53,088 nucleotides of DNA from Syntrophomonadaceae bacterium. Its GTDB lineage: Bacteria; Bacillota; Syntrophomonadia; Syntrophomonadales; Syntrophomonadaceae. Below, piece by piece: positions 1-53,088 of the stretch. The translations under genes were made by a program, and so were the position numbers. Every line of letters starts with the position of its first letter. Position 1 is the first letter of the stretch. The notes beneath the pieces are model-generated. The model made no database searches, had not been told where the DNA came from, and saw nothing but the letters and a program-made list of their open reading frames with translations. The DNA is taken from assembly GCA_028706315.1 (NCBI GenBank), contig JAQWBP010000011.1, positions 1-53,088 of the forward strand, in the 5' to 3' direction.

Positions 1-2
1 AG

Positions 3-2021
3 GCAGTTGCCCAGGGAAGAGATGCAGCTCTGGCAATGATTAGATTTTTAAATGGAGAAGAATTAACTGCAGTCAGTGCAGATTTTCTGGTAGAAAAACA
101 AGTAACAGCAGATGATTTTTGTCATTATGAAAAAAAACCTCGTGTTCAGCCTAACTGTCTTCCTGCTGAAGAGAGACGTAACAACTTTGAACAAGTTGCT
201 GAGATCATGCTTGAGGAGCAAGCAATTACGGAAGCAAAACGCTGCCTGGAATGCGGCTGTGCAGATTATTTTGAATGTAAGCTGATTAAGTATGCTAATG
301 ATTACAAAGTCGAGCCACAACGCCTGGAGGGCGATAAGCATGAAAAACTCCCCATAGAGCAACACCCCTTTATGAAGAGGGATATGAATAAATGTATTTT
401 GTGCAGCCTATGTGTACGTGTATGTGATGAATTGATGGGAAGGACTGCACTAGGCTTAGTTAACCGCGGATTTGATACAGTTATTAAACCGGAATTTGGT
501 GTATCACTGCTTGATAGTGATTGTATTTCCTGTGGTCAATGTATAGCAGTTTGTCCTACTGGTGCGATTGTAGAGCATAACCAGGGCATAAAAAATGTAC
601 CTTTACAAGTTGAACAGACGCGAACAGTATGTCCTTATTGTGATCTAGGGTGTACTTTGTTAGTAGAACACCGTGGTAGTTTAGTATCCAAGGTCGTTCC
701 TGAAGAAGGATCCTTACTTTGTTCTTGTGGGCGTTTCGGATGGCAGGATTCTGGTGCAAAACGTTTAACTGAACCAATGATTAGAAAGAATGGTAGATTG
801 GAAAAGGTTTCCTGGCAGGAAGCTATTGAGTATACCGCCGGGATAGCGCTTGACTTACACACCCAGTTTGGTGATAATTCTAGCGGAGTAGTAATAAGCC
901 CTGCTTATACTATGGAAGAAGCCGCAGCAGCTGCTCATATTGCGCATAATGGACTGGGAACTGAAATAGCGGGCAGCTTTGCTGCTGATCCGAAGAAAAA
1001 TCTGGTCAGTATGCTGGGAGCAGATTTGTACCAGAATAATCTCGATGAACTTACTGATACTGATTTAATAATCATGTTAGGTTCTTTTAATAATAACCAG
1101 ATTGCGGCAGTAAAGGCACGACAGGCTGCGCAGGATGGAGCTCAGTTGATAATAATTAGTCAGGAAAACTCTATTGCCGATGATAAAGCAGTTATAAAGG
1201 TATCTCCCCGGGAGAATAATACCTCGCTGCTAAAACAGTTACTGGCAGCAGCTATGCAGCGCAAAAATTATGCTAACAGTTTTGCCGGTGGGGAAGAACT
1301 GGAGAGGCAGCTTTCTACGGTAGTTGTTGGTGAAGAAGTATCTACTATAGAGGCGATGTATGCATCTGCCCAAAAAGCTATGATTATTATTGATGGTGGT
1401 ACTGTCAGCTCAGAGGCCATTAACTTTATGACTGCTTTAGCGTTAATGACAGGCCATGCAGGAGCTCCGGCAAATGGAATCATAGTGATTAATAATGGTG
1501 CTAATAGTCAGGGTATAATAAAAGCAGGTTTTACTACTGGCAGGGAAGAGCTACTGCAAAAAATCAAACAGGGTATTATTAAGGGTATCTTTATCCTAGA
1601 AGAAGATCCTGTGGGAGCAGGGATTATTTCTGAAACCGAATTAAACAAAGCTGGCAAGATAATTGTGCTAGATGCATTTATGACTCCGACTGCAGCAACT
1701 GCCGATGTAATTTTACCAGGAGCGGTAGGTTTAGAAAAAGCAGGTACCTGTACTGGAGCCGACGGCAAGGTTAGAATAATGGAGTCTAGGCTTACCCCTC
1801 CTTCGGGTATGAACAATATAGCCATCTTGAATGAACTAGCTCGGGCTATGCAACTAAATCCTGGCGTGGCTAATCATACAGATGAGATTACCTCTTCAAA
1901 AATCGACTTATTCAGAAATATAAATTTAAATGATGATGTAACCATGTTTAACCAGATAGAAATCATGGATTATGCTCTGCGGAAATTTATTGAATATAAA
2001 CAAATAAAGCAAATTAAATAG
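3..2021 (+). CDS. Fused flavoprotein/ferredoxin/molybdopterin-type oxidoreductase, 5' end missing
   Basis: The reading frame is open from base 3 through the ATG at 36, so the gene continues leftwards and the N-terminus is outside the window. The first visible residues (AVAQGRDAALAMIRFL) resemble the end of the GltD-type FAD/NAD(P)H domain. Next come a cysteine cluster (CLECGC..DYFEC), two ferredoxin-like clusters (CILCSLCVRVC and CISCGQCIAVCPTGAI) and a MopB N-terminal Fe-S motif (CPYCDLGC, then CSCGRFGW) followed by a molybdopterin-oxidoreductase-like domain. I see no catalytic Sec/Cys loop as in formate dehydrogenase and no C-terminal molybdopterin-binding domain, so the last domain is probably structural, as in NuoG. 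Expected role: NAD(P)H/ferredoxin-linked electron transfer, perhaps with a hydrogenase or formate dehydrogenase outside the window. Domain call is good; substrate is unknown. Confidence 0.75.
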   Translation, partial: AVAQGRDAALAMIRFLNGEELTAVSADFLVEKQVTADDFCHYEKKPRVQPNCLPAEERRNNFEQVAEIMLEEQAITEAKRCLECGCADYFECKLIKYANDYKVEPQRLEGDKHEKLPIEQHPFMKRDMNKCILCSLCVRVCDELMGRTALGLVNRGFDTVIKPEFGVSLLDSDCISCGQCIAVCPTGAIVEHNQGIKNVPLQVEQTRTVCPYCDLGCTLLVEHRGSLVSKVVPEEGSLLCSCGRFGWQDSGAKRLTEPMIRKNGRLEKVSWQEAIEYTAGIALDLHTQFGDNSSGVVISPAYTMEEAAAAAHIAHNGLGTEIAGSFAADPKKNLVSMLGADLYQNNLDELTDTDLIIMLGSFNNNQIAAVKARQAAQDGAQLIIISQENSIADDKAVIKVSPRENNTSLLKQLLAAAMQRKNYANSFAGGEELERQLSTVVVGEEVSTIEAMYASAQKAMIIIDGGTVSSEAINFMTALALMTGHAGAPANGIIVINNGANSQGIIKAGFTTGREELLQKIKQGIIKGIFILEEDPVGAGIISETELNKAGKIIVLDAFMTPTAATADVILPGAVGLEKAGTCTGADGKVRIMESRLTPPSGMNNIAILNELARAMQLNPGVANHTDEITSSKIDLFRNINLNDDVTMFNQIEIMDYALRKFIEYKQIKQIK

Positions 2022-2109
2022 AAAAAACCATGATTAAGAATGTAAAATGAGTTGGGACAAAGAATATAGCTATAAACTAAAAGCTTAGTTTACAGGTAGT
2101 CTATCTAGT

Positions 2110-2152
2110 AATGCTTTGGACAGCGTAAAAACTGCTCAAAGCATTTTTTTTT
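2110..2152 (+). terminator. Rho-independent terminator after the fused oxidoreductase
   Basis: Arms AATGCTTTG (2110-2118) and CAAAGCATT (2137-2145) pair perfectly and run into a tract of T to 2152. It closes the transcript ending at 2021. Confidence 0.9.
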
Positions 2153-2351
2153 ACTATTTTGGAATTATGATTCCTATACGGAGAGTGGACTTTTTGCAGT
2201 GGAACCAACCACGTAAGTCTTTAAATGAGCAGTGTTAACCAAATATGGAAATGCTAGTTAAGAGGTAGATAAAATAAGCGCAAAACAGTAAGATAATGGA
2301 TTTACTTTATTTTACTTGCTATGCTGTATACAATATATTTTCAAAAAACTA
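2153..2351. other. Non-coding stretch before gdhA with two small inverted repeats
   Basis: No convincing ORF. GGAAT-tatg-ATTCC lies at 2161-2174. A nested hairpin at 2188-2219 pairs GACTT with AAGTC and, inside, GTGG with CCAC. Both lie upstream of the predicted gdhA promoter, so they are more likely operator-like DNA or an independent small transcript than part of the gdhA leader. Confidence 0.4.
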
Positions 2352-2381
2352 TTTACATTACCAAAAATTAATAATTATAAT
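2352..2381 (+). promoter_or_regulatory. Predicted sigma-A promoter of gdhA
   Basis: TTTACA (2352-2357) and TATAAT (2376-2381) are separated by 18 bases. Transcription would start near 2388, about 55 bases before the gdhA start. Confidence 0.6.
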
Positions 2382-2414
2382 TTGAAATAGACTATAAAAA
2401 TGTGCGGGTTGTAA

Positions 2415-3779
<1,365 letters not shown>

Positions 3780-3894
3780 AGTTAATCGGAATAGTAACTA
3801 TTACTTTTGCACTAACCAGGTTCCCTGATAGCTTTTGCCAGGAAATGTATGGATGCTTAGCCATTGAATTACCTAAAACAACTGATTGTTATCG

Positions 3895-3924
3895 TTAATA
3901 CAGCCATAAAAATTGTGCTATAAT
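3895..3924 (+). promoter_or_regulatory. Predicted extended -10 promoter of the PrsA-type gene
   Basis: TGCTATAAT (TATAAT at 3919-3924 with an upstream TGn) and a weak -35 TTAATA (3895-3900), 18 bases apart. Confidence 0.55.
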
Positions 3925-3956
3925 GGCATTCAGGTAAAAGATAGAGGAGGAGAACC

Positions 3957-4910
3957 ATGAAAAATAAATTTATGCTATTTCTTGTTCTTATAGCAATGGG
4001 CCTTTTTGTGGTAGGCTGTAACGGGCAAGCTGAAGAAATTGCTGGTACTGTAAATGGAGAGCAGATTACACAAGAAAATCTGAATCAGCATTATAACCTG
4101 ATAAAAATTAATTACGAAATGCAAACAGGTTCTAAATTAGATGAAGAAAAAGATAAAGATATAGCTGATAAAATAATGGACCAGGCATGGGAGGATATGG
4201 TCCTGCAAAAGATAATCTGGCAGGAAGCTAAGCGGCAGGGGATTGAGATTGACAATAAAGAAGTTGATACTGATCTAAAGCAGTTCAAAGATATGTCTAA
4301 CCAGGAGGACGCCAATGGCTATAAGGACTTTTTAGAGAAGTCTGGATTAACAGAAGCCAACCTGGTGCAAGAATTGAAAACAGAAAAACTATACTGGAAA
4401 TTACAAGATAAAGTTGCTAGTTCAGTTAAAGTCAGTGAGGCAGAAGTTAAAAAATATTACGATGATAACCTGGATGCTTTTAAACAACCAGAAGGAATGG
4501 AGATATCCCATATTCTAGTTACGACTGAAAAGGAAGCCAAGGATATCCTGGTTAAATTAAAAGAAGGCAAAGATTTTGCTGAACTTGCCCGGCAATATTC
4601 TACTTGTCCCAGTAAGGAACACGGCGGCGAACTGGGCATAGTAAATCAAGATGCAAATTATGTTCCTGAGTTTAAGGAAGCCGCTTTAAAACTAAAACCG
4701 GGAGAAATAACACCTGAACCGGTTAAATCTGAATTTGGGTACCATATTATTAAAGCTGGAGCCCAAAAGCAAGCTCAGGTTACACCTTTTGCAGAAGTAA
4801 AAAGTCCAATTACCTTACAATTAGAGCAGCAAAAGAAATCAGAAGTATTTAATAAGCATCTGGAAGAACTTCATAAAAAAGCAGAAATTAAAGATAACCG
4901 CACTAAATAA
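3957..4910 (+). CDS. prsA: PrsA/SurA-type peptidyl-prolyl isomerase lipoprotein
   Basis: Extracytoplasmic foldase expected to assist folding of secreted proteins after Sec export. A signal peptide ends in the lipobox VVGC, so the mature protein should be lipid-anchored at Cys21. An N-terminal SurA-like helical region contains AGTVNGEQIT. A parvulin rotamase domain lies near residues 175-275, with EISHILV, the CPSKEHGGELG stretch and EFGYHIIK. At 317 residues it fits the family. It is a single gene with an extended -10 promoter and a strong terminator. Family is clear; true orthology to Bacillus PrsA is less so. Confidence 0.88.
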   Translation: MKNKFMLFLVLIAMGLFVVGCNGQAEEIAGTVNGEQITQENLNQHYNLIKINYEMQTGSKLDEEKDKDIADKIMDQAWEDMVLQKIIWQEAKRQGIEIDNKEVDTDLKQFKDMSNQEDANGYKDFLEKSGLTEANLVQELKTEKLYWKLQDKVASSVKVSEAEVKKYYDDNLDAFKQPEGMEISHILVTTEKEAKDILVKLKEGKDFAELARQYSTCPSKEHGGELGIVNQDANYVPEFKEAALKLKPGEITPEPVKSEFGYHIIKAGAQKQAQVTPFAEVKSPITLQLEQQKKSEVFNKHLEELHKKAEIKDNRTK

Positions 4911-4937
4911 AAAACGTTTTATCTTATTGCTAAAAGT

Positions 4938-4973
4938 AAAGGGACTCTTAAACCATTATAAGAGTCCCTTTAT
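4938..4973 (+). terminator. Rho-independent terminator after prsA
   Basis: Thirteen-base arms AAAGGGACTCTTA (4938-4950) and TAAGAGTCCCTTT (4959-4971) form a strong hairpin with T-rich flanks. Confidence 0.9.
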
Positions 4974-5092
4974 ATTTATCTGCAGCCTGATATACTTAAT
5001 AAGTAGTAATTTGTTGTAACGTATGGTTTTTTTAAGAAGATTGCCCTTCTTTGGTGAAAAGCATGTTTAAGTATAGTTTATAGGGAGAAAAA

Positions 5093-6253
5093 ATGAAATC
5101 AAAGATTAAGCATATTTTTATATTATTGCTACTCTTTTTTATATTTATACCTGCAGCTAATGTTAATTTAGCGATGGCCAGTACCAATGCAAGCGGGAAT
5201 AATAAAAGTGAGGAAATGTATGTAAAGGCCCGTGTAATAAAAGTTAATGATGTTGATACTAGTCAATATCACGGTGACCAACTATTGCAGGAACAGATAG
5301 TTAAGGTTGAGATATTGAATGGTAAATTCGAAGGTAAGATTGTTGAAGCTCGTAATACTATATCGGGAAGTCATGGATGGAACATTAAAGTTAAACCAGA
5401 TGATAAAGTTATTCTTTGTGTTAATGAAGAGGGCAAAAATATTGGGGAAACTTATATTTATGACATTGCCCGGGCGCCCTATGTTATCTATTTGTTACTT
5501 TTGTTGGTTTTATGTTTGATCATGGTAGGCAGGCGCAAAGGTATCACATCTCTAGTGGTACTAGGTATTACGATTATAGCTGTGTATGGAGTTTTATTAC
5601 CATCAATAATAAAGGGCTGTTCGCCTATAATTTCTACCGTACTAGTTATGAGCGGTGTAACTTTATTAACCATAATAATAACTTGCGGAATGACAAGGAA
5701 ATCACTGGCAGCAATATTCGGTACTCTTTCGGGGGCATTAATTGCAGGTATACTAGCTATTGTTGTGGGACAAATGGCCCACCTTACCGGCTTTATGACG
5801 GATGGAAACGGGATGTTGCTTTATATAGAAAATTTGAAAATTGATATGCAAGGATTATTATTTGCCAGTATTCTTATCAGCGGAATGGGTGGAATAATAA
5901 ATATTGCTATATCGATTGTATTGGCCGTTGAAGCAACGCAAAAAGTTCGTCCTGACTTTAGAGCCGTACAGCTAATCCGGACAGGAATGGATGCCGGTCG
6001 TGGTATTATGGGAACTACGCTCAATACTCTCGTTCTTGCTTACACTGGGGGTGCTTTACCGGTATTTTTGTTATATATAGCTTATAATTCGCCGGGTATG
6101 CTGGTTTTCAATGCAGAATTTGTGGTTACAGAAATAGTCAGGGCCGTTGCGGGTGGTGTTGGGCTAAGTTTTACCATCCCCGTAACAGCATTTTTTGCCG
6201 GGATTCTGAACGGTAATAAAAAAATGGAAGATACATTTACTTCTAGCGATTAA
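5093..6253 (+). CDS. YibE/F-family multi-pass membrane protein
   Basis: A YibE/F-type protein of 386 residues: an N-terminal signal anchor, an extracytoplasmic beta-rich domain of about 110 residues (starting near YVKARVIKVNDVD), then seven or eight hydrophobic segments from IARAPYVIYLLLLL onward. The family signature region around SGMGGIINIAISI and the following DAGRGIMGTTLNTLVLAY is well conserved. The family is widespread in Firmicutes and functionally uncharacterised. Start ATG has AGGGAGAA upstream. It lies between the prsA terminator and the fur promoter, so it is probably transcribed alone. Confidence 0.85.
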   Translation: MKSKIKHIFILLLLFFIFIPAANVNLAMASTNASGNNKSEEMYVKARVIKVNDVDTSQYHGDQLLQEQIVKVEILNGKFEGKIVEARNTISGSHGWNIKVKPDDKVILCVNEEGKNIGETYIYDIARAPYVIYLLLLLVLCLIMVGRRKGITSLVVLGITIIAVYGVLLPSIIKGCSPIISTVLVMSGVTLLTIIITCGMTRKSLAAIFGTLSGALIAGILAIVVGQMAHLTGFMTDGNGMLLYIENLKIDMQGLLFASILISGMGGIINIAISIVLAVEATQKVRPDFRAVQLIRTGMDAGRGIMGTTLNTLVLAYTGGALPVFLLYIAYNSPGMLVFNAEFVVTEIVRAVAGGVGLSFTIPVTAFFAGILNGNKKMEDTFTSSD

Positions 6254-6286
6254 TACTTTCCGGGGAGTTAGTTAGATCTGATTAGG

Positions 6287-6342
6287 TTTCCAAAAAAAGC
6301 GGAATGTATTATAATAAACGCATGATAACGATTATCAAAATC
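6287..6342 (+). promoter_or_regulatory. fur promoter with an overlapping Fur box
   Basis: TTTCCA (6287-6292) and TATAAT (6310-6315) are 17 bases apart. Just downstream, 6324-6342 reads GATAACGATTATCAAAATC, 16 of 19 matches to the classical Fur box. Its position over the start site fits autorepression by iron-loaded Fur. Confidence 0.75.
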
Positions 6343-6356
6343 AGAGGATGGATATC

Positions 6357-6785
6357 ATGTATGACAAAATTATCACTACTAAGCTAAAAGATAACAATTA
6401 TAAATTAACTGAACAGAGAGCAGCAGTTCTTGATGTAATGCTTGCTAACCAGGGCCAACATTTAAGTGCAGAAGAAGTTCTTTATTTAGCCAAAAAGGAA
6501 CTGCCTAATATTGGAATAGCTACTGTGTATAGAACTCTGGAAAGATTTGCTGCGATAAATATCCTTTATAAAACCATGTTTGCGGGAGATAAATACCGTT
6601 ATGAATTTTGTAATGATCGCAACCACCAGCATCATCATATAATTTGTCTGGACTGTGGAAAAATTACCGAAGTCGAAGATGTTCTCCTGAACAACCTGGA
6701 ACACTATCTGGAAAATCAAGGTTACCAGGTTGTGGACCATGATCTTAAATTTTATGCATATTGTCCTGAATGTAAAAAGAAATGA
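6357..6785 (+). CDS. fur: Fur-family metal-dependent repressor
   Basis: DNA-binding repressor, most likely the ferric uptake regulator. A winged-helix domain fills the first 85 residues (LTEQRAAVLDVM, then GIATVYRTLERF), followed by a dimerisation/metal domain with the HQHHH cluster and two zinc CxxC pairs (CLDCGK, CPECKK). I take the ATG at 6357 because AGAGG sits 9 bases ahead of it; the ATG at 6348 follows the same AGAGG directly. That gives 142 residues. A Fur box in its own promoter and another before feoB identify it as an iron regulator rather than Zur or PerR (inference). Confidence 0.88.
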   Translation: MYDKIITTKLKDNNYKLTEQRAAVLDVMLANQGQHLSAEEVLYLAKKELPNIGIATVYRTLERFAAINILYKTMFAGDKYRYEFCNDRNHQHHHIICLDCGKITEVEDVLLNNLEHYLENQGYQVVDHDLKFYAYCPECKKK

Positions 6786-6874
6786 TAACAAAACTACTTT
6801 AGTGGCAATGGAATATAGCATTTATTTAGCTAGAAGATAATAGTACATGTAGTTTTTATTTATTAGTTATTTTT

Positions 6875-6893
6875 GATAATGATTATTAATATC
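6875..6893 (+). promoter_or_regulatory. Fur box upstream of feoB
   Basis: GATAATGATTATTAATATC matches the classical 19-base Fur box at 17 positions. It ends 16 bases before the feoB start, so bound Fur should block feoBA transcription. Confidence 0.8.
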
Positions 6894-6909
6894 ACTTAAG
6901 GAGAAGATT

Positions 6910-8667
6910 ATGGCAGTTGTAGTTGTTGGTAATCCTAACGTAGGAAAGAGCCTGCTTTTAAACCGATTGACCGGTAGTAAAATGCTAGTATCTAATTACT
7001 CTGGTACTTCGGTTGAAATAAAGCCCATTGATTTCACTCTGGGAAACAGGGATATAAAAGTTTACGATACTCCAGGGATTTATTCTATTTACTCGGCAGA
7101 TGCCCGGTCAATAATGGATGTACTGTCTAAAAAGGAAAATATCAGTCTAGTTATAAATATAGTTGATGCAGTTAATCTGGAAAGAAGTTTAGTTTTGACC
7201 CAGGAGCTCAAAGAGTTAAATAAGCCAGTTGTAGTAGTAGTTAACCAGATAGATCGGGCCAGGTCTATGGGCCTTAAAATAGATGCAGTACTTTTAAGCA
7301 AATTGCTCGGCTGTCCGGTGGTATTATTTTCTGCTATGACGGGAGAAGGATTTGAAGAGTTAACCAGGATTATAGAAAAGATAGAAACAGATAAAATTCA
7401 TAACGAAAACGATATGCCGCTAAAAGTTGGACTAAGTAAATGTCAGTCTCAGTGTAAGTTAGGATGTATGGATTGTTCTATACCGGAAGAAACTTGTATG
7501 ACTATTAGTGATCTTAGAAGGGTTGAGAAAGCTCGGACTATAGCTAGCATGGTAACCAGCAAGCTAGCTCAAAAACAGAAAATTCGCCTGGAAAAAATCC
7601 AGGCGTTATTAGACCATCCGTTTATCGGTACTGTTTTGTTGCTCTTTATTGCCTATCTGGGTTTCGTAGTATTATTGAAATTTATTAATATTAGTGAGGG
7701 GCCGATAACTGCATTATTAGCTCCGGTTAATATATTTATTCAGGAACTTGTTTCCCGTATACTGCCCGAAGGGATGTTAAACGTAATTTTGTCTCAGGCT
7801 ATACCTGAAGGACTTATTATACCTTTTACCATAATAATGCCAGCTATGCTTATGGTCAGTTTGATGATGTCTATTCTTGAAGATACTGGTCTATTACCCC
7901 GATATTCAGTTGCACTGGAGCGAGTAGGCAGTTTATTCGGGGTCTCCGGACAGGCGGTAATTCCACTTTCACTCGGTTTTGGGTGCAGAACTCCTGCAGT
8001 CGTGGCTGCAAGGGTGTTACCGACGGAGGCAGAGCGTTTTATAATCATTACTCTTTTAAGTATAGTTATTCCGTGTGCTGCTACTTTGGGTATTCTAGCC
8101 TCAGTTATAGTAATATTTGACGCTTCTTTAGTAGTCATAATTATAACTATGATTAGTGCGCTTATTATCCTGAGCTTTATATTAAGTCGATTAAATCCTG
8201 GGGAAGAGGTGTTTGTACATGAACTTCCACCTCTGCGCATACCTTTATGGTTTAATGTTTGGCATAAAGTTAAGATGCGTTTCTCAGGCTTTTTTACTGA
8301 AGTACTGCCACTACTACTGATTATGAGTATAGGTATTCGTGCCATACTTGAATCAGGGGTACTAAGTGTTTTTAACTCGATTGAAGGTTTTAGCCGGTTA
8401 CTATTTGGGATACCTTCGGAAGCTTTAATAGCAGTATTAGTCACCATTTTTCAGCGTTATATGGCTCCTTTAATACTGCTTAATCTGCCTTTGACTCCTA
8501 GAGAAGCTACTATTGCGATAGCTATGATTACATTATCATTACCTTGTTTACCGGTAATGGTAATGACGGTTCGAGAAATAGGAGGTAAGAATTTACTAAA
8601 AATACTGGGGATGGGTTTGGCTACATCTTGCAGTGTAGGGATAATACTAAATCTAATACTGCCTTAA
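6910..8667 (+). CDS. feoB: Ferrous iron transporter FeoB, short form
   Basis: Cytoplasmic-membrane Fe(II) uptake protein. The N-terminal G domain has GNPNVGKS (7-14), DTPG (53-56) and NQID (112-115), with NQID a variant of NKxD. The membrane part, from about residue 235, carries Gate-type motifs GFGCRTPAVVA and IPCAATLG. The protein is 585 residues, shorter than the usual 650-770. Between the two parts sits a cysteine-rich insert with Cys178, 182, 186, 189 and 196, which could bind a metal or Fe-S cluster. It starts at ATG after AAGGAGAAG and is followed 16 bases later by feoA. Likely repressed by Fur. Confidence 0.88.
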   Translation: MAVVVVGNPNVGKSLLLNRLTGSKMLVSNYSGTSVEIKPIDFTLGNRDIKVYDTPGIYSIYSADARSIMDVLSKKENISLVINIVDAVNLERSLVLTQELKELNKPVVVVVNQIDRARSMGLKIDAVLLSKLLGCPVVLFSAMTGEGFEELTRIIEKIETDKIHNENDMPLKVGLSKCQSQCKLGCMDCSIPEETCMTISDLRRVEKARTIASMVTSKLAQKQKIRLEKIQALLDHPFIGTVLLLFIAYLGFVVLLKFINISEGPITALLAPVNIFIQELVSRILPEGMLNVILSQAIPEGLIIPFTIIMPAMLMVSLMMSILEDTGLLPRYSVALERVGSLFGVSGQAVIPLSLGFGCRTPAVVAARVLPTEAERFIIITLLSIVIPCAATLGILASVIVIFDASLVVIIITMISALIILSFILSRLNPGEEVFVHELPPLRIPLWFNVWHKVKMRFSGFFTEVLPLLLIMSIGIRAILESGVLSVFNSIEGFSRLLFGIPSEALIAVLVTIFQRYMAPLILLNLPLTPREATIAIAMITLSLPCLPVMVMTVREIGGKNLLKILGMGLATSCSVGIILNLILP

Positions 8668-8683
8668 TAAAAGGGGGATTTGT

Positions 8684-8917
8684 ATGACAATTAATGATAT
8701 GTACCCCGGGCAAAAGGGTAATGTCGAAACAATAATGAAAGGCTCTAGTGCACTACGGCGCTTATTTGAGCTTGGTATAGTGCCGGGAGCTCAAATTCAG
8801 GTTATTAATCGTCACCCTTTTCATGGACCAGTAATTGTGCAGATAGGCAATTCCAGGATAGCTATTGGCCGTAACATTGCCAGTACAGTCAAAGTAAGGC
8901 TTGAAGAGGATAAGTAA
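8684..8917 (+). CDS. feoA: FeoA, SH3-like Fe(II) transport accessory protein
   Basis: A 77-residue FeoA protein, a small cytoplasmic SH3-like domain thought to bind FeoB and tune iron uptake. Hallmarks are LRRLFELGIVPGAQIQV and the terminal IAIGRNIASTVKV. RBS AAAGGGGGAT precedes the ATG. It follows feoB directly and shares its Fur-controlled transcript. The order feoB-feoA is the reverse of the E. coli order. Confidence 0.92.
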   Translation: MTINDMYPGQKGNVETIMKGSSALRRLFELGIVPGAQIQVINRHPFHGPVIVQIGNSRIAIGRNIASTVKVRLEEDK

Positions 8918-8967
8918 TAATACCAACCGTGTATCAATTATAAAGTATTTTGCTATGATTTTATGTG

Positions 8968-8993
8968 AAGTATTATAAAAATATATAATACTT
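8968..8993. repeat. Inverted repeat downstream of feoA
   Basis: Perfect 9-base arms AAGTATTAT (8968-8976) and ATAATACTT (8985-8993) around an A/T-rich centre. It has no GC and no following T tract, so it could be a weak terminator or an operator. Confidence 0.5.
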
Positions 8994-9094
8994 TAACGCT
9001 AAAACAGATCAGGGTAACGTCGAAATCTATAAAAAGTCAATTTTCGAAAGATAATTTCTGAAAATGGGTATATATAAGTTAATGTGTTAGACAT

Positions 9095-9109
9095 ATAACT
9101 AACAGTTAT
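9095..9109. promoter_or_regulatory. Possible operator upstream of sufC
   Basis: Perfect repeat ATAACT-aac-AGTTAT, 46 bases before the sufC start and overlapping the likely -10 region (TATGAT, 9107-9112). Which regulator binds it is unknown. Confidence 0.4.
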
Positions 9110-9155
9110 GATAAAATAAACAGGGATGCAAAGAGCAATGCGGAGGTAAATAGGA

Positions 9156-9902
9156 ATGTTAAAGCTAGACAATATAAGCATGACAGTTAACGATTCTAAT
9201 GGAGGAACCCGCGAAATTATTCGAAATATTAACGCAGAGTTTCACCCGGGGAAAATCTACGCTATTACGGGTCCTAATGGTGGTGGTAAAACTACTATAG
9301 CTAAAGTAATAATGGGAATATATAGAAATTGTGCTGGAAATATTTATTTGAATGGCGAAGATATTACTGAATTATCAGTTACAGAGCGTGCAAAAAGGGG
9401 TATTGCTTATGCCTTTCAACAGCCACCTCGCTTTAAGGGTTTGAATGTTAAAGACTTGCTGCAAATTGCCAGACCAAGTATTGATGATAAGTCTCTCTGG
9501 AAGAATTTACGTGATGTAGGACTTTGTCCTGAGGATTATCTGGATAGGGATGTTGGTCCCGGCCTGAGTGGAGGAGAAATCAAACGGATAGAGATAGCTC
9601 AAGTTCTCTCTAGAAATACCGTTGTTAGTATTTTCGATGAACCCGAGGCAGGTGTCGATTTGTGGACTGTCCAAAGGCTTATCGGCATAATTATGTCGAA
9701 ATATAAAAATAATCCCCACGCCACTGCAATCATAATTACGCATAATGAAAATGTTTTACCTGTGTGTGATGAGATTCTGGTAGTGAATGACGGTATGATA
9801 CAAACTCGTGGTACGGCTGATGAAATTTGGCCGCTTATTAAGGGTGATATTGAATGCAAAATGAAAGACCAATGCAGGGGAGAAATGGGATATGAAAATT
9901 AA
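9156..9902 (+). CDS. sufC: SufC-type Fe-S cluster assembly ATPase
   Basis: ABC-type cytosolic ATPase of the SUF scaffold. Walker A is GPNGGGKTT, the signature is LSGGE, and the Walker B region is VSIFDEPEAGVD, the last very typical of SufC. Length 248 fits. Good RBS GGAGG before the ATG. It overlaps the sufB-like gene by 11 bases, so the two are translationally coupled. No sufS, sufU or sufD is nearby, so this resembles the reduced two-gene SUF type of anaerobes and archaea. Confidence 0.88.
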   Translation: MLKLDNISMTVNDSNGGTREIIRNINAEFHPGKIYAITGPNGGGKTTIAKVIMGIYRNCAGNIYLNGEDITELSVTERAKRGIAYAFQQPPRFKGLNVKDLLQIARPSIDDKSLWKNLRDVGLCPEDYLDRDVGPGLSGGEIKRIEIAQVLSRNTVVSIFDEPEAGVDLWTVQRLIGIIMSKYKNNPHATAIIITHNENVLPVCDEILVVNDGMIQTRGTADEIWPLIKGDIECKMKDQCRGEMGYEN

Positions 9903-10815
9903 CCAGTTGGACATGCAGTTGCTTAACACGATAAGTAATCTCAACGGAGTTCCTGATGGTGCTGTAAATATCAGGTTAGATGGGAAGGCAGTTTTGCGCA
10001 ACTCTACTCCAAATATAAAAATTAGCTCGAAAGAGAATGGTTCAGGTCTAGTAGTTGAAGTTAGACCTGGAACACGCAATGAAACAGTTCATGTACCTGT
10101 TCTTCTGACCAGCGGAGGCTTTGTAGATAAGGTTTATAATACTTTTATTGTTGGAGAAGATTCTGATGTAACTATAATTGCTGGATGTGGAATCCATAAT
10201 GATAGCCACAGTAATTCCAGACATGATGGAATTCATGAAATAGTAGTTAAAAAAGGTGCGCGCCTGAAATACATAGAAAAACATTATGGTGAAGGAAGTG
10301 GGGATGGCAAGAGAATTTTGAATCCTACTACAACTGTCACCGTAGAAAAAGGCGCTTTTGCTGAGATGGAAATGGTGCAGATTAAGGGGGTAGATGATAC
10401 TTATCGTTCTACAGTTGCTACTATTCACGAAAAGGGAAGTCTTAAAATCGTGGAAAGACTCATGACTCATGGATGTCAATCAGCTGAATCTGATATTAGC
10501 GTATGTATTGAGGGTAAAGATGGTAGTGGTCAAGTGTTATCTAGGTCGGTTGCTAAAGATGAGTCATACCAGGTATTTAAAGCTGCCCTTACGGGTAAAA
10601 CTGAATGTATAGGACATGTCGAATGTGACTCTATCATTATGGATAATGCCAGGATAAAAGCTATACCTCAATTAGTCGCAGAAGATTCTGGAGCTATTCT
10701 AACCCATGAAGCAGCTATTGGAAAAATAGCTGGAGAACAGCTGATTAAACTGATGTCACTAGGTTTAACAGAAAAAGAGGCGGTAGAAACAATCCTTGCA
10801 GGTTTCCTTAGGTAA
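9892..10815 (+). CDS. sufB: SufB/SufD-type Fe-S scaffold, short form
   Basis: Scaffold partner of SufC on which Fe-S clusters would be assembled. The C-terminal beta-helix region shows the SufB/D signatures GHVECDSIIMD and LTHEAAIGKIAGEQL. At 307 residues it is far shorter than SufB (about 470) or SufD (about 430), the size typical of the ancestral SufB-like protein. Candidate ligands are the Cys of AGCGIHND, THGCQSAESD and VECDS and the His of THEAA. AGGGGAG precedes the ATG inside sufC. It likely acts as a homodimer, as no second paralog is present. Confidence 0.83.
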   Translation: MKINQLDMQLLNTISNLNGVPDGAVNIRLDGKAVLRNSTPNIKISSKENGSGLVVEVRPGTRNETVHVPVLLTSGGFVDKVYNTFIVGEDSDVTIIAGCGIHNDSHSNSRHDGIHEIVVKKGARLKYIEKHYGEGSGDGKRILNPTTTVTVEKGAFAEMEMVQIKGVDDTYRSTVATIHEKGSLKIVERLMTHGCQSAESDISVCIEGKDGSGQVLSRSVAKDESYQVFKAALTGKTECIGHVECDSIIMDNARIKAIPQLVAEDSGAILTHEAAIGKIAGEQLIKLMSLGLTEKEAVETILAGFLR

Positions 10816-10873
10816 ATTATAATCCCGGGTCGGGGGTAAAAATTTTTAAAACATGACAGGTTGGTGTGGTTAA

Positions 10874-11782
10874 ATGAATTTAAATCTGTTCAAAACTTAT
10901 ATCAGAGTTGTAGAAACCCAAAATTTATCTAGAACTGCTGAGGAATTTGGGCTTTCACAACCTGCAGTAACGAAACAAATCCAAGGTCTTGAGGACATGT
11001 ATGGGGTGCTTTTGCTGGAAAGATCAGGTAGAAGGCTGAAGACTACTGAGGCTGGAGAAACGTTGTATAACTGTGCTAAAGATATTCTTAAGACCATGGA
11101 GAAAACAGAAAAGGCGATGGAAGAAGTATCGGAAAGTCGTAAGGGCAGCCTCAATCTTGGCGCCAGTACTATTCCTGGACAGTATATATTGCCTCACATA
11201 ATCAAGAAATTCAAGGATAAATATCCCAATATAAGTATAAGTATGGATATCGCCGATACCGAAAAGATTTTTAGTCGGGTAGCAGAACGAGAAATTGACG
11301 TTGGTATAGTTGGAGGCTGGATAAATAATCGGAAAGTGGAAGGTTTTCAGTGGCTGGAAGATGAACTAGTAGTTGTTGTTCCGGAAAGCCATAAATATGG
11401 CCGCTTAAATGAGGTAAATATAAAGGATTTATTAAATGAAAAATGGATATTCAGAGAAAAAGGCTCGGGTACCAGAAAAGCAGTTGAAGAGTTAATGGCA
11501 GCTTTAGGAATAAAAAAAGATGAATTAAATGTATATATGGAAGCGGGCAGCACCGAGGCCGTATTAGCTTCTGTAGAATCTGGTATGGGAGTATCGATTG
11601 TATCGCGCTGGGCAATAAAAAAGGTTGACCAGCATAGAAAAATCAAAAGCCTAAAACTGGCAGAGCCAGATGCAGAAAGGTATTTTTATATTATCTATCC
11701 ACGCCAAAAAATAAGGCGTAAATCGGTGACTAACTTTCTCGAATATGTTAAGAAACTCGAAGAAACAAATAAAGCCCTGTAA
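10874..11782 (+). CDS. LysR-family transcriptional regulator
   Basis: A 302-residue LTTR with the winged HTH at the N-terminus (AEEFGLSQPAVTKQIQGLE) and a periplasmic-binding-like effector domain from about residue 90 (GSLNLGASTIPGQYILP). The effector part resembles the CysL/YeiE group (SGTRKAVEE, GMGVSIVS). The RBS is weak. It lies 58 bases after sufB in the same direction, so it could be co-transcribed and linked to sulfur or Fe-S supply, but the target is not shown by the sequence. Its stop codon sits in the loop of its own terminator. Confidence 0.87.
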   Translation: MNLNLFKTYIRVVETQNLSRTAEEFGLSQPAVTKQIQGLEDMYGVLLLERSGRRLKTTEAGETLYNCAKDILKTMEKTEKAMEEVSESRKGSLNLGASTIPGQYILPHIIKKFKDKYPNISISMDIADTEKIFSRVAEREIDVGIVGGWINNRKVEGFQWLEDELVVVVPESHKYGRLNEVNIKDLLNEKWIFREKGSGTRKAVEELMAALGIKKDELNVYMEAGSTEAVLASVESGMGVSIVSRWAIKKVDQHRKIKSLKLAEPDAERYFYIIYPRQKIRRKSVTNFLEYVKKLEETNKAL

Positions 11783-11802
11783 AAGTAGGGCTTTATTTTT
11801 TT
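11771..11802 (+). terminator. Terminator overlapping the end of the LysR gene
   Basis: Arms AAAGCCCT (11771-11778) and AGGGCTTT (11787-11794) followed by ATTTTTTT. The stop codon lies in the loop. Confidence 0.88.
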
Positions 11803-11821
11803 GATTTAATAAAAAAATCAT

Positions 11822-11849
11822 TTGATTTTACTGACGCATTTTATATAAT
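11822..11849 (+). promoter_or_regulatory. Promoter of the polyamine operon
   Basis: TTGATT (11822-11827), 16-base spacer, TATAAT (11844-11849). The start point near 11856 leaves no leader for any start codon before about 11870, which supports the later pdaD start. Confidence 0.65.
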
Positions 11850-11892
11850 GTAGCTATTGCATATAAATATGAATAGTATGGGGGTATGTACT

Positions 11893-12351
11893 TTGTTACC
11901 ATTACCAAAAAAATACTTTTTAACTGCTGCGTCATGTGAAGGTGAAACTGAATTAACTGCTTTCGATGGAGCTTTACTCCAAGCCAGGGTGGGAAATACG
12001 AATTTACTAAGAGTGAGCAGTATTTTACCTCCGGGTTGTAGTTATGAGCCAGATATGACTATTCCCCCGGGATCATTGTTACCTATTGCTTATGGAGCAA
12101 TAACCAGCACTGTGGCAGGCGAAAAAATAGCTGCTGCAGTAGCGGTAGGAATTAAAAATAATAGTTTTGGGGTAATTATGGAATACTCAGGGAAATGCAG
12201 TAAAGAGGAAGCGGAAGAGAAAGTAACCCGAATGGTTGAAGAAGCTTTTCAAATGAGGGATATTCAGCTGGAGGAAATAAAAACTGCGGCGACTGAACAT
12301 ATTGTTGAAAAAATCGGCTGTGCATTTGCTGCAGTACCACTATGGTATTAA
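11893..12351 (+). CDS. pdaD: Pyruvoyl-dependent arginine decarboxylase
   Basis: Converts arginine to agmatine, the first step of this polyamine route. The proenzyme self-cleaves between the two serines of RVSSILPP (Ser42-Ser43 with this start), making the pyruvoyl group at the new N-terminus. Other family marks are TAFDGALL, IMEYSGKCSKEEAEE and VEKIGCAFAAVPLWY. I choose the TTG at 11893: GGGGG lies 8 bases ahead and the product begins MLPLPKKYF, like relatives. An in-frame TTG at 11857 would sit on the transcription start. This gives 152 residues. First gene of an operon with speE and speB. Confidence 0.9.
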   Translation: MLPLPKKYFLTAASCEGETELTAFDGALLQARVGNTNLLRVSSILPPGCSYEPDMTIPPGSLLPIAYGAITSTVAGEKIAAAVAVGIKNNSFGVIMEYSGKCSKEEAEEKVTRMVEEAFQMRDIQLEEIKTAATEHIVEKIGCAFAAVPLWY

Positions 12352-12382
12352 TATTACATTGTAATTAAAGGAGGATGTTTGA

Positions 12383-13213
12383 TTGGAACTATGGGTTACT
12401 GAATACCAGACTCCTGCTCTGGGTTTTGCTTGTAAAGCAAGGGAGACATTACGTACTGAGCAGACTGATTACCAGCATTTATCTGTTGTAGTAACAGAAC
12501 AATTTGGCAAAATGCTATTACTAGATGGCATGGTGATGACTACTGAAAAAGATGAATATGTTTACCATGAAATGATCACCATGGTAGCCCTTAATTCTCA
12601 TCCCCACCCGAAGAATGTTCTAATTATAGGTGGAGGAGATGGTGGTGCTTTAAGAGAAGTTGTACGTCATCCTGGAGTAGAAAAAGCAACTCTGGTGGAG
12701 ATTGACGAACGAGTAGTTAAAGCATCGCGTGACTTTTTCCCTGAATTGTCATGTTCTTTTGATGAAACAAAAGCCCAGTTGATTATTGCTGATGGTGTTA
12801 AATATGTATCAGAGCACAAAAATAGCTTTGATATAATTATAGTTGATTCAACGGAACCAGTTGGACCTGCAGTAGAGCTTTTTTCGAAATCTTTTTACCA
12901 GAACGTTTATGAATGCCTGAATGACGAGGGAATGCTGGTAGTCCAGAGTGAGTCCCCATTTTTCAACCAGGATGTCATAAAGATGGCTTATAATGGCATA
13001 AATGATATTTTCTTATTAACTAGGCTATATTTGGCTAATATACCCACATACCCTAGTGGACTGTGGAGTTTTACGATTGGTTCTAAGGTGCATAATCCTG
13101 AAGAGATTAAACATGAATGTAATCTACCATGCAAGTACTATACCCCGGAAATACATCAGGCTGCTTTTAAACTTCCTGCTTTTGTACAGACAATTATTGC
13201 TGCAGGAGAATAA
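12383..13213 (+). CDS. speE: Spermidine synthase
   Basis: Cytosolic aminopropyltransferase making spermidine from putrescine and decarboxylated SAM. At 276 residues it has the family motifs GGGDGGALREVVRH (nucleotide-like binding), the acidic VEIDERVVKASRDFFP and DSTEPVGPA. The start is TTG with a perfect AAAGGAGG (12367-12374) 8 bases away. It lies between pdaD and speB, so agmatine-derived putrescine flows to it. Its second substrate needs SpeD, encoded at 26087-26467. Confidence 0.95.
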   Translation: MELWVTEYQTPALGFACKARETLRTEQTDYQHLSVVVTEQFGKMLLLDGMVMTTEKDEYVYHEMITMVALNSHPHPKNVLIIGGGDGGALREVVRHPGVEKATLVEIDERVVKASRDFFPELSCSFDETKAQLIIADGVKYVSEHKNSFDIIIVDSTEPVGPAVELFSKSFYQNVYECLNDEGMLVVQSESPFFNQDVIKMAYNGINDIFLLTRLYLANIPTYPSGLWSFTIGSKVHNPEEIKHECNLPCKYYTPEIHQAAFKLPAFVQTIIAAGE

Positions 13214-13216
13214 ACT

Positions 13217-14083
13217 ATGGACATTAGTATAAGCAGTTTCCTGGAGCAAAAAGCAAGTTTTATGGCTAGCAGTCAGGAGCTTGAGGTCTGTGATAGAGTC
13301 CTGGTAGGATTGCCTATGGATTCTACTACCAGTTTCAGGCCTGGAACTCGGCTGGCACCCTTTAGAATTAGAGAAGTTTCCGAAGGTATAGAAGAATATA
13401 GTATTTACTATGATACTTCTTTAGAAGAAATTAATTTTTACGATGCCGGAGATGTTATTGCTCCGTTTGGCAATGTAAAAGAAAGTCTTCGGCGTATGGA
13501 AAAAGTTATCTCTAATTTCCTTGCCAGCGGCAAAAAGGTTTTTTCCATTGGGGGTGAACATCTGGTCACCTTACCTGCAGTAAGAGCCCATAAAGAATTT
13601 TTTTCTGACCTTACGGTTATTCAAATGGATGCTCACGCCGATTTGAGAACAGATTATCTTGGCGAAGTTCTTTCTCATGCTACTGTTATGCGGCAAGTAC
13701 TCGATGTAGTAGGTGAGAAAAACTTGTTCCAACTGGGAATTCGTTCTGGAACTAGAGATGAACTCGAATATGGTAAAAGCAGGAGCAATCTCTATATTGA
13801 TCAGTTTTTGCCAGTTCTGGATGAAGTAAAAAAGAAGATAGGAAAAAGATCTGTATATATAACTCTTGATATTGATATTGTCGACCCGGCCTTTGCTCCG
13901 GGAACAGGTACTCCTGAAGCCGGGGGAATAAGTTCGCGTGAACTCTTCCAGGGCTTGCGGCAATTGGCAGAATTGAATATAGTTGGCTTTGATTTAGTAG
14001 AGATATCGCCACCATATGATCACGGAGATAATACTTCAATACTGGGAGCCAAAATACTAAGGGAAGCACTTCTTGCATTTTAG
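13217..14083 (+). CDS. speB: Agmatinase
   Basis: Arginase-fold, binuclear Mn enzyme hydrolysing agmatine to putrescine and urea. All metal motifs are present: GGEHLVT, DAHADLR and DIDIVDPAFAPGTGTPE. Length 288. It starts 3 bases after speE. With PdaD and SpeE it completes arginine to spermidine except for SpeD. The family includes formiminoglutamase-like relatives, but the neighbours make agmatinase the natural reading. Confidence 0.92.
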   Translation: MDISISSFLEQKASFMASSQELEVCDRVLVGLPMDSTTSFRPGTRLAPFRIREVSEGIEEYSIYYDTSLEEINFYDAGDVIAPFGNVKESLRRMEKVISNFLASGKKVFSIGGEHLVTLPAVRAHKEFFSDLTVIQMDAHADLRTDYLGEVLSHATVMRQVLDVVGEKNLFQLGIRSGTRDELEYGKSRSNLYIDQFLPVLDEVKKKIGKRSVYITLDIDIVDPAFAPGTGTPEAGGISSRELFQGLRQLAELNIVGFDLVEISPPYDHGDNTSILGAKILREALLAF

Positions 14084-14103
14084 ATTATTCAGAATAACAA
14101 TAA

Positions 14104-14135
14104 TAATAGGCCGGCATTGCCGGCCTATTATTTTG
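14104..14135. terminator. Bidirectional terminator between speB and rubrerythrin
   Basis: Arms TAATAGGCCGGCA (14104-14116) and TGCCGGCCTATTA (14118-14130), T/A-rich on both sides, between convergent genes. Confidence 0.88.
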
Positions 14136-14160
14136 TAATTTTATAAGGATTTATTAATTA

Positions 14161-14700
14161 TTAGTAGTTTTCAGCCAGTACTTCATAATAGCTGCGGGGA
14201 TGGGCACAAGCAGGACATAACTCGGGTGGTTCGGTTCCTTCATGGATGTATCCACAGTTCCGGCATTTCCATTTTACGGGCTGAGCTTTTTTAAATACTG
14301 TACTACGCTTAACATTATCTAGTAACTTGCGGAATCGTTTCTCATGGGCTTCTTCTACTTCACCAATCTCTTTAAATATATCGGCGATTTCATTAAAACC
14401 TTCTGCGCGAGCTATTTTTTCAAAATCGGGATACATACTGGTATGTTCGTGATTTTCCCCCAGTGCTGCTTCCAGTAGATTATCCTCAGTTGGAGAAACA
14501 GACCCGCCATTAAGAAACTTGTAGAGACGCTTAGCATGTTCCTTCTCATTATCTCCAGTTTCAATAAATATTTCTGCGATCTGCTTAAAGCCCTCTTTAT
14601 CTGCCTGACTGGCAAAGAAGGTATACTTGTTACGGGCCTCAGATTCACCTGCAAAAGCAGCTAATAGGTTTTGTTCTGTCTTTGATCCTTTTAAATTCAT
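14161..14700 (-). CDS. rbr: Rubrerythrin
   Basis: Cytosolic peroxide reductase of anaerobes: an N-terminal ferritin-like di-iron four-helix domain (FAGESEARNKY, then the second helix pair with EVEEAHEKRF) and a C-terminal rubredoxin domain with WKCRNCGYIHEG and LCPACAHP. I choose the ATG at 14700 (MNLKGSKTEQNLL) because AAAGGAGT precedes it; an upstream ATG would add 15 atypical residues. That gives 179 residues. It is transcribed alone, convergent with speB. Confidence 0.95.
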   Translation of the reverse strand: MNLKGSKTEQNLLAAFAGESEARNKYTFFASQADKEGFKQIAEIFIETGDNEKEHAKRLYKFLNGGSVSPTEDNLLEAALGENHEHTSMYPDFEKIARAEGFNEIADIFKEIGEVEEAHEKRFRKLLDNVKRSTVFKKAQPVKWKCRNCGYIHEGTEPPELCPACAHPRSYYEVLAENY

Positions 14701-14805
14701 ACCCTTACTCCTTTCTTTAGTGGGATTATTTTTTATTTCTAACATTAATGTCTTACTAGGACAAAGGCTTGTTTCTTATAGAGTATATGGCATTATAGCC
14801 ATCAT

Positions 14806-15237
14806 CTAGTAGATAGTCAAGTTGGATGGATATACATAAATACGGCTGCTATCCTTTACGAAGTTGAAAATAATCATGTCTTGTAACAAATCGAAGGTTT
14901 TTTCTTTTTTCTCTTCATCAACAGATTCGTCCAGGAATAACTCGAATACGGATACAGGGGCCTCTAGCCAATTGAGTAGCTTGAGTTCCTGAAGTCCATC
15001 ATCCAGAAATTCTAGTTCCTCCAGTGGTATAGAAAAAGGTGCTCTAGTCTTGCTTTTAATATGAGATTCCAGCAAATTGATAAAATACTTAAGCTTTTTT
15101 TCCTTTTCTGCATTGATAGCATATTGAAATAACACATCATAAAGGTTCTGAACTACTATTATCGACGTAGTGGTAGGTAACAAGAGATGTTTTTCCTGTT
15201 TGATGAAATCAAGTCTGAATTTGGGGATTTCTTTCAA
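14806..15237 (-). CDS. Hypothetical protein
   Basis: About 143 residues, not recognised. I favour the TTG at 15237 (product begins MKEIPKF) because AGGGAG lies about 8 bases ahead; an upstream start would add 16 residues. It is mostly alpha-helical by composition, charged, with an acidic stretch around DESVDEEKKEKTFD, and has no signal peptide, membrane segment or metal motif. It is transcribed towards rubrerythrin with a gap of about 105 bases; no terminator was seen between them. Confidence 0.6.
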   Translation of the reverse strand: MKEIPKFRLDFIKQEKHLLLPTTTSIIVVQNLYDVLFQYAINAEKEKKLKYFINLLESHIKSKTRAPFSIPLEELEFLDDGLQELKLLNWLEAPVSVFELFLDESVDEEKKEKTFDLLQDMIIFNFVKDSSRIYVYPSNLTIY

Positions 15238-15413
15238 GAATATCACTCCCTGTACTTTCTTAATATTAAATTTTACCTGTTTCAAGTATTTTTAACAATA
15301 AAAGATTTATTATAATAAGCTCCGTAATTTCAGGTAAGTAAATTTATCAGTGCAATTTTGTATGTAAAACAGGTATATTTAATATAATAGCATTTTATAA
15401 AGATGGTGGGCTA

Positions 15414-15599
15414 GTGTATAGAATAAAGCGGAGCCGTAAGACAAGTGGTAATAGTAGGGTAGAGTTCACCTACCGTACTACAGAAAAGCAGCGGATGAAG
15501 AATAATCTATTAGGTATCCTGGTGTTAATCCTTATTATAATATTTGCCTGTGACCTGGGAGGTTGTACTAGCTGGCTGGGACATATGATAGGAAAATAG
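15414..15599 (+). CDS. Possible small membrane protein
   Basis: A 61-residue frame: a basic N-terminal third (RIKRSRKTSGNSR) then one hydrophobic helix (LLGILVLILIIIFACDL) and a short Cys-containing tail. It begins at GTG with only a weak GGTGGG upstream. An inner ATG at 15495 would give a 34-residue single-span peptide. No family recognised; may not be expressed. Confidence 0.35.
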   Translation: MYRIKRSRKTSGNSRVEFTYRTTEKQRMKNNLLGILVLILIIIFACDLGGCTSWLGHMIGK

Positions 15600-15691
15600 C
15601 TATTAAAGATGGAAATGATTGAATATGGCAACTAATTAGCTGAGGAACATATTCAGCACTAGCCAGTCTATAGCAAAAAGAAATTTGCCTT

Positions 15692-15721
15692 TTGCAAGTA
15701 GCTATACTTTTTAGTTATAAT
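15692..15721 (+). promoter_or_regulatory. Promoter of the betaine-transport operon
   Basis: TTGCAA (15692-15697), 18-base spacer, TATAAT (15716-15721). Transcription would begin near 15728, about 40 bases before the aptamer. Confidence 0.6.
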
Positions 15722-15766
15722 ATAAAAGATAGTTATATTTTATCCACATTTAAAATCAAAAAAATT

Positions 15767-15911
15767 CCATTCTTATTATGCTTAATTCCAGATCCCATAT
15801 CTGGAAACGGGGGAACCATTTATTGGGGTGAATCCAAAGTTATTTTGGTAGGGTGACCCTGATGCCCGAACCCGACAGCTAACCTCGTAAGCAATATGAA
15901 AGGGAGAATGG
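15767..15911 (+). ncRNA. c-di-AMP riboswitch (ydaO/yuaA type)
   Basis: The conserved core is easy to read: CGGGGGAACC, TTGGGGTGAATCC, GGTAGGGTGACCC, CCCGAACCCGACAGCTAACC, TCGTAAGC and GGGAGA, in the order of the ydaO motif. P1 pairs CCATTCT (15767-15773) with AGAATGG (15905-15911). Known members of this class lower expression of osmolyte and potassium uptake genes when c-di-AMP is high. Here it precedes a glycine-betaine ABC operon, a common context. No classical terminator follows the aptamer; a 13-base-pair hairpin at 16014-16045 is the best expression-platform candidate. Confidence 0.9.
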
Positions 15912-16013
15912 GAATTGCTCGCCTTCTTAATTCTTCATCTATTTTGAATTATCCGAGTTTTTCCCGTATTTTTATATTTGTAATTCCCTGTGTGATAGGT
16001 GGATTCATCATGT

Positions 16014-16045
16014 TTCGTATCACATAATTACCTATGTGATACGAA
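16014..16045. repeat. Perfect 13-base inverted repeat between riboswitch and opuAA
   Basis: TTCGTATCACATA (16014-16026), loop ATTACC, TATGTGATACGAA (16033-16045). No T run follows. It may be part of the riboswitch expression platform or a dimeric repressor operator. Confidence 0.6.
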
Positions 16046-16108
16046 TAGGATTATTATCGATATGCAAAAACTATACTGATGTATATACAAAAAAGGAAGG
16101 GTGAAATA

Positions 16109-17305
16109 TTGGCGAAAATAGAAGTAAAAAATCTTATTAAAATTTATGGTACTAATACTGACAAAGCTCTTGAAATGGTCCGACAAGGAGCAGATAATAT
16201 TGAGATTAGAAAAAAAACTAAACAAGTTGTAGGAGTAAGAAACGCCAGCTTTTCTGTTGAACAAGGAGAAAGTTTTGTGATTATGGGTCTTTCTGGCAGT
16301 GGTAAGTCTACTTTGATCAGGTGTATTAACCGTTTAATCAAACCTTCTGCTGGGGAGATTTTGATAGATGGCGAAGATATTAGCAAAATGCCTTCCAAGC
16401 AACTCGAAGACATCCGCAGGCGTAAAATGGCCATGGTATTTCAGCGCTTTGCTTTATTACCACACCGTACAATTGTCGATAATGTAGCATATGGTCTGGA
16501 AATTCAGGGAATAAGTAGGGATAAGCGCTATGAACAGGCTATGCGTACCATTGAACTTGTAGGGCTAAAAGGATGGGAAGAATCGTATCCTTCCAACTTG
16601 AGCGGCGGAATGCAACAGCGAGTTGGAATAGCTCGAGCGCTGGCTACAGATCCTGATATCCTGCTGATGGATGAACCTTTTAGTGCACTAGACCCGTTAA
16701 TACGGCAGGAAATGCAGGACGAGCTTCTGGAAATACAACAGAAGTTACAAAAAACAATTATTTTTATTACCCATGATCTTGATGAAGCGTTAAAAGTGGG
16801 TGATCGTATAGCTTTAATGAAAGATGCACAAATAGTACAGATGGGTCAGCCAGAAGATATATTGCTATCACCAGCCACCGAATATGTGGCTCGTTTTGTA
16901 GAAAACGTTAATCGTTCTAAAGCCCTTACGGCTTCTGCAGTTATGGTAAAACCCAGGTCAGTTGTACACCCTAAAGATGGTCCCCTAACAGCACTGTACC
17001 AGATGGAGAAATACGGCATTTCTTCTCTTTTTGTTACAGACCGTTCCGGCCACCTTACAGGTTATATTAGGGCAGAAGATGCTTCAGACATTGCTGAGCA
17101 AGGTATAAAACAACTCGATAGCATTATTCAAACTGATATACCTGTTACTCATCCTGACGAATACCTTTCTAACCTGCTTGAGGTAATGGCACATACCAAA
17201 GTCCCAGTTGCTGTAGTCGATGAAAATAATATTCTCAAAGGAATCTTGGTCAGGGGTTCTGTGATAGCAGGCCTTGCAGGTGAAAGGAGAGAGTTTCATG
17301 AATAG
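16109..17305 (+). CDS. opuAA: Glycine-betaine/proline ABC transporter ATPase with CBS domains
   Basis: ATPase of an osmoprotectant importer. Walker A GLSGSGKST, signature LSGGMQQR and Walker B DILLMDEPFSALD lie in the first 240 residues. Two CBS domains follow (from about residue 285 to the end), the module that senses ionic strength or binds c-di-AMP in related OpuA/OpuC proteins. I choose the TTG at 16109 (MAKIEVKNLIKIYG) with GGAAGG upstream, giving 398 residues; an ATG at 16079 lacks a good site. First gene of a three-gene operon under the c-di-AMP riboswitch; its end overlaps opuAB by 8 bases. Confidence 0.93.
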   Translation: MAKIEVKNLIKIYGTNTDKALEMVRQGADNIEIRKKTKQVVGVRNASFSVEQGESFVIMGLSGSGKSTLIRCINRLIKPSAGEILIDGEDISKMPSKQLEDIRRRKMAMVFQRFALLPHRTIVDNVAYGLEIQGISRDKRYEQAMRTIELVGLKGWEESYPSNLSGGMQQRVGIARALATDPDILLMDEPFSALDPLIRQEMQDELLEIQQKLQKTIIFITHDLDEALKVGDRIALMKDAQIVQMGQPEDILLSPATEYVARFVENVNRSKALTASAVMVKPRSVVHPKDGPLTALYQMEKYGISSLFVTDRSGHLTGYIRAEDASDIAEQGIKQLDSIIQTDIPVTHPDEYLSNLLEVMAHTKVPVAVVDENNILKGILVRGSVIAGLAGERREFHE

Positions 17306-18140
17306 TTTGATGACCTTGATACCTAGAATACCACTTGCTCAGTGGACTGATAATGCCATTGAGTACCTGCAAGAAGAATGGGGGCCTGCTACTAAGGCTT
17401 TTTCTCATGTCATGGAAGCTCTTATAAAAGGATTACAGGATTTCTTGATAAGCGTACCGCCAGAAGTTATTATCATTTTTGTTGCTTTACTTGCATGGTG
17501 GGTGGCTGGTAAGAAGATAGCCGTTTTCAGTATTATTGGCCTTTTGTTTATCATCAATATTGAGTTATGGGCTGTATCCATGCAGACGCTAGCTATGGTT
17601 ATAGCAGCCGTAGGTTTATGTATGCTCATAGGGGTGCCACTAGGTATTTTATCAGCTAAAAATGAGGTGGTTCATAGGATTGTGACTCCTATTCTTGATT
17701 TTATGCAAACACTTCCAGCATTTGTCTATCTATTGCCTGCGATTCCCTTCTTTGGACTCGGGGTAGTCCCAGCTGTCATAACTACTCTAATTTTTGCTAT
17801 GCCACCAGTAATAAGATTAACTAGTCTGGGGATTAAGCAGGTACCTGATGAACTGGTAGAACTGGGCAGGTCGTTTGGTTCGACCTTTTTTCAGATGTTG
17901 TTTAAGATAGAATTACCTTTAGCAAGATCTACTATACTGGCCGGTATTAATCAATGTATTATGCTGGCACTATCTATGGTTGTTGTAGCTGCAATGATTG
18001 GAGCTAAAGGACTGGGAGGTGTTGTATGGACCGCGATACAGACTCTTAATATGGGCATGGGGTTTGAGGCTGGAATTGCAATTGTCATTATGGCTATTAT
18101 ACTAGACCGCATAACCCAAAATGTAGGTAAATCAAAGTGA
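17298..18140 (+). CDS. opuAB: Glycine-betaine ABC transporter permease
   Basis: Membrane permease of the OpuA/ProW type, 280 residues, with about six membrane segments and the EAA loop around DELVELGRSFGSTFFQMLFKI. The conserved TLPAFVYLLPAIPFFGLG stretch is present. The true start is the ATG at 17298, with AAAGGAG 8 bases ahead; an upstream in-frame TTG lacks one. It overlaps opuAA and precedes the binding protein, so all three are co-transcribed. Confidence 0.94.
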   Translation: MNSLMTLIPRIPLAQWTDNAIEYLQEEWGPATKAFSHVMEALIKGLQDFLISVPPEVIIIFVALLAWWVAGKKIAVFSIIGLLFIINIELWAVSMQTLAMVIAAVGLCMLIGVPLGILSAKNEVVHRIVTPILDFMQTLPAFVYLLPAIPFFGLGVVPAVITTLIFAMPPVIRLTSLGIKQVPDELVELGRSFGSTFFQMLFKIELPLARSTILAGINQCIMLALSMVVVAAMIGAKGLGGVVWTAIQTLNMGMGFEAGIAIVIMAIILDRITQNVGKSK

Positions 18141-18160
18141 TTTCGAAAGGAGAGAGCATT

Positions 18161-19060
18161 TTGCGGATTAATAAAAAATTAATGGTAATCATTGCTGTAG
18201 TTGTTCTAACTGCATTTACGGTGGTTGGATGCAACAGTTCGAGTAATAATGATGGCTCATCCGGAAAAGATGTGGCAACTAAAGGACCTATAACACTTTT
18301 GTATGTGCAGTGGGCATGTGCATCAGCTACAACTCATGTTGTTGCAGATATATTGGAGAATGAACTTGGTTATGATGTTGAACTGATTGATGTAGCTGCT
18401 GCTGCAATGTATGAAGGGTTAGCTTCAGACGAAGGTGATGCTTTATTTTGTAGCTGGTTACCAGTTACTCATGGGGAGTATATGGAAAAAGTTGGGGACA
18501 AAGTAGAGAATCTTGGTACTAATATGAATGGTGCTAAAATAGGTATGGTTGTACCAGATTATGTAGAAATTAATTCTATTGAAGAACTTAATTCAGTAAA
18601 AGATAAATTTGATGGAAAAATAACTGGTATAGATCCTGGAGCAGGGATAATGAAGTGTACCGATGCAGCGCTTAAAGAATATGCACTGGACTATGAGGTA
18701 TTAGAAGGTACTGATGCTACTATGGTAGCTGCACTTCAGCAGGCGATTAAAGACAAAGAGTGGATAGTAATTACTGGTTGGACCCCCCACTGGAAATTTG
18801 CCCGCTGGGACCTTAAATATCTGGATGATCCTAAAAAGGTTTATGGTGAAGAGGAACATATTGATACTGTAGTTAGGAAAGGACTTAAAGAAGAGATGCC
18901 TGATGCATATCAACTTTTTGCTAATTTTTCCTGGACTCCTGATGATTTAAGTGCCGCTATGGCGTTGGCTCAAGATATGGGGGATAGTAAGCAAGCTGCA
19001 CGGAAATGGGTAGAGCAAAACCAAGATTTGGTTGACTCCTGGTTGCCAGAAGAAAAATAA
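18161..19060 (+). CDS. opuAC: Glycine-betaine binding lipoprotein
   Basis: Substrate-binding protein of the betaine importer. The signal peptide ends in VVGC, a lipobox, so it is anchored outside the membrane. The mature part has the OpuAC/ProX layout with aromatic residues expected to cage the quaternary amine (YVQWACASATTHV, WLPVTHGEYM, TGWTPHWKFARWDLKYL). I choose the TTG at 18161, 11 bases after AAAGGAG, over the GTG at 18137 that adds eight residues before the signal peptide. Length 299. Last gene of the operon. Confidence 0.92.
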   Translation: MRINKKLMVIIAVVVLTAFTVVGCNSSSNNDGSSGKDVATKGPITLLYVQWACASATTHVVADILENELGYDVELIDVAAAAMYEGLASDEGDALFCSWLPVTHGEYMEKVGDKVENLGTNMNGAKIGMVVPDYVEINSIEELNSVKDKFDGKITGIDPGAGIMKCTDAALKEYALDYEVLEGTDATMVAALQQAIKDKEWIVITGWTPHWKFARWDLKYLDDPKKVYGEEEHIDTVVRKGLKEEMPDAYQLFANFSWTPDDLSAAMALAQDMGDSKQAARKWVEQNQDLVDSWLPEEK

Positions 19061-19123
19061 GAAGAAATTCAGGCCGTCAATGGGTTTCTTAGTTTTAGTT
19101 GAGTTTGACAGTCAAATGAATAT

Positions 19124-19166
19124 GTAAAAGAAAAGTGGGGTAAAATTGCCCTGCTTTTTCTTTTAC
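19124..19166 (+). terminator. Terminator of the opuA operon
   Basis: Long hairpin of GTAAAAGAAAAG plus GGG against CCC plus CTTTTTCTTTTAC, loop TAAAATTG, U-rich 3' arm. Confidence 0.8.
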
Positions 19167-19252
19167 AAAAATATGTATAAAACTATATATATTGTTATAA
19201 TTGAATTATGTAAGTAATAATGGTGATTTTATAGTATTTTCTCGAAGTAGTA

Positions 19253-19295
19253 TTGCCTGGTTGGTAATAACCCTGGTTATTAATGAGCCAGGCAA
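19253..19295. repeat. Nested inverted repeat in the opuAC-trpS gap
   Basis: Outer arms TTGCCTGG (19253-19260) and CCAGGCAA (19288-19295). Inside is the near-continuous palindrome TAATAACC-CT-GGTTATTA (19265-19282). It codes for nothing visible and lies between convergent genes. Confidence 0.6.
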
Positions 19296-19373
19296 ATTAG
19301 AATGGGATCTTCCTAAAACAGGCAACATTACTAGAATACCTGAAATAGAATAAGGTTAGCAAAATGCAGTACT

Positions 19374-19389
19374 AGATGTGTATAAGAGA
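19374..19389. other. 16-base match to the Tn5 mosaic end
   Basis: AGATGTGTATAAGAGA equals the first 16 bases of the 19-base Tn5/Nextera mosaic end; the next three are GGG instead of CAG. It abuts the trpS terminator stem. No transposase is nearby. Confidence 0.5.
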
Positions 19390-19427
19390 GGGATGGTACC
19401 TGTAGAGGCTTACAGGGTGCCATCCCT
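19378..19427 (-). terminator. Probable terminator of trpS
   Basis: A 16-base-pair stem with one bulge pairs 19389-19404 with 19411-19427. On the minus strand it is followed by CTCTTATACAC, only moderately U-rich. Confidence 0.6.
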
Positions 19428-19440
19428 GTTCTACAAAGGG

Positions 19441-20445
19441 TTAAAGGACATCGAAGTAGTTTATCTTCATAGCATCACGCACCTCAACCATGGTTTCCTT
19501 AGCAACAGAATGGGCTTTTTCAGTACCAGCCATCAGTATATCTTTGACTAGACTGGGGTTATTTATATATTTTTGTCTTCTTTCCCGCATGGGGTCAAGT
19601 AATTCATTTATTTTATTAGTTAATTTTTTCTTGCAGTTTACACAGCCTATCTCACCTTTGCGGCAGGAATCTTCGAGTTCTGCAACCTCGTCCTTATTAA
19701 ATACCTTATGATATTCATACACGGTACATACATCCGGGTGACCTGGATCAGTTTTTCTAATTCTGGAAGGATCAGTTACAGAGTTCCATACTTTCTGTTT
19801 TACCTCCTCAGGGGTATCGACCAGAAATATTGCGTTATTTAAACTCTTACTCATTTTAGCCTTACCATCCAGGCCGATTAACCGGGGGACATCCCCTACT
19901 AGTTCTTTAGGTTCAATAAGTACTGGTTTGTAAAGATCGTTAAAACGTCTAACAATCTTACGGGCCAGCTCTATATGGGGAATTTGGTCTTCTCCTACCG
20001 GAACCAGGTCTGCTTTAAAAATACTTATATCAGCTGCCTGGCTTACTGGATAGCCTAAAAAGCCGTAGGTAAGGTCAGTAAAACCATGTTGGGCAGCCTC
20101 GGATTTTACTGTGGGGTTATGACGGAGTACGTTTACCGAGGTGTACATGGAAAAGTACATAGTTAATTCATGAATTTCTGGAATCATGCTCTGCACAAAA
20201 ATAGTTGATAATTCGGGGTTCAATCCGGCTGCCAGGTAATCCGTAGTAATCTGGAAAATATCCCGGGCAAGATTTTCATCCTTCTCCCAGTGGGTAGTTA
20301 AAGCCTGCACATCAGCAATTATAATATAGCTCTCATATTGCTCCTGTAATTTTACCCTATTGGCAAGGCTGCCAACATAGTGCCCCAGATGGAGGCTTCC
20401 AGTTGGTCGGTCACCAGTGAGTATTCGTTTCTTGTTATCTGTCAT
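19441..20445 (-). CDS. trpS: Tryptophanyl-tRNA synthetase
   Basis: Class I synthetase charging tRNA-Trp, 334 residues. Motifs are GDRPTGSLHLGHYVGS (HIGH type) and KMSKS (near 197-201). In the C-terminal domain Cys240, Cys261, Cys268 and Cys271 form C-x20-C-x6-C-x2-C, close to the [4Fe-4S] pattern of the Thermotoga maritima enzyme. RBS AGGAGG precedes the ATG. Expression is controlled by a UGG T-box leader and a strong minus-strand promoter. Confidence 0.95.
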   Translation of the reverse strand: MTDNKKRILTGDRPTGSLHLGHYVGSLANRVKLQEQYESYIIIADVQALTTHWEKDENLARDIFQITTDYLAAGLNPELSTIFVQSMIPEIHELTMYFSMYTSVNVLRHNPTVKSEAAQHGFTDLTYGFLGYPVSQAADISIFKADLVPVGEDQIPHIELARKIVRRFNDLYKPVLIEPKELVGDVPRLIGLDGKAKMSKSLNNAIFLVDTPEEVKQKVWNSVTDPSRIRKTDPGHPDVCTVYEYHKVFNKDEVAELEDSCRKGEIGCVNCKKKLTNKINELLDPMRERRQKYINNPSLVKDILMAGTEKAHSVAKETMVEVRDAMKINYFDVL

Positions 20446-20485
20446 TTTTTACCGCTCCTCCTGACATATTAATGATAAAAGAAAA

Positions 20486-20749
20486 TAAAAAAGCCTCTGG
20501 TCTACAAGGGACGGAGGCTTTCCGCGGTGCCACCCTTTTTGACCCAGAGGTCCACTTTTAATCGTACTTCTCGTACTTATCCCTTTAACGGGGGATTCCG
20601 GCTAAGCTGGTATATTAACCTGGTTCGCTACTCAAAAGTCCATTCAATGTTATATATAGTACCAGCTTTCAGCTATCCTGGCTCTCTGTAACTATAAATA
20701 GTCATTTACTCTTCTTCGTCATCGTATTTACATTTTGTTATAATACTAA
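20486..20749 (-). ncRNA. T-box leader of trpS (tryptophan, UGG)
   Basis: On the minus strand it begins with the usual GAAGAAGAGTA region and carries the T-box core AGGGTGGCACCGCGG (20522-20536). The specifier codon is UGG at 20642-20640, in the GAATGGAC loop. A terminator pairs AAGCCTC with GAGGCTT followed by six T (20486-20520). Uncharged tRNA-Trp should stabilise the antiterminator and turn trpS on. Confidence 0.93.
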
Positions 20750-20755
20750 GTTACT

Positions 20756-20783
20756 ATTATAACGAATGCAAGGTGAATTTCAA
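20756..20783 (-). promoter_or_regulatory. Promoter of the trpS T-box transcript
   Basis: On the minus strand TTGAAA (20783-20778), 16-base spacer, TATAAT (20761-20756). Confidence 0.75.
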
Positions 20784-20885
20784 GTTATTTTATTTAACTA
20801 TTAGTATATCCAAACATTACTAGTATAATATGGGAAAAACCTATGCTTACAAATTATAGTATATTATAATAATATAAGGATAGAA

Positions 20886-20919
20886 ATATCGTAATACGTA
20901 ATATTTGTATTACGGATAT
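20886..20919. promoter_or_regulatory. Palindromic operator before the MarR gene
   Basis: ATATC-GTAATAC, 9-base centre, GTATTAC-g-GATAT. The position, about 20 bases before the start codon, suits autorepression by the MarR protein. Confidence 0.65.
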
Positions 20920-20938
20920 AGTAAAGGAGTTAGTCACT

Positions 20939-21361
20939 ATGGCAGATTTAGATACTTATTTATGTTTCTGCATAAGAGCTGCGATGAAGAAAATTGATAA
21001 AAACCTTAGTTCCAGATTACAGGACTACGGAATAAGTATTCCGCAATCATTTATTCTATTTTGTTTAAAAAATGAAAATGGCATAACCCTAAAGGAAATA
21101 GGCAATCGTACTTTAATCGACAGTTCTTCGATGACTGTTCTGGTAGATAAACTAGAAAAGGACAATCTGGTAGCAAGACAGCTTGATCTCCAGGACCGCA
21201 GGGCTATAAGGGTATTTATAACGGAGAAAGGTAAGAAGATTGCCGGGGAGGTTTCCCGAATCGGTAACGAGTTTAACTCTCATTTGTATGACTTATTAGG
21301 TGAAGGCAATCAGAAAGAGTTTATTCATGGGATAAAAAATATAACTAATGGTCTGGACTAA
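20939..21361 (+). CDS. MarR-family transcriptional regulator
   Basis: A 140-residue winged-helix regulator. The recognition helix region is TLIDSSSMTVLVDKLEKDNLV, and the wing carries the signature DLQDRRAIRVFITEKG. The start ATG has AAAGGAG 9 bases ahead. A strong palindrome lies in its leader. It is convergent with the two membrane pseudo-phosphatase genes and ends 10 bases from them. No efflux pump or enzyme typical of MarR targets is adjacent, so its ligand is unknown. Confidence 0.9.
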   Translation: MADLDTYLCFCIRAAMKKIDKNLSSRLQDYGISIPQSFILFCLKNENGITLKEIGNRTLIDSSSMTVLVDKLEKDNLVARQLDLQDRRAIRVFITEKGKKIAGEVSRIGNEFNSHLYDLLGEGNQKEFIHGIKNITNGLD

Positions 21362-21364
21362 TCA

Positions 21365-21400
21365 TTTTTCTTCACTCGTAAAGTCGAGTATAAAGAAAAA
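21365..21400. terminator. Bidirectional terminator shared by the MarR gene and the membrane-protein operon
   Basis: TTTTTCTT (21365-21372) and ACTCG (21374-21378) pair with CGAGT (21385-21389) and AAGAAAAA (21393-21400). It gives T-rich ends on both strands and overlaps the last codons of the minus-strand gene. Confidence 0.7.
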
Positions 21401-23519
21401 GCGAAAATAAGTATAATGCTAATGCGGCGGCAGCAGTAATACCAGAATCGTTAAAAAGAACTGCGATTACCGATGCGGCTATAATTCCCTGTATGCCTTT
21501 ATAGACCAAGGGCGCATGAGCAAAAAATTGTTTTACAGGTTTTAAAGGTTTAAAGATAGAGTACGCGAACGAAAGCATTGCTAGCAGGAATATCCAACCC
21601 CACATAGTATAATTTATAATCCTAATATGCATTTGTATTTTTTTTGTTATAATATTTAAAATTTCTGTTGGACCACTATTTATAATCATTGTCATACTGC
21701 GCCCCAGATGTGACTGGAGTTGCGCTGGCTGGTTATAATCAATTATGGCCATGGTTCCTACTAGGATAACCGTCCCTAATATCAGATAAAGTATGGTTCT
21801 TAGGTGAATATTCTTTTTATTAAATTTGATGAAAGTGTAACCCAGGCCAAGACTAGCCGTTATTGTACCCCCAACATTTATTCCGAAAAGTGGATAAGCT
21901 ATTAGAAATATTACCGCACAGAATAGTAGTGCCGTAATAAAATATTTGTTTCTGGTTGATGTTTCATGCAAAAATATAGCTGCAAAGCAGATAGTTGCAC
22001 CTATCATCACCCCCATGTATTCATTTCCCAGACCATAATACCTTAAACCGCTGATTATGTTATAGCTCATTACCGAGTTTTTAACTAGGCCCAGGTTGGT
22101 TACCAGGTCTACAGCCAGAACCATGACAGTAGTTAACAGAATCGGCAGAATTGAGTTTATCTTAAATAATTTGCCGGTTATGAAACTGGCAAGGGCAATA
22201 ACCAAACTGAGTGTTACCGAAACAAGCATAAAAATATTACGATTAAGAAGTTCGGCATTTGCTATAAGTAAAAGACTCAAAGGTACTGCGAGAGTATAAA
22301 GTATGAGAAGTTGCGCTATTGTTTTAGCGTGCTTTTTTAATGTAAGTAATGTTGCAACAAGTAAAAATAGAAACACGAGACTAATGTGCATAATAATAAT
22401 TTGCTGCCGGTTGGCATAACTGAAAACTACCTTCCGGTTCAATTGTTGTAAGGTTTGGTAAGTATTAGAATCAGGTTGTACATAAAGAGGATCATTGATT
22501 TCCTGCGTAATACAGTGTAGTACTGAATTTTTCAGATCAGTACCTGCAATTATTCCGTTCCGATGTGTAGTGTAGCTTTTCAGGGTTCCTGTAAAGGCAG
22601 GTTTAACTACTATTATAGGTGTAAGCAGCGCACTTTGCATTTGCTCTAGCTTTGATGCGGTTGGACTTATTACATAAACGGCTGTGCTTCCTGTATGTAG
22701 CTGTGTTTGTATTTCTCGAATACACCCATCTATTTGCGCAAGAATGCGCTGGCGTTCTTGCTGGTACTTTGCCGGTGAGAACAGCCCGTACATTGAATCT
22801 AGCCTGCTTAAATCACCAAATTCGATTAGCATTACCTTACTTGCGGCAAGTTCCCTAGCCTGTACAGCTATCTGTGTATAGTCACTCCAATAGCCAGGTG
22901 GTAAAGAATTATCTATTCTAATAATTTCCTGCCCCACTACGCCTTTATCAACTATTCCTTGAGAATCCATTAATATCAGTGCTCCGGGACGGGAATAGTA
23001 ACCGGGTAGATCGGAGTTGCCAATAACTGCTGTCTTATAATCCATACTGTGGAGAGTGTTTCCCAACTGTCCGGGTTTACCAAGATTGCGCTGTTCATTA
23101 TTTTTAAGTATGGGGATAATACTATCGATTACAATATTGTCATTTGCCGGGTTTATCCCTGTATTACGATAAAATACGTCTCCTGCATTTGCACAGTTTA
23201 CTTTTTCATCAGCCCGGTAATTGAACTGAGCTTTACTACTGCTCACGACGTTTTGACCTGCGGAAATTGTTGAACAGACGTTTTTAGTAGTTCTCTCTCC
23301 TCCGGTTACTGTGTTTAAAAGACCCATAGCCGCCGAATCTTGTAACTGCCATAAGTAGGGGGTAGTTTTGGGGTTAATATCATTTAAACTGAGCTTATCA
23401 ATCATGTAAATAATTACCCGATCACAAGAAGATGAGGGCTCACTGTTAGCCGCAGATACGCTGACTGGTGATGATAAAATTATAAGTATTAACAATATAA
23501 CTGTAATCAGTTTTTTCAT
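21372..23519 (-). CDS. Membrane protein with degenerate alkaline-phosphatase-like ectodomain (copy 2)
   Basis: A 715-residue protein, paralog of its upstream neighbour. Order: signal peptide (LITVILLILIILSSPVSVSA), an extracytoplasmic domain to about residue 365 with an alkaline-phosphatase-superfamily look (VIIYMID strand, TTPYLWQL, later RNGIIAGTDLKNSV), then about ten to twelve membrane segments. The usual SDHG metal motif is replaced by SPTAS, so catalysis is doubtful. Conserved with the paralog: GNSD, GDLSRLDS, GLRYYGLGNEYMGV, PLFGINVGG and NDSGITAAA, all probably near or in the membrane. It follows the first copy by 14 bases with RBS AAGGACGG. Function unknown; a role in envelope glycopolymer or lipid handling is only a guess. 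Confidence 0.7.
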   Translation of the reverse strand: MKKLITVILLILIILSSPVSVSAANSEPSSSCDRVIIYMIDKLSLNDINPKTTPYLWQLQDSAAMGLLNTVTGGERTTKNVCSTISAGQNVVSSSKAQFNYRADEKVNCANAGDVFYRNTGINPANDNIVIDSIIPILKNNEQRNLGKPGQLGNTLHSMDYKTAVIGNSDLPGYYSRPGALILMDSQGIVDKGVVGQEIIRIDNSLPPGYWSDYTQIAVQARELAASKVMLIEFGDLSRLDSMYGLFSPAKYQQERQRILAQIDGCIREIQTQLHTGSTAVYVISPTASKLEQMQSALLTPIIVVKPAFTGTLKSYTTHRNGIIAGTDLKNSVLHCITQEINDPLYVQPDSNTYQTLQQLNRKVVFSYANRQQIIIMHISLVFLFLLVATLLTLKKHAKTIAQLLILYTLAVPLSLLLIANAELLNRNIFMLVSVTLSLVIALASFITGKLFKINSILPILLTTVMVLAVDLVTNLGLVKNSVMSYNIISGLRYYGLGNEYMGVMIGATICFAAIFLHETSTRNKYFITALLFCAVIFLIAYPLFGINVGGTITASLGLGYTFIKFNKKNIHLRTILYLILGTVILVGTMAIIDYNQPAQLQSHLGRSMTMIINSGPTEILNIITKKIQMHIRIINYTMWGWIFLLAMLSFAYSIFKPLKPVKQFFAHAPLVYKGIQGIIAASVIAVLFNDSGITAAAALALYLFSLFLYTRLYE

Positions 23520-23533
23520 GATTATATCCGTCC

Positions 23534-25759
23534 TTAATAATGGGATTTAGAATAGTACATGGCTAACCACAGGCAGCATATAGCATACAAGGTAATAAAG
23601 GCAGCAGCAATAACACCCGTATCATTTGCGATAAAGACAGTTATTGCTGTAATAAGTAATGCTCTTATGATTTTAGCAAACCGGGATTGCTCTACCGCTA
23701 TGCGCAGAAAACTACTCCGAGCGGAAAACCAGGACCACACAAGAATTATAATAGATAAAAGTAAAAATATACTCCAGCTAGAATGATAAACTGTGCCAGC
23801 CAGTATACCAAGTTTAGTTCGTATAATGGAAACGAAGATAGGAAAGCCGCCATTAAATAGCATGCTTATAGCTTTGCCGGCATGGGAAGGGGCTGTACTA
23901 AATAGTGCATCGAGTCTGGCTACAGTAAGCACACCAGCTATAGCAATTAAACCGATAATGACAAGAAGTTTCAAGTTTAGCTGTTTTTCCATTAGCACCA
24001 TTAAAAGTACTCCTGTGGCAACTATTGATGTAATGAGACCACCCACATTAGCCCCAAAATGTGGGTGACCGATAGCGGTAGCCATTATAATCATAGCTGT
24101 GGTTGCTATCAATATTTTTAAAATTAATTTCGTATGTATTCGGTCTGTAAGCAGAGAAATAAAAATAATTGTACTGGCAATTAATACTCCCATGTAATCG
24201 TTTCCGATGCCATAAAATCTCCCCCCAGCGATAGCATCGGAGCCCAGGGGAGATAACAACATAAGGCGAGAGCCAGTAAAAACGTCAAGAGTTAATAAGA
24301 CCATAGTAATACCTGTTAATAAAAGCAAACCATTAGCAGGTTCTTTAATTAAGTATGCGATTAAGCCTCCGATTAATGCAGATAAGAGTAAAGTGAGCAT
24401 AATGGAGAATGCTAATGATGCGTATCCGGTATAACTTATAAAGAGAAAAACTATAGGGATGCTAAGGGTAGAATAAATAACCGGATTAATTAACTTAACA
24501 AGTTTGTTATCATTTTTGATATAAGCGAAAAAACCTCCCAGTAATGTTAGCAGGGCCATAAGCATAAATGTATAATGTAAAGGATTTCGACTTTCTCGCA
24601 AATTCTTATAAAGCTTTAATTGGTTATTTAGTTTTTCCAGGCTATTATCAGTCTTTTTTATAGTTGTAATACCCGTATTAGCCGAACTAATCTGAAAATC
24701 AAAATAATTAAAGATGGCTGGTAGCAGGTCGGAGTTAGAGACCAGACCAGTACGCCTTGTCGTAGGAGATGTTAATAATCCTTCTTTTTCATGGGGAGTA
24801 TACATTATAATTGGGGTTAAACCCAGATTATTATCCATTAGCATTTCATTACTGGGGTTAGGCGTAAGAATTATCATCATAGTATTATTCATATTTACCC
24901 GAGATAGAATTTCACCTAGTAGCAAGTCATTTTTTTCTATCGCGTTTTTTCTATGCTGGGTGAGGATATTATCAGCACAATTTATTCGGCTTGATTCGAC
25001 CCTGGTAGTATCCCCGGGGTCGACAACCAGGATATCAGCAGAATCTAATAAAGTGTCAAACTTCTGAAGAATTTGTTTATGATCGGCACGTACACCACCT
25101 GGGTGGGTGGGATCTGTTGTCAGTAAATCTTTACTTACATAACCTATAGGGGTAGAACCATTCTCGTCCATGGTCAGGAGAGCAGCATTCCTGTTAATAG
25201 AATATAAAGAATCAGCATTACCCAGGACTGCAATAGTTAGTCCCATTTCACGGGCCCAAGAACCTATTTGGCCAATTTGATAAACAGGGTTGTAGCTTGA
25301 GGAAATTTTCTTTAACTGTTCAGTATAAATATTTACGACTCCATGATCTGGATACGATTTACCGGTAAAAAGGGCATAAAACTCACCACCTTTAATGGTG
25401 GAATCTTTCGTGGTAAAGATTCCTGGTAGCTCATTTACGATCTCATCACTATTATAGGATAGGGCTGCATTGGCGATAGTCCCAACTCTAGCTCCGGCTG
25501 AAAGTGACATATATGCGCTAGAGGGGTTCATGTTTTTGGCCCGGACATTCATTAACCCGGTTCCGCTTTGTTTAATCAATTTATCAAGATTAGGAGTGTC
25601 TGCATGGATAATATCAGAGACATCAACATAATCCATAATATAGAGAACTACTTTAGTCTCTCCGTCACTGGCCAGAGCTGGCTGGATTACAAAAATATTA
25701 TGTATTATAAAAGACATTAAAAATACAACTATAAAGGCACTTAATTTTTTATAATTCAT
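23534..25759 (-). CDS. Membrane protein with degenerate alkaline-phosphatase-like ectodomain (copy 1)
   Basis: A 741-residue protein, first gene of a two-gene operon. A signal peptide ends near ALASDGE. The ectodomain (to about residue 395) shows superfamily marks VVLYIMD, TPNLDKL (as in sulfatases) and RRTGLVSNSDLLPAIFNYF, equivalent to the usual DLAPT segment. Where SDHG should be it has TPNPS, and the final His is missing, so metal binding looks lost. The membrane half has GRFYGIGNDYMGV, HFGANVGG and NDTGVIAAA, shared with copy 2. RBS AGGGGGAT precedes the ATG. Divergent from speD. No function can be assigned from the sequence. Confidence 0.7.
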   Translation of the reverse strand: MNYKKLSAFIVVFLMSFIIHNIFVIQPALASDGETKVVLYIMDYVDVSDIIHADTPNLDKLIKQSGTGLMNVRAKNMNPSSAYMSLSAGARVGTIANAALSYNSDEIVNELPGIFTTKDSTIKGGEFYALFTGKSYPDHGVVNIYTEQLKKISSSYNPVYQIGQIGSWAREMGLTIAVLGNADSLYSINRNAALLTMDENGSTPIGYVSKDLLTTDPTHPGGVRADHKQILQKFDTLLDSADILVVDPGDTTRVESSRINCADNILTQHRKNAIEKNDLLLGEILSRVNMNNTMMIILTPNPSNEMLMDNNLGLTPIIMYTPHEKEGLLTSPTTRRTGLVSNSDLLPAIFNYFDFQISSANTGITTIKKTDNSLEKLNNQLKLYKNLRESRNPLHYTFMLMALLTLLGGFFAYIKNDNKLVKLINPVIYSTLSIPIVFLFISYTGYASLAFSIMLTLLLSALIGGLIAYLIKEPANGLLLLTGITMVLLTLDVFTGSRLMLLSPLGSDAIAGGRFYGIGNDYMGVLIASTIIFISLLTDRIHTKLILKILIATTAMIIMATAIGHPHFGANVGGLITSIVATGVLLMVLMEKQLNLKLLVIIGLIAIAGVLTVARLDALFSTAPSHAGKAISMLFNGGFPIFVSIIRTKLGILAGTVYHSSWSIFLLLSIIILVWSWFSARSSFLRIAVEQSRFAKIIRALLITAITVFIANDTGVIAAAFITLYAICCLWLAMYYSKSHY

Positions 25760-25944
25760 TAACGATATCCCCCTGATGTATTAGCTAATATTTTAGTTGC
25801 CAGGTATTTACCTTTTTTTGTAGAATAAAATTCTAAGGAGTTTTTAAAATTGACAATCAGTTTTCTAGTTTGGTGCATATCATTATTATACGAAGCAACA
25901 TAGATAATACCAAAATTATTATTCATTAAAAATAAGGTTAATAA

Positions 25945-25967
25945 TATGTAGTAAATTATACTACATA
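25945..25967. repeat. Inverted repeat in the divergent control region
   Basis: TATGTAGTA (25945-25953), AATTA, TACTACATA (25959-25967), 18 bases before the speD -35. It could be an operator for speD, for the divergent membrane-protein operon, or for both. The rest of 25760-25984 shows nothing further that I recognise. Confidence 0.55.
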
Positions 25968-25984
25968 ATTTTTTGCAGTATTTA

Positions 25985-26012
25985 TTGACATGCGGCTGAA
26001 ATATGCTAAAAT
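25985..26012 (+). promoter_or_regulatory. Promoter of speD
   Basis: Perfect -35 TTGACA (25985-25990), 16-base spacer, extended -10 TGCTAAAAT (TAAAAT 26007-26012). A leader of about 70 bases follows. Confidence 0.8.
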
Positions 26013-26086
26013 TCTACTTGTGTCTTTTACGAGAGCCGAGAGGAGGTTTGGGATTTACTTTAAACAATTGAAGGGAGGCGACATTA

Positions 26087-26467
26087 TTGCAGTCTTTAGG
26101 GCGACATGTTCTGGCTGAAGTATATGGATGTCAGTTTGAGGTGTTGAATGATATCAAAAAAGTAGAGGAACTCATGATTAATGCTGCTTTGGAGGCTGGC
26201 GCTGAGATTAGAGAATTTGTGTTTCACAAATTTAGTCCTCAAGGCGTGAGTGGAGTTGTTGTGATTTCCGAGTCTCACCTTGCGATTCATACCTGGCCAG
26301 AGTTAGGCTACGCAGCAGTCGACGTCTTTACATGTGGGGATAAGGTAAACCCATGGGATGCGTGCAATTACCTGGCGGATATGTTCGGTGCTGAGTATGT
26401 TAATGCATCTGAAGTAAAGAGGGGCATAATGGATTGCCAGGAGGAACGTTTGGTGGTTAATATTTAG
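26087..26467 (+). CDS. speD: S-adenosylmethionine decarboxylase proenzyme
   Basis: Supplies decarboxylated SAM for SpeE. Prokaryotic class 1B type of 126 residues; it self-cleaves in ISESHLAIHTWPE, with Ser63 becoming the pyruvoyl group. VDVFTCGD carries the conserved Cys proton donor. It starts at TTG with AGGGAGG 8 bases ahead. It stands alone with its own strong promoter and terminator, 12 kb from the other polyamine genes. Confidence 0.96.
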   Translation: MQSLGRHVLAEVYGCQFEVLNDIKKVEELMINAALEAGAEIREFVFHKFSPQGVSGVVVISESHLAIHTWPELGYAAVDVFTCGDKVNPWDACNYLADMFGAEYVNASEVKRGIMDCQEERLVVNI

Positions 26468-26530
26468 GAGGGATACTATTTTAGTAGACCGAAGAAACTT
26501 GAAATATTTTCATTATAATGTAGGCTAATG

Positions 26531-26573
26531 GACCTTACTTGGGCGAAGGTAGCAAGTAAGGTCTAATTTTTTT
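26531..26573 (+). terminator. Terminator of speD
   Basis: GACCTTACTTG (26531-26541) pairs with CAAGTAAGGTC (26553-26563), then T8. The remaining 26574-26813 is A/T-rich with no gene or motif that I can support; a promoter for the following operon should lie here. Confidence 0.92.
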
Positions 26574-26813
26574 CTGTATAAATAATAAATGTATAAATTG
26601 GTAATGAATTTATATAAATATATCGAAGTTAACGAAATGCTTTAAGGGATATTTTAAATTTGCAATAGAATTGGTATTATAAATAATTGCTAAAAATGTC
26701 GTTTTGCTAAGAAGAAAAATTTTCATAAGCAGGAACAGCGATTATTCTGTAGAATGAGATTATTAGCAATAGTTATAGATATCACATAGTATTGGTGAGG
26801 AGGATAAAGTGTA

Positions 26814-27566
26814 ATGGAATTTGTTTTTACCAGGGAGTATCAGTCAGAACTTGGTGCTGTGGACAAAGTGTTTGAGAATGGTTTAAGACCCTGGTTGGAT
26901 GATGTCTATAGTGATTTATGCGAATTAGAAAATGATAATACCTGGAAAAACCTTCCCGGATTAGTACTTTGTATATACGGGTATGTTGGATTAAACAGAC
27001 AACTCGCAATTATTATGGCTGATATTTTTAAAACGGCCTATTTTGCCAACTTCATTCATGAGTGGGTTAAAGATGTTGAAGAAGGGCAGGAGCATAATCA
27101 GGAAATGCAGTTTAAAATACTAATTGGCGATTATGCATTTGGGCGGATTTTAAAGCTGCTGGTAGAGGTGAAGGCGGATTGCCTGCTAAAATATTTTGCG
27201 AGTATGATGTCGGAAATAAATGAAGGCATGGTTATAAAATATAAATTAGACGCCGGATACCATCATACTATTCGTAAGACTAAAGCTCCCCTTTATGCTA
27301 CAGCTTTCCTTACTGCTGCTCATCTAGCCAGGACTGATGAAGTAGGAAGGGAACTGTATCGGCAGATGGGTTACAATATAGGGATGGCAATTGAATTAAT
27401 GAGTAATCCCAGACTTAGACCAGAAGCTCAGGTTTATGTGCATAAAAGCGAAGAGATATTTGAGCAGCTTAACCAGCAAAATAAAGTTTTAAATAGTAAT
27501 TTGGAACAAGTTATTAAAGAACTACACGGTATCCTTTGTACTGAGGATGATATTGCGGTAGTTTAA
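26814..27566 (+). CDS. Polyprenyl-synthase-like protein without catalytic aspartate motifs
   Basis: A 250-residue helical protein that aligns by eye with trans-prenyl diphosphate synthases: LIGDYAFGRILKLLVE (their GDYL/FARA helix), INEGMVIKY (EGE region), YHHTIRKTKAPLYATAF (the IxxKTA helix) and YNIGMAIEL (LGxAFQ helix). Both DDxxD motifs are missing; AIELMSNPRL stands where the second one would be. It therefore resembles the non-catalytic small subunit of a heterodimeric heptaprenyl synthase (HepS-like) and could pair with the catalytic subunit at 30575. It heads the menaquinone gene run, 34 bases before the ubiD-type gene. Confidence 0.6.
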   Translation: MEFVFTREYQSELGAVDKVFENGLRPWLDDVYSDLCELENDNTWKNLPGLVLCIYGYVGLNRQLAIIMADIFKTAYFANFIHEWVKDVEEGQEHNQEMQFKILIGDYAFGRILKLLVEVKADCLLKYFASMMSEINEGMVIKYKLDAGYHHTIRKTKAPLYATAFLTAAHLARTDEVGRELYRQMGYNIGMAIELMSNPRLRPEAQVYVHKSEEIFEQLNQQNKVLNSNLEQVIKELHGILCTEDDIAVV

Positions 27567-27600
27567 TAACACTATTATATATTTGGTGGAGGTTTTATAA

Positions 27601-29049
27601 GTGGCCTACAAAGATCTGCATGAATTTATTGCACTACTAGAAACTAAAGGCGAACTTAAAAGGATAGCTGCTAAAGTCAGTCCAGAACTTGAAATAACCG
27701 AAATTACTGATAGAGTGAGTAAGGCGCATGGACCTGCTTTGCTATTTGAAAATGTGGTAGGCTCCAATATGCCTGTTTTAATAAATGCTTTCGGAAGTGA
27801 AAAGCGTATGGCTATGAGTCTGGGCGTAAGCAGGCTGGATGATATAGCAGAAGAAATTAGTGATTTGTTAGGTCTGGCAGACGTTGTACCTAATTCATTA
27901 ATGGACAAGGTTAAGTTATTGCCAAAACTTGCACAATTATCTTCTTATATGCCACGTGTGGTCAAAAAAGGCGTATGTCAGGAAGTAGTGGATAATAGTC
28001 CATCTCTTGAAAGTATCCCTGTACTTAAATGCTGGCCCGGTGATGCAGGCAAATTTATCACTCTACCCCAAGTATATACAAGGAATCCTGAAACAGGCAA
28101 AAGGAATTCTGGTATGTATAGGCTACAGGTTTTCGATAGTAAGACAACTGGCATGCACTGGCATATGCATCACGATGGTGCCGGGAACTATAGCCAAAAT
28201 TGCAGCCAAGGAAAAGTTACCGAAGTAGCAGTTGCCTTAGGAGGCGATCCTGCGGTAACTTATGCAGCTACAGCCCCCCTGCCTAAAGATATTGATGAGC
28301 TTTTGTTGGCCGGTTTTCTTAGAAAAAAACCAGTTGAGTTAGTTAAATGCAAGACTATTGATCTGGAAGTACCTGCTGATGCGGAGATTATTCTCGAAGG
28401 TTATGTGGATCCATTTGAGCGTAGGGTAGAGGGGCCTTTTGGGGATCATACAGGGTATTATTCTCTGGCGGGAGAATATCCGGTTTTTCATGTTACCTGT
28501 ATTACTCATCGAAAAGATGCAGTCTATCCCACCACAATTGTCGGCAAGCCGCCACAGGAAGATTGTTATATGGCTCTGGCTACTGAACGCATTTTTCTGC
28601 CATTATTAAAAATGCAGCTTCCGGAAGTAGTAGATATGCACCTGCCTATGGAAGGTGTTTTCCATAATTGTGTCCTTATATCAATAAAGAAATCCTTTCC
28701 GGGCCATGCAAGAAAAATAATGAGCTCGTTATGGGGAATGGGACAAATGATGTTCGCTAAATTCATTATAGTAGTTGATGAGGATGTTAATGTACAAAAT
28801 GTATCTGAAGTTATGTGGAAAGTGTTTAATAATGTTGATCCGCGCAGAGATACTATGATTGTGGATGGACCACTTGAGGTCCTGGATCACTCAGCTCCCT
28901 TACCATTGCTAGGTTCAAAAATGGGTATAGATGCAACGAAAAAGTGGGTTAGTGAAGGGCACTCCCGCGAATGGCCAGAAGAGATTATAATGAGTAAAGA
29001 AGTTAAAGATATTGTTGATCAAAAGTGGAGTGAATACGGTATTGACTAA
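27601..29049 (+). CDS. UbiD-family prenylated-FMN decarboxylase (menaquinone pathway)
   Basis: UbiD-type decarboxylase of 482 residues, needing prenylated FMN made by the UbiX-type partner at 29931. Clear family stretches are MYRLQVFD, HMHHDGAGNY and the acidic EGPFGDHTGYYS. Beside UbiA-, UbiX- and prenyl-synthase genes it most likely decarboxylates a naphthoate intermediate, matching the MqnL role of the futalosine pathway; the mqnABCD genes are not in the window. GTG start with GGTGGAGG upstream. Overlaps the ubiA-type gene by 8 bases. Confidence 0.88.
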   Translation: MAYKDLHEFIALLETKGELKRIAAKVSPELEITEITDRVSKAHGPALLFENVVGSNMPVLINAFGSEKRMAMSLGVSRLDDIAEEISDLLGLADVVPNSLMDKVKLLPKLAQLSSYMPRVVKKGVCQEVVDNSPSLESIPVLKCWPGDAGKFITLPQVYTRNPETGKRNSGMYRLQVFDSKTTGMHWHMHHDGAGNYSQNCSQGKVTEVAVALGGDPAVTYAATAPLPKDIDELLLAGFLRKKPVELVKCKTIDLEVPADAEIILEGYVDPFERRVEGPFGDHTGYYSLAGEYPVFHVTCITHRKDAVYPTTIVGKPPQEDCYMALATERIFLPLLKMQLPEVVDMHLPMEGVFHNCVLISIKKSFPGHARKIMSSLWGMGQMMFAKFIIVVDEDVNVQNVSEVMWKVFNNVDPRRDTMIVDGPLEVLDHSAPLPLLGSKMGIDATKKWVSEGHSREWPEEIIMSKEVKDIVDQKWSEYGID

Positions 29050-29890
29050 GCTTAAGATTTTTTTACAGATGGTGGATTTTGGCCATACATTGTTTGGATT
29101 ACCTTTTGCTTACCTGGGAGCGTTTCTGGCAGCAGGTGGAGTACCATCGCTGCATCATTTAGTTTGGATAACTTTAGCGATGGTAAGCGCACGGACTGCA
29201 GCGCTCTGTTTGAATCGGCTCATTGACCGTAAGATTGACCAGTTAAACCCTCGGACTTCCCACTGGGCTTTAGCAGCGGGAAAATTGTCTATTAAAAAAA
29301 CCTGGATAGCAGTCTTAATTTTTCTGATTCTTTTATTCTATTCAGCCGCACAACTTAACAAATTATGCCTGCAATTAGCACCGCTGGCAGTTGTCATCCT
29401 TTGGATTTATTCCTATACTAAGAGATTTACCTGGTGGTGCCATTTAATTTTGGGAATAGCTATTGGTGCAGGTACTGTAGGTGCATGGATAGCAGTTACA
29501 GGAGTATTTGACTGGCAACCACTAATATTAGGAATGGCTGTAGCATGCTGGATTGCAGGATTTGATACTATGTATGCATGTCAGGATATAGATTTTGATC
29601 GGCAGGAAAAGCTTTTTTCCATTCCCGCACGTTTCGGTGAAAAAGGTGCCTTGATTTTTTCAGCTGGATTTCATTTAGTAACTATTATTTTATTTATTAT
29701 AAATGGGATTATCTTAAATCTCGGATACTGGTATTATGCCGGAGTAGTATTTGCAACAATCATTTTAATTTATGAACATATTATTGTGCGACCTGGTGAT
29801 CTAAGTCGAGTAAATCTTGCTTCATTTAAAATTAACCGTTATGTAGGATTTATAATGTTTACTACTACTATTATTGACATTATGGTATAA
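29042..29890 (+). CDS. UbiA-family prenyltransferase (menaquinone pathway)
   Basis: Integral membrane aromatic prenyltransferase attaching the polyprenyl tail to the naphthoate head group (MqnP-like). About eight membrane segments. The two Mg-diphosphate motifs are NRLIDRKIDQLNPRT and CQDIDFDRQEKLFSIPARFG. I favour the TTG at 29042 (MTKLKIFLQMVDFGHTLFG), after GGAG, giving 282 residues; an upstream in-frame TTG at 29012 lies deeper inside ubiD. Translation is probably coupled to ubiD. Confidence 0.9.
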   Translation: MTKLKIFLQMVDFGHTLFGLPFAYLGAFLAAGGVPSLHHLVWITLAMVSARTAALCLNRLIDRKIDQLNPRTSHWALAAGKLSIKKTWIAVLIFLILLFYSAAQLNKLCLQLAPLAVVILWIYSYTKRFTWWCHLILGIAIGAGTVGAWIAVTGVFDWQPLILGMAVACWIAGFDTMYACQDIDFDRQEKLFSIPARFGEKGALIFSAGFHLVTIILFIINGIILNLGYWYYAGVVFATIILIYEHIIVRPGDLSRVNLASFKINRYVGFIMFTTTIIDIMV

Positions 29891-29930
29891 AAAAGAGTGT
29901 GAAAACCTACTTGATGAGGAGGTACTTAAT

Positions 29931-30512
29931 GTGGCAAGGTATATTGTTGTCCTTACAGGTGCCAGTGGTGTAGCTTATGGTATTAGATTAGTAAAGGAAT
30001 TACTAAAAAGGGATAACGAGATTCATCTTATAGTTAGTGATCCTGCCTGCCTAGTCATTCAACAGGAATTAGGCTGGGGTTTTGGTGATAAATTAGAAGA
30101 TACGTTTCACAAATACCTTACTGGGGACAATCTCTTTTTTTATAATAACTCTGATATAGGTGCTTGCCTGGCCAGTGGGTCTTTTAAGACTGACGGTATG
30201 ATCGTTATTCCTTGTACCATGTCAACCGTGTCAGCCATAGCCCATGGTGTTTCTAAAAATCTTATTGAGAGGGCAGCGGATGTTGTGATTAAAGAAAAAC
30301 GGCCGCTTATTCTGGTACCCCGAGAAACGCCTTTAAGTGTAATTCATTTGAGAAATTTGCTCTGTTTAGCTGAAATGGGTGTGCATATTATCCCTGCTAT
30401 GCCAGGATTTTATGGGAATGCACAGACTATCGATAATATTATAGATTTTGTAGTTGGTAAGGTTATGGATGCGATGGGAATTTCCCATGATATTTATAAA
30501 CGTTATCTATAA
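29931..30512 (+). CDS. ubiX: UbiX-family flavin prenyltransferase
   Basis: Flavoprotein that prenylates FMN to make the UbiD cofactor. The Rossmann-like start YIVVLTGASGVAYGIRL and the PCTMSTVSAIAHG and VPRETPLSVIHLRN segments are typical. I choose the GTG at 29931 with GAGGAGG 8 bases ahead, giving 193 residues; a longer frame from 29874 has an unrelated N-terminus overlapping ubiA. Adjacent to its UbiD client. Confidence 0.93.
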   Translation: MARYIVVLTGASGVAYGIRLVKELLKRDNEIHLIVSDPACLVIQQELGWGFGDKLEDTFHKYLTGDNLFFYNNSDIGACLASGSFKTDGMIVIPCTMSTVSAIAHGVSKNLIERAADVVIKEKRPLILVPRETPLSVIHLRNLLCLAEMGVHIIPAMPGFYGNAQTIDNIIDFVVGKVMDAMGISHDIYKRYL

Positions 30513-30574
30513 TTCTTAATGCTTTTGCTAAAACATTGATAAGTATGTTTTAATTCTTTTCTAGGGAGAACATC

Positions 30575-31543
30575 ATGGATATGTCTAATATTTTTAGCCC
30601 AATATCTGCTGAGCTCAATACGGTTGAGTCCCAATTAACTCACAACCTGGACAGCTATGTGGAAATATTAAATCATGCATCCCATCATCTGGTTAATGCT
30701 GGCGGGAAAAGGTTAAGGCCCGGGTTTACTTTGCTGGCAGGGAAACTTTACCGGGACTGTCTTGATGAAATAATACCAGTTGCAGTCGCACTGGAGTTAA
30801 TTCATCTGGCTAGTCTGGTACATGATGATGTAATAGATAATTCAGACACTAGGCGGGGGACAGAAACCGTAAAATGCGGATGGGGAAATCGGATATCTAT
30901 TTATACAGGTAATTTTATCCTAGCACGTGCACTAGCTCTGGTAGCTCAGTACGAGCGCTGTGATATTGTTGATGTAATTGCGGATGCCAGTATGAAGATC
31001 TGTGAAGGCGAATTTATTCAGATGCAAAGCTGTTACAACGTTAATCTAGGGCTCAAAAATTACCTCCGGAGGATAGAAAGAAAAACTGCCCTGCTAATAT
31101 CGGTAAGCTGTCAGTTAGGGGCTATGCTCTGCTGCGCTCCGGGAATAGAAACTAACGCATTGCAAAAGTATGGGTATTATTTAGGTATGGCTTTTCAGGT
31201 TACTGATGACATACTTGATTTTATTGCGGACGAAAAAGTGTTGGGAAAGCCTACCGGAAGTGATATAAAGCAGGGAGTTATTACATTGCCAGCTTTATAT
31301 GCATTAAAACATGCTCCTGATAGGCAGGAATTAGCCGATTTATTGTCTTCCCCAGAGTTATGTAATACTTATGCAGACCGAATAATTGATATTATTCTGG
31401 ATTCTGACGGTATAGATTATGCATATTTTGCATCACGGTATTTTGCCCAAAAGGCAAAAAATCAGTTAAGGTATTTCCCCGAGAGGGAGGTTAAGAAAGC
31501 TTTTCTGGATACTGCTGATTTTATTCTAGAACGTGATTTTTAG
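30575..31543 (+). CDS. Polyprenyl diphosphate synthase
   Basis: Catalytic trans-prenyl synthase of 322 residues extending isopentenyl units for the quinone tail. Both aspartate motifs are present: HDDVIDNSDTRRG and the second DDILDF. Other marks are GGKRLRPGF, EGEFIQM and IERKTALLIS. Its neighbours make it the menaquinone side-chain synthase, HepT-like and probably partnered by the inactive subunit at 26814. Chain length cannot be read from the sequence with certainty. The ATG follows AGGGAG. Confidence 0.92.
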   Translation: MDMSNIFSPISAELNTVESQLTHNLDSYVEILNHASHHLVNAGGKRLRPGFTLLAGKLYRDCLDEIIPVAVALELIHLASLVHDDVIDNSDTRRGTETVKCGWGNRISIYTGNFILARALALVAQYERCDIVDVIADASMKICEGEFIQMQSCYNVNLGLKNYLRRIERKTALLISVSCQLGAMLCCAPGIETNALQKYGYYLGMAFQVTDDILDFIADEKVLGKPTGSDIKQGVITLPALYALKHAPDRQELADLLSSPELCNTYADRIIDIILDSDGIDYAYFASRYFAQKAKNQLRYFPEREVKKAFLDTADFILERDF

Positions 31544-31558
31544 GGATGGGATGATTGC

Positions 31559-32353
31559 ATGGCTTTTAAGAACTTATCACCGGAAGAGAAACAAACTGTA
31601 CTAGGACACCTGGAAGATTTACGCAAATCAGTTATTATTATGTTCATAGCCATTATAGCTGCTGCGGTTTTTTGTTTTTACTATAGTGAACAGATTTTGA
31701 CCTTATTAATGGCGCCTCTTAAGGCCTTAAATGAAGGACTCATAGTTACGGGGGTTACGGAGGCTTTTTTTGTTAAATTAAAGTTATCATTTTATGCAGG
31801 TTTTGTTATTGCTTTTCCTGTTGTAGTATGGGCTATCTGGCGGTTTGTTAAACCGGCGCTTTATCCGGGAGAGCGAAAGTATTTTTATATTGTTTTACCA
31901 ATCAGCATAATTCTTTTTACCGGAGGCGTATTATTCGCATACTTTGGCATATTAAAGCTGATATTAAACTTTTTTATTTTTATAGCCGGAGAAAATCTAG
32001 AGACAATGTTTAAGGTTGACCAGTATGTATCCTTTGTTTTAGCCTTTACCATCCCGTTTGGGCTAGTTTTTGAACTACCGGTAGTCATCTATTTTCTAAC
32101 TAAACTAGGCATTATTCGTGCGGAAATGCTCTCCAGGAACAGGAAATATGCATTATTAGTTATTGTGATTCTGGCAGCGGCACTTACTCCTGGACCTGAT
32201 CCATTCTCACAGATGATGATGGCTGGACCCGTATATCTACTCTACGAGATAAGTATATGGGTAGCAAAACTTGCCAAACCATCAAAAGAAAGAAAATCGA
32301 AAAGAAAGAACAAGAAAGCTGGTGATGAAAACATAGAGCCTGAGAGTGAATAA
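31559..32353 (+). CDS. tatC: Sec-independent translocase TatC
   Basis: Core receptor of the twin-arginine export machine, 264 residues with six membrane segments. The N-terminal HLEDLRK motif, FYAGFVIAFPVVVWAIWRF and ALTPGPDPFSQMMM are diagnostic. A charged C-terminal tail (KERKSKRKNKK) lies in the cytosol. It begins 15 bases after the prenyl synthase and is followed by tatA, so it is in the same transcription run. Folded cofactor-carrying redox proteins are the usual cargo. Confidence 0.96.
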   Translation: MAFKNLSPEEKQTVLGHLEDLRKSVIIMFIAIIAAAVFCFYYSEQILTLLMAPLKALNEGLIVTGVTEAFFVKLKLSFYAGFVIAFPVVVWAIWRFVKPALYPGERKYFYIVLPISIILFTGGVLFAYFGILKLILNFFIFIAGENLETMFKVDQYVSFVLAFTIPFGLVFELPVVIYFLTKLGIIRAEMLSRNRKYALLVIVILAAALTPGPDPFSQMMMAGPVYLLYEISIWVAKLAKPSKERKSKRKNKKAGDENIEPESE

Positions 32354-32500
32354 GATGGGTAATAGCTGATTTTATACGCGTAATCTGGCTATTTACCTCT
32401 CTTTACAAAATTATTGCTTTTTGTCATAATATCACTAAGAATGAAATTACAATCAGATAATGATATATAACCCGCCAGACGTAAAAAGGAGGGGATGTAA

Positions 32501-32683
32501 TTGTTCGGTCTTATTGGGAATTTTGGTCCCTGGGAACTACTGCTAATACTCGTAATCGTACTTATTATAGTAGGACCAGGTAAATTACCTCAGGTAGGGC
32601 AATCTCTGGGTAAAGCGCTGCAGAATTTTAAGAAAGCCAGAGAAGAAGAGGTAGCTGAGCTAGATGAAAAAAAACAGAAATAG
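32501..32683 (+). CDS. tatA: Sec-independent translocase TatA
   Basis: A 60-residue pore-forming Tat subunit: short N-terminal membrane helix (WELLLILVIVLIIVGPGKLP), the FGP-type hinge and an amphipathic helix (GQSLGKALQNFKKAREE). TTG start with AAAGGAGGGG ahead. No separate TatB is seen, as usual in Firmicutes. A gap of about 147 bases separates it from tatC, and a terminator follows. Confidence 0.95.
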   Translation: MFGLIGNFGPWELLLILVIVLIIVGPGKLPQVGQSLGKALQNFKKAREEEVAELDEKKQK

Positions 32684-32685
32684 TT

Positions 32686-32712
32686 GGTCTGATAATCAGA
32701 CCCTTTTTTTTT
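32686..32712 (+). terminator. Terminator after tatA
   Basis: GGTCTGA (32686-32692), loop TAA, TCAGACC (32696-32702), then T9. It separates the Tat genes from the heme operon. Confidence 0.9.
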
Positions 32713-32736
32713 AAGTTGTAGATAAGAGGAGCTTAT

Positions 32737-33378
32737 ATGAGACATTTATATCCTGTATACATTGATTTAAAAAACAGACAGTGCCTGGTGATTGGCGGTG
32801 GCAAAGTAGCAGAAAGAAAAATTGCTAATCTGCTTGAATATGGTGCCCAAGTTACAATAGTAAGTCCTCAAGTTGAGGCTAATATCCGAATATGGGCTGC
32901 AGAGGAAACAATTGTGTGGTATAAAAGGGAATTTACTGAACATGATCTACAAAATGTTTTTATGGTTTTCATTGCTACAGATAACAGCAGCTTAAACGGA
33001 GAAGTTGCTGAGTTCTGCCGCCAAAAAGGTATATTAGTTAATGCTGTTGATGATCCATCCAACTGCGATTTTTTTGTGCCTTCAATAATAAGGCATGGTT
33101 CACTAGTTATTTCTATCTCTACTGGTGGCAATAGTCCACTATTTGCTAAAAAACTTAGAACTGATCTGGAAAAAGTAATAACTCCTGAATATGGTGAATT
33201 TATTGAAATGCTAGGTGAAACGCGCGAGTATATTAAAAAGAATGTGCCTGATATTGAAGTCAGAAAAAAGATTTTTGCTAGTCTGGTATATTCCGATATA
33301 TTGGATTTATTGAAAGTTGGCGAAAAAGAAAAAGCAAGGGAGAAGATGGAAACATGTATGTCCTCATGGTTGGATTAA
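32737..33378 (+). CDS. sirC: Precorrin-2 dehydrogenase
   Basis: NAD-dependent oxidation of precorrin-2 to sirohydrochlorin, on the way to siroheme. 213 residues with a Rossmann fold (QCLVIGGGKVAERKI), the catalytic-region VDDPSNCDFFVPS and the basic-side ISTGGNSPLFAK. Iron insertion needs a ferrochelatase (SirB) not visible here; this protein may do both, as CysG/Met8 relatives do. First gene of the long heme operon; its end overlaps hemA by 25 bases. Confidence 0.9.
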   Translation: MRHLYPVYIDLKNRQCLVIGGGKVAERKIANLLEYGAQVTIVSPQVEANIRIWAAEETIVWYKREFTEHDLQNVFMVFIATDNSSLNGEVAEFCRQKGILVNAVDDPSNCDFFVPSIIRHGSLVISISTGGNSPLFAKKLRTDLEKVITPEYGEFIEMLGETREYIKKNVPDIEVRKKIFASLVYSDILDLLKVGEKEKAREKMETCMSSWLD

Positions 33379-34670
33379 ACCACCGGACAGCTCCGGTTGC
33401 CATTAGGGAAAAGTTTTCAATCTGTGGTACAGACCTTAACAATGCATATCAGTATTTTAATGCTCATGAAGATCTAGAAGGTACTGTAGTTCTGGCGACC
33501 TGTAATCGTACCGAGATTTATGCTACTGCCCGGGATATTGAAAAAGGTATGGGGGTACTGGAAAATTTCTTAGAAGAATACTCCGGCATAAACTATGATC
33601 TGCTCAAGAAAAACTTGTACCAGCCGAATTGCTATGATGCAATCCTACACCTATTTCGGGTGGCTTCTGGACTAGATTCTATGATACTAGGGGAGTCACA
33701 AATCATAAGCCAGGTTAAGGAGGCTTACCAGCAGGCAGTTGCAGCTAGTGCTTCAGATGTAGTTTTAAATGCTCTTTTTCAACGGGCAATATATGTTGGG
33801 AAAAAGGTAAGGACAGATACTGGTATAGATAATAATTGTGTGTCGGTTAGTTATGCTGCAGTAGAAATGGCAAGAAACGAGCTGGGTACTCTGGAAGGTA
33901 AAACTGTACTAGTTGTTGGTGCTGGTGAGATGGGTGAACTTGCTACCAGGTATTTAATGCAAAATGGTATCCAATCCGTAATCGTATCTAACCGCTCGTA
34001 TGACCGTGCCGTAAATATGGCTGCCAGCTTTAATGGCCGTGCTGTTCGTTTTGATGAATTGGCCAATGAATTACTTAATGCTGATATAGTAATTAGCTGT
34101 ACAGCTGCCACTCATTATGTTCTAAGGGAAGATAATTGTAAACAAATACTTGCGGCTAGGAATGGTAAAAAAATAATGATGATAGATATAGCCGTACCTC
34201 GGGATATCGACCCGGTTCTTCAGGACACTGAAGGTGTGGCATTATATGATATTGATGATTTACAAGGGGTTGTAGATAATAGTTTCCTGGAGAGACAAAA
34301 AGCTGCAGTTGTAGCTGAAGAATTCATAATTGAAGAGTTGGATAAGTTCAATGAATGGCTGGCCAGTTTATATGTTGTTCCGGTTATTGTTTCCTTGAAA
34401 AGGCGAGGAGAAACAATTAAGCAAAATGAATTACGTAAAGCATTAAATCGCCTGGGTGATGTATCTGAACATGATAAAAAAATCCTTGGATCAATGGCCA
34501 ATTCGATAATAAATCAAATTCTTCACCTGCCAATTGTTACGTTGAAAGAGATGGCAGTAAGTAATCAGGGACACTTATATGCAGAAGTCGTAAAAAAAAT
34601 TTTTGCGTTGCAGATAGATTCAAGGGAGAGCGAAAAATATGAACAAATTGAAGTTGGGGACGAGAGGTAG
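33354..34670 (+). CDS. hemA: Glutamyl-tRNA reductase
   Basis: NADPH reduction of glutamyl-tRNA to glutamate-1-semialdehyde, the committing step of C5 tetrapyrrole synthesis. 438 residues with GLNHRTAPVAIREKF, the nucleophile Cys50 in LATCNRTEIYA, LDSMILGESQI and the NADPH-binding GAGEMGELA. The start lies in sirC, with AGGGAGAAG upstream. Overlaps hemC by 32 bases, so translation is coupled. HemL, its partner, closes the cluster at 41618. Confidence 0.97.
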   Translation: MYVLMVGLNHRTAPVAIREKFSICGTDLNNAYQYFNAHEDLEGTVVLATCNRTEIYATARDIEKGMGVLENFLEEYSGINYDLLKKNLYQPNCYDAILHLFRVASGLDSMILGESQIISQVKEAYQQAVAASASDVVLNALFQRAIYVGKKVRTDTGIDNNCVSVSYAAVEMARNELGTLEGKTVLVVGAGEMGELATRYLMQNGIQSVIVSNRSYDRAVNMAASFNGRAVRFDELANELLNADIVISCTAATHYVLREDNCKQILAARNGKKIMMIDIAVPRDIDPVLQDTEGVALYDIDDLQGVVDNSFLERQKAAVVAEEFIIEELDKFNEWLASLYVVPVIVSLKRRGETIKQNELRKALNRLGDVSEHDKKILGSMANSIINQILHLPIVTLKEMAVSNQGHLYAEVVKKIFALQIDSRESEKYEQIEVGDER

Positions 34671-35580
34671 CAGATTAGCTTTATGGCAGGCCAGGTATGT
34701 CGCAGATCAGCTAGAAAAAGCTATTCCAGACCTACAGGTAGATATTAAAACTATCAGGACAACTGGTGATAAAATCTTGGATGTAGCTCTTTCACGCATA
34801 GGCGACAAAGGGGTTTTTACCAAGGAAATTGAAAAGGAACTACTCAATGGCCATATAGATATAGCCGTACATAGTATGAAAGATATGCCCACTGAACTTG
34901 AGCCAGGTCTCTTAATTGGGGCTGTACTTGCAAGAGAAAATCCATCTGATGTCCTGATCTCCCATAAGGGCTATAAATTTAGCAATTTACCTTCTGGTGC
35001 TAAAATTGGTACCTCGAGCCTACGGCGTATTTCCCAGTTAAAAGCACATCGTCCTGACATATCTACAGTAGATATACGCGGCAATATTGAAACTCGTATA
35101 AAAAAGATGAAAGAACTTAATCTAGATGGAATTATCATCGCTTATGCAGGTCTTAAAAGGCTGGGACTAGAAGATATGATAAGTGAGATACTTCCTTATG
35201 CTTTAATAATGCCTGCAGTGGGACAAGGGGCTATTGCTATCGAATTACGTTATGGTGATGAGAATACACGTGCATTAATTAATAAAATTAATCATATTCC
35301 TACTGCTACTGCTATAACAGCAGAAAGACAGTTCCTAAAAGAACTTGAAGGAGGATGCCAGATACCTATTGGAGCTCTGGCCCAGGTAAGTGAAAACCAA
35401 TTAGTCATGGAAGGACTAGTGGCCTCACTTGATGGCAGAATTGTTTACCGGGCAAGTTCTACAGGTGTGATAAGCGAGGCAGGCTTAATCGGGCAAGAAC
35501 TTGCACAACAGCTCTTGCAAGAAGGAGCAGACAGGTTGCTGGCAGAGATTAGGCAATTAGGAGACGGAGAAAATGAGTAA
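34639..35580 (+). CDS. hemC: Porphobilinogen deaminase
   Basis: Joins four porphobilinogens to hydroxymethylbilane. 313 residues with GTRGSRLALWQ, the MKDMPTELE region and GTSSLRR. Cys240 in EGGCQIPIGA carries the dipyrromethane cofactor. It starts inside hemA after GGGAGAG and overlaps the next gene by 8 bases. Confidence 0.97.
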   Translation: MNKLKLGTRGSRLALWQARYVADQLEKAIPDLQVDIKTIRTTGDKILDVALSRIGDKGVFTKEIEKELLNGHIDIAVHSMKDMPTELEPGLLIGAVLARENPSDVLISHKGYKFSNLPSGAKIGTSSLRRISQLKAHRPDISTVDIRGNIETRIKKMKELNLDGIIIAYAGLKRLGLEDMISEILPYALIMPAVGQGAIAIELRYGDENTRALINKINHIPTATAITAERQFLKELEGGCQIPIGALAQVSENQLVMEGLVASLDGRIVYRASSTGVISEAGLIGQELAQQLLQEGADRLLAEIRQLGDGENE

Positions 35581-37108
35581 AAAAGGAATAGTCTACCTGA
35601 TAGGAGCAGGACCAGGTGATCCGGAGTTATTAACTCTGAAGGGCAAAAGAATACTGGAAATAGCTGAAGTTGTTGTCTATGATCGTCTGGTCAGTGATGC
35701 AGTGCTTACTTTTGCTAATCAAGAAGCAGAATTTATTTATGTGGGTAAAGTTTCGGGAAAGCATGCCTTAGCACAAGATGAGATAAACGCTTTACTGGTG
35801 CAAAAAGCAGATGAAAATAAAATTGTTGCCCGGCTTAAAGGTGGTGACCCCTACCTGTTTGGGAGGGGTGGTGAAGAGGCTGCCTATATCAGAGATCATG
35901 GGCATAAATTTGAGGTAGTGCCAGGCATAACTTCTGCTTTAGCAGTACCTGCATATGCTGGGATTCCTGTAACCCATCGGGATGCTACCTCCAGCTTTGC
36001 TATAATAACCGGACACGAAAAACCAGGAAAAAATGAAAGCTCCATCAAATGGAGAGAGATAGCAAATGGTATAGGTACTCTGGTATTTTTAATGGGAGTC
36101 GAAAACCTTGGGTTTATATGTGAACAGTTAATGAAAAATGGCCGTAGTGCTGATACCCCGGTTGCCTTAATAAGATGGGGAACACTTCCAGACCAGGAAG
36201 TTTTGACTGGTAAGCTTGATGATATTGTCGAGAAAGTAAACCAACTGCAATTTAAGCCCCCGGCAGTAATAGTAGTCGGAGAAGTTGTGAATTTGAGGGA
36301 GAAATTAAACTGGGTTGAAAACCGCCCGCTGTGGGGTAAAAAGATAATAGTTACTCGAGCCAGGACCCAGGCCAGCCAGTTAGTTGGCAAAATTCGGAAC
36401 CTGGGTGGACAGGCCATTGAGTATCCTACCATCAAAATAGTCAGGGAAGAAATGCTCCAACCTCTCTACAATGCTTTCAACAATATTGAACACTATAACT
36501 GGATAATATTTACCAGTGTTAATGCGGTGGAAATTTTCTTTGATGAAATGCTGAAGTGTGGTATGGATATTCGCAATTTAAAAGGGATTAAGATATGTGC
36601 TATTGGACCTGCAACTAGAGATACGATTACCAGGCGAGGACTATGTGTTAATGTGGTGCCGGATGAGTACAGAGCAGAGGGAATTCTTAAGGAATTGAGC
36701 CAGGAAATAGAACCTAGCCAATGGATCTTGTTGCCCAGAGCCAGGGATTCCCGGCAAATACTCCCTGATACTATTCGCCAGTGGGGCGCTTCGGTGAATG
36801 AAGTTTATCTATATCGTGCAGTGACTGCCCGCCAGGTGAGCAGCCCTACTAAAGAACTAATTCTTGATGGGCAGGTTGATTATATTACTTTTACTAGTTC
36901 ATCAACAGTTAGTAATTTTGTCAAAATGCTTGGTAAAGAGAATGTGGCACGATTTGATAAACAAGTCAGGGTAGCCTGTATAGGACCTGTAACAGCAGAT
37001 ACAGCTCGGAAAAATGGATTTACAGTGGACATTATACCGAGGGAATACACTATCAATGCCCTCTTGGATGCGATAGTGGAAGAAGTACAGATGGGGAGTG
37101 ATTATTAA
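35573..37108 (+). CDS. cobA-hemD: Fused uroporphyrinogen-III methyltransferase / uroporphyrinogen-III synthase
   Basis: Bifunctional 511-residue protein. Residues 1 to about 245 form the SAM-dependent methyltransferase (SUMT) with VYLIGAGPGDPELLTLKG, VARLKGGDPYLFGRGGEE and GIPVTHRD; it makes precorrin-2. From about residue 255 (KKIIVTRARTQASQLV) comes HemD, which closes and inverts ring D to give uroporphyrinogen III. The fusion is common in clostridia and channels the intermediate towards siroheme. Its stop shares a base with the next start. Confidence 0.96.
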   Translation: MSKKGIVYLIGAGPGDPELLTLKGKRILEIAEVVVYDRLVSDAVLTFANQEAEFIYVGKVSGKHALAQDEINALLVQKADENKIVARLKGGDPYLFGRGGEEAAYIRDHGHKFEVVPGITSALAVPAYAGIPVTHRDATSSFAIITGHEKPGKNESSIKWREIANGIGTLVFLMGVENLGFICEQLMKNGRSADTPVALIRWGTLPDQEVLTGKLDDIVEKVNQLQFKPPAVIVVGEVVNLREKLNWVENRPLWGKKIIVTRARTQASQLVGKIRNLGGQAIEYPTIKIVREEMLQPLYNAFNNIEHYNWIIFTSVNAVEIFFDEMLKCGMDIRNLKGIKICAIGPATRDTITRRGLCVNVVPDEYRAEGILKELSQEIEPSQWILLPRARDSRQILPDTIRQWGASVNEVYLYRAVTARQVSSPTKELILDGQVDYITFTSSSTVSNFVKMLGKENVARFDKQVRVACIGPVTADTARKNGFTVDIIPREYTINALLDAIVEEVQMGSDY

Positions 37109-38286
37109 TGATTGGTTGTACAAAATTACTATGTGGGACAGCTACAGTTTCTGAGGTAATTAAACATAGCGGAGATCAGGGGCAAGAAGTACCCCCACAA
37201 TTATTACAGTTTTCAGATATTGACCGTCCTCTGGTAGTTTGGAATACTACTAACCGTTGTAACTTACGTTGTAAACATTGTTATATTAAAGCGGAAGACC
37301 GACAGTATAGGAGTGAACTGAGTACCGAAGAAGCCCGGAAGTTTATTCTGGATCTGGCTGGAATGAAGGTGCCAGTACTGCTTTTCTCTGGTGGAGAACC
37401 GCTGGTAAGGAAAGATATTTTTGAACTAGGTAAAATGGCATCTGAACTTGGTCTCCGACCAGTTTTATCGACTAACGGTACCCTTATTGATGATAATACG
37501 GCCCAGAAGATAAAAGAGGCTGGGTTTCAATATGTGGGTGTAAGTATTGACGGTTCACCTGCAATACATGATAGTTTCCGTAATAAAGAAGGGGCTTTTT
37601 CGGCAGCTATTAACGGCATCAGGGCAAGTATTAATGCTGGAATCAAAACTGGGATCCGATTTACAGTTAATAAATATAACCAGGCTGATCTTCCTTTCAT
37701 ATTTGACTTAATAGAAAAAGAAAATATACCACGTTTTTGTATGTATCATCTGGTTTATGCGGGTCGGGGTGAAGAGATGGTAAGTATGGATACCAACCGG
37801 GAAGAAAAACGGGAAATACTTGAATATGTCGGCCAAAAAACCTTGGAAATGTACAACCGGGGAGTAGAAGTGGAGATTCTAACTACTGATAATCATGCAG
37901 ATGGGATATTTCTGCTTAATTACATAAAAGAAAATCAGCCGGAACGTGCCGATGAAGTTATCCAATTATTACAGATGCATGGTGGTTGTTCCGCTGGCAC
38001 CAAATTTGCCTGTGTTGATCCGCAGGGGAATGTTCATCCCTGCCAGTTCTGGCAAGATTATAGTCCGGGGAATGTTCGTGAAACCCCATTTAGCAAGATT
38101 TGGACTTCAGATGATGAATTACTAGTAAAGTTACGTGAGAAAGACAAGTACTTAAAAGGTAAATGCAAGGAATGTAAGCATAAAAAACTTTGTTCTGGTT
38201 GCAGAATCAGGGCAAGATCCGTTTATGGTGATTTGTGGGAGGAAGATCCAGCATGTTATTTAACGGAAGAAGAAGTAAAAGGGTAA
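37108..38286 (+). CDS. ahbC: Radical SAM 12,18-didecarboxysiroheme deacetylase (AhbC/NirJ1 type)
   Basis: Radical SAM enzyme of the alternative heme route, expected to remove two acetate side chains from didecarboxysiroheme to give iron-coproporphyrin III. The cluster motif is Cys51-x3-Cys55-x2-Cys58 (CNLRCKHC), with GGEP for SAM. The C-terminal SPASM-like region has FACVDPQGNVHPC and CKECKHKKLCSGC for auxiliary clusters. The N-terminus MIGCTKLLCGT is typical of NirJ1. 392 residues. It and the later ahbD could in principle be exchanged, but length and N-terminus support this reading. Confidence 0.82.
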   Translation: MIGCTKLLCGTATVSEVIKHSGDQGQEVPPQLLQFSDIDRPLVVWNTTNRCNLRCKHCYIKAEDRQYRSELSTEEARKFILDLAGMKVPVLLFSGGEPLVRKDIFELGKMASELGLRPVLSTNGTLIDDNTAQKIKEAGFQYVGVSIDGSPAIHDSFRNKEGAFSAAINGIRASINAGIKTGIRFTVNKYNQADLPFIFDLIEKENIPRFCMYHLVYAGRGEEMVSMDTNREEKREILEYVGQKTLEMYNRGVEVEILTTDNHADGIFLLNYIKENQPERADEVIQLLQMHGGCSAGTKFACVDPQGNVHPCQFWQDYSPGNVRETPFSKIWTSDDELLVKLREKDKYLKGKCKECKHKKLCSGCRIRARSVYGDLWEEDPACYLTEEEVKG

Positions 38287-38297
38287 GGTGATAAAGA

Positions 38298-39281
38298 ATG
38301 GACAATTTTCCTACATTACGCATGAGAAGATTACGCAGTAACGAAACTATTCGCAGCATGGTAAGAGAAACTGAATTATCTGTAAATGACTTTATCTATC
38401 CTCTCTTTGTTGTTTATGGGCGAGACAAAAAGATACCTATACCTTCTATGCCGGGAATATATCAGTTCTCAGTAGACAAGTTAAAAGACGAGATACTAGA
38501 GCTAAAGGAACTGGGAGTGCCGTCAGTAATGCTTTTCGGAATTCCAGAAACTAAGGATAGTATGGGCAGCTCTGGATACCAGGACAATGGGGTTGTTCAG
38601 GAAGCAGTAAAGTTAATTAAAGATACTGCGCCTGAATTAATGGTTATTACTGATGTATGCATGTGCGAGTATACTGACCACGGACATTGTGGGCTCATTG
38701 ATGCAGATGGTACTGTTAATAACGATGCTTCTTTAGAGCTCCTTGCTAAAGAAGCCCTATCCCACGCCAAAGCAGGCTGTGACATGGTTGCGCCTTCTGA
38801 TATGATGGACGGCAGGGTTGGGTTTATAAGAAAATGTCTGGATGATAATAACTATTCTCAAATACCTATAATGGCTTATTCAGCTAAATATTGTTCCAGT
38901 TTTTATGGACCATTTCGTGATGCAGCTGATTCTGCACCTAAATTTGGCGATCGTAAGACTTATCAGATGGATCCTCCTAATATTCTGGAAGCATTACGAG
39001 AAGTCAGTCTGGATATACAGGAAGGTGCAGATATAGTTATGGTCAAGCCTGCCATGGCTTATCTGGATGTAATTAAGGCGGTCAAAGAGAAATTTGGTTA
39101 TCCAACTACGGCCTACAATGTTAGCGGTGAATATTCAATGATAAAAGCTGCTGGAGCCTGCGGCTGGATAGATGAACAGAGGGTTATGAAAGAAGTTTTA
39201 ACTTCAATCAAGAGAGCGGGTGCCGATTTAATCATCAGTTATTTTGCTAAAGATATAGCTCGTGTTTTAAGCAGAAAATAA
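38298..39281 (+). CDS. hemB: Delta-aminolevulinic acid dehydratase
   Basis: Condenses two aminolevulinates into porphobilinogen. 327 residues. Metal ligands are in [14 protein letters not shown], indicating a zinc-type enzyme; Lys250 in [10 protein letters not shown] forms the substrate Schiff base, and [16 protein letters not shown] holds the second active-site lysine. It lies inside the heme operon between the two radical SAM genes, as in heliobacterial clusters. Confidence 0.97.
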
Positions 39282-39400
39282 TACTCCATCATTTTTATAT
39301 TCTTGCAACAATACATAAAAGAACAAATTCCTCTATAGATTCACCATAAACACATATTTGCTAATCGGTTATTTCGCATAGAAAAATTTATTATTAGGCG

Positions 39401-39510
39401 ATCAGAGGTTCAGGGAAGTAACAGCTTACCCCTGATACCTCTGATAGAGCCATACGTAATTTGTTGTATGGAGGTGGAAGTTGATAGATACTAGTCAAGT
39501 AACCGACTAG
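39401..39510 (+). promoter_or_regulatory. Three-hairpin leader before ahbD
   Basis: Hairpin 1 pairs ATCAGAGGT+TCAGGG (39401-39415) with CCCTGA+ACCTCTGAT (39430-39445), one bulge. Hairpin 2 pairs CCATAC (39450-39455) with GTATGG (39466-39471). Hairpin 3 pairs CTAGTC (39491-39496) with GACTAG (39505-39510). None ends in a T run. The ahbD start codon is only 20 bases on and has a poor RBS, so the structure may regulate translation or RNA stability. The rest of 39282-39400 is A/T-rich and featureless. Confidence 0.55.
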
Positions 39511-39530
39511 GTAAGCTATTAGCGAGAATT

Positions 39531-40535
39531 ATGCTCGTATCATGGAATTCCACTAATAACTGTAATATGTTCTGTGATCATTGTTATCGTGATGCAGGGG
39601 CTACACTCGCAGACGAACTCACAACTGATCAGGCTAAAAAACTTATCCGAGAAATAAAAAAAGCTGGTTTCAAGATAATGATATTTAGTGGAGGAGAACC
39701 TCTGCTACGTTCAGATATTTATGAGTTAGGCAATTATGCGACAAAACTAGGTTTAAGGGCAGTCTTAGGGACCAACGGGAGCTTGATTACAGGTGATGTT
39801 GCTTTAAGCCTTAAGCAGGCTGGTTTTATGGCGGCAGGGGTAAGTCTTGATAGCCTCGATCCGGATAAAAATGATAAATTTCGTAAACTAGAAAATGCTT
39901 TTGCTCGAACAGTTGAAGGTATGCGTTATCTCAAGGAGGCAGAACTTCCTTTCCAGATTCACACTACAGTGATGGATTGGAATGTTGCCGAACTGGAAGC
40001 GCTAACTGATTTTGCTGTTACTATTGGTGCTATGGCACATCATGTTTTCTTTCTAGTACCAACTGGTCGTGGTGCGAATATCGAAGAAGAAGCCTTGCGT
40101 AAAGTTGAATATGAGAAAACCATTGCTCGCTTAATGGAAAAACAAAAACAAGTTGATATAGAAATAAAGCCAACCTGTGCCCCACAATTTATACGCGTGG
40201 CTGAGAAAAAAGGCGTCACGGTACGTTTTAGCCGGGGATGCTTGGCCGGCATAAGCTATTGCATAATAAGTCCTAGAGGAGATGTTCAGCCGTGTGCTTA
40301 CCTTGATATACCTCTGGGAAATGTTAAAGAACAAGCCTTTGATAAAATATGGCTTGAGAGTCCGATGCTTAAAGAGTTAAGGTCTCAGCAGTACAAAGGT
40401 AAATGTGGAATATGCGATTTTAAAGACAAATGTGGAGGGTGTCGCGCCCGGGCTTATTATTATAGTAACGGTGATTATATGGCAGAAGATGAGTGGTGTC
40501 TTTATCGACCTAAAGGGGCCAATAATCATGAATAA
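39531..40535 (+). CDS. ahbD: Radical SAM heme synthase (AhbD/NirJ2 type)
   Basis: Expected last step of the alternative route: oxidative decarboxylation of two propionates of iron-coproporphyrin III to vinyls, giving heme b. 334 residues, N-terminus MLVSWNSTNNC typical of NirJ2, cluster motif Cys11-x3-Cys15-x2-Cys18, GGEP, and a C-terminal auxiliary cluster region CGICDFKDKCGGC. The RBS is weak (GCGAGA) and the preceding 110 bases fold strongly. Overlaps ahbA by 8 bases. The assignment of AhbD versus AhbC rests on family resemblance. Confidence 0.8.
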   Translation: MLVSWNSTNNCNMFCDHCYRDAGATLADELTTDQAKKLIREIKKAGFKIMIFSGGEPLLRSDIYELGNYATKLGLRAVLGTNGSLITGDVALSLKQAGFMAAGVSLDSLDPDKNDKFRKLENAFARTVEGMRYLKEAELPFQIHTTVMDWNVAELEALTDFAVTIGAMAHHVFFLVPTGRGANIEEEALRKVEYEKTIARLMEKQKQVDIEIKPTCAPQFIRVAEKKGVTVRFSRGCLAGISYCIISPRGDVQPCAYLDIPLGNVKEQAFDKIWLESPMLKELRSQQYKGKCGICDFKDKCGGCRARAYYYSNGDYMAEDEWCLYRPKGANNHE

Positions 40536-40998
40536 ACTAACATGGTTGGATAAACAAATATTAAATATACTGCAAAAAGAATTTCCCCTAAGCGAAAAAC
40601 CATACGAGGAAATAGCGTTACGCTTAAATATCTCAGAAAATGAAGTATTACAAAGGATTAAAGAGCTGAAAGATAACGGAATTATTCGCCGGATAGGGGC
40701 GGTTATGGAATCAAAGAAACTTGGCTTTTATTCTACTTTATGTGCCTGCAAAGTACCAGAAGATAGGATCGCAAAGGTAGCTTTAGTAATAAATAATGAA
40801 AAAGGCGTGACTCATAATTACATTCGGGATCACTACTATAACCTCTGGTTTACACTTACAGTTTCATCAGCTGAATCGGCTGATAAGATAATAAAAAATA
40901 TAGAACAGGAACTGCATATCGATATAAAAAGCATGCCGGCATTAAAAGTATATAAGATAAAAGTTTTATTCGAAATGGGTGAAACAGATGCTTTATGA
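40528..40998 (+). CDS. ahbA: Siroheme decarboxylase subunit AhbA
   Basis: With AhbB forms the heterodimer decarboxylating siroheme to 12,18-didecarboxysiroheme. 156 residues: an AsnC/Lrp-like HTH fold (LDKQILNILQKEFPLSEKPY, then ENEVLQRIKELKDNGIIRRIGAVM) followed by an RAM-like heme-binding domain. I take the ATG at 40528 with AAAGGGG ahead; the frame is open further upstream only because it overlaps ahbD. HTH-like residues are inherited and need not mean DNA binding. Confidence 0.88.
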   Translation: MNKLTWLDKQILNILQKEFPLSEKPYEEIALRLNISENEVLQRIKELKDNGIIRRIGAVMESKKLGFYSTLCACKVPEDRIAKVALVINNEKGVTHNYIRDHYYNLWFTLTVSSAESADKIIKNIEQELHIDIKSMPALKVYKIKVLFEMGETDAL

Positions 40999-41455
40999 CA
41001 AAATCGATTTGGAGATAATCAAGCTGTTACAAAAAGAAATTCCACTGGAATCGAGACCATACCTAAGACTTGCAGAACAATTAGGTATTAGTGAAGCGGA
41101 AATAGTAAGGCGTATTAAAGTAATGAAAGATAAGGGAGTAATCAGGAGATTTGGCGCTACCTTAAATCACCGCAAGGCTGGGTTTACCATCAATGCAATG
41201 GTGGGATGGAAGGTAGACTTATCAATAGCAGACCAGGCTGGGAGTATCATGGCCAGCTTTAATGAGGTGAGTCATTGTTATCTGCGAGATGTTCCTAAGG
41301 AGTTTGGTTATAGTATGTTTACCATGATTCATACTTATAGCGAAGAAAAACTGGGTGAGATAATTCAAAAAATTAGTAATGGTACTGGTATAGACGATTT
41401 TAAAGTTATAAGGACTATTAAAGAATTAAAAAAAACTAGTATGGTTTATTATTAA
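40979..41455 (+). CDS. ahbB: Siroheme decarboxylase subunit AhbB
   Basis: Second siroheme decarboxylase subunit, 158 residues, clearly paralogous to AhbA (IIKLLQKEIPLESRPYLRLA; IKVMKDKGVIRRFGATLNH). HYLRD-type segment CYLRDVPKEFGYSMFTMIH holds residues linked to heme binding in the family. Starts at GTG (40979) or ATG (40988), overlapping ahbA by 20 bases with little RBS, so coupling is likely. Confidence 0.88.
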   Translation: MKQMLYDKIDLEIIKLLQKEIPLESRPYLRLAEQLGISEAEIVRRIKVMKDKGVIRRFGATLNHRKAGFTINAMVGWKVDLSIADQAGSIMASFNEVSHCYLRDVPKEFGYSMFTMIHTYSEEKLGEIIQKISNGTGIDDFKVIRTIKELKKTSMVYY

Positions 41456-41617
41456 ATGTGCCAGCTAGTGTGATATGTGGGGGTTAACTACACCTTTTTT
41501 TGAAATTTAGTAAGTTAGTGGCTTAACGCGAATGAAATTTTTAAAATTCATTTCATATAAGAATTAACAGTTATAATTACAGACATTTCCAATAAATATA
41601 GTAAAAGGAGGATAATT

Positions 41618-42907
41618 ATGCTTAACTGTAACAAATCTGAAGAACTTTTTGCAATGGCTAAAGACCTTATACCTGGTGGAGTTAATAGTCCGGTACGTGC
41701 ATTTAAATCAGTAGGTCGGAATCCTCTGTTCATTAAAAAGGGTAGTGGCTCCAGAATTTATGATGTTGATGGCAACGAATTTATTGACTATGTTTGTTCC
41801 TGGGGCCCATTAATTTTAGGCCACAGCCACCCGGCGGTTATTCAGGCAGTATGCGCAGCGGCGGAACAGGGAACTAGTTACGGAGCCCCATGTGAGAAAG
41901 AAATTGAGTTGGCACGCCTTATATGTGAGGCAATACCTTCAATTGATAAAGTACGAATGGTGAATTCAGGTACAGAAGCGACCATGAGTGCGGTAAGACT
42001 GGCCAGGGGATATACAGGCCGAGATAAGATAGTTAAATTTGAAGGATGTTACCATGGTCATGCAGATAGTTTCTTGATTCAGGCAGGCTCAGGATTATTA
42101 ACTGCAGGTATACCTACCAGTCCGGGGGTACCAGCAGAGTCAGCCCGTAATACACTGGTGGCAAAGTATAATGATTTGGATTCCGTACATAAAATATTTG
42201 AGCAGTCTGGTGATAAAATTGCAGCTGTAATTATAGAACCAGTAGCTGGAAACATGGGAATAGTTTTGCCGGATGTTGAGTTTTTAAAGGGTATTCGTGA
42301 AATTACAGAAAAATATGACAGCCTTCTGATTTTTGATGAAGTAATAACTGGTTTTAGGACATGTTATGGCGGATTTCAGAATTATATTGGCATTAAGCCT
42401 GACTTAACTACTCTTGGTAAAATAATTGGAGGCGGACTGCCCGTCGGAGCATATGGTGGCCGTAAAGATATCATGGATCGAATTGCTCCAGAAGGTGATG
42501 TTTATCAGGCTGGAACCTTGTCAGGTAATCCTCTAGCTATGGCAGCAGGAGTTGCGGCACTTCAAACCCTTAAAGGTGCAGATTGGTACGACCAGCTTGA
42601 AAAAACTGCATCCCTACTCATAAATCAGCTAAAGACAGTATTTAAGAGTCACAACCGGAATTATGCTATAAACCGTCTGGGCTCAATGTTTTGTATATTT
42701 TTCACCGAACAGGAAGTTAAAGATTATGCGGCAGTAAAGAGCTGTAATACCGAAGAGTATGCGCGGTATTATCGTGCAGTTCTGGAGCAAGGAATATATT
42801 TCCCGCCAGCCCAATTTGAGGTTAGCTTTGTCTCATGTGCTCACAATTTACAGGATGTCGAAAAAACGGTTGATGCTGTAGATAAGGCTCTAGATAAAAT
42901 CTCCTAG
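41618..42907 (+). CDS. hemL: Glutamate-1-semialdehyde aminotransferase
   Basis: PLP enzyme turning glutamate-1-semialdehyde into aminolevulinate, taking HemA's product. 429 residues with [38 protein letters not shown] and the PLP lysine Lys268 in [18 protein letters not shown] precedes the ATG. A 162-base gap after ahbB contains a TATAAT at 41572-41577, so it may have its own promoter besides read-through. Confidence 0.97.
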
Positions 42908-42920
42908 AGGAGGAAATTCA

Positions 42921-43697
42921 GTGGAAAACACAGGAACTTGGGAATGGTTTGTTAAAAAATTTGAACTTATAAGCAAAATCGATCTGAATGCCTACAAAAG
43001 ACCCCAGATGGAACGCCAGATAAACAGTTTTATGCGGTCAGTTAATAGCCCAGATTATATAAGCTTTATCAATACACTGAAAACTGAAAAAGATATCTAC
43101 CAGAATTTCGTTGAGCATATAACCATTAATGTCTCAGAATTCTTTCGTAACCCTAATCACTGGCAAGTATTAGAAAATAAAATTATTCCGCTCCTGGCCA
43201 AAAAAAATAGCCTGAAAGTATGGAGTGCAGGATGTTCGACAGGGGAAGAACCTTATTCGTTAGCTATGCTACTCCAAGAAAAAAGAATTAATTTAGCCGA
43301 AAGGATTCTTGCCACAGATATAGATAAAGAAGTCCTGAGAAAGGCAGCCCTGGGTTTGTACCAGGAAAAGAACATTCAGGGGGTGCCTGCTAAATATTTA
43401 AGTCGGTACTTTTTGAAGGAAGATAACAATTTCCGCGTAAGTAATGAAATAAAAAATATGATCAAGTTTCAACATCATGATCTACTTAAAGATATGATCC
43501 CTCGGGATTATGACCTTATTTTATGCAGAAATGTAGTCATATATTTTACTGAAGAAACTAAAGAAAAGTTATATAAAAAATTCGCCAGCGGCCTAAAAAG
43601 CAAAGGTGTACTATTTATTGGAAGTACTGAACAAATTTTTCAGGCCAAGGAGCTGGGAATCAAATCCATAGCTACATTTTTCTACCAGAAAGAATGA
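42921..43697 (+). CDS. cheR: CheR-type protein methyltransferase
   Basis: SAM-dependent glutamate methyltransferase of chemoreceptors, 258 residues. An N-terminal helical domain is followed by NVSEFFRNPNHWQVLE and the SAM site WSAGCSTGEEPYSLAM, then DIDKEVLRKA and LILCRNVVIYF. It starts at GTG with AGAGGAGG ahead, 13 bases after hemL, so it is co-transcribed with heme synthesis. No other chemotaxis gene is near, which is an odd context; the target may be receptors encoded elsewhere. Confidence 0.92.
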   Translation: MENTGTWEWFVKKFELISKIDLNAYKRPQMERQINSFMRSVNSPDYISFINTLKTEKDIYQNFVEHITINVSEFFRNPNHWQVLENKIIPLLAKKNSLKVWSAGCSTGEEPYSLAMLLQEKRINLAERILATDIDKEVLRKAALGLYQEKNIQGVPAKYLSRYFLKEDNNFRVSNEIKNMIKFQHHDLLKDMIPRDYDLILCRNVVIYFTEETKEKLYKKFASGLKSKGVLFIGSTEQIFQAKELGIKSIATFFYQKE

Positions 43698-43844
43698 ATA
43701 TAGGATCAAAAAAAGTCATAAATATAGAAAAAATGTCATTTGTTCAAAAAAGCAGGAAATATAACATAAATAGCGAAATTAGTATTTGATAATATATATA
43801 AGGTTAAATGTGCCAAAAAATAGAGAGATAATTTTTGGTGGTAA

Positions 43845-43859
43845 ATTGCCTCAGGCAAA
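43845..43859. repeat. Small palindrome before etfB
   Basis: ATTGCC-TCA-GGCAAA, about 110 bases before etfB. The 264-base gap otherwise holds an A/T-rich tract with repeated TA and no recognised element; the etf promoter should lie in it. Confidence 0.35.
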
Positions 43860-43967
43860 AAATATATATATATACTCATGGGGGTGATGGGGAAGTATAT
43901 CAGTTTTATGGGAGTGTAAGCTAAAATAGCAACCCAAGAAGGTATTAGAAGAAAAGGAGGAATGAAA

Positions 43968-44720
43968 TTGAAGGTTCTCGTATGTGTTAAGCAAACATTT
44001 GACACAGAAGCTAAGATTGAATTAAAGGATGGCAAAATTTCAGAGGCAGGTATTAATTTAATTATTAATCCCTATGATGAAGTTGCAGTTGAAGGTGGAA
44101 TTCAGCTAAAAGAGAAAAAAATAGCCGACGAAGTAGTAGTTGTTGCTGCTGGTTCGGATAAGGCTATGGATGCAATTCGTACCGCTTTAGCCATGGGTGC
44201 CGATAGAGGAATACTGGTAAAGCAGGATTCTGCTGCTGATGAGTATGCTAGAGCTGTTGCTTTAGCCGCTGTAATTAAAGAAGAGAACCCTGAATTGGTT
44301 CTTGCAGGCCATGTTGCTGCTGATGATGGCTCTTCTCAGGTGCCAACTCGTGTAGCTGAAATTCTTGGTTTCCCCCATGTAAATGTTATAACCAACCTGG
44401 AATTAGCAGATGGCAAAGCAGTTTGCACGAGTGAGGCAGATGGAGGAACTCAGGTTACCGAAGTTAGTCTGCCGGCTGTAGTATCCAGCCAGGTTAGCTG
44501 GAATGAACCCCGTTATCCTTCTATGAAGGGGATTATGCAAGCGAAGAAAAAACCCGTTTCTACAGTAGATGCTGTAGCTGCTGAGAATAAAGTGGCCATC
44601 GTTGAGGTTGGCTTACCTCCTGCAAAAACTGCGGGTATTAAGCTCGAAGAAGAACCTGACGTAGCTGCAGTTAAGCTGGCAGATTGGATGAAGAATACTG
44701 TTAAAGTAGAAGTAAAATAA
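43968..44720 (+). CDS. etfB: Electron-transfer flavoprotein, beta subunit
   Basis: Small ETF subunit binding AMP or a second FAD; with EtfA it takes electrons from acyl-CoA dehydrogenases. I favour the TTG at 43968 (MKVLVCVKQTFDTEAKI): AAGGAGG ends 7 bases ahead of it but only 1 base ahead of the ATG at 43962. Length 250. Typical stretches are INPYDEVAVEGG, AADDGSSQVP and VVSSQVSWNEPRYPS. First gene of the etfB-etfA-oxidoreductase unit. Confidence 0.95.
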   Translation: MKVLVCVKQTFDTEAKIELKDGKISEAGINLIINPYDEVAVEGGIQLKEKKIADEVVVVAAGSDKAMDAIRTALAMGADRGILVKQDSAADEYARAVALAAVIKEENPELVLAGHVAADDGSSQVPTRVAEILGFPHVNVITNLELADGKAVCTSEADGGTQVTEVSLPAVVSSQVSWNEPRYPSMKGIMQAKKKPVSTVDAVAAENKVAIVEVGLPPAKTAGIKLEEEPDVAAVKLADWMKNTVKVEVK

Positions 44721-44759
44721 GTTTACTGAATTTGGTTTTCTTGAAAAGGAGGGTAATAA

Positions 44760-45713
44760 ATGGCAGGAACATGGATATTTGTAGAACAAAGAGATGGTAA
44801 TATCCGTAAAGTTACGTTTGAAATGCTTTCAGAGGCAAAGAAATTTGGCGATGAAGTTAGTGCTGTAGTATTTGGTAAAGGTGTAGAAGGACTTGCCCCT
44901 GAGTTTGCAAAATATGGTGCTGATAAGGTTTATGTGGCAGATGCCGATGTTTTCAAAGATTATAATACGGGTGCATATGTGGCCCAGATGGTTGCGATGA
45001 TTAATGAATATAGTCCTAATGCAGTATTATTCGCGCATACTTTTAACGGCAGGGATTTTGCATCAAGACTAGCTCAGAAGTTAGAAGCAGGTCTTGCAAC
45101 TGACGCTATTGCTGCAGAAATTAGTGCAGGTAAAGGAGTATTTACCAGAGCAATTTATGCAGGTAAAGCCTTATCCAAAGTTGAGGTTACTTCAAGCCCG
45201 GTATTCGGTACTATCCGTGCCGGTGTATGGGAGGTAGTTGAAGGTGCTGGTGCAGGTGAGGTTGTTAAACCTGCAATAGCAGCAACAGATGCTGATGTTT
45301 ATCAGATTCTTAAAGATTTTACTCCTACTGTTTCAGCCAGACCGGACCTTACAGAGGCTGATGTAGTTGTATCTGGTGGACGTGGATGTAAAGGACCAGA
45401 AGGCATTAAAATGGTTGAAGATTTGGCTGATCTGCTTGGTGGAGCAGTAGGCGGATCACGTGCATCTATTGACTCTGGATGGTTAGGCCATGAATTACAG
45501 GTAGGGCAGACAGGAAAAGTTGTTAACCCGAATCTTTATATAGCCTGTGGTATTTCAGGAGCTATCCAGCACTTGGCTGGAATGTCCTCATCTAAATTTA
45601 TCGCAGCTGTTAATACAGATACTGAAGCTCCGATATTTAATGTATCTGATTTTGGCGTAGTTGCCGACATGTTTAAAGTAGTTCCCATATTACTTGAAGA
45701 ACTCAAGAAATAG
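44760..45713 (+). CDS. etfA: Electron-transfer flavoprotein, alpha subunit
   Basis: Large ETF subunit of 317 residues, with the FAD domain at the C-terminus: GGRGCKGPEGIKMVEDLA, GSRASIDSGWL, QVGQTGKVVNPNLYIACGISGAIQH and the closing NVSDFGVVADMFKVVP. GGAGGG precedes the ATG. Together with EtfB and the membrane oxidoreductase it should move electrons from butyryl-CoA-type dehydrogenation to the quinone pool. A 15-base inverted repeat follows before the next gene. Confidence 0.96.
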   Translation: MAGTWIFVEQRDGNIRKVTFEMLSEAKKFGDEVSAVVFGKGVEGLAPEFAKYGADKVYVADADVFKDYNTGAYVAQMVAMINEYSPNAVLFAHTFNGRDFASRLAQKLEAGLATDAIAAEISAGKGVFTRAIYAGKALSKVEVTSSPVFGTIRAGVWEVVEGAGAGEVVKPAIAATDADVYQILKDFTPTVSARPDLTEADVVVSGGRGCKGPEGIKMVEDLADLLGGAVGGSRASIDSGWLGHELQVGQTGKVVNPNLYIACGISGAIQHLAGMSSSKFIAAVNTDTEAPIFNVSDFGVVADMFKVVPILLEELKK

Positions 45714-45737
45714 GAGACCTTCCGGGGGGGGATGGTG

Positions 45738-45772
45738 TTTACTGGATATACGTAACCCGTATATCCAGTAAA
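45738..45772 (+). repeat. Perfect 15-base inverted repeat between etfA and the oxidoreductase gene
   Basis: TTTACTGGATATACG (45738-45752), loop TAACC, CGTATATCCAGTAAA (45758-45772). There is no T run, so it is unlikely to terminate fully; it may set the etfAB to oxidoreductase ratio by mRNA processing. Confidence 0.75.
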
Positions 45773-45806
45773 ACCCCGTTTATGTTTTAAGGAGGGAATT
45801 GGATAA

Positions 45807-47936
45807 ATGATTTTTGGATATCATCCGATAGAAGGCGGTTATGATGTCCCAATGCGTGTTGTTGGGGCGAACATTCCCTATGAATGGCTTATTTATGTTA
45901 TAATGCTCATTCCCGTCGGGGTTTTTTTGTATGGCTTTTTCAAAAAGGTTCAGGTATGGATGCTGGCTAAAGGAGATTTACATCGGACAGATAAAGTAGG
46001 ACAGCGCATCTGGTCCTGGTTTCTTTTCAGTTTTGCTCAGGCCAAAGTTATTAAAAAGCCTCTGGCTGGCTGGATGCACTTTTTCTTATTCTGGGGCTTT
46101 TTAGTGTTATTTGCGGCTGCAGGTATCGATGCAATGCATAATATGATCGGCTGGCCTCATTTAGCTGGTATAACATACATAGGAATGTCCTGGATAGTTG
46201 ATGTACTTGGTTTGCTAGCTTTGGTAGGCATTCTAGTTTTAGGTATAGTCAGGTACGTGCAAAAACCTGAGCGCCTAAATGATACAAAGGCTGCTGATGG
46301 ATGGGTTATAGTATTGATATTTGCGATACTACTGACCGGATATTTTATCGAGGGTATTAGAATAGCGGCCCAGATTATTCAATCTACTACTATTGCTCAG
46401 ATTGCCTATGAACAGCAGGCATCTCCTGTAGGATGGGCATTTGCGCAGATGTTTGTAAGCGGTAACGTAGATGCACTTCTTATGTGGCACCGCATCCTCT
46501 GGTGGTTCCATATGGCTATAGCTTTTCTGTTTATAGGGTTAGTTCCGTTTACCAAGCTATGGCATATATTCACAAGTATGACGAATTATATTTTCCGCGA
46601 TTTAGAACCATCAGCGTGTCGTATGGTGGAAAATATCGAAGAAGCTGAAACTTTTGGTGTTGAAAATATTGAAGATTTTGGTTGGAAAGACTTGCTGGAT
46701 TTAGATGCATGTATACGTTGTGGACGTTGTCAGGAAAACTGTCCGGCTTTTAATACTGGAAAAGCTCTTAATCCTAAATTAACGCTGATTCAGGCTATGA
46801 AACTACACCTTGATGAGAAAGTTCCTTACCTGCTGGCGGCAAAAGGGCAGGGTGAAGAAGTTGAAATGATGGCGATGACTGATGAAGCCGAAGAGGCAGT
46901 AAGTCCCATGGATAAAAGCTTACTTTATGATGTTGTTACCAGCGAAGTGATATGGGATTGTACTAACTGTCGGGCTTGTATGGAACATTGCCCCATGTTT
47001 ATTGAACATATCCCCAAAATTGTAGAAATGCGCCGTAACCTTGTTATGTGGCAGGGTGATATGCCGGCTGAAGCACAGATGGCATTTACCAATATGGAAC
47101 GTAACTACAACCCGTGGGGGGTTGGCTGGGCAAATCGTGCTGAATGGTTAAATGAAAGAGAAGTACGAGAAATGGTTAACCTTCTGCCTGAAGATGGGAA
47201 AGAATTTGAATACTTGCTTTATGCAGGTTGTGCGGTATCTTTCGATGATCGCTACAAGAGAGTTGGAGAAGCCCTGGTTAGACTGTTAAATAAAGCAGGT
47301 GTTAGTTTCGGATATCTTGGTACCGAAGAATACTGCTGTGGCGACTCAGCCCGTCGTCTTGGTAATGAATATCTGTATCAGACCATGGCTAATCAGAATA
47401 TTGAGACATTTAATAATTATAGTGTAAAGAAGATTATTGTTGTATGCCCACATGGTTATAATACCCTTAAGAATGAATATCCGCAGCAGGGTGGTAATTA
47501 TGAAGTTTATCATTATACCGAAATACTTGCTAAATTAGTTGCTGAAGGTAAGCTAAAACCGGCTAAACCTCTGGGAGTAAAGATGACCTATCATGATTCC
47601 TGTTTCCTAGGAAGACATAATGGAATTTACGATCAACCCAGAAACGTTCTTAAAGCCGCAGGTGGCAATGTAATAGAAATAGAAAAAGGCAAACAATTTG
47701 GTTTCTGTTGTGGTGCTGGTGGTGGACGTATGTGGCTAGAAGAAGATGCAGTGGAAGGTTACAAACGTATCAATGATACTAGATCTGACCAACTGCTTGT
47801 GCCAGAACCAGAGATGATTATTACGAACTGTCCATTCTGCTTAACCATGATATCTGACGGGGTTAAAGCTGCAGAAGCAGAGGAGAAAACAAAAGTTTAT
47901 GATGTAGCTGAAGCTCTCTGGAAAGCAATGGAATAA
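45807..47936 (+). CDS. Membrane Fe-S oxidoreductase, EMO type (ETF:menaquinone oxidoreductase, DUF224)
   Basis: A 709-residue HdrD/NarI-like fusion. Residues 1 to about 265 hold the membrane domain with about six spans and histidines suited to b-hemes (His91 in GWMHFF; WHRILWWFHMAIAF; KLWHIFT). Two [4Fe-4S] motifs follow: Cys302/305/308/312 and Cys385/388/391/395. Two CCG domains close the protein (YAGCAVS...EYCCGDS; YHDSCFLGRH...GFCCGAGGG). Gene order etfB-etfA-this matches the EMO system of syntrophic fatty-acid oxidisers. Expected role: take electrons from ETF and reduce menaquinone, at energy cost. Menaquinone and heme genes lie just upstream. Confidence 0.92.
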   Translation: MIFGYHPIEGGYDVPMRVVGANIPYEWLIYVIMLIPVGVFLYGFFKKVQVWMLAKGDLHRTDKVGQRIWSWFLFSFAQAKVIKKPLAGWMHFFLFWGFLVLFAAAGIDAMHNMIGWPHLAGITYIGMSWIVDVLGLLALVGILVLGIVRYVQKPERLNDTKAADGWVIVLIFAILLTGYFIEGIRIAAQIIQSTTIAQIAYEQQASPVGWAFAQMFVSGNVDALLMWHRILWWFHMAIAFLFIGLVPFTKLWHIFTSMTNYIFRDLEPSACRMVENIEEAETFGVENIEDFGWKDLLDLDACIRCGRCQENCPAFNTGKALNPKLTLIQAMKLHLDEKVPYLLAAKGQGEEVEMMAMTDEAEEAVSPMDKSLLYDVVTSEVIWDCTNCRACMEHCPMFIEHIPKIVEMRRNLVMWQGDMPAEAQMAFTNMERNYNPWGVGWANRAEWLNEREVREMVNLLPEDGKEFEYLLYAGCAVSFDDRYKRVGEALVRLLNKAGVSFGYLGTEEYCCGDSARRLGNEYLYQTMANQNIETFNNYSVKKIIVVCPHGYNTLKNEYPQQGGNYEVYHYTEILAKLVAEGKLKPAKPLGVKMTYHDSCFLGRHNGIYDQPRNVLKAAGGNVIEIEKGKQFGFCCGAGGGRMWLEEDAVEGYKRINDTRSDQLLVPEPEMIITNCPFCLTMISDGVKAAEAEEKTKVYDVAEALWKAME

Positions 47937-47963
47937 TAATCTTATACATTAAAACAAAACGAG

Positions 47964-47997
47964 AAAAAGGCTGTTAGCTTAAGTTAACAGCCTTTTT
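47964..47997 (+). terminator. Terminator of the etf-oxidoreductase unit
   Basis: AAAAAGGCTGTTA (47964-47976) pairs with TAACAGCCTTTTT (47985-47997). Confidence 0.93.
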
Positions 47998-48180
47998 ACA
48001 TGCAATAAAGACGAATAGTTTTATTATTATCAGGTGGCTATACCTGTTAAAAGTTCTTGTATAGACATATGTTTACTGCGGAATTATCATAAATAAGGGT
48101 ATCATGGGAGGAGAATCTAATAAAAAATAGAAAATAAATATATATTATAGAGCGGTGGAAATTAAAAGGGGGGATATAAA

Positions 48181-48675
48181 TTGCGCCTTGCAGTTTACCC
48201 AGGTAGTTTTGATCCTGTAACAAATGGACATATAGATACACTGCAAAAGACAAGTAAAATATTTGATAAAATTATAGTTGCTGTAGTTCATAATATAACC
48301 AAAGAGGCACTTTTTACACTTGATGAAAGAGTTAATTTACTAAAAGAAAGCACAAGACATTTAGAGAATATTGAGGTTGAATGTTTTAATGGCTTACTTG
48401 CAGACTACCTTGTGGAGAAAAGAGCATGTGCAATAATTCGAGGGTTGAGAACAGTTACTGATTTTGATTACGAAATGCATATGGCTTTAATGAACAAAAA
48501 ATTATTACCCAATGTTGATACGATTTTTGTAATGTCTGACACTAACTACATTTTCGTTAGCTCAAGTGCAATAAAAGAAGCAGCACTTATGGGCGGTGAT
48601 GTCAGTTCCCTGGTACCTCCAGTTGTAGATGCAAGTCTGAAAGAAAAACTAGCCCAAATGCAAGATATTCGGTAA
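48181..48675 (+). CDS. coaD: Phosphopantetheine adenylyltransferase
   Basis: Penultimate step of coenzyme A synthesis: ATP plus 4'-phosphopantetheine to dephospho-CoA. 164 residues, with YPGSFDPVTNGHID (T/HxGH site), RGLRTVTDFDYEMHMA and VSSSAIKEAAL. TTG start with AAGGGGGG ahead. Monocistronic, ended by a strong terminator. A high CoA demand fits a fatty-acid-degrading anaerobe (inference). Confidence 0.96.
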   Translation: MRLAVYPGSFDPVTNGHIDTLQKTSKIFDKIIVAVVHNITKEALFTLDERVNLLKESTRHLENIEVECFNGLLADYLVEKRACAIIRGLRTVTDFDYEMHMALMNKKLLPNVDTIFVMSDTNYIFVSSSAIKEAALMGGDVSSLVPPVVDASLKEKLAQMQDIR

Positions 48676-48728
48676 GGCTTAACCTAAACATGCCGCAATA
48701 TAATTTAATAAGCTAAAGTAACTAATAT

Positions 48729-48758
48729 AAAAAAAGCTACCTTGCGGTAGCTTTTTTT
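48729..48758. terminator. Bidirectional terminator between coaD and the 3D-domain gene
   Basis: AAAAAAGCTACC, loop TTGC, GGTAGCTTTTTTT; works for both convergent genes. Confidence 0.92.
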
Positions 48759-49377
48759 AGTATACTGTAACTTTAACGTATTTCATTCCCCAACTTGATG
48801 CTTCTTTATGGTTACTAAAACAAAGGTCAATATGATTACCTTTTATAGCGCCACCCTGATCAGCTGCAATTGCTGCACCATAACCTTCAATATAAAGTCT
48901 GCTACCCATGGGAATAACTTTGGGATCGACTGCTACAATACCTTTTTTGAGAGGATAACCCAGGTAAGAAGGTTGTCCCACAAAGGGCCAGTTGCACTTA
49001 GCACAGGGACAGTATCCAGTGGCTAGGACCGTCATAGTTCTAACTCCTCCTCTGGAAACCTGGGAGGTGGAAGGGGTACTAGAAGATAACCCTAAGGTAC
49101 TTCTAGTTTGAGGGCCTACAATTCCGTCAGCAGTTATACCGGCTTTACGTTGAAAGTTAATTACGGCATTATATGTTTTGGCACCAAATATGCCATCTGC
49201 ATTTCCACACCAATATCCTTGGTTATTTAATGTCTGCTGCAATTGAACTACAGCAGTTCCTCTGGATCCCCAGTATAAGTTTGGCTCTGCTGCCAAAGCT
49301 TTCTGAGTGTGTGAGAGTGTACTAATAAAAACAAATGAAATAACTAATACGAAAATAATTAGTTTTTTACTTCGCAT
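48757..49377 (-). CDS. Secreted peptidoglycan-binding protein with 3D domain
   Basis: A 206-residue exported cell-wall protein: signal peptide to about ALAAEP, one peptidoglycan-binding domain (GSRGTAVVQLQQTLNNQGY to GIVGPQTRSTLGL), a Ser/Thr linker, and a C-terminal 3D domain with the three aspartates in VAVDPKVIPMGS, AAADQGG and IDLCF. Relatives (YocH, SleB-like N-termini, YabE) act on peptidoglycan, often as lytic transglycosylases or in spore cortex or germination. No RBS oddity: AAAGGAGT precedes the ATG. Confidence 0.92.
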   Translation of the reverse strand: MRSKKLIIFVLVISFVFISTLSHTQKALAAEPNLYWGSRGTAVVQLQQTLNNQGYWCGNADGIFGAKTYNAVINFQRKAGITADGIVGPQTRSTLGLSSSTPSTSQVSRGGVRTMTVLATGYCPCAKCNWPFVGQPSYLGYPLKKGIVAVDPKVIPMGSRLYIEGYGAAIAADQGGAIKGNHIDLCFSNHKEASSWGMKYVKVTVY

Positions 49378-49612
49378 AAAGACTCCTTTCTAAACTGTTG
49401 TTTGCTAATAGTGTTAAGACAAGTAAAGTATATTGCCTGTAGCAGTTTAGTCGGGGTATAGCAAACTTGAACTTATTGTAAAGTAAATATAGGCCACTGT
49501 TCAAACAGCGTATTTTTACTATGGAATGGACAAGTTGGCAATAATGTATAAGTATTAATGGATAGTGGAAAATTCATAGATATCGTACAGGAAACCTAAT
49601 GATGGGGTTTTA

Positions 49613-49678
49613 GTGTAAAAGTGGGAAATGTGGCCACCCGGTATGAGGTAGGGGGCTGAAACCACCTATTTTTACTGG
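49613..49678 (+). other. GC-rich, possibly structured element before hslO
   Basis: GTAAAAGTGG and CCAC...TTTTAC can pair as an outer stem, enclosing GTGGCCAC and GAGGTAGGGGG. It is markedly richer in G than the flanking A/T-rich DNA. No known riboswitch was recognised. The rest of 49378-49788 shows no gene. Confidence 0.35.
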
Positions 49679-49788
49679 ATGGATAAATAAATTGGATATA
49701 TAATGGCTAGAGTTCGGGTTCTTTTTTTGATAAATTCGGTTTTATGGGTATAATTACTAAGAGAAAAGTAAAGAAGGGAAATAACCCA

Positions 49789-50676
49789 ATGGTATCTAAA
49801 GACTATTTACTAAAAGCTATTGACAATGCGAAACAGATTCGCTTAACTATTGTTTCTACAACTGCAGTTGTACAAGAAATGCACGAGCGGCATCAAACTT
49901 CGGCAACTGCTTCAGCAGCACTGGGAAGAGTACTAACTGCTGCTCTAATCATGGGCACCGACTTAAAAGGCAAAAATCATATACTTACTATTAGAGTAGA
50001 TGGTAATGGTATAGCAGGGCCTATTATTGCTACAGTAGATTCTGCAGGAAATGGCAGGGGTACAATATATAACCCGGCGGCCGATTTACCATCAAAATCT
50101 CCCGGAAAACTTGACGTTGGGAAACTGGTGGGGACAGATGGCTATCTGGAAGTAATAAAAGATATGGGAATGAAACAACCATTTATAGGTAGAGTACCCA
50201 TAGTTAGCGGAGAAATTGCTGAAGATTTAACTAGTTATTATCTTCTTTCCGAACAGATACCATCGCTGGTGTCATTGGGAGTTCTAGTAGCACCTGACCT
50301 TAATATTCGGTCAGCCGGGGGATTAATTGTACAGGCTATGCCTGGTGCAGATGACAGTTTGCTAGAGCTAATTGAAAATAATGTGCTTGCTATGGGTAGT
50401 ATTAGTGATATCATTAATTCTAGCGAAAATCTCGAAGATATTGTAGCAAGTATTATGGAGGGTCTAAATTATTCAATTATTGATAAAAGGCCTGTACAAT
50501 TTAAATGTACATGTAACCATGAACGATTAGCTATGATTTTAGCGAGTCTTTCCTTGGAGGAGATTAACGAGATTTATAGCGCGAATGGTAAGCTAGAAGT
50601 GACGTGTAATTTCTGTAGTGAGGTTTACCAGTACTCGGTGGATGAAATTGTAGGGCTAAAAAGCAAAAAGCCTTAG
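49789..50676 (+). CDS. hslO: Redox-regulated chaperone Hsp33
   Basis: Cytosolic holdase activated by oxidative unfolding. 295 residues with RVDGNGIAGPIIATVD, SLGVLVAPD and the zinc-cysteine switch CTC...CNFC near the C-terminus. I choose the ATG at 49789 (MVSKDYLLKA), after GAAGGG, over the ATG at 49744 that would add a basic 15-residue tail not usual in the family. Convergent with rpmB across a shared terminator. Confidence 0.94.
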   Translation: MVSKDYLLKAIDNAKQIRLTIVSTTAVVQEMHERHQTSATASAALGRVLTAALIMGTDLKGKNHILTIRVDGNGIAGPIIATVDSAGNGRGTIYNPAADLPSKSPGKLDVGKLVGTDGYLEVIKDMGMKQPFIGRVPIVSGEIAEDLTSYYLLSEQIPSLVSLGVLVAPDLNIRSAGGLIVQAMPGADDSLLELIENNVLAMGSISDIINSSENLEDIVASIMEGLNYSIIDKRPVQFKCTCNHERLAMILASLSLEEINEIYSANGKLEVTCNFCSEVYQYSVDEIVGLKSKKP

Positions 50677-50694
50677 ACTAATCATCTAAGGCTT
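50668..50694. terminator. Bidirectional terminator between hslO and rpmB
   Basis: AAGCCTTAGA (50668-50677) and TCTAAGGCTT (50685-50694), overlapping the hslO stop codon. Confidence 0.8.
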
Positions 50695-50700
50695 ACTTTG

Positions 50701-50889
50701 TTAAAGGGCTCTTTGAATTTTTCCGGAACGTAAGCAACGGGTGCAAACGTAAATCCGTTTTGGTGTTCCATCGACTATAACTTTGGCGCGCTGAACATTT
50801 GGTTTCCATTGCCGGTTAGTTCTTATGTGGGAGTGACTATACTTTTTACCAAAAGCAACGCTTTTCCCACAAACTTCACATTTTGCCAC
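50701..50889 (-). CDS. rpmB: Ribosomal protein L28
   Basis: 50S subunit protein of 62 residues. It has MAKCEVCGKSVAFGKKYSHSH and later CTRCLRSGK, two CxxC pairs, so this is the zinc-binding form of L28. I choose the GTG at 50889 after GAGGGGG; the upstream ATG would add ten residues. Divergent from the yloU-yloV pair, the usual arrangement in Firmicutes. Confidence 0.97.
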   Translation of the reverse strand: MAKCEVCGKSVAFGKKYSHSHIRTNRQWKPNVQRAKVIVDGTPKRIYVCTRCLRSGKIQRAL

Positions 50890-51013
50890 AATTTTTGCCC
50901 CCTCTCGTACTAAATGCACTTAAATAGTGTACCAAATACGGGCATAAAAGGCAAGAAGAAGGAATAAATAACCACTCGTAGAATTAAATTTAATATAGAT
51001 AGGAGGGAGTTTT

Positions 51014-51376
51014 ATGTTTAAAATAAAAACGACTAACTATGGAAATATCACTGTTGCGGAGGAGGTTGTTGAGACCATTGCAGGTCTTGCAGCTATAGAT
51101 TGTTATGGCCTGGTAGGCATGGTACCCCAGGATATTCAGTCGGGAATCACAAGTATACTTGGGATAGAATCAATTCGCAAGGGAGTTTCAGTACGTTCAT
51201 CTGAAGCTGGTATGGTAGTAGATGTGTATGTTATGGTTGGGTATGGCATCAAAATTCCAGAAGTAGGCCATAATGTTATTCAGAAGGTTAAGTACGTTTT
51301 GGAGAATATTGCGGGATTACCTGTGGTGTCCGTGAATGTAAATGTCAAGGGAGTAAAAGTTATCAGAGAAAAGTAG
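51014..51376 (+). CDS. Asp23/Gls24-family envelope stress protein (YloU type)
   Basis: A 120-residue Asp23 protein: GNITVAEEVVETIAGLAA, YGLVGMVPQD and VDVYVMVGYG are typical, ending in VNVNVKGVKVIRE. No signal peptide. Usually found, as here, between rpmB and the DAK-type yloV gene; thought to act at the membrane in envelope homeostasis. AGGAGGG precedes the ATG. Confidence 0.93.
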   Translation: MFKIKTTNYGNITVAEEVVETIAGLAAIDCYGLVGMVPQDIQSGITSILGIESIRKGVSVRSSEAGMVVDVYVMVGYGIKIPEVGHNVIQKVKYVLENIAGLPVVSVNVNVKGVKVIREK

Positions 51377-51391
51377 GGGAGGATAAGCAAG

Positions 51392-53029
51392 TTGAGTTTG
51401 GTCTATATTAATGGAAATGATCTGGTAAGGAGCGTTAAGGCAGGTAGTATTAAATTAGAGCATAATCGTGATAGAGTAGACTTGCTAAATGTATTTCCCG
51501 TACCAGATGGTGATACTGGCACTAATATGTATCTGACCCTGCTATCGGCTGTTAAGGAAGGAGAAAAAAACTCAGAAAAATCTCTGGGCCAGGTTGCCCG
51601 GGCTATTTCGATGGGTTCTTTAATGGGAGCAAGGGGTAATTCAGGTGTTATACTTTCTCAGGTTTTCCGCGGCATAGCTAAAGAACTTGAGGGAAAAGAG
51701 CAGGCTAATGCTAATGATCTGGCCTTGGCCCTTAAAGCCGGGGCAGATACTGCCTATGAAGCAGTTATGAAACCGGTGGAAGGAACTATTCTTACTGTAA
51801 TCAGGGAAATAGCAGTACGCTGCGAAAAAGAGGCTAAAAATGGCAGTGATATAATGGAGACTTTGGTGGCAGGTGTAGAAACTGGTTATAAAACCCTCGC
51901 TAGGACTCCTAGTATGCTGCCCATCTTAAAAGAAGTGGGAGTAGTTGATGCTGGTGGGCAGGGTTTAATTTATTTAATAGAAGGCGTAATTGAAGGGTTG
52001 GCAAACCAAAATGCTATTGAGCTCGAAGTTTATCGGGACCGACTAAAAGCAGACGATAAGCTCAAGGCTATGCGGGAGCATGTGGAACTGGAATTTCAAT
52101 ATTGTACTGAAGTTCTGGTCAAAGGAAATAAATTCGATATACAAGATATAAAAGACCATCTGGGCCCTCTGGGAGATTCGATGGTAGTTGTTGGTGATGA
52201 TGAACTGGTAAAAGTTCATATTCATTCTAATCATCCAGGTAAGGTTCTGGAGAGCTGTTTGCAGTGGGGTAGTTTAAGTGATATTAAGATTAATAATATG
52301 CTGGAAGAAGTACATGAACATCTTAATAACTGGGATGAACAGGAAAAAGAGCCGCAACAGGATATACCAATCAAAAAAATTGGACTAGTGGCTGTTGGGG
52401 TTGGTGACGGGGTAATTAATATTCTGAAAAGTCTGGGTGTTGATGTAGTAGTTGAAGGTGGGCAAACTATGAATCCTAGTACCGAAGATTTATTAAATGC
52501 CTGCCAAAGTATAAAAGCTGAATCGATAATAATATTACCCAACAATGGCAATATTGTTATGGCCGCCAGGCAGGTAGCTAATTTATGTGATAAAGCTATT
52601 GAAGTTATCCCTACTAAATCAGTTATGCAGGCAGTAACTGCCTTGATTTCGTATAACCCTGAAGGAGATTTAAGCCTGGTATCCAGAGCGATGAACGAGG
52701 AAATTGAAAATGTTAAATATGCAGAGGTTACTTACGCTGTAAGGGATTCATCAGTTAATGGGATTGAAATTAAAGAAGGGGACAATATCGGCATTATTGG
52801 CGGAGAAATATCCCTCACCAGTAGCAATACGGACGAAGCCGTAGAAAAAATACTTGAAAAAATGGTAGATGAGGATAGTGAGTTAATAACATTCTTTTAT
52901 GGTGGAGAAATTACTGAAGACCAATCCTTAAATATAAAGGAAAAGATTATTGCCTTATACCCCGACTGTGAGGTTGAGTTTCATTACGGAGGGCAACCCC
53001 ATTACAGCTATCTAATTTCAGTTGAATAG
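51392..53029 (+). CDS. DAK/DegV-linked fatty-acid kinase-like protein (YloV/FakA type)
   Basis: A 545-residue protein with an N-terminal DhaL/DAK2 nucleotide domain (LLNVFPVPDGDTGTNMYLTL; ARGNSGVILSQVFRG; DAGGQGLIYLIEG), a middle region and a C-terminal part with ILPNNGNIVMAARQ. FakA homologs phosphorylate fatty acids bound to FakB (DegV) proteins, feeding them to phospholipid synthesis. TTG start with GGGGAGG, 15 bases after yloU. No FakB is in the window. Ends at a strong terminator. Confidence 0.92.
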   Translation: MSLVYINGNDLVRSVKAGSIKLEHNRDRVDLLNVFPVPDGDTGTNMYLTLLSAVKEGEKNSEKSLGQVARAISMGSLMGARGNSGVILSQVFRGIAKELEGKEQANANDLALALKAGADTAYEAVMKPVEGTILTVIREIAVRCEKEAKNGSDIMETLVAGVETGYKTLARTPSMLPILKEVGVVDAGGQGLIYLIEGVIEGLANQNAIELEVYRDRLKADDKLKAMREHVELEFQYCTEVLVKGNKFDIQDIKDHLGPLGDSMVVVGDDELVKVHIHSNHPGKVLESCLQWGSLSDIKINNMLEEVHEHLNNWDEQEKEPQQDIPIKKIGLVAVGVGDGVINILKSLGVDVVVEGGQTMNPSTEDLLNACQSIKAESIIILPNNGNIVMAARQVANLCDKAIEVIPTKSVMQAVTALISYNPEGDLSLVSRAMNEEIENVKYAEVTYAVRDSSVNGIEIKEGDNIGIIGGEISLTSSNTDEAVEKILEKMVDEDSELITFFYGGEITEDQSLNIKEKIIALYPDCEVEFHYGGQPHYSYLISVE

Positions 53030-53041
53030 CAGGACTTATAT

Positions 53042-53064
53042 AAAAGCGGGTTAAGCCCGCTTTT
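53042..53064 (+). terminator. Terminator after yloV
   Basis: AAAAGCGGG, loop TTAAG, CCCGCTTTT. Confidence 0.9.
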
Positions 53065-53088
53065 GCTATTAAATTTTGAATTTTGAAT

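Follow-up and report, generated by a model that had tools for sequence, protein, structure and literature searches.

Paired membrane proteins with pseudo-alkaline-phosphatase ectodomains in a Syntrophomonadaceae bacterium belong to a large family with invariant residues on the predicted outer face

Results

Two adjacent paralogs occupy the locus

The stretch of DNA analysed here (contig JAQWBP010000011.1 of assembly GCA_028706315.1, positions 1 to 53,088, from a Syntrophomonadaceae bacterium; 53,088 nt, hereafter the window) carries two adjacent, co-oriented genes on the reverse strand, on which all features of the pair described below also lie. P1 (23,534–25,759) encodes a protein of 741 residues that joins a signal peptide, a pseudo-alkaline-phosphatase ectodomain and a domain of 11 transmembrane (TM) helices, as read from the ORF and an AlphaFold2 (AF2) model. 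P2 (21,372–23,519) encodes 715 residues of like architecture and is placed by alignment and phylogeny as an ancient paralog of P1. A gap of 14 nt separates the genes, and their products align over 696 columns at 24% identity (176 bits), which makes them paralogous over their full length. The ORF coordinates agree with a first-pass annotation, made from the sequence alone, that had described two ORFs of these lengths here. The P1 signal peptide spans residues 1–31 (25,667–25,759), with a modelled helix at residues 3–23 followed by PALAS; the ALA-type cleavage site was placed by inspection. Since the P1 stop codon overlaps a putative ribosome-binding motif of P2 (AAGGA, 23,531–23,535), and another putative motif precedes P1 (AGGGGGA, 25,768–25,774), we read the pair as a probable single translation-coupled unit.

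A convergent gene for a MarR regulator lies on the left of the pair, and speD and a menaquinone/polyprenyl cluster lie divergently on the right. A divergent HEPPP_synt_1-like protein, scoring under the Pfam cut-off (26,814–27,566), heads the ubiD-ubiA-ubiX-polyprenyl synthase cluster. Elsewhere in the window, positions 14,806–15,285 encode a conserved 159-residue protein without a Pfam match, which is found in ten compared neighbourhoods (cluster C21).

The ectodomain has a phosphatase fold and has lost the phosphatase site

The AF2 model of P1, built with 88 homologs, has a mean pLDDT of 93.5 and a pTM of 0.91, with pLDDT mostly above 95 in the ectodomain (residues 33–370; 24,650–25,663); the high two-domain pTM suggests that the ectodomain is held fixed on the membrane domain. 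The ectodomain adopts the alpha/beta phosphatase-type fold of the alkaline phosphatase superfamily. All 26 Foldseek matches in the PDB at E ≤ 0.001 are hydrolases, mutases or pseudo-hydrolases of this superfamily; those at probability 1.00 comprise PH0037 (E = 4.9e-7), NPP3, ENPP7, LtaP (4uop, E = 2.1e-4), PbgA/YejM, iPGM and sulfatases. The superfamily assignment, originally drawn from sequence motifs, is therefore borne out by the fold, although only some of the motifs quoted for both proteins hold: TPNLDKL and SNSDLLPAI are present in P1, but P2 has AGTDLKNSV in place of the latter. The nearest sequence profile to the ectodomain is that of iPGM/ApgM, with which it has in common the tail D-iapT-ilxxlgi--Pe-mtG. 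However, iPGM/ApgM is a soluble, active two-metal mutase, whereas in the present family the ligands and the nucleophile are gone and a membrane domain is fused.

Of the two-metal site of the superfamily (Asp, Asp-His (DHG), Asp...His, His), only D250 is invariant and D43 is partly kept. Aligning profiles with solved iPGMs, and with the iPGM encoded by the window's genome, puts TPNPS of P1 (residues 299–303; 24,851–24,865) at the metal-binding DHG, and sequence alignment puts SPTAS of P2 (residues 285–289; 22,653–22,667) there too, in agreement with the first-pass observation that SDHG is replaced in both proteins, and the change from DHG to P-x-P/S is family-wide. At the place of the iPGM motif NPDMVGH, located by inspection, P1 has GDTTR (residues 249–253; 25,001–25,015), where the metal-binding His is absent: D250 is identical in 115 of 115 aligned members and R253 in 114, and at position 254, where iPGM carries its metal His, V, L, I or A predominates. 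Across the 115 members, the ectodomain contains no conserved His. D43 is Asp in all 26 proteins of the P1 and P2 clades, and roughly one in four of the other members has a different residue there (mostly N, some S or P). Column 79 (P79 in P1), assigned to the iPGM nucleophile Ser by a motif register set by inspection (NSEVGHLNMGSGR in the own-genome iPGM), holds P, T, S or E with an entropy of 3.26 bits over 115 members, and the family lacks the Ser/Thr (or formylglycine) nucleophile. The proposed loss of catalysis is consistent with these alignments, in which the metal site is lost across the 115 homologs. Judged from the alignments, the loss is ancestral and family-wide and no special trait of P1 and P2; an origin specific to the pair is ruled out by its span over the whole family. 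On the same loss of ligands in 115 proteins we rejected an active phosphatase and an active LtaS-like or PIG-N-like enzyme. The ectodomain nevertheless has its own near-invariant polar residues (D183, R190, R253, T334 and R336), which would fit a charged pocket that binds an anionic ligand without metal.

Invariant residues of the membrane half lie on the predicted outer face

The P1 membrane domain (residues 374–741; 23,537–24,640), modelled alone, has a pLDDT of 93.8 and a pTM of 0.93. It consists of 11 TM helices and two interfacial helices on the outer face (residues 626–637 and 639–659) that are low in hydrophobicity (mean KD 0.10 and 0.49), in keeping with the 10–12 spans originally counted behind a signal peptide and ectodomain. 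By alignment to P1, the membrane domain of P2 (21,375–22,460) has a like fold.

Ten residues (R514, G517, N520, G524, G569, H626, K649, N712, D713 and G715) are identical in 115 of 115 members, and on this conservation the motifs that contain them are not due to chance. Four lie in the loop between TM4 and TM5 (P1 residues 503–524, SPLGSDAIAGGRFYGIGNDYMG; 24,188–24,253), which corresponds to P2 residues 482–503 (22,011–22,076) with the invariant R493 and N499. The loop between TM6 and TM7 (P1 residues 565–575, HPHFGANVGGL; 24,035–24,067) holds G569 and the near-invariant P566 (113 of 115); H626 and K649 belong to the interfacial segment (P1 residues 621–660; 23,780–23,899); and the last three form NDTG at the outer end between TM11 and TM12 (P1 residues 712–715; 23,615–23,626), with NDSG in P2 (residues 690–693; 21,441–21,452). 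All the membrane motifs first reported as common to both proteins are present (YGIGNDYMGV/YGLGNEYMGV, FGANVGG/FGINVGG and NDTG/NDSG in P1/P2). As both proteins retain the invariant residues, neither is a degenerate partner.

Loops 1/2, 3/4, 5/6, 7/8 and 10/11 are rich in Lys and Arg (mean 1.9–3.5 K+R over 115 members), and loops 2/3, 6/7, 9a/9b and 11/12 are poor in them (mean 0–0.6). Under the positive-inside rule, these charges place the invariant residues on the outer face, on the side of the ectodomain: R514-Y516-G517-N520-D/E521 in loop 4/5, P566-G569-G574 in loop 6/7, H626 and K649 in the interfacial segment and N712-D713-G715 in loop 11/12. The inner loops are variable across the 115 members. 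The polar residues that both proteins share in the membrane domain thus belong to the extracytoplasmic surface rather than to mid-membrane, which points to an active or binding site on the outer face in preference to a channel-like path.

No significant match to the membrane half was returned by Foldseek against 350,542 PDB chains (best E = 0.19, to FtsW, with a TM-score of about 0.3; ArnT and RodA, further down the list, are likewise not significant) or by a search of a viral structure library. The suggestion that function sits in the membrane half is in line with the invariant residues found there and with the lack of a characterised transporter or ligase among its profile and fold matches.

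The pair belongs to a large family that usually occurs as a single gene

P1 and P2 belong to a single large, undescribed envelope-protein family of anaerobic Bacillota and some Actinomycetota. Homologs occur in 194 of 299 sampled genomes of the phylum, a few of these being marginal matches, in 33 of 41 relatives, and in at least 522 stretches of named genomes, with Thermoanaerobacter, Caldanaerobacter, Carboxydothermus, Desulfofundulus, Alkaliphilus and Tissierella among the hosts; outside Bacillota, the family is carried by several Actinomycetota and one Armatimonadota bin. Neither P1 nor P2 scores over a Pfam or NCBIfam cut-off. A comparison of 31 members with Pfam gave stray weak matches, of which the informative ones are to domains of the phosphatase superfamily (SGSH_C and Metalloenzyme), and a PDB sequence search found nothing with P1 or with a profile of the membrane half. 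Nor did we find a pseudo-alkaline-phosphatase multi-pass protein in the open-access literature. These results uphold the initial impression of a system without a description in Pfam, NCBIfam, the PDB and open-access papers, which is the scope of our search; the family may have a name elsewhere.

On the family tree, the P1 clade stands beside proteins of Tissierella and Thermincola and near several from Actinomycetota, and P2 falls in another clade, within the Bacillota majority. Their positions in distant clades led us to reject the view that the pair arose by local duplication, and mark P1 and P2, as far as the tree tells, as ancient paralogs. The slot alaS-ireB-X-AKR-ruvX holds a P1-side protein in Tissierella praeacuta (L072, 7842–10121) and the other paralog type in Alkaliphilus and relatives, which looks like a displacement within the locus or an artefact of the tree.

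Most relatives have a single family gene at the locus; in Tissierella and Actinomycetota this lone gene encodes a P1-side protein. P1 and P2 could on this evidence be independent single-chain enzymes kept adjacent by co-expression, an arrangement compatible with any mechanism. Against such independence, in-frame fusions of P1 and P2 occur in Syntrophomonas wolfei subsp. methylbutyratica (L069, 7923–12365; 1480 residues) and in a second Syntrophomonas-type single-contig genome (G020; L036, 7285–11751; 1488 residues), the P1 stop overlaps the putative ribosome-binding motif of P2, and both types cluster repeatedly: at three Thermincola-type loci they lie a few kb apart, with a glycosyltransferase or deacetylase gene between or near them. 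We therefore consider independence rather unlikely. Given the fusion and the clustering of both types, joint action of P1 and P2, probably as a heteromer, is likely in Syntrophomonas and Thermincola-type lineages. The heteromeric complex suggested in the first-pass annotation hence stands as likely for the present lineage, but a pair is not the usual form of the family.

A GT4 glycosyltransferase adjoins about a third of the loci

The annotation had called for a survey of gene neighbourhoods for constant partners. The commonest neighbour is a GT4 glycosyltransferase, found at 34 of about 100 loci; among the 111 members that could be scored, 33 have it right next to them on the same strand, 19 upstream and 14 downstream. 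Parsimony requires at least 8–9 changes of this adjacency on the tree, so inheritance of one ancestral arrangement does not account for the GT4 link. Twenty of the neighbouring GT4 proteins align as one subfamily that starts with R-x-x-x-G-G-M-x-x-H (R, GG and H invariant, M nearly so) and that has no NCBIfam equivalog over the cut-off. The subfamily accompanies single-copy members, for example at L047 (7627–8772), L086 (6613–7830) and L092 (10157–11281). The genome of the window has five GT4 hits, none of which adjoins the pair; we rejected a GT4 partner among the five, as the R-x-x-x-GGM-x-x-H start is missing from all of them.

The survey thus yields a recurrent partner at about a third of the loci, but the rest have mostly housekeeping neighbours. 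Such neighbours (alaS-ireB-ruvX, parA-parB and speD, with gene names assigned by sequence inspection) are present at about two thirds of the loci. With X as the family member, the contexts include alaS-ireB-X-aldo/keto reductase-ruvX, spoIIP-X-GT-lepA and X-speD, and, in Actinomycetota, parA-parB-X-ytxH-ddl; speD lies near the membrane-protein genes at 28 of about 100 loci. Some lineages also have neighbouring genes that, by inspection of their sequences, encode a polysaccharide deacetylase, a D-Ala-D-Ala ligase and a protein that binds peptidoglycan.

Discussion

The many TM helices, invariant residues on the predicted outer face, among them basic residues with His and Asp, a long outer segment towards the C-terminus and an adjacent glycosyltransferase gene lead us to read the family, tentatively and at somewhat less than an even chance, as a transferase or polymerase that works at the outer face on a lipid-linked glycan or glycolipid and uses the dead phosphatase domain as a substrate lid. 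In GT-C enzymes that use sugar diphospholipids, the conserved residues are all on the outer face; clans GT-C1 and GT-C2 have a long extracellular loop with conserved residues near the C-terminus; and in enzymes that use lipid-PP-sugars, two Arg residues hold the diphosphate while His, Asp or Glu activates the acceptor (PMC10920833). WaaL (GT121), SEDS (GT119) and Wzy-type proteins, with 8–14 TM helices, conserved outer residues including Arg and His/Asp/Glu, and an extended outer segment close to the C-terminus (PMC10920833), resemble the present family in these respects. R514, N520, H626, K649 and D713 have a like outer placement and are identical in all 115 members, their roles being predicted ones. 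The family differs from these enzymes in its invariant NDxG and YGxGN motifs and its fused pseudo-phosphatase domain, and sequence or fold homology to known GT-C families was not detected, with no GT Pfam hit in 31 members and Foldseek E-values of at least 0.19. Among GT-C enzymes as diverse as these, absence of similarity is weak evidence. The housekeeping neighbours at about two thirds of the loci, and the lack of the linked GT4 start among the five hits in the window's own genome, also speak against this reading. By eye, RYYG-GN resembles the R..G.f.NPN of O-antigen ligases, but we rejected homology to O-antigen ligase/Wzy and to SEDS proteins as candidates, with hhalign probabilities of 0.8% against Wzy_C and 0.3% against SEDS. 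A reversed Wzy alignment, run as a control, scored 99%, which indicates that hydrophobic composition dominates the hhalign scores and makes such multi-TM profile scores unusable for or against homology.

The substrate, catalysis and complex that we infer would be as follows. The GT4 enzyme would make a lipid-linked glycan or glycolipid on the inner face, and the ectodomain, lacking metal site and nucleophile, would act as a rigid lid that binds the phosphate-bearing lipid-linked substrate. An outer site that the loops TM4/5, TM6/7 and TM11/12 form together with the interfacial segment, with R514, N520, D/E521, H626, K649, N712 and D713, would then receive it: the Arg and Lys may grip the (di)phosphate of the lipid-linked glycan or glycolipid and a His or Asp may activate the acceptor, so that a unit is transferred or polymerised outside in the manner of an O-antigen ligase or polysaccharide polymerase. 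The two ancient paralogs would cooperate in Syntrophomonadaceae, probably as a heteromer.

Pseudo-phosphatase domains on membrane anchors are already known from PbgA/YejM, and the family may be compared with PbgA/YejM/LapC, in which an outer domain of alkaline-phosphatase fold, its catalytic residues reportedly lost or misplaced, is joined to a membrane domain. A PbgA/YejM-like sensor, whose ectodomain would bind an envelope lipid and whose membrane half would signal to a partner such that the GT4 or another envelope enzyme is regulated, would explain the near-invariant polar residues of the ectodomain and would agree with the significant Foldseek matches to PbgA/YejM structures (6xlp and 6vat). 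However, the membrane part of PbgA is small, N-terminal and of five TM helices, whereas the present one is C-terminal, has 11 TM helices and carries invariant outer residues of its own; the five-helix LapB-contacting domain has no counterpart here, and 6xlp is not among the best 50 matches of the membrane half. YejM regulates LPS in Gram-negatives, whereas the hosts of the family are mostly Bacillota. An outer face with some ten invariant residues, His, Lys, Arg and Asp among them, is also more typical of an enzyme, and the status of YejM itself is disputed, as it has been described as a metal-bound phosphatase (PMC7576196). On balance, a sensor seems unlikely to us. Slightly more improbable is a flippase or transporter of (glyco)lipids, with a GT4 enzyme making the lipid inside, the 11-TM half moving it and the ectodomain receiving it. 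It agrees with the GT4 neighbour and the outer receiving domain, and single-copy proteins beside glycosyltransferase genes are a common layout for flippases, but the invariant residues are grouped on the outer face and trace no trans-membrane path, the inner loops are variable, and MurJ, Wzx and other flippase folds are absent from the top Foldseek hits.

A transferase of ethanolamine phosphate or glycerol phosphate, of PIG-N/O/G- or LtaS-like type with an unusual or reduced metal site, is very improbable. The family resembles LtaS/LtaP and EptA/MCR in fold, as the LtaP match indicates, and in its location in the envelope, and it resembles PIG-N/PIG-O/PIG-G in the order of an N-terminal anchor, a phosphatase-fold domain and many TM helices. 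However, LtaS/LtaP and EptA/MCR have the reverse domain order and retain the metal site and a Thr nucleophile, the metal site of PIG-N/PIG-O/PIG-G is active, and none of the latter is among the best 50 Foldseek matches of the ectodomain. The random nucleophile column, the lost DHG pair, the lack of a conserved ectodomain His and the variable D43 outside the P1 and P2 clades also argue against such chemistry.

We know of no other pseudo-phosphatase joined to a domain of 11 TM helices that carries an invariant outer-face site of its own. The outer-face transferase or polymerase that we favour could, in its strongest form, represent a new class of outer-face enzyme with an unrepresented membrane fold and a dead-phosphatase cap, making an as yet undescribed envelope glycopolymer or glycolipid of anaerobic Bacillota and working mostly as a single chain, with an obligate two-paralog complex in Syntrophomonadaceae; this fuller version we regard as doubtful. 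About two thirds of the sampled genomes in a major bacterial phylum carry a protein for which the libraries searched have no model, and PDB profile and fold searches found no solved structure like its membrane half. The GT4 partner and the few invariant residues make the idea directly testable. If true, it would provide a clear case in which a phosphatase domain has become a binding lid. If the family assembles an envelope glycan, it would point to a step, and perhaps also a polymer, that is missing from the present picture of the envelope in anaerobic Bacillota.
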